A DNA stretch of 20,168 bases from Antrodiella citrinella. Taxonomy: Eukaryota; Basidiomycota; Agaricomycetes; Polyporales; Steccherinaceae. The notes beneath the pieces were generated by a model, which worked only from the letters and a program-made list of their open reading frames with translations, searched no databases and had not been told where the DNA came from. Of this stretch, positions 1 to 20,168 are shown piece by piece. Location of the stretch: positions 1-20,168 of the forward strand of contig SGPM01000407.1 in assembly GCA_004802725.1 (NCBI GenBank), in the 5' to 3' direction. Each line of letters begins with the position of its first letter. The first letter of the stretch is position 1. Position numbers and translations under genes: made by a program.

Positions 1-195
1 CGGACGATGCGCGGACATGAGTTCGGGGATTTCGGACCTCGCGGGTGATGCGCGGGTCGATCGTCGGAAGCTTCGGGCGTGAGTGCGAGTCGAAGTAGCG
101 GGCGAGAAGTCTCCGAAGGTGCCGAGGTAGGGGCGGATGGGTGCTAGTCGGTGCGTAATAGCGGCGCGCGGGTACCAGCGAGAATCGGGGCTCAT
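1..195 (-). CDS. possible 5' part of an unrecognised minus-strand gene
   Basis: A minus-strand frame opens with ATG at 195-193 (MSPDSRWYPR...) and stays open to the window edge, about 65 codons. A second minus frame is also open here, so low stop density may only reflect the high GC of this stretch. The plus strand is full of stops. If real, the gene would be divergent from the DUF4470-type gene starting near 265. I recognise no domain. A GC-rich promoter or UTR is an equally good reading. Confidence 0.2.
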   Translation of the reverse strand, partial: MSPDSRWYPRAAITHRLAPIRPYLGTFGDFSPATSTRTHARSFRRSTRASPARSEIPELMSAHRP

Positions 196-264
196 CAGCG
201 TGCGTAGCTCGAAATCCTCAATCGTGTACTCCGATCATTAACTGTCCTATTCAGTGATCCTAGC

Positions 265-3147
265 ATGACCTATTTCTCTGTAAGCTCTCCGTACCTTGCT
301 GATTTGGACTTGAAGACTGATTGCTCGTTCAGGTTGGTCAAGACGAGCCTATGTCGATCATCGATGACTGGGGACCAGACGACAAGGATCCACTCAAGAT
401 CGATACACTTCCTCTGTCAAGATTGTCCCATCTAGCTTTCCTGTTTGGCGGCGTTGGAGATGGTGAGTTTCCAAATTACACGAAGTAGGTCGAAGTTCAT
501 CATGGTCCATGTAGCACGCCACGTTTTTGGGTCGATCATCGGTCTTCATCGAGCCTATCGAGGTCTCAGCAAGGCCAAGAAAACCAGAATCCAAGCACAT
601 ATGACACTTCTCGACATCCACCCTACCGCGTTAGCTCGCGATCTATGTATGATTATGCTGATAGATCAATTGGTCACGGGTGGTCTCGATAAAGAGGCGA
701 CGGCATAGATCAAAGCCACCGTGTTTTTCATATTCATCGGTGTAGTGATCCCGCCTTACTGTCACAAACAGTGAGCAGTGACTCGCGTCGATGCTTTCTC
801 AGATGAAGTTCCTGAATATTCACATTACAGATTCCATGATACAGTGAAATCTGTCATCGACAACCTTCAGAAAAGTCCGCCGGTCTTACCGTCTTGGCTT
901 CATGTGGTCGAGGAAGCCATACCACCGCTTCTCCGTTCTCTTAGACATTGGGACACCGGATTGACGCGCAAGACAACTCAGGACATGTGGGATCTTCATG
1001 ACAAGACGCAAGGTCTCCTCAAGGAAACCGTTCTGGCACCTGGTACCGAAGCAGGCGAAAATGCGCGCGAGTTCGCCAGAGATGTTCAAAGGAAGAAGAT
1101 AGGACCGATGCTCGAGCAGATGTCAGACGACGAGGTCATCAAATTCGCGAGCAAAAGAACTCCGAAACCATGTCCAGGTCCAGGGAACCCACAGGGGCGG
1201 GCAGAATGGCTCAAGATAGGACGTGCCAATCTGTTGGAGATCATGGTGGACGATATGACCAAAGATTTTGGAATGAACAAGGAGCCAGATAAATTTCCCT
1301 TCGACAGAGCATGGTACGCACATATGGGTGTGTTCTTACTCCCAGCAGTGCTTCGCAAACGGCATGAACATTTTGACGAAATTTGGACGGATGTCCGAAA
1401 TCAAAAGCAAAGCGTCAAGAGCCACTTGAAGAAGGTGTGTGAGTTTGGGGATGTTGCGATGCTAAGGATGACTAACCGTGCGCATTTCCAACAGGCTAAA
1501 GCCCATGTCCTCAGCGACTGGAAGCCGAATCCGTCTCTTTTTGTGACTACCTCCCTTCACTAACTCGTAGGAAACCCAAGTTTACTGACAAATCTTTGAA
1601 ACAACACAGGACATCGTGGTTGAGCGAAGCATCGGTTATCCTAATCTAGGTTTCGACATATTCTCAGTTGTGTCGTTCTTGCAGTACGCATGCGAGCGTT
1701 TCGGTCTACTGGGATCTCAGGCTCGTAAGCAAGTCGATGAGGATTGCCCAGCTTTCTCCATCGGAGAGACATTTTTCGATGGAGTCGTAGACGGTCTCAA
1801 GGCAATGCAAGGGCACATCAAGCTTGAAGTCATACATGGCGATCTTATGCACGAACTGGCGAAAATGAGGCTCAATGCCGACTATTCTAGACCTACGCAG
1901 TTCCCGCGGAACTACACACGCATGTGGCTCAGCAATGTTCCGTACGTCTTGCGCAACCTCCCATTCCTATACGTCCCAAGTTGACGATCAACATTCATTA
2001 ACAGCGATTATACACATGGTCTCTTGAACACTGCGGTATATTCTGCCCATAGTCTAGAGGATGAAGTCAATGCTACTGTAGCGGCTAACTGCTTGCTGAA
2101 CACTGGGTCGTGGCGCACTGGTGACGACATGTGTTATAAGTTCGTTTTGGCCCACTGTGCAACAGATATCTGCTGACATGTTAGTTCATCCATCCAGCTA
2201 CACACATCTCCTCAAAGCGGAGGTACCACGATTCCTTGCATGCCAAGTCGTCGATATAGACCCCTGGAGACTGATTTCGCTTTGTCGGTTGCCAACCCCT
2301 CGTCCTCTCAATGAGCTTGCTAGCTTCGAAGAACTCAGCTATTGGCTGACAAAGATATTGTTCTGTACCTTAGTCCCAGGGACGCCCTCTGGGGTTCCGA
2401 CTGAGCGTATCAACTACCCGAACAATCTCAAAGCCTTCGTCGATCTGTTGATACACTTACACCGAGTTGGGTTCCCATCCCACTGGATTTCCGGCATGCT
2501 CAATTCCATCCTCTCCGATAGTCTCTATTCTGAGGCGGTACCCTATACAGGCAGGGTGCCCATACCGGCTTCTGAGCGAACAAGGCAGGTTCCTCGTCGA
2601 AAGGTCAATCTGAAACCTTGGCAGGCAGATCTTGAGAACATCTTGGCCGTCTCTCATGAGGCCTTGACGTTCCCGGTTACTTTCCCTGTTGACTTCGCGT
2701 TGTCTCCAGACGAAATATCCCTCTACTCGGTAAAGTCGCCGAGAGGTCTGTTCAAATATACAACGGCGGCCAATCTCCTGAACGCGTTCATCCCCGTCAT
2801 GGGACTCTTGTTCTTCAAACCGGGTACGCAGTCTGCGGATCATTTGGCCGTCAATGTGCAGAACATCCTCGAGGGGAAGATGGGAACGAACGGCACGGTG
2901 CAGATCTTGACGATGGTCGACACCTTCGACATGTGGAATGGCATGATTCGGTGGACGATGAGCAAGGCGAGAGTGCAGAAGATGAGGGAGGACGGATGGG
3001 TTATGGCCCCTTACCGTTGTGATTCGCGCGAAAGCGGTGAGTGTTCATCGTGATCTGGGGTGTAATCCGTAACTCAATCTGTCAAATTCTTCAGCCGTCA
3101 ATCAGCCGTTCTCTGCTCGCAGCTGGATGGAAGAGCGCGCGGACTGA
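265..3147 (+). pseudogene. DUF4470-type fungal protein, seven exons, two in-frame stops
   Basis: Exons that keep one reading frame with canonical borders are 265-279, 333-462, 515-1542, 1610-1941, 2005-2120, 2185-3036 and 3095-3147. They total 2526 nt, exactly 842 codons. Introns are 52-67 nt (gt...ag). The N-terminal part shows the FLFGGVGDARHVF and TLLDIHPTALARDL segments that I associate with DUF4470 proteins of Agaricomycetes, often fused to MYND fingers; no MYND is visible here. Later parts (LSNVPDYTHG, NCLLNTGSW, EVPRFLACQV, YPNNLKAFVDLL) fit the same family from memory. The frame is broken by TAG at 706-708 (codon 113) and TGA at 772-774 (codon 135), with family-like sequence before, between (IKATVFFIFIGVVIPPYC) and after. 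The start at 265 is tentative, because exon 1 codes only five residues and an upstream exon could exist. Molecular function is unknown. The two stops suggest a decaying gene or consensus errors. Confidence 0.68.
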
Positions 3148-3500
3148 GAGTAATAACTCTAAGCGTATATGAGTCGATCTGACCGAGAGTTTGACATTTG
3201 TTTGCTGGATCTATCATACTCAGGCATACCATCTTCGGAGCAAGTTTTGGTTCGGTATGATCGTTTCTGACAAATGTCACAAAACAAACAGACTGCTATG
3301 ACATCTTGATTTTCGCAGTCGTTGCGGTATTACTGTGCGTTTTGAGCTGCTTGTGTCCCTTTGTCTTTGCTTTCTCTCTACGCTACTTTTCGTATAAGTA
3401 CAAGTGTGGTACTTGACTATCACTTTCCTGTCGCGTCGCATCACGATGTGACGGGACGCGTCAATGTCACTAATAGTAACACGCGTGATCCCACTACAGT

Positions 3501-3521
3501 GATTGACGGCTCCTTGATCCA
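3501..3521 (+). repeat. inverted repeat, left arm (21 bp)
   Basis: The 21 bases from GATTGACGG to CTTGATCCA are the exact reverse complement of 4308-4328. The shorter core CCTTGATCCA recurs at 3699-3708, and its complement lies at 4290-4299 and 4308-4317. No flanking target duplication was found. Confidence 0.7.
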
Positions 3522-4307
3522 CCCTAAGGAGATTTGCGAATTGTAGTGTCCCTCCCTTTTCAAATATAAATCTGAGTCGTACAAAATGTTCCAAATGATA
3601 CTAGTAAACATATTATACATCGTTTTCGGGCATCCACAACGAGGGGATGGTACAAATGGTGCATCTGTGTTTTCGTCCCAACCGTCACAACCGCGGGTCC
3701 TTGATCCACCGTGTGACGAACCAAATTTGGGCAGATCGAGTCACTGATAAACATTGTCACACGAGGACAGCCGTCCATGACTCTCCCTCGTGTGTTTAGC
3801 GTGTTCGTCCTGGATTACTTTGGCCTTGACTGCATCGGATTGAGGTTTTCCAGTCATTTTTGCAACATTGGACGAGTTTTCTGCTTGTATTGCTACGGTT
3901 GCGACGATGCTGCCGCCTTACCACTCTAGTGCGCGTCTGATTGATTACTTTGCAGTGTCACGCTTTGAAGCTCTTCCTCATTGCCTCTGCTGCAGCAATA
4001 CACATCCTCGTCATTCTACCTGATCTCATGTATAGGTACAATGTACTTGAAGTAGTTTATCATGTTGTAACATTTTCAGGACTTGAAACACTCTCAAATT
4101 CGATAGACAGATTTGATTGCTCTCAAGATTTAAGGAAATCTGGGTTTTCGGAGACTCTTTAGCTTCATCGGATACATTGTCCCCCATACATAACTACTAC
4201 CTCTCGCTTGTAGATACCCATATGTATCGGTAATAATGATCTGTAATGATCGCGACGAAAAACTGGCAGGGGGAGGCGGAATTCCTCACTGGATCAAGGA
4301 ACCAACG

Positions 4308-4328
4308 TGGATCAAGGAGCCGTCAATC
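4308..4328 (-). repeat. inverted repeat, right arm (21 bp)
   Basis: Exact reverse complement of 3501-3521, about 0.8 kb away. A second partial copy (TGGATCAAGG) lies 18 bases upstream at 4290-4299. The sequence between the arms codes for nothing that I recognise. Confidence 0.7.
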
Positions 4329-5439
4329 AATGTACGGTGTGACACTAACCACTTCTCTGAGTTCCTCCCTCTCTCAAGTTCAACAATGAAGTTCAAGAAC
4401 CCTGGTCGCAACGTTCGTTCGGTCCCAGCTTGGCATACGGTCGATGATCTTTAGAAGCAAGACCTGCTGACCCAAGTCATAAGACCATGCCCCATCACAA
4501 CCTCCGCAGACGGCACTGCCACGTCTTCGTTCTTTTTGGTATGTGATACTCCTCTTGAGCATTCGTCATGATTGTAAACATGAACAGCTGACGAACGCTA
4601 TGATATTGCTTTTTCCAGACCTATCAGTTTGTCACGATGACAGACTCTCGAAATTGTCGTACCTTCACTGGTACCGCCTGCTTGTGTCGAGTGCGACTGC
4701 CTATCAGACTCTCATTGGGTCTCAAGAGCTTCAAGAATCAATAGATGCCGCGATGTCAACGGACTTCTGCTTGCATTTACTCTGCCGTGATCATTTGAAC
4801 AAAACCTCACGCAGATCAGGTCATCTCTACGCCTACTTGCTCACACCTGTACCGCTACTATCTACATCTGTCCTCTGACTCGGACCCGAGGCAATCAAGA
4901 AGACATGGTATTTCTCTACCGGTTCTACGCCTGACTGGCCACGACATCCTCCGTGTCGTTGATCGGCAAGTGAATATCCAGTGTTCAATAAAGTTGCATG
5001 GCACGCTGACTCGTTAACCGCAGCATGCTGTGAGAAAAGAAGTTCTTACATTTGACTTTTTTCGTCAGAGCATTTACCGTAGCCCGACCCGGTCGCATGA
5101 TCAGAAAAAACCAAGTCCTTTTCGTATGCCTTCGACGCACTTTGGACCCATTCTTTCACATGGTCCGGAGGTTGTAGTACCTCATGTCTCATATTTATGG
5201 CCACAGTTGCTCATCTTTAGAGTTGTCCAGATACTCGATTGACCAACCTGAAGAGCTCAATTACTGGAATGTTATGGTCACCACTCCCGTAGATGGAAAC
5301 TGTTGATGGAATAGAGTCCGGACTTCGAGTCTCATACGTTGTAGATCTGCTTCTGCCCAAGGTTTCGACCGAGGCTGAGTACGACGTCGTATGTCATGAC
5401 ACCCCACTAGAAGCCGTGAGCATTGGCTACGTTTAGGAG

Positions 5440-5463
5440 CACGTGACATCTCCATTGTATAAA
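5440..5463 (+). promoter_or_regulatory. putative P450 core promoter: CACGTG box and TATAAA
   Basis: CACGTG (5440-5445) is followed by TATAAA (5458-5463), 71 bases before the P450 start codon at 5534. The spacing suits a fungal TATA promoter, and CACGTG is a bHLH-type site. This is a sequence match only. Confidence 0.4.
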
Positions 5464-5533
5464 GAGCGTCGAGCTACAAGAGCTCAGAAGTACACGGAAC
5501 GAACAGTACCTCGATACATCTCAGTTCCTCACA

Positions 5534-7146
5534 ATGTGGCAGTCCTCAATTTTTACCTCGTCGCCGACGTCCATCGTCGCGACAATGGGTGGCCTCTTTC
5601 TTCTGTTCAAGATCTTCACGTGTTTGGTCCAACGCTCTCCGCTGGATAACATCCCCGGTCCGGAGCCTGTATCGTGGTGGAAAGGTAGAGCAATGACCAC
5701 ATGATGAGCATAATGACTGACTTATGCGGTATACTAGGTAATCTGGGGTACTTCTATGACCGTAATGGTTGGCACTTCCTTGACCGCTTGGACACGTACA
5801 ACGGTGTCGCCAGGGTAGACAGATTATTTGGCGTGAGTCTTGTCATTGTGTGCAAAACCCGCCAGAAAAACTGAGCAACTTTGTTCCTCTTGTTAGGCGA
5901 AACTACTTTATGTGTTCGATCCTACTGCGCTTCAGCACATCGTTACGAAAGACCAGCACCACTATGAGCCTGCGGCTTGGTTCACTGGATGGGACGAACA
6001 GCGCTCGAATTGATTGGACAGGGTGGTCTGGGATACTCGTTCGATCCTCTAACGGAGGATATTCCGAATGCATTCGGGCAAGCGATGAAAGCCTTCGTGT
6101 AAGCGCTTCTCTCAGCCAATTCTTTTGCTCGTATCTGATGTACGTTTGACAGACCAGCCATATTCACCTTGGGCCCCATTCGTTTCCTCACCCCGTATGT
6201 AACATTTGTCGAACGTCTGTCGTTCAAACGCACGATCATAGACAATATACCATTACCGACTTTCCAAAAGGTGCTCAAGTTGGTAGCCACCATAGACCAG
6301 TCGACCAAAGCTGTATATGAAGGAAAGAAGGCAGCTCTCGCGACGGGAGACGAAGCAGTCAAGGAACAAATTGGTGAAGGCAAGGATATCATGAGCATCC
6401 TCTGTAAGTATACTGTGTTTCAGGATATTACTTTACTGATCGTCCCTGCAGTGAGGGAGAATATGCTCACATCCGAAGCTGATAGACTTGGCGAAGACGA
6501 GCTACTAGGACAAATGACGTACGTGACTTTGTTTGCCTCGGTACTCTTCCCACAGCCTTAAACTGCCTCCACAGAACACTGATCTTCGCAGCAACAGATA
6601 CTACTTCCGGCGCGCTGACACAGATTTTGCACTTGCTGGCGGAGCACCCCGACACACAGGAAAGAGTCCGCGCTGAGGTCAAAGCTGCACTTCAGGATCG
6701 TGATGGGGACATCCCTTACGACGAAATTGTTTCTCTGCCCTATATGGATGCTGTCTGCCGTGAGACGCTACGATTGTAAGTTTGGACTTCAATTGCTGCA
6801 ACTTTGCACAGCTCATAGTCCCGCAGGTACCCACCCGTTCCCTATCTGTACAGACAGTAAGAATGATCCGCCTACTTTTCGATCTTGGCTTTAGCTGAGG
6901 AGGTGCTTCTAGGGCTAACCAGACAACCTCCATCTCTCTATTGCAACCAATTCCAGGGAGCGACGGTATCTTAATGAAAGATATCACGATACCCAAGGAT
7001 ACTATCACTATCGTTGGCATTCGGTCGTGTAACAGGAACAAAGCAATTTGGGGCGAAGATGCCCTTGAATGGAAACCAGAACGCTGGTTGTCTCCGCTCC
7101 CAGACGCGGTCATCGATGCTCGCGTCCCCGGGGTATATTCTAACCT
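5534..7146 (+). pseudogene. cytochrome P450 monooxygenase relic with internal deletion and missing haem loop
   Basis: The family oxidises small molecules at the ER membrane using a haem-thiolate iron. The start ATG at 5534 opens a hydrophobic anchor (about residues 14-32) and the IPGP hinge (residues 40-43). Exons are 5534-5684, 5738-5832, 5897-6098 (containing a frame break), 6153-6403, 6452-6518, 6575-6775, 6827-6856 and 6913-7146, with 48-64-nt introns. Visible motifs are the I-helix AATDTT (exon from 6575), ETLR (the ExxR of helix K), and EWKPERW (the PERF region). Near 5988, the segment ending YEPAAWFTG jumps directly, in another frame, to MGRTALELIGQGG. Roughly 70 expected residues with the C-helix WxxxR region are absent. 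The last readable exon ends VYSNL at a good donor (7147 GTAAGT), but no FxxGxRxCxG cysteine loop follows. Without these the protein could not bind haem. The subfamily is not assigned. Confidence 0.85.
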
Positions 7147-7664
7147 GTAAGTCCAAAATTCGCATCGTGTTACGACGAAGTGTAATAAGCAAGTCGAGGT
7201 TCTATCTGAGTAGTGATGTCACTTGTCTGAGTCTTGCTTAGGACGCTTTGTGTATTGAACAAAGGAGGTCAAGCTGAGGATGGTCCACAGCGAGACTGCT
7301 AGTTTATATACAAGTACAGATATGATGAGTCAAGAGAAAAGATAAGCAAAGAGACTTAGTAATACAGCGGGCATCGATGAGTAAGCCCTACAGCTTATGT
7401 TGAATAAGCAAGTCACATGATAAGTAAGTCATGTGGAGATGAGTCATGATGAATGACGAGACAAGGAATAAGAGTCCGTTAAGCAAAAAGAAAAGAAAAG
7501 AAATATAACTACAAGTTACAACGAAAACTGTAACACACGACTCGGACAAACAACCGACAACTTTCAACATTCAACGTTGAACTTCATAATATTTCGTCCA
7601 GGTCAGTTTCATTCACTACCTCATTGCTGCCATTGATCAGAGTTCTCATGCTCTCGTCCTCTAG
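7147..7664. other. AT-rich spacer after the truncated P450
   Basis: It begins with the orphan splice donor GTAAGT of the last P450 exon. It is AT-rich, with repeated ATAAGCAAGTC (7185-7195 and 7404-7414) and purine runs near 7485-7502. No haem-loop exon of the P450 and no initiator ATG for the next gene were found. A phase-compatible donor (7602 GTCAGT) pairs with the acceptor at 7663-7664. An upstream exon of the DUF6532-type gene could therefore end at 7601, but its open frame has no ATG before a TAA. Confidence 0.5.
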
Positions 7665-10016
7665 TTCCGAAACGCAATGTTGTACCCGTCAATCGGTATA
7701 AAGACGACGACGAATCCGACACCGACGCCGATGACGTGGCTTTTGCGAAAGCTGCTCAAGCCCAACAAGCCAAAGGTATGTCCTCGTTGTTTACCTCATT
7801 ATCGCAGAATTCGGATTCTGATTGAGCTGTACCTGCAGCACAGCAGAAGCGGAAGCCTACTGTGAAGACTAAGGCTGTAACTCCTGCGAAGAAGTCGGCT
7901 CGCTTGGTATGTCCAAATCTTCATTATTGACTACACGTCCAGCTTATGCTACTTCTGCTGGGTCCGACAGGTTGATTTGGATGGCATTTCGGGTGACACC
8001 CCCAGTCCCGTTCACTCTGACGATGAAGAAGACCCTCAAGACGAGGCTTTTGCTGGACCGGCAGGTTCTGCAAGCAACGAGAACGAGGAGGGCAGCCATG
8101 TCGAAGACGAGAGCGGCGACGAGTCAGAGGGCCTTGAAGCCTCCACCGTCAAGCAGATATTCGAGCAAGAGGTATGTTCTATTCTACCATACACACCATG
8201 TTCTTTCTTTTCTCACATTTGTGTTTACACTGATAGGTGCCTACGTGGGCCGGGTCCATGGATGGTGACGATGATGACGACAACGGCTTACTGGAGTCAT
8301 TCACGGCACCTTCTCGCCCAAAGGTGACCAAGACATACGGACATTTATCGTCTGGATCGCAAGTTGGCCGCGCACCCACGCAAGATGCGTCTGACCAGAG
8401 GCCCGAGAACGACCACTCTACTGCGTCGGCAGACAAGGTAAGTATCATTACTCACACTTTGCATCGTTATCGATGTTGCTGATTTTCTCTCTGTCTCTGC
8501 AGAAGCCAACAGCCGCACGTTCCTCTTCCAAGAAGCATACCGGACCTGCTTCTCTTTTCGACGCTGATAACATGGACGTCAGTCGCGGCTCCTCTCGCAC
8601 TGCTGGCCACGGTACATGGACAGCCTCTTCGAAGTCGCGCTCCGTCACTCCCCATGCTCACGGTCCTAAGAAAACACCCAAGGGCGCGACAAAGGCCTCA
8701 TCACGTCGGCAGCAAAAGGCCAAGATGGAGGTGAGTCATCTCCATAACTGCGCTTCCGTTTGATTCCGACTCAGGCTACTATGTTGCAGCAACCTTCGAT
8801 CGAGTCCTCTGACTCGGATGCTTCCGACGAAGACGCGGATATGGATGTGGACACGGACAACATCCCTCCAGGTGGTCGCCGCAAGGCATCTAGCAGCGGC
8901 AACACATCTGGTGGTTGCAAGTGGCCCGAGTTCACCAATTTCTTGTACAACAAATGTGGCAAGATCAACAAGCTCGTCCAGTCAGACGAGATGCGCCGCT
9001 TCATCGAAGAATGTTCCGAGTGGGTCATTCATGACATCGCCTTTATCACATTCTACCCAGAGGGAAAGGACAAGTACACCTATCTCATCCGTCTGATGAT
9101 GAAGGTCTCGGAGGACGGCGAGTTTCCCATCATTGTAGCTCAAATGCGGTCCGACCCTGTCTATGCCCGCGATCTCACACACATTGTACGCTGTACATGG
9201 TTCATGATGTTTCGATTTGTACTGACTGCTCTTGCATAGCCTTCGAACAATGTCAGCCATTATCGCAAGAATGTGCTCCGCGCCATCTGTCCCCTTGTGG
9301 ATGCTGCGTACAACCTTTCGAGACCAGCACAACCCGGCGCGCCGAAGCGCACCATCAGCGAGATCAAGGCCCGTGTCGCAGCACTCAAAGTCAAACATTG
9401 CTATCTGTTTGCCCTCGCACCGGGCGATGGGGTACGTCATTGTAAAATGTCGCAGATATTCTCATGTGCTGATTATTTTGCAGGTTCAGTGTATCACTGC
9501 AAAGCCATTTGAGCATCCAATGGTGGCGATTGCCCTTTGAGCAGCCTTTTTCAGCTCCACTGGTCCTACATCTATCGGAATGGATTACGCCCATGAACTT
9601 GTATCGTCGGTTGACAGTGATGATGATCCAGAGGTCCCCCTTTCCATGCTGGCGATGGTGGCCACAATCGTGAGTTTATTTTGTCTTATTTGATCACCGG
9701 GACTGATGTTCTACCAGATCTCTTATGTCCTTGATGGGTGGTCCACCGGCTTATATATTCCGGGCAAGTTTCATGTAGAGACTTTGTCAGGCACCTACGA
9801 GGGCACGCTCAAATTCATTGAGGTTATTCGGAGTCGAACAAATGATGCCAAGTTCCACAGGATGCGAGCGAATTGTTTGAAGGCAGCAAGGTATGTGTCT
9901 CCGTTCTCGCCCTTCATGTTACTCATATGCTGTGCAGGGATCACACTGCGGAATCCACTATGATTACCGCTCAAGAGGACGCTGCTGATATTGACTTTGA
10001 TAACATGGAAGAATGA
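7665..10016 (+). pseudogene. DUF6532-like fungal protein, ten exons, one in-frame TGA
   Basis: Frame-consistent exons are 7665-7775, 7839-7906, 7971-8171, 8237-8437, 8503-8730, 8790-9185, 9240-9431, 9484-9669, 9718-9890 and 9938-10016. Introns are 48-65 nt, giving about 611 codons. The N-terminal half is low-complexity, alternating acidic/serine tracts (DDDESDTDADD, SDDEEDPQDE, DSDASDEDADMDVDTD) with Lys/Arg-rich stretches (QQKRKPTVKTKAV, KKTPKGATKASSRRQQ), as in nuclear chromatin-associated proteins. The C-terminal part from about 8910 is globular. It carries features that I recall from the DUF6532 domain of mushroom fungi: FFSSTG, then MLAMVATIISYVLDGWSTG, then KFHRMRANCLKAA. A TGA at 9538-9540 (about codon 485) sits between VAIAL and AAFFSSTG, with the frame continuing cleanly on both sides. 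The true start is not found. The function of the domain is unknown. It may be expressed as a truncated protein or be a young pseudogene. Confidence 0.65.
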
Positions 10017-10644
10017 TACCTTCTTTATATTCTTTTGTCAATACTCTTCTGATTTGTCAGGCTGAGAGCTTACCATACATCATTCTCATATTAATCTTAG
10101 TATTCATGTTATAGTCTGCAATACCATTGATGTCATACCTGCTCCTCAATTATTGTGAGATGTGTTCTAAGGTTACTGAATGTCTAGCACTGAGCAACAA
10201 ATGTAGGCTATATCTGCATAGCTTATGAGTAACCTAGCCCAACCTTATGACTAGCTATGAGTAATTCATGTACACTATGCTTCAGTGTTGATAGGATTAT
10301 AGGGGACTTCTATAAGTATATGTAGTCTGTCTAATGAGCTTAAGATGCATAATTAGAGGTAGGCTACTATGATTTCTTTCATTTATGCAAATAAATCTCT
10401 AACTAGAAAAGATGGTTTTTCCTGATGTTGTCGTTTCTGTCGTTCAGAGAACTCAGAGGTCGACAGTGTTTCCATTTCAATTACCGGGTTTACGCTGGGT
10501 GTTGAGAATGTGAAGTGAGGGATACAACGACGAACACTTTTTTTTTTTTTTAAGTCAGCCGGACACCCATCAATGGGGCCGGAAATTTATACCCCGCGTA
10601 CTAAGTATGTGTACATGATGCGGCTTGTGCTAACGTGCGTCGAG
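10017..10644. other. intergenic stretch with T14 tract
   Basis: AT-rich sequence downstream of the DUF6532-like gene. No frame longer than a few dozen codons gives recognisable protein. A run of 14 T lies at 10538-10551, and a short inverted motif (GCCGG...CCGG) follows at about 10558-10585. The first part probably includes the 3' UTR of the upstream gene. Confidence 0.45.
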
Positions 10645-10652
10645 AACCCAGA
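10645..10652. repeat. 8-bp target-site duplication, left copy
   Basis: AACCCAGA directly before the left terminal inverted repeat, identical to 13281-13288. An 8-bp duplication is the standard footprint of hAT-superfamily insertion. Confidence 0.95.
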
Positions 10653-10674
10653 TAGTGTTGCCGCGAGACGAGGT
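10653..10674 (+). repeat. hAT terminal inverted repeat, left
   Basis: It begins TAGTGTTGCCGCGAGACG. It matches the reverse complement of 13259-13280 at 20 of 22 positions. The TA/CAGNG start is typical of hAT ends. Confidence 0.93.
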
Positions 10675-10677
10675 AAA

Positions 10678-10761
10678 GGTCACCTTGGAGTGACTGGACC
10701 AGTCACCTTGTCCACCTTGGAGTACCAGAGAGGTGTATCAAGGTGACCTCAAGGTGACCTT
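10678..10761. repeat. left subterminal repeat cluster (AAGGTGAC/GTCACCTT)
   Basis: GGTCACCTT at 10678-10686, GTCACCTT at 10702-10709, CCACCTT at 10712-10718, AAGGTGAC at 10740-10747 and AAGGTGACCTT at 10751-10761, in both orientations. Such clusters in hAT elements are transposase-binding sites. That role is inferred here from position and repetition. Confidence 0.8.
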
Positions 10762-10874
10762 GGAGTGCACACGTGGACCGTATGTGCTGAGTCATTGACT
10801 GTATTAGGAAGTATTGATGAGGCTGCTGCTGCTGCTGCCGCGCTCATATTGCTCCGGGGTTTTGTGAATGCCAT

Positions 10875-11909
10875 TCAAGCCAACATAGTACTATGATAGT
10901 AGTAGAAATAATTATATTTATTTGTCTGAATTCTCGTCAACGGGAAACGTCCGCGGAGCGGCAGCATCTTCCACCTGCATCTGCTCATGAGTTCACTGAG
11001 CTTGCCTTGGGACATGAGCTCCTCTACCTCCTCGTCCGATACATGAATTGTGATGAGCTCCGCCTCCCGAGTGAGCCATTTGTCACAAAAATACAATCGC
11101 TCTTGCCAAAAAGTGAACTTGAGGACTTGAAGGGTCTCAATAAGGGCCGCGGAAAGTCTGGACTGACACATGGTATCGGTTTCCTTACTAGAGGAAAAAA
11201 ACCCGTTCACAAGGAACGGCTGATGCCTGGATAGGCAGAACATCCATTGCAATCATCGCCGCAGCGCGTGAGCATTTTTGACCTCGTTGAGAAGGAGGAG
11301 AGAGATTAATAGTGAGAGCATTGGTGACAGTGGTAGGAGGTGCCGGAGCAGTTGGAGGATAAGGATTGTGGGCATACATTTGGTATGAGCCTCCCGCCTG
11401 AGGATGGCTGCCCGAGGTGGGGTAGAAGGGTGGCAGAATCCCATAGTAGTGGGCCGCAGGTGTGTAGTAGCCTTGCGGGGCATACTGTGTACCAGGGTAT
11501 GACAGATAGTAATGTGGTGGGTACAGAGGAGGCGGCTGATGCTGAGGTGCAGACGACGAAGTGGTCGTCGGAAAGGAGTGTGGTTCTGCGCTACCCCCTG
11601 GTATAGCAGAGTGAGACGGACTTGGAATCGAGCTGGAAGGTGTTGAAGGTCGTCCAGAAGGTGTGTAAGAACCGGCGCCACCAGACCACGGGTACGAGAA
11701 GCTTTGACGTGTGGGAGTTCCCTAATAAATCCCAATTAGCATCTGTAAAGCTCACTTGAAAAAATAAAAGAACAACATACCTCATGTGATGGAAAAGTGA
11801 GAGGTGTGCCCCCCTCTGCATACACGCCACAGCCACAGGGTGTACCAGCTGGGCATTGACAGACTGGCTGTGTGACCACAGCTGGCACACCACTATGGCC
11901 GGAAGCCAT
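10875..11909 (-). pseudogene. chimeric gene: Pro/Ser/Tyr-rich protein fused to hAT dimerisation domain, one frameshift
   Basis: Exon 1 runs 11909-11781 (MASGHSGVPAVVTQPV..., Cys-containing), then a 59-nt intron, then exon 2 runs 11721-10875. Exon 2 first codes about 150 residues of disordered Pro/Ser/Gly/Tyr-rich protein (PPHYYLSYPGTQYAPQGYYT). It then passes directly into AMDVLPIQASAVPCERVF, SSSKETDTM and LQVLKFTFWQERL, the signature of the hATC dimerisation region at the C-terminus of hAT transposases, with an acidic tail. A T7 run (plus-strand A7 at 11195-11201) causes a +1 frameshift between CERVF and SSSKETD. Without the extra base the two exons give exactly 325 codons including the stop. 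The frame is also open upstream of the ATG to 11981. Splice-like borders up to about 12210 on minus suggest further 5' exons, obscured by N calls. BED and catalytic domains are absent. Confidence 0.72.
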
Positions 11910-12384
11910 GTTGCGAGGGAGAGGTCTGCAATTCGAGCTCGAGTCTGACTGAAGAAGGTGGTGCTTAGTAGACATCTTCATCGAAAGATAGGAATGTTTT
12001 ATACTTACAGCCTGGTGCGCACGGTCCCTTCAAGCCATTGGCAATTATCGAAACAAAACAAACGGGAACNGCACTACAGTTCTGCAAGATATGAGATCNA
12101 ACGAACAATAAACNGAGGNGGGACTCACCAGAACGAGCAGATCGGCAGGTTCCCTTTGATTCTGACACCGAGCCGCAAGACCGCTAGNGCGACAATGGAT
12201 GTACCTATAAAAGATGTCAGTCCGAGGAGTCTTCANGGAGTAGCACCGCACAACAAGTCCCCGCAGTGAACAACTCGCAGCAGGACCATCTTCNGCTCAT
12301 AACACTTTGTGCAATGTCTAAGTTCGTGCAACTCAGATGTTCAATGATATTTCAAATAGACTAACTGTGAATCTACCTAGTCAG
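11910..12384. other. divergent intergenic/5' region of the two hAT-borne genes
   Basis: This lies between the minus-strand ATG at 11909 and the first confident plus-strand exon at 12385. It has seven N calls. Minus-strand borders (GTGAGT at about 12127, TGCAG at about 12083, GTAAGT at about 12010) suggest small 5' exons. One would carry NGLKGPCAPG. On plus, a Ser/Gln-rich frame (SSTAQQVPAVNNSQQ, about 12221-12290) could be an exon of the plus gene. Overlapping claims and Ns prevent a firm model. Confidence 0.35.
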
Positions 12385-13040
12385 GTTCCAGGTCTCTTGA
12401 TCCCGCCGGAGTCCCCTTCACTGTCGGAAGCCCCAACAGCACCTGGTGAGTGAAGATCAGGACGATGCAGCGAAAGATGCTGATACTTTGCCCATACCCA
12501 GTCACTCAAATATCGACTTCCCCTGAACGACGGGAGTTCACACCGGTATCTGACTCAGAAGGGGATCTGACGGACGTAGAAGACTCTACGGCCCTATCGA
12601 GCGCAGATAGAGAATTTGTGAGGCTTTTCGAGGCACTCCACGCGCTCTACTCGAGTCCTCGATACGCCAACAGTTGTTCTGCCGGGACGCTGCCAATCCT
12701 GCGTCGCTTTCATCCCGAACTACGCCCACCCGGATATGTTGTGCTCTTAAGCTCCGCAGAGCGTACTGCAGTTCAGGAGTTCTGCCATGCGTTTGAACGT
12801 ACGGCTCGTGATCAGAATGGCTTTAGCAGGGAGGGTACTGTTGATGCAATGCAGCAAGAGTTCGCTTTTTTGTTGGGATTCCTTTCGCAAACGATTCCCG
12901 CGTTGGCACGAGCTGGTCTGGGTCGAGATTTTGCCTATCAGCGACTGGTGTTAGGTATCATGCAGTTGTTTCTTGACGGTTTGAAGGCTATGGTGGAGAT
13001 TGACAAGCGGGTGGAAGGGACTGTACAACGTTCTATTTGA
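12385..13040 (+). CDS. hAT-borne gene of unknown function (3' exons)
   Basis: Exon 12385-12445 (after CTAGTCAG) joins through a 56-nt intron (gtgagt...acccag) to exon 12502-13040, giving about 199 codons that end QRSI and TGA. The first part is Pro/Ser/Glu-rich and acidic (SDSEGDLTDVEDST). The rest is a well-composed, probably helical domain (REFVRLFEALHALYSS, LLSSAERTAVQEFCHAF, MQQEFAFLLGFLSQTIP, LGIMQLFLDGLKAMVEI). I do not recognise it. The start is upstream and unresolved. It lies wholly inside the transposon, divergent from the hATC fusion gene and ending about 110 bp before the right subterminal repeats. It could be an accessory transposition protein or a captured host gene. Confidence 0.65.
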
Positions 13041-13147
13041 TGTCTTTCAATAGGCGTATATTGATGAGATTGGTGTATATACAATGTGAGGGAGACTCGG
13101 AGAGGCCAGGTGAGACAAATATGTTGAAACGACCGCAAAAGCGCTCA

Positions 13148-13247
13148 CCTCAATTTCACCTTGATGTGACCTCGAGGTGCCACATGGCCACCTTGATATG
13201 GCTCCAAGGTGAGACGCCAAGAAGCTGTCAAGGTAAAAGGTCACCTT
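13148..13247. repeat. right subterminal repeat cluster
   Basis: Copies and variants of CACCTT/AAGGTG: TTTCACCTTGATGTGACC near 13154, GAGGTG near 13174, CCACCTTGAT near 13189, CCAAGGTGAG near 13204, and GGTCACCTT at 13239-13247. AGGTAAAAGGTCACCTT here resembles AGGTAAAGGTCACCTT next to the left end. Inferred transposase-binding sites. Confidence 0.75.
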
Positions 13248-13258
13248 GCTTCAAGACG

Positions 13259-13280
13259 ACCTTGTCTCACGGCAACACTA
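13259..13280 (-). repeat. hAT terminal inverted repeat, right
   Basis: It ends CTCACGGCAACACTA. Its reverse complement begins TAGTGTTGCCGTGAGACA and pairs with 10653-10674 with two mismatches. Confidence 0.93.
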
Positions 13281-13288
13281 AACCCAGA
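13281..13288. repeat. 8-bp target-site duplication, right copy
   Basis: AACCCAGA directly after the right inverted repeat, identical to 10645-10652. Confidence 0.95.
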
Positions 13289-13747
13289 CGCAGAAATGGC
13301 GAACAGCGTGAGCTGATGCCAGGGGTGACAATGGAAATCGCCGGAGGTTCCTACCATTCCGCAAGCGGAGGAGGTGAGGATGAGGATGAGGATGAGAGGC
13401 CGGCGTGAGGGAGAATCGAACCCCAGATGGGCACAGGGCCGGGTTGACCCACCAGCACCTCTCGAGAATAATACCGCGCCCCACGTCGCGCATACAACGA
13501 TGAAAACACAAAGATCGAGAAGTGTGGCAGGCTCAGCTCAGCGGACGGCACCGTGACGAACGAGGGGCGCCCAGTAGAGCTGGCGAAGACATCGACCACC
13601 CCTCTCTTGAAAAGGAAACCAGCCCCTACTTGTGCCAGGGGTCCTGTCAAGATTAGATGGATCAGATCGTCTCTGGCTCATCGCTCTCAATCTCACTCTT
13701 ATTCAATGTTCTCGTTCTCGTTCGCCATTGCTTTACATCCCCTCGCC
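13289..13747. other. gene-less stretch right of the hAT element
   Basis: It contains a GAGGAT-type short repeat (about 13373-13394), a tRNA-like relic on minus (13401-13480) and a CT-rich stretch (13670-13747) that suits the promoter or 5' UTR of the following gene. No protein-coding frame is convincing. Confidence 0.45.
13401..13480 (-). other. weak tRNA-like / SINE-like relic
   Basis: On the minus strand the 80 nt start GGCGCGG and end TCACGCCG, so six of seven acceptor positions can pair. GGTTCGATTCT (13422-13412) matches a pol III B box and forms most of a T-arm. A normal D-arm and a 7-base anticodon loop are not visible, so this is not a functional tRNA. Chance is possible. Confidence 0.2.
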
Positions 13748-14856
13748 ATGATCCCCCCCATCGAGATTGACGGCATCAGCTACGAAGTCCTCTCCTACAA
13801 TGAAACAACAGGTGCATGACGATCTCTGCGGCAAGATGATTGGCTTGTGCGAACCAAGCAAGACTTCGTCGCTGCAGAACACAGGTCGTCAGATAAATGT
13901 GTGGAGCAGGCGAAGAAAGCAGGTAGAAGGAACCAAAAGGTACGCATATTAATTGATACTCCTCTATCATGCTCGCTGATGGGACATAACGTCTTTAGTC
14001 ATCTGCACTGAACATTTCTCGACAACCAGACACTTCGACCGCCACAGCAAGTAATGACCCCGATGCCGTGTCGTGTTCAACCCTTTCTCTTTTTATTTTA
14101 GGCTCCTCCCGTGATCATATACCGGTACCCTCACCAACCTATTGTGATCTCACTCCGTTTTCGACCACCAGTGCAACCCCTCCGCCTCTTTCTGCGCTCT
14201 CATCGCTATCGTCCACTCCAACAACTCACATGGTGCTTTTCTACATTGTTCAACATNGCCATCATCTCGCTCAACTCCCGCACCCATACACCAGTTCCTC
14301 GTCCGAGTCAGGTCTTGCCAACTACATCGGGCGACAACCCTTGTGGGTTCTGCGGACTAGACGGCTGCTTTATTCACTCAAACGAACAAAGAGTGGGAAG
14401 ACTTACNAAGTGCTGTCCAGCTGCAAGTACCACTATAAAAAAATGGTGTATTCCGCGGCTTCCAAATCTTCAGTCAACGCGCCGTGCACCAATATTCCAA
14501 TTCACTGCGACACCTGCAAGCACTCACAGTCAAGGCGCCGACGAACCATTTGGAAGTTCAATGCACTCTATCATGTCACGAGTGAGCATTCAACGGACGA
14601 CAACAATTTCCCTATCATCGGAAAGCGACTCCTCGTTGACATGTTCATCTCATCCGAAGAAGAAATGGTGTTGGGCATTGGGAAGGAGCGGACGGCGAGG
14701 TATCGAGTGGAGAACAGGTTGTTGGATAGCGATGATTACCGTGAAATCGCGGAGGACTTGAAGAGAGCTGTGGAAGTGAAGACAAAAGACGATCGCGCAG
14801 AGTCCGATTCGAGTGTAGTCAGTACACAAACACAACCGCCCACAAAACGGCGATGA
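13748..14856 (+). pseudogene. zinc-finger-like fungal protein with in-frame TGA and probable compensating indels
   Basis: ATG at 13748 opens MIPPIEIDGISYEVLSYNE. Exons 13748-13939, 13999-14050 and 14102-14856 are joined by 59- and 51-nt introns and give 333 codons in one frame, but TGA interrupts at 13817-13819 (codon 24). After the stop the frame continues in coding style (DDWLVRTKQDFVAAEHR). The C-terminal part has CKYHY, PCTNIPIHCDTC and, further on, TIWKFNALYHVTSEH. This makes a C-x2-C...H-x4-H arrangement like a C2H2/BED-type finger, which I associate with a large lineage-specific mushroom family. It is followed by an acidic/basic tail. Between about 14257 (an N) and 14375 the more protein-like reading is in the next frame (DNPCGFCGLDGCF, adding C-x2-C-x4-C), suggesting two compensating indels or base-call errors. 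The biological role is unknown. Confidence 0.55.
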
Positions 14857-15235
14857 TTTCAGATAAACTGAGATAATCTTGTGGATATATCAGGTGAATG
14901 GTTACGGGGTCCTGATGTCGGCAAATGGGGGTGGTATGTGCTCGCCAGCTCAACTGGTCGCCCCCTGGATTTTGACGAGATTTGACTGTTCCCATTCAAG
15001 ACGACGGTGATGGTATCCTCTGCGACATCCTGCTGAAGTGTAGCAGTGTCAGCACAACAAAGGATCGAGAAAACTATTCACACTGACTGTACGTTCAGGC
15101 ACACATTCCTCATCCACTGCGTCGACACGGACACCAGACGTTCGCCGGAGCGTAGGAAATGCTTCCAACAGCACAGACTTGCAAGTCGACCAATGCAACG
15201 ACTCGTACCGATGCGAACATAACACCTCTCGAAAG
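14857..15235. other. intergenic stretch before the LTR
   Basis: It covers the probable 3' UTR of the zinc-finger-like gene and then unassigned sequence. A minus-strand frame at 15078-15266 (62 codons, running into the LTR) has no recognisable motif. No copia 5' LTR, primer-binding site or gag start is present. Confidence 0.45.
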
Positions 15236-15588
15236 TGTTAGAATCCACAAGAGATGAAGGGAACAAGTTAATTTATTTCTAGAGACCAGAGGTGGTCTTA
15301 TAGACAGCTACAGGATGTTCTATGGTATTCTATACAATGGGAAATATCCCTACAACGTCCATTGAGATGAGGATAAAGGGATAAAGACATAAAGAGTATA
15401 AAGAACAAAGGAAGTGGCACAAAGCATCTTGGCCATTGAGTGGCCAAGTGATAGTGAAGTGTGAAGTGTGAAGAATGTGAAAGATGTGAAAGCGTCCACT
15501 GCAGTTCTAGACTGCTCTTCTGACTGTCACACTAGGAGTGGCACACTTTGTCCGCTTTCAGTCAGAGTGGCTGATACCAACTCTAACA
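15236..15588 (-). mobile_element. retrotransposon LTR, probably solo, minus orientation
   Basis: This 353-bp unit begins TGTTAGA and ends TCTAACA, giving TG...CA borders with 7-bp inverted ends, as LTRs have. Read on minus it has TATAAG (15302-15297) and, 20 bases on, AATAAA (15277-15272) near its end, which suggests U3-R-U5 order in that direction. It is not the same sequence as the LTR at 19823. There is no polypurine tract or primer-binding site beside it. Flanks GAAAG and CATAG do not form a clean target duplication, so it may have replaced or recombined with neighbouring sequence. Confidence 0.65.
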
Positions 15589-15593
15589 CATAG

Positions 15594-18500
15594 TTGATGA
15601 GGAATGGGTTGTGGAGATTAGTGAAGGGAGTGGATGTGAAGGCGAGCAGAGCGGACCCTCTGGCTCTGACAGCGGAGGAGAGCAAGGCTGAGAATGCCTG
15701 GGATGACAAGGCTATGAAAGCGGCTGGTGAGCTGTTCCTCAACATCACTCCTGAGCAGAGGATCTACCTGGCTGGGATTGAGGATGATCCTGTTCTTATC
15801 TGGACTACCCTCGAGTCTCTGCACCTCCAGAAGCGTCCAGGAGCTCGTTTCAACGCCTATGATACGCTCTTTTCGATCCACAAGCTGGAGGGAGAGTCCC
15901 TGCAGCAGATGATGGGCAGGATAGATGAGTGCATGCTCTCTGTGCGCAACCTTCGTCCTTCTGGCTTCACTCTGCAGATGCTGGACGACGAATTGGTCTG
16001 TATGACGATGCTTAGAGCGTTGCCAGAGCAGTACAAGTTCCTAGCCACCTCTCTGCAGCTTGCAGACAAGCTGGAAAAGTCCGCACTTTTGCAGGCCTTC
16101 ATCACTGAGGACATCTCCCAACTCCGTCACAGCTCCTCCTCCGCCGGTCCCCTCATCACAGCACTCTCAGCAACGTCTATTCATTCATCTGCAACGACGA
16201 CCGGCCCCCCATGCGAGTTCTGCTCCATCCCTGGCCATGCCCTTGCTGCATGCTATCGCTTTAATGCTGCCAAGGCCACTGCCTCTGCTGAGGTGCAAGA
16301 TCGTCGCTCCAATCGTCGTGGTGGCCCCCCTGGTGGCCGTGGACGTCCCCAGCGTGCCAACGCAGCTCAGGAAGCCTCTAGCACGACTGGGACGGTCGAG
16401 GAATTTGCTGGGAGCGCTGCAGTGCGTCTTGATCCTTCAGACCTCCTCTCTCCCCTCGACGCTTCTGCTCACTCCTCTTGGACTGCAGACACAGGCGCCA
16501 CTTCTCATATGACCCCTCATCGCCACTGGCTCCGCAACTACTCCCTCCTTCGCCTTCCAATCCGCCTCGCAGACAACACCATTGTGCATTCAGCTGGGGT
16601 TGGGAGCGTGCTTTTTGCACCGGTTGTGGGGAGGTCTCAGTTGCGTCCTGTAGAGTTTCAGCGTGTCCTTCATGTCCCTGCCTTGAAGTCGAACCTCCTC
16701 TCTGTTCTATACATCACTCGTCACAATCCTATCGATGTTCACATCCATGGCAGCTCTATGGACTTCAGATTGAACGGCAGAACACTTTTCTGCGCCCCTG
16801 TTGACTCCAGCAACATCGCTTTTCTTGCTGGCTCTGTTGTTCCCTTGTCTGAGTATGCACACTCTGCTTCTCTTTCGACTCTACCCCTTGATGTTGCGCT
16901 CTGGCACCGTCGCTTGGGCCACCACAACTACCAGGGTGTCCGAGATCTCATGCGCAAGGAGATGGTGACTGGGATGAAGCTCGACAGCTCCCGGAAACCT
17001 GATCCCATCTGTGAGCCCTGCCTTGCAGGCAAGATGCACGCCAATCCCTTCCCTTCTACTGGCCATTCCACCTCTCGCTCTCTCGCCCTCGTTCACTCTG
17101 ATGTGCACGGTCCTATGCCTGCTGCAACGCACCAGGGCTTTCGCTTTTGGAACCTCTACCTTGATGACCATTCCCACTTCCTTGCTGCGCTCCCTATGCG
17201 TCTCAAAAGCCAGACCTTCCCCTCTTTCAAAACCTACCACGCCTACGCGACTGTCAAGCAGTCAGCGAAGCTAGGTGAGCTTCAGGATGACAAGGGAGGT
17301 GAGTACATGTCCAACGAGTTTGAGGAGTTCTGTGCCTCTCATGGCATTGTGCGGAGGCATACTGTGCGCAATCGGCCACAGCAGAATGGGGCTGCTGAGC
17401 GGATAAATCGTACTCTTGAGGAGCGGATTATATCTATGCTCCAAGAGGCCGGCCTGCCTGACACCTTCTGGGGAGAGGCTTTGGCTGCTGCTGTTCATGT
17501 TCTCAACTGCTGCCCTACCTCNGCTCTCGCTGGCAAGACACCTTATGANGTGTGGCATGGGCGCAAGCCCGATCTCGCTCATTTGCGAGTTTGGGGCTGT
17601 ACTGCTTATGTGCATGTGCAGAGGGACAAGCGGACTAATCTGGGCTCGCATATGGAGAAATGCGTGTTCATTGGCTACCCAGATGGCTACAAGGGATGGA
17701 AGTTCTACAACCCTACCACCAAGCGTGTTGTCATCTCAGAGAGAGCTGACTTTGATGAACGCTTTTTCCCTGGCTTGAGGAACCAACNTCGCCTTTCCCC
17801 TGCTCTTCCTTCATCTACCCTTTCTTCGCCTTCGCTCCCTCTTCCACCTAGCGACGCTAGTACCCTTGGGACGGTCCTAGTGCCTCAGCATGGGGGGGAG
17901 GTTGATGCTGATCCTGTTGAGCCTCCAGCATTTGTGATTCCTGCTGAGCCACTTGCACCTGCTGCACCTGCTGCTCCAGATCCACTTNCACCTGCTGCTC
18001 CTCCCTCTCCTCATTCCTCTCGTTCCTCATCGCCTTTGCCATCGCCTTCTCCGCCTCCTGCTGCATTGCCTCGACGATCAACCAGGACGAACATCGGACA
18101 ACCTCCTGCTGAATGGTGGAAGGCTAGGCAGCCCACTCCAGCCATAGAGAGTGACAATGAGTCGGACTCCTCTGATGATCCTCTCCTGCTCACAGATGAG
18201 CGAGCTGCTGCTGTTGCTGCCTTGTCGATGCTGGCTGATCCGCTTACTTATGCGGCCGCTCTGCGCCATCCCAAGGCCAAGCAGTGGATTGCTGCTGCTC
18301 TGGATGAGTACAACAACCTCATTGCCAATGGCACTTGGGAGGTCACCTCTCTGCCTCCGGGTTTTCATGCCATTGGATGCAAGTGGGTGTTCCTCACCAA
18401 GTACCTCGCTGATGGCTCTGTAGATCGCTACAAGGCTCGCCTTGTGGCCAAGGGCTTCTCCCAGCGTCCTGGATTCGATTATGTTGAGACCTTTGCTCCC

Positions 18501-19841
18501 ACTGTGCGTATGGCTACTCTCCGCATCATCCTCGCTCTTGCTGCCCTTGAGAACCTCGAGATTGTCTCTATTGACATCTCCCAGGCCTTCATCAATGGGG
18601 ACCTGGACGTCGAGATCTACATGCAGCAGCCTGAGGGTTTCAAGCATGGGAATCCAGGTGATGTCCTTCGCATTCGCAAGGGCTTGTATGGACTGAAGCA
18701 AGCTGGTCGTCTCTGGAACCAGAAGCTGAATGCTGCTCTCCTCTCCATTGGCTTTCTGAGAGTCAAAGCGGACGCTTCTGTCTATGTCTATGCCAGGGGA
18801 TCCTGCCGTGTCATTATTCCTATCCATGTCGACGATATCACCCTTGTAGGCCCCTCCAAGCCTGAGATCGAGCAGATTATCTCTGAGCTCTCTCAGCACT
18901 TCAAATTGCGTGTTCTAGGCGACACCTCTTGGCTGCTAGGCATTGAGATCATCAGGGATCGAGCAAAGCGCTCTCTCTCTCTCAGTCAGCGTCAGTATGT
19001 TGTCAACATGCTTGACCGCTTTGGGTTCTCCAGCTGCAGCCCTGTCTCTACTCCCATGGAGCCAGGAAAGCGACTGGGACCTGATCAATGTGCTCGCACT
19101 TTTGCTGAGCAGCAAGAGATGCAGGCCATTCCCTACATCAATGCAGTTGGTGCTCTCATGTACCTTGCCACTTCCAGTCGTCCTGATATTGCCTTCACTG
19201 TCTCCACCCTTGCTCGCTTCAACTGCAACCCTGGCATGATCCATTGGTCTGCTGTGAAGCATCTCTTCCGCTATCTCAAGGGCACCCTTGATTTTCGCCT
19301 CACCTATGCTCCCAATCCCCAGTCTTCCGCTNTATTCACCACCTACACTGATGCAGACCATGCTGGTGATCTGGAGAAGTGTCGCTCCACTGGTGGTTAC
19401 CTTGTGACCATTGGCACTGGTGCAGTCTCCTGGAGCAGCAAACTCCAGCCCATGGTCGGATTATCCACCACAGAGGCTGAGTATGTTGCTGCTGTGGAGG
19501 CTGGCAAGGAGATCATCTGGATGCGCCACTTGCTCTCTGAGTTTGGCTACAAGCCCAAAGGTCCTTCTCCCTTGTTCACTGACTCCAACTCCNCTCTCAG
19601 TGTGGCTAAGAACCCAGAACACCATGGCCGGATGAAGCACTTGGATCTGCGCTTCTACTGGCTCAGGGACCAGGTTGAGGACGACCTCATTGCCCCTTTC
19701 CATCTGCCTGGTGCTATGATGCCTGCAGACATTCTGACCAAGGCTCTGCCTCGTCAAAAGGTCGAGTTGTTCAGGGAGATGATGGGTTTGAGAGATCAGA
19801 GAAGTCTCACATCAGGNGGGACTGTTGGACGAGCTTCTTGA
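15594..19841 (+). CDS. Ty1/copia Gag-Pol polyprotein, N-terminally truncated
   Basis: Open for 1415 codons after TAG at 15591-15593; the first ATG is 15597. It encodes the proteins for cytoplasmic particle assembly, reverse transcription and nuclear integration. Numbered from 15594: Gag body up to about 180 (RNGLWRLVKG, RPGARFNAYDTLFSIH); CCHC zinc knuckle 207-220 (CEFCSIPGHALAAC); aspartic protease D299-T-G-A; pre-integrase H438/H443...C473/C476; integrase triad D503, D566, E602 with D(35)E spacing; a Pro/Ser-rich spacer about 740-850; reverse transcriptase with FAPTVR, DISQAFINGD and the VDD active site at 1079-1081; RNase H YTDADHAGD (D1253) and LSTTEAEYVA. All key catalytic residues that I can see are present. 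Several codons contain N. Only the extreme Gag N-terminus is lost. The stop lies 19 bases inside the 3' LTR. Confidence 0.93.
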   Translation: MMRNGLWRLVKGVDVKASRADPLALTAEESKAENAWDDKAMKAAGELFLNITPEQRIYLAGIEDDPVLIWTTLESLHLQKRPGARFNAYDTLFSIHKLEGESLQQMMGRIDECMLSVRNLRPSGFTLQMLDDELVCMTMLRALPEQYKFLATSLQLADKLEKSALLQAFITEDISQLRHSSSSAGPLITALSATSIHSSATTTGPPCEFCSIPGHALAACYRFNAAKATASAEVQDRRSNRRGGPPGGRGRPQRANAAQEASSTTGTVEEFAGSAAVRLDPSDLLSPLDASAHSSWTADTGATSHMTPHRHWLRNYSLLRLPIRLADNTIVHSAGVGSVLFAPVVGRSQLRPVEFQRVLHVPALKSNLLSVLYITRHNPIDVHIHGSSMDFRLNGRTLFCAPVDSSNIAFLAGSVVPLSEYAHSASLSTLPLDVALWHRRLGHHNYQGVRDLMRKEMVTGMKLDSSRKPDPICEPCLAGKMHANPFPSTGHSTSRSLALVHSDVHGPMPAATHQGFRFWNLYLDDHSHFLAALPMRLKSQTFPSFKTYHAYATVKQSAKLGELQDDKGGEYMSNEFEEFCASHGIVRRHTVRNRPQQNGAAERINRTLEERIISMLQEAGLPDTFWGEALAAAVHVLNCCPTXALAGKTPYXVWHGRKPDLAHLRVWGCTAYVHVQRDKRTNLGSHMEKCVFIGYPDGYKGWKFYNPTTKRVVISERADFDERFFPGLRNQXRLSPALPSSTLSSPSLPLPPSDASTLGTVLVPQHGGEVDADPVEPPAFVIPAEPLAPAAPAAPDPLXPAAPPSPHSSRSSSPLPSPSPPPAALPRRSTRTNIGQPPAEWWKARQPTPAIESDNESDSSDDPLLLTDERAAAVAALSMLADPLTYAAALRHPKAKQWIAAALDEYNNLIANGTWEVTSLPPGFHAIGCKWVFLTKYLADGSVDRYKARLVAKGFSQRPGFDYVETFAPTVRMATLRIILALAALENLEIVSIDISQAFINGDLDVEIYMQQPEGFKHGNPGDVLRIRKGLYGLKQAGRLWNQKLNAALLSIGFLRVKADASVYVYARGSCRVIIPIHVDDITLVGPSKPEIEQIISELSQHFKLRVLGDTSWLLGIEIIRDRAKRSLSLSQRQYVVNMLDRFGFSSCSPVSTPMEPGKRLGPDQCARTFAEQQEMQAIPYINAVGALMYLATSSRPDIAFTVSTLARFNCNPGMIHWSAVKHLFRYLKGTLDFRLTYAPNPQSSAXFTTYTDADHAGDLEKCRSTGGYLVTIGTGAVSWSSKLQPMVGLSTTEAEYVAAVEAGKEIIWMRHLLSEFGYKPKGPSPLFTDSNSXLSVAKNPEHHGRMKHLDLRFYWLRDQVEDDLIAPFHLPGAMMPADILTKALPRQKVELFREMMGLRDQRSLTSXGTVGRAS
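19811..19822 (+). promoter_or_regulatory. putative polypurine tract
   Basis: Purine-rich ATCAGGNGGGAC immediately before TGTTGG of the 3' LTR, the expected place for plus-strand DNA priming. One base is undetermined. Confidence 0.55.
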
Positions 19842-20033
19842 TGCTCTACTTTCTTCTCTTTATCATATTCGGATTCCCCTCACTTCCCCCATCATTCTGA
19901 TACCCTACTCGTCCATTTCCATGCTGTGGTTCTTTCTGTGTCCAAGATAGACTTGGACTTGTGTTGTTTGTGTTCCCCTTCCTAATGCGGACGTTCCCAG
20001 TACATAGGANGGAGTCTGAGCGCTCAGGCAACC

Positions 20034-20058
20034 TTCAGTTGCTCATCTCAGACTCCAG
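20034..20058 (+). repeat. LTR internal direct repeat, copy 1
   Basis: 25 bases starting TTCAGTTGCTCATCTCAG, identical to 20090-20114, 56 bases apart. The reverse complement of its CTCAGACTCC part occurs just upstream (about 20011-20020), which would allow a hairpin. Confidence 0.85.
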
Positions 20059-20089
20059 GTGTGTAGATATTGTCTTGCTCAATATCCAG

Positions 20090-20114
20090 TTCAGTTGCTC
20101 ATCTCAGACTCCAG
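20090..20114 (+). repeat. LTR internal direct repeat, copy 2
   Basis: Second exact copy of the 25-bp unit at 20034-20058, placed within the last 80 bases of the LTR. Confidence 0.85.
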
Positions 20115-20168
20115 TGGTCTGTCTTAGAGTCCTCCCAAGTCGATCTACTCCTTGGTTCAACANNNTNT

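What the first reader, a model, noticed from the sequence alone, without database searches (positions are those of the whole stretch)
10645..13288. Complete hAT element defined by ends and duplication, not by its coding content
TIRs of 22 bp (TAGTGTTGCCG...) match at 20 of 22 positions and are bracketed by a perfect AACCCAGA 8-bp duplication. These borders identify a hAT insertion of 2628 bp even though no transposase catalytic core is inside. Homology-only annotation would probably miss the element or annotate only two hypothetical genes.
Basis: partly seen in the sequence, partly recalled or inferred. Interest (0 to 1): 0.75.

Follow-up and report, generated by a model that had tools for sequence, protein, structure and literature searches.

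The report
Gutted mushroom jumping gene, second gene kept
In a wood-decay fungus a 2.6 kb stretch of DNA is a jumping gene that lost the middle of its own jumping enzyme, yet kept its ends and a second, evolutionarily conserved gene of unknown function that its sister copies carry too.

Summary
Window 10653-13280 (2628 bp) has 22-bp ends matching at 20/22 and a perfect 8-bp duplication. The same 2628 bp lies on another contig with its own duplication, GAACAGCG. A paralogous empty site with one, diverged target copy exists. The hAT label holds through larger family copies: in one, a hand-made 11-exon model gives a 1103-aa open frame with the hAT dimerisation domain. The window element is a Ds-like internal-deletion derivative: about 2.9 kb with the catalytic core is gone, and both ends of the transposase gene remain. 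So its coding content does identify it, by comparison within its own genome. All 12 ACCTTG hexamers lie in the terminal 130-140 bp, six per end. Less ordinary is the second gene (12314-13040, three inferred exons, 203 aa): present in all five family copies found, under purifying selection between diverged copies (dN/dS 0.07-0.16), without significant Pfam or PDB match. The derivative kept it open. I read it as a transposon accessory gene; function is not shown. The species is most likely Antrodiella citrinella.

The parts
10645..10652 (.). left target-site duplication AACCCAGA
   Evidence: sequence; single, diverged copy (5 of 8 bases the same) in the paralogous empty site C18:47377-47674
10653..10674 (+). 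left terminal inverted repeat (TAGTGTTGCCGCGAGACGAGGT)
   Evidence: the same left end is in C313, C227 (reversed piece) and C269
10682..10762 (.). left subterminal cluster: six ACCTTG/CAAGGT hexamers
   Evidence: 12 of 12 copies in the element lie in its terminal 130 and 140 bp
10926..11252 (-). remnant of the last transposase exon (C-terminal dimerisation region), out of frame soon after the junction
   Evidence: alignment to C269 and C572 copies; the exon in C269 hits Dimer_Tnp_hAT E 8e-10; the window's own frame has no Pfam hit. Lower boundary approximate
11253..11259 (.). deletion junction with a few unaligned bases; about 2.9 kb of transposase gene is missing here relative to C269 and C572
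   Evidence: the identical junction is in the C313 copy
11260..11721 (-). remnant of transposase exon 2 (proline-rich N-terminal part)
11781..11909 (-). transposase exon 1 with start codon
   Evidence: GT-AG intron 11722-11780
11910..12313 (.). intergenic region between divergently oriented transposase and second gene (presumed two-way promoter)
   Evidence: inferred from gene orientation; alignment of five copies
12314..12321 (+). second gene, inferred exon 1 (8 nt, with ATG)
   Evidence: hand-made gene model from conservation and splice signals; no transcript evidence
12381..12445 (+). second gene, inferred exon 2
12502..13040 (+). second gene, exon 3 with the conserved core and stop; 203 aa in all
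13158..13264 (.). right subterminal cluster: six ACCTTG/CAAGGT hexamers
13259..13280 (-). right terminal inverted repeat
   Evidence: shared by C313, C572, C227 and C269
13281..13288 (.). right target-site duplication AACCCAGA
   Evidence: sequence

Best explanation
The element is a non-autonomous hAT transposon, an internal-deletion derivative (Ds-type) of a low-copy two-gene hAT family. The family has one split transposase gene on the minus strand and, divergently oriented, a small second gene on the plus strand. An ancestor lost about 2.9 kb of the transposase gene (the RNase-H core and, by eye, a BED-like zinc finger) but kept TIRs, subterminal ACCTTG repeats and the second gene. The shortened form then transposed as a unit to at least two sites, presumably with transposase supplied in trans by fuller family copies. 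Shown by sequence: borders, two insertions of the same derivative with different duplications, a paralogous empty site, the deletion, the hAT domain in larger copies, and purifying selection on the second gene between family copies. Inferred: mobilisation in trans, ACCTTG as transposase binding site, the gene models, the second gene as an accessory protein of the transposon (transposition cofactor or protection from silencing).
For: Borders and chance control. Second copy of the same 2628 bp at C313 with duplication GAACAGCG, 32 substitutions plus 7 positions where the window reads N, no length difference. Empty site. Larger family copies with ~2.9 kb extra at the junction. Hand-made 11-exon model in C269, all ten introns GT-AG, 1103 aa open; the deposited prediction P0004 for the C572 copy has most of the same exon joints. 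Dimer_Tnp_hAT E 2.7e-12; the four PDB sequences matched are all transposases, two of them named Hermes; relatives named AC transposase or hAT in mushrooms. Transposase dN/dS 0.13 over 1090 codons between C269 and C572, intron divergence 22%. Subterminal repeats 6 + 6, none between. Second gene in 5 of 5 copies; dN/dS 0.07-0.16 in the seven comparisons involving C227 or C269, p 3e-7 to 2e-29. 24 of 27 transitions between the two derivative copies are at CpG, as expected for methylated copies.
Against: No complete autonomous element is present in the assembly. C269 has both ends and an open transposase frame, but its flanks do not form a duplication and it is a mosaic whose parts change affinity across a nested Plavaka insertion. 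C572 lacks the first ~150 bp of the left end. C227 is cut by the contig start. The hAT RNase-H Pfam model scores below its cut-off (E 0.0014, 19.3 vs 27 bits) and no zinc-finger model was hit. The target in the empty site shares only 5 of 8 bases with the duplication, as it is a diverged paralogue. Selection on the second gene within the derivative itself is not shown (3 synonymous and 3 non-synonymous differences, p 0.16). The second gene was not found in the stretches held around the second TIR subfamily.
Confidence: 0.93

Rival explanations
1. The second gene is a host gene fragment captured by the transposon, as some Ds-like elements do, with no role in transposition.
For: A diverged relative (38% identity) lies at C345:20571-21005 with no transposase match in the stretch held. 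Maize Ds-like elements occasionally carry gene fragments (PMC3260210, abstract).
Against: It is in all five family copies found, has been under purifying selection while synonymous sites diverged to 0.68-0.95 between the two groups of copies, and the inferred splice sites are kept across copies. The stretch held at C345 ends 459 bp beyond the match, so absence of a transposase there means little.
Confidence: 0.12
2. The shortened transposase gene makes a truncated protein that represses the family, as deleted P and hobo elements can (recalled, not from a call).
For: The exons read through the junction for 220 aa, joining the N-terminal part to the start of the dimerisation region in frame, and the junction is identical in both copies.
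Against: The frame is lost within the dimerisation region and stops; the core and most of the dimerisation region are absent.
Confidence: 0.05
3. It belongs to another superfamily with 8-bp duplications (Kyakuja-Dileera-Zisupton, P or similar; their duplication length is recalled).
For: 8-bp duplications are not unique to hAT (recalled), and Kyakuja and Zisupton elements occur in Agaricomycetes (PMC12730594 passages).
Against: The family transposase carries the hAT dimerisation domain, and its PDB matches are hAT-type transposases.
Confidence: 0.01
4. The borders are a chance arrangement or an assembly artefact.
For: The window has Ns and the assembly is fragmented (602 contigs).
Against: The same borders occur at an independent site with a different duplication; an empty site exists; none of 200 shuffles reaches 18/22.
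Confidence: 0.01

Closest known systems
Ds-del elements of the maize Ac/Ds family
   Same: Internal deletions of the autonomous element; the family shares TIRs, some subterminal repeats and 8-bp duplications (PMC3260210, abstract and outline seen).
   Different: This derivative keeps a second gene with an open frame; Ac is a one-gene element (recalled).
MarorhAT-4/-11/-12 and autonomous MarorhAT-10 of the mushroom Marasmius oreades
   Same: Non-autonomous hAT forms sharing TIRs with an autonomous element in an Agaricomycete; activity observed there (PMC9674265, passages read).
   Different: Those short forms are 597-631 bp; the passages read mention no second gene.
TET/JBP-carrying hAT7 elements of Puccinia
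   Same: hAT elements in Basidiomycota that carry a further gene besides transposase, proposed to counter methylation-based silencing (PMC12730594, passages read).
   Different: Their duplications are 7 bp and the extra gene is a dioxygenase; here the extra gene has no significant Pfam match.
Mushroom hAT transposases in the protein collection (some named 'putative AC transposase', e.g. Hypsizygus, Grifola, Mycena; others only by the hAT dimerisation domain)
   Same: 38-44% identity over 85-98% of the part searched for the 24 best relatives after the species' own protein.
   Different: Whether those elements carry the second gene was not tested by position; none of their listed proteins came up in the second-gene searches, of which the profile search scored only the 7998 best-sharing candidates.

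Membership tests
hAT superfamily | 8-bp target-site duplication | tested here: met
   AACCCAGA at the window copy, GAACAGCG at C313: the 2 of 5 copies with both ends on one contig and no rearrangement. C269 has both ends but unmatched flanks
hAT superfamily | short TIRs of YARNG type (consensus recalled) | tested here: met
   TAGTG...CACTA, 20/22
hAT superfamily | subterminal repeats near both ends | tested here: met
   12 of 12 ACCTTG in terminal 130 and 140 bp; such repeats in hAT ends are discussed in PMC4763223 (passages read)
hAT superfamily | transposase with C-terminal hAT dimerisation domain, in the family | tested here: met
   C269: E 2.7e-12; P0004 from the C572 copy: 1.1e-11
hAT superfamily | the same domain in the window copy itself | tested here: not met
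   no Pfam hit in the window's remnant frame; only a remnant by alignment. Membership rests on shared ends and homology
hAT superfamily | RNase-H fold catalytic core (in the family) | tested here: inconclusive
   hAT-like_RNase-H E 0.0014, below its cut-off; PDB matches cover only the C-terminal part; acidic motifs seen by eye only
Ds-type internal-deletion derivative | same ends as a longer coding relative, internal part missing | tested here: met
Ds-type internal-deletion derivative | the shortened form itself transposed | tested here: met
   same junction at C313 with a different duplication
Ds-type internal-deletion derivative | complete autonomous partner with both ends and duplication | tested here: not met
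   C269 mosaic without matching duplication, C572 lacks the left end, C227 cut by contig start
Ds-type internal-deletion derivative | mobilised by the partner transposase | not testable with these tools
   needs a transposition assay
Kyakuja-Dileera-Zisupton | KDZ transposase | tested here: not met
   family transposase is hAT by domain

The most novel reading that the evidence does not exclude
The family is a two-gene hAT lineage whose second protein is a dedicated, previously undescribed helper (for instance an anti-silencing or transposition cofactor). Deleted derivatives that keep this gene would then be more than passive parasites: they would supply the helper while borrowing the transposase.
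Probability: 0.3. Interest if true: 0.6.

Novelty: new variant of a known kind. Interest (0 to 1): 0.4.

Why it matters
The element is a clean case in which borders, empty site, sister insertion and source family can all be read from one draft genome. The larger point is the second gene. hAT elements are usually treated as one-gene transposons (recalled); a conserved partner gene with no known domain suggests an added function in a mushroom hAT lineage and gives a specific protein to test. It also suggests why small spliced genes inside transposons are overlooked: the three relatives found in the protein collection have no name and one source label, lgn, which I take to be assemblies without submitted annotation (recalled).

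Tried and rejected
Structure prediction of the second gene's main exon with four sequences gave an all-helical model of very low confidence (mean pLDDT 45); I did not search folds with it. The stated rule of that tool does not list proteins from genome-search loci, so the deeper family alignment was not sent.

PDB and Pfam searches of the second gene gave nothing significant (best weak matches Hpt E 0.15 and HisZ-like E 0.022). Rfam (gathering scores) and tRNA scans of the window were empty.

I considered the second TIR subfamily (TAGTGTTGCCGCGAGT..., seven of the 27 exact 11-mer sites, by my reading of the flanks) as possible carriers of the second gene; a profile search of frames of 25 codons or more in all held loci, about 1.5 kb on each side of such a site or less, found none there (best weak match E 0.46 in L016). 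Of the 27 sites nine are ends of this family, one a short relic, and ten look unrelated beyond the 11-mer; the reversed-pattern control gave 13 sites, so many exact 11-mers are chance.

Selection on the second gene inside the derivative was tested and is inconclusive. A repressor role for the shortened transposase was considered and rated low.

Papers: eight searches (one search was for the species name). None of the titles and abstract starts listed named a hAT element with a second gene like this one; the TET/JBP-carrying hAT7 elements (PMC12730594) are the nearest case seen. That is a statement about these listings only. Passages or abstracts were read from four papers; no paper was read whole.

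Full report
1. Observation. The 22-bp inverted repeats (20/22) at 10653-10674 and 13259-13280 and the perfect AACCCAGA duplication are present exactly as described. Of 4079 pairs of identical 8-mers at least 60 bp apart in the window, this one bounds inverted ends matching 20/22; the next best reaches 13, and the best of each of 200 shuffles ranged from 12 to 17. The 11-mer TAGTGTTGCCG, one mismatch allowed, occurs in the window only at the two ends; 1 of 100 shuffles also had two matches.

2. Other copies. The genome holding the window (30.0 Mb, 602 contigs) gave nine DNA matches in five contigs, the window included; the tool calls such counts lower bounds. C313 holds the same 2628 bp with 32 substitutions and seven positions where the window reads N, without any length difference, flanked by GAACAGCG on both sides. 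So the shortened form itself moved. C572, C269 and C227 carry longer relatives. The left end was found in 4 places and the right end in 5, each count including the window, so the family is low-copy in this assembly.

3. Empty site. The left flank (10539-10650, 92%) and the right flank (13281-13485, 86%) match adjacent, overlapping stretches of C18 (minus strand, 47377-47674). Joined flanks align without a break across a single copy of the target, which shares 5 of 8 bases with the duplication. It is a diverged paralogous site, not an allele.

4. What was lost. Against C269 and C572 the window element lacks about 2.9 kb at positions 11252-11260, with a few unaligned bases at the junction. In C269 that region encodes most of a hAT transposase. 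My hand-made model, guided by the alignment to C572, has eleven exons with GT-AG introns and an open frame of 1103 aa; the deposited prediction P0004 for the C572 copy has most of the same exon joints. Pfam finds Dimer_Tnp_hAT at 953-1033 (E 2.7e-12) and a sub-threshold hAT RNase-H match; it finds no zinc finger, though one of BED type can be read by eye. The four PDB sequences matched are two named Hermes transposase and two named transposase, over the C-terminal part only. Of the 43 listed protein relatives, out of 7992 candidates scored, 42 name a fungus, all Agaricomycetes as far as I know; several are called AC transposase or hAT. The best, P0004 of Antrodiella citrinella, lies on a contig of 95,041 bases, the length of C572; this is how the organism was inferred. 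In the window the transposase start, exon 1 and part of exon 2 remain, then part of the last exon; the frame runs 220 codons and ends within the former dimerisation region.

5. Ends. All 12 copies of ACCTTG or its complement in the element lie in the terminal 130 bp (six) and 140 bp (six); the whole window has 22. Subterminal repeats are reported to be important for the hAT-type enzyme Kat1 and to be present in Hermes and other elements (PMC4763223, passages read).

6. The second gene. The plus-strand frame 12450-13037 is found in the window, C313, C572, C227 and C269, and as a diverged relative at C345 (38%). Alignment of the five copies shows conserved sequence and splice-like signals upstream, giving a three-exon model of 203 aa (inferred, no transcripts). 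Over 169-172 codons dN/dS is 0.07-0.16 for the seven comparisons involving C227 or C269 (p from 3e-7 to 2e-29), 0.27-0.32 for C572 against the window or C313 (p 0.0007-0.005), and 0.32 with p 0.16 between window and C313. So the gene has been selected during the life of the family; whether it still is in the derivative is open. The transposase gives 0.13 over 1090 codons (C269 against C572), by exon 0.01-0.38 apart from exon 1, which has only four changes. Three protein-collection relatives exist (82, 58 and 43% identity), all labelled lgn and without names (in one search only the 7998 candidates sharing most words were scored). No significant Pfam or PDB match. The structure model was too poor to use.

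7. History. C269 is closer to C572 left of its Plavaka insertion (91-94% in the three stretches compared; the core itself is 89%) and closer to C227 right of it (91-96%), which fits a mosaic joined at the insertion, real or by assembly, and would explain its unmatched flanks. Of 27 transitions between the two derivative copies 24 are at CpG, although only 19% of C+G positions lie in CpG; this fits decay of methylated copies. In Agaricus bisporus CG methylation is reported to be almost restricted to transposons (PMC12730594, passage read).

8. Verdict. The derivative is ordinary in kind. The conserved second gene is the part worth following. Its role as accessory protein is inference.

Noticed in passing
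window 15594-19841 (+): Long open frame (1415 aa) of a Copia-type retrotransposon with gag, integrase and reverse transcriptase domains.
   Followed up: no
window about 5.5-7.15 kb (+): Cytochrome P450 exons (PF00067, E 9e-20 for 6576-6776; a later piece only E 0.043) that by eye break off near 7150; what follows was not identified.
   Followed up: partly
C269:7101-14127 (L009/L010): A Plavaka transposase gene (PF18759, E 1e-85) lies in an insertion inside a family copy, and that copy changes affinity from C572-like to C227-like across it.
   Followed up: partly
C227:4095-4229 (L013): A right end abuts the outermost 124 bp of a left end in reverse orientation, consistent with insertion of one family copy into another.
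   Followed up: partly
C228:3137-5114 (L024/L025): A 1978-bp element of a second TIR subfamily that keeps a transposase C-terminal part and shows no match to the core; its flanks do not form a matching duplication.
   Followed up: partly
C578:15287 (L040): About 30 bp resembling this family's left end, then a different sequence: a possible relic end.
   Followed up: no
C345:20571-21005 (L046): Diverged relative of the second gene (38%); the stretch held ends 459 bp beyond it, so whether it lies in a transposon could not be told.
   Followed up: partly
window 10153-10652 and 13281-13780: The insertion sits in repeated sequence: parts of these flanks have 14 and 9 other matches in the genome.
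   Followed up: no
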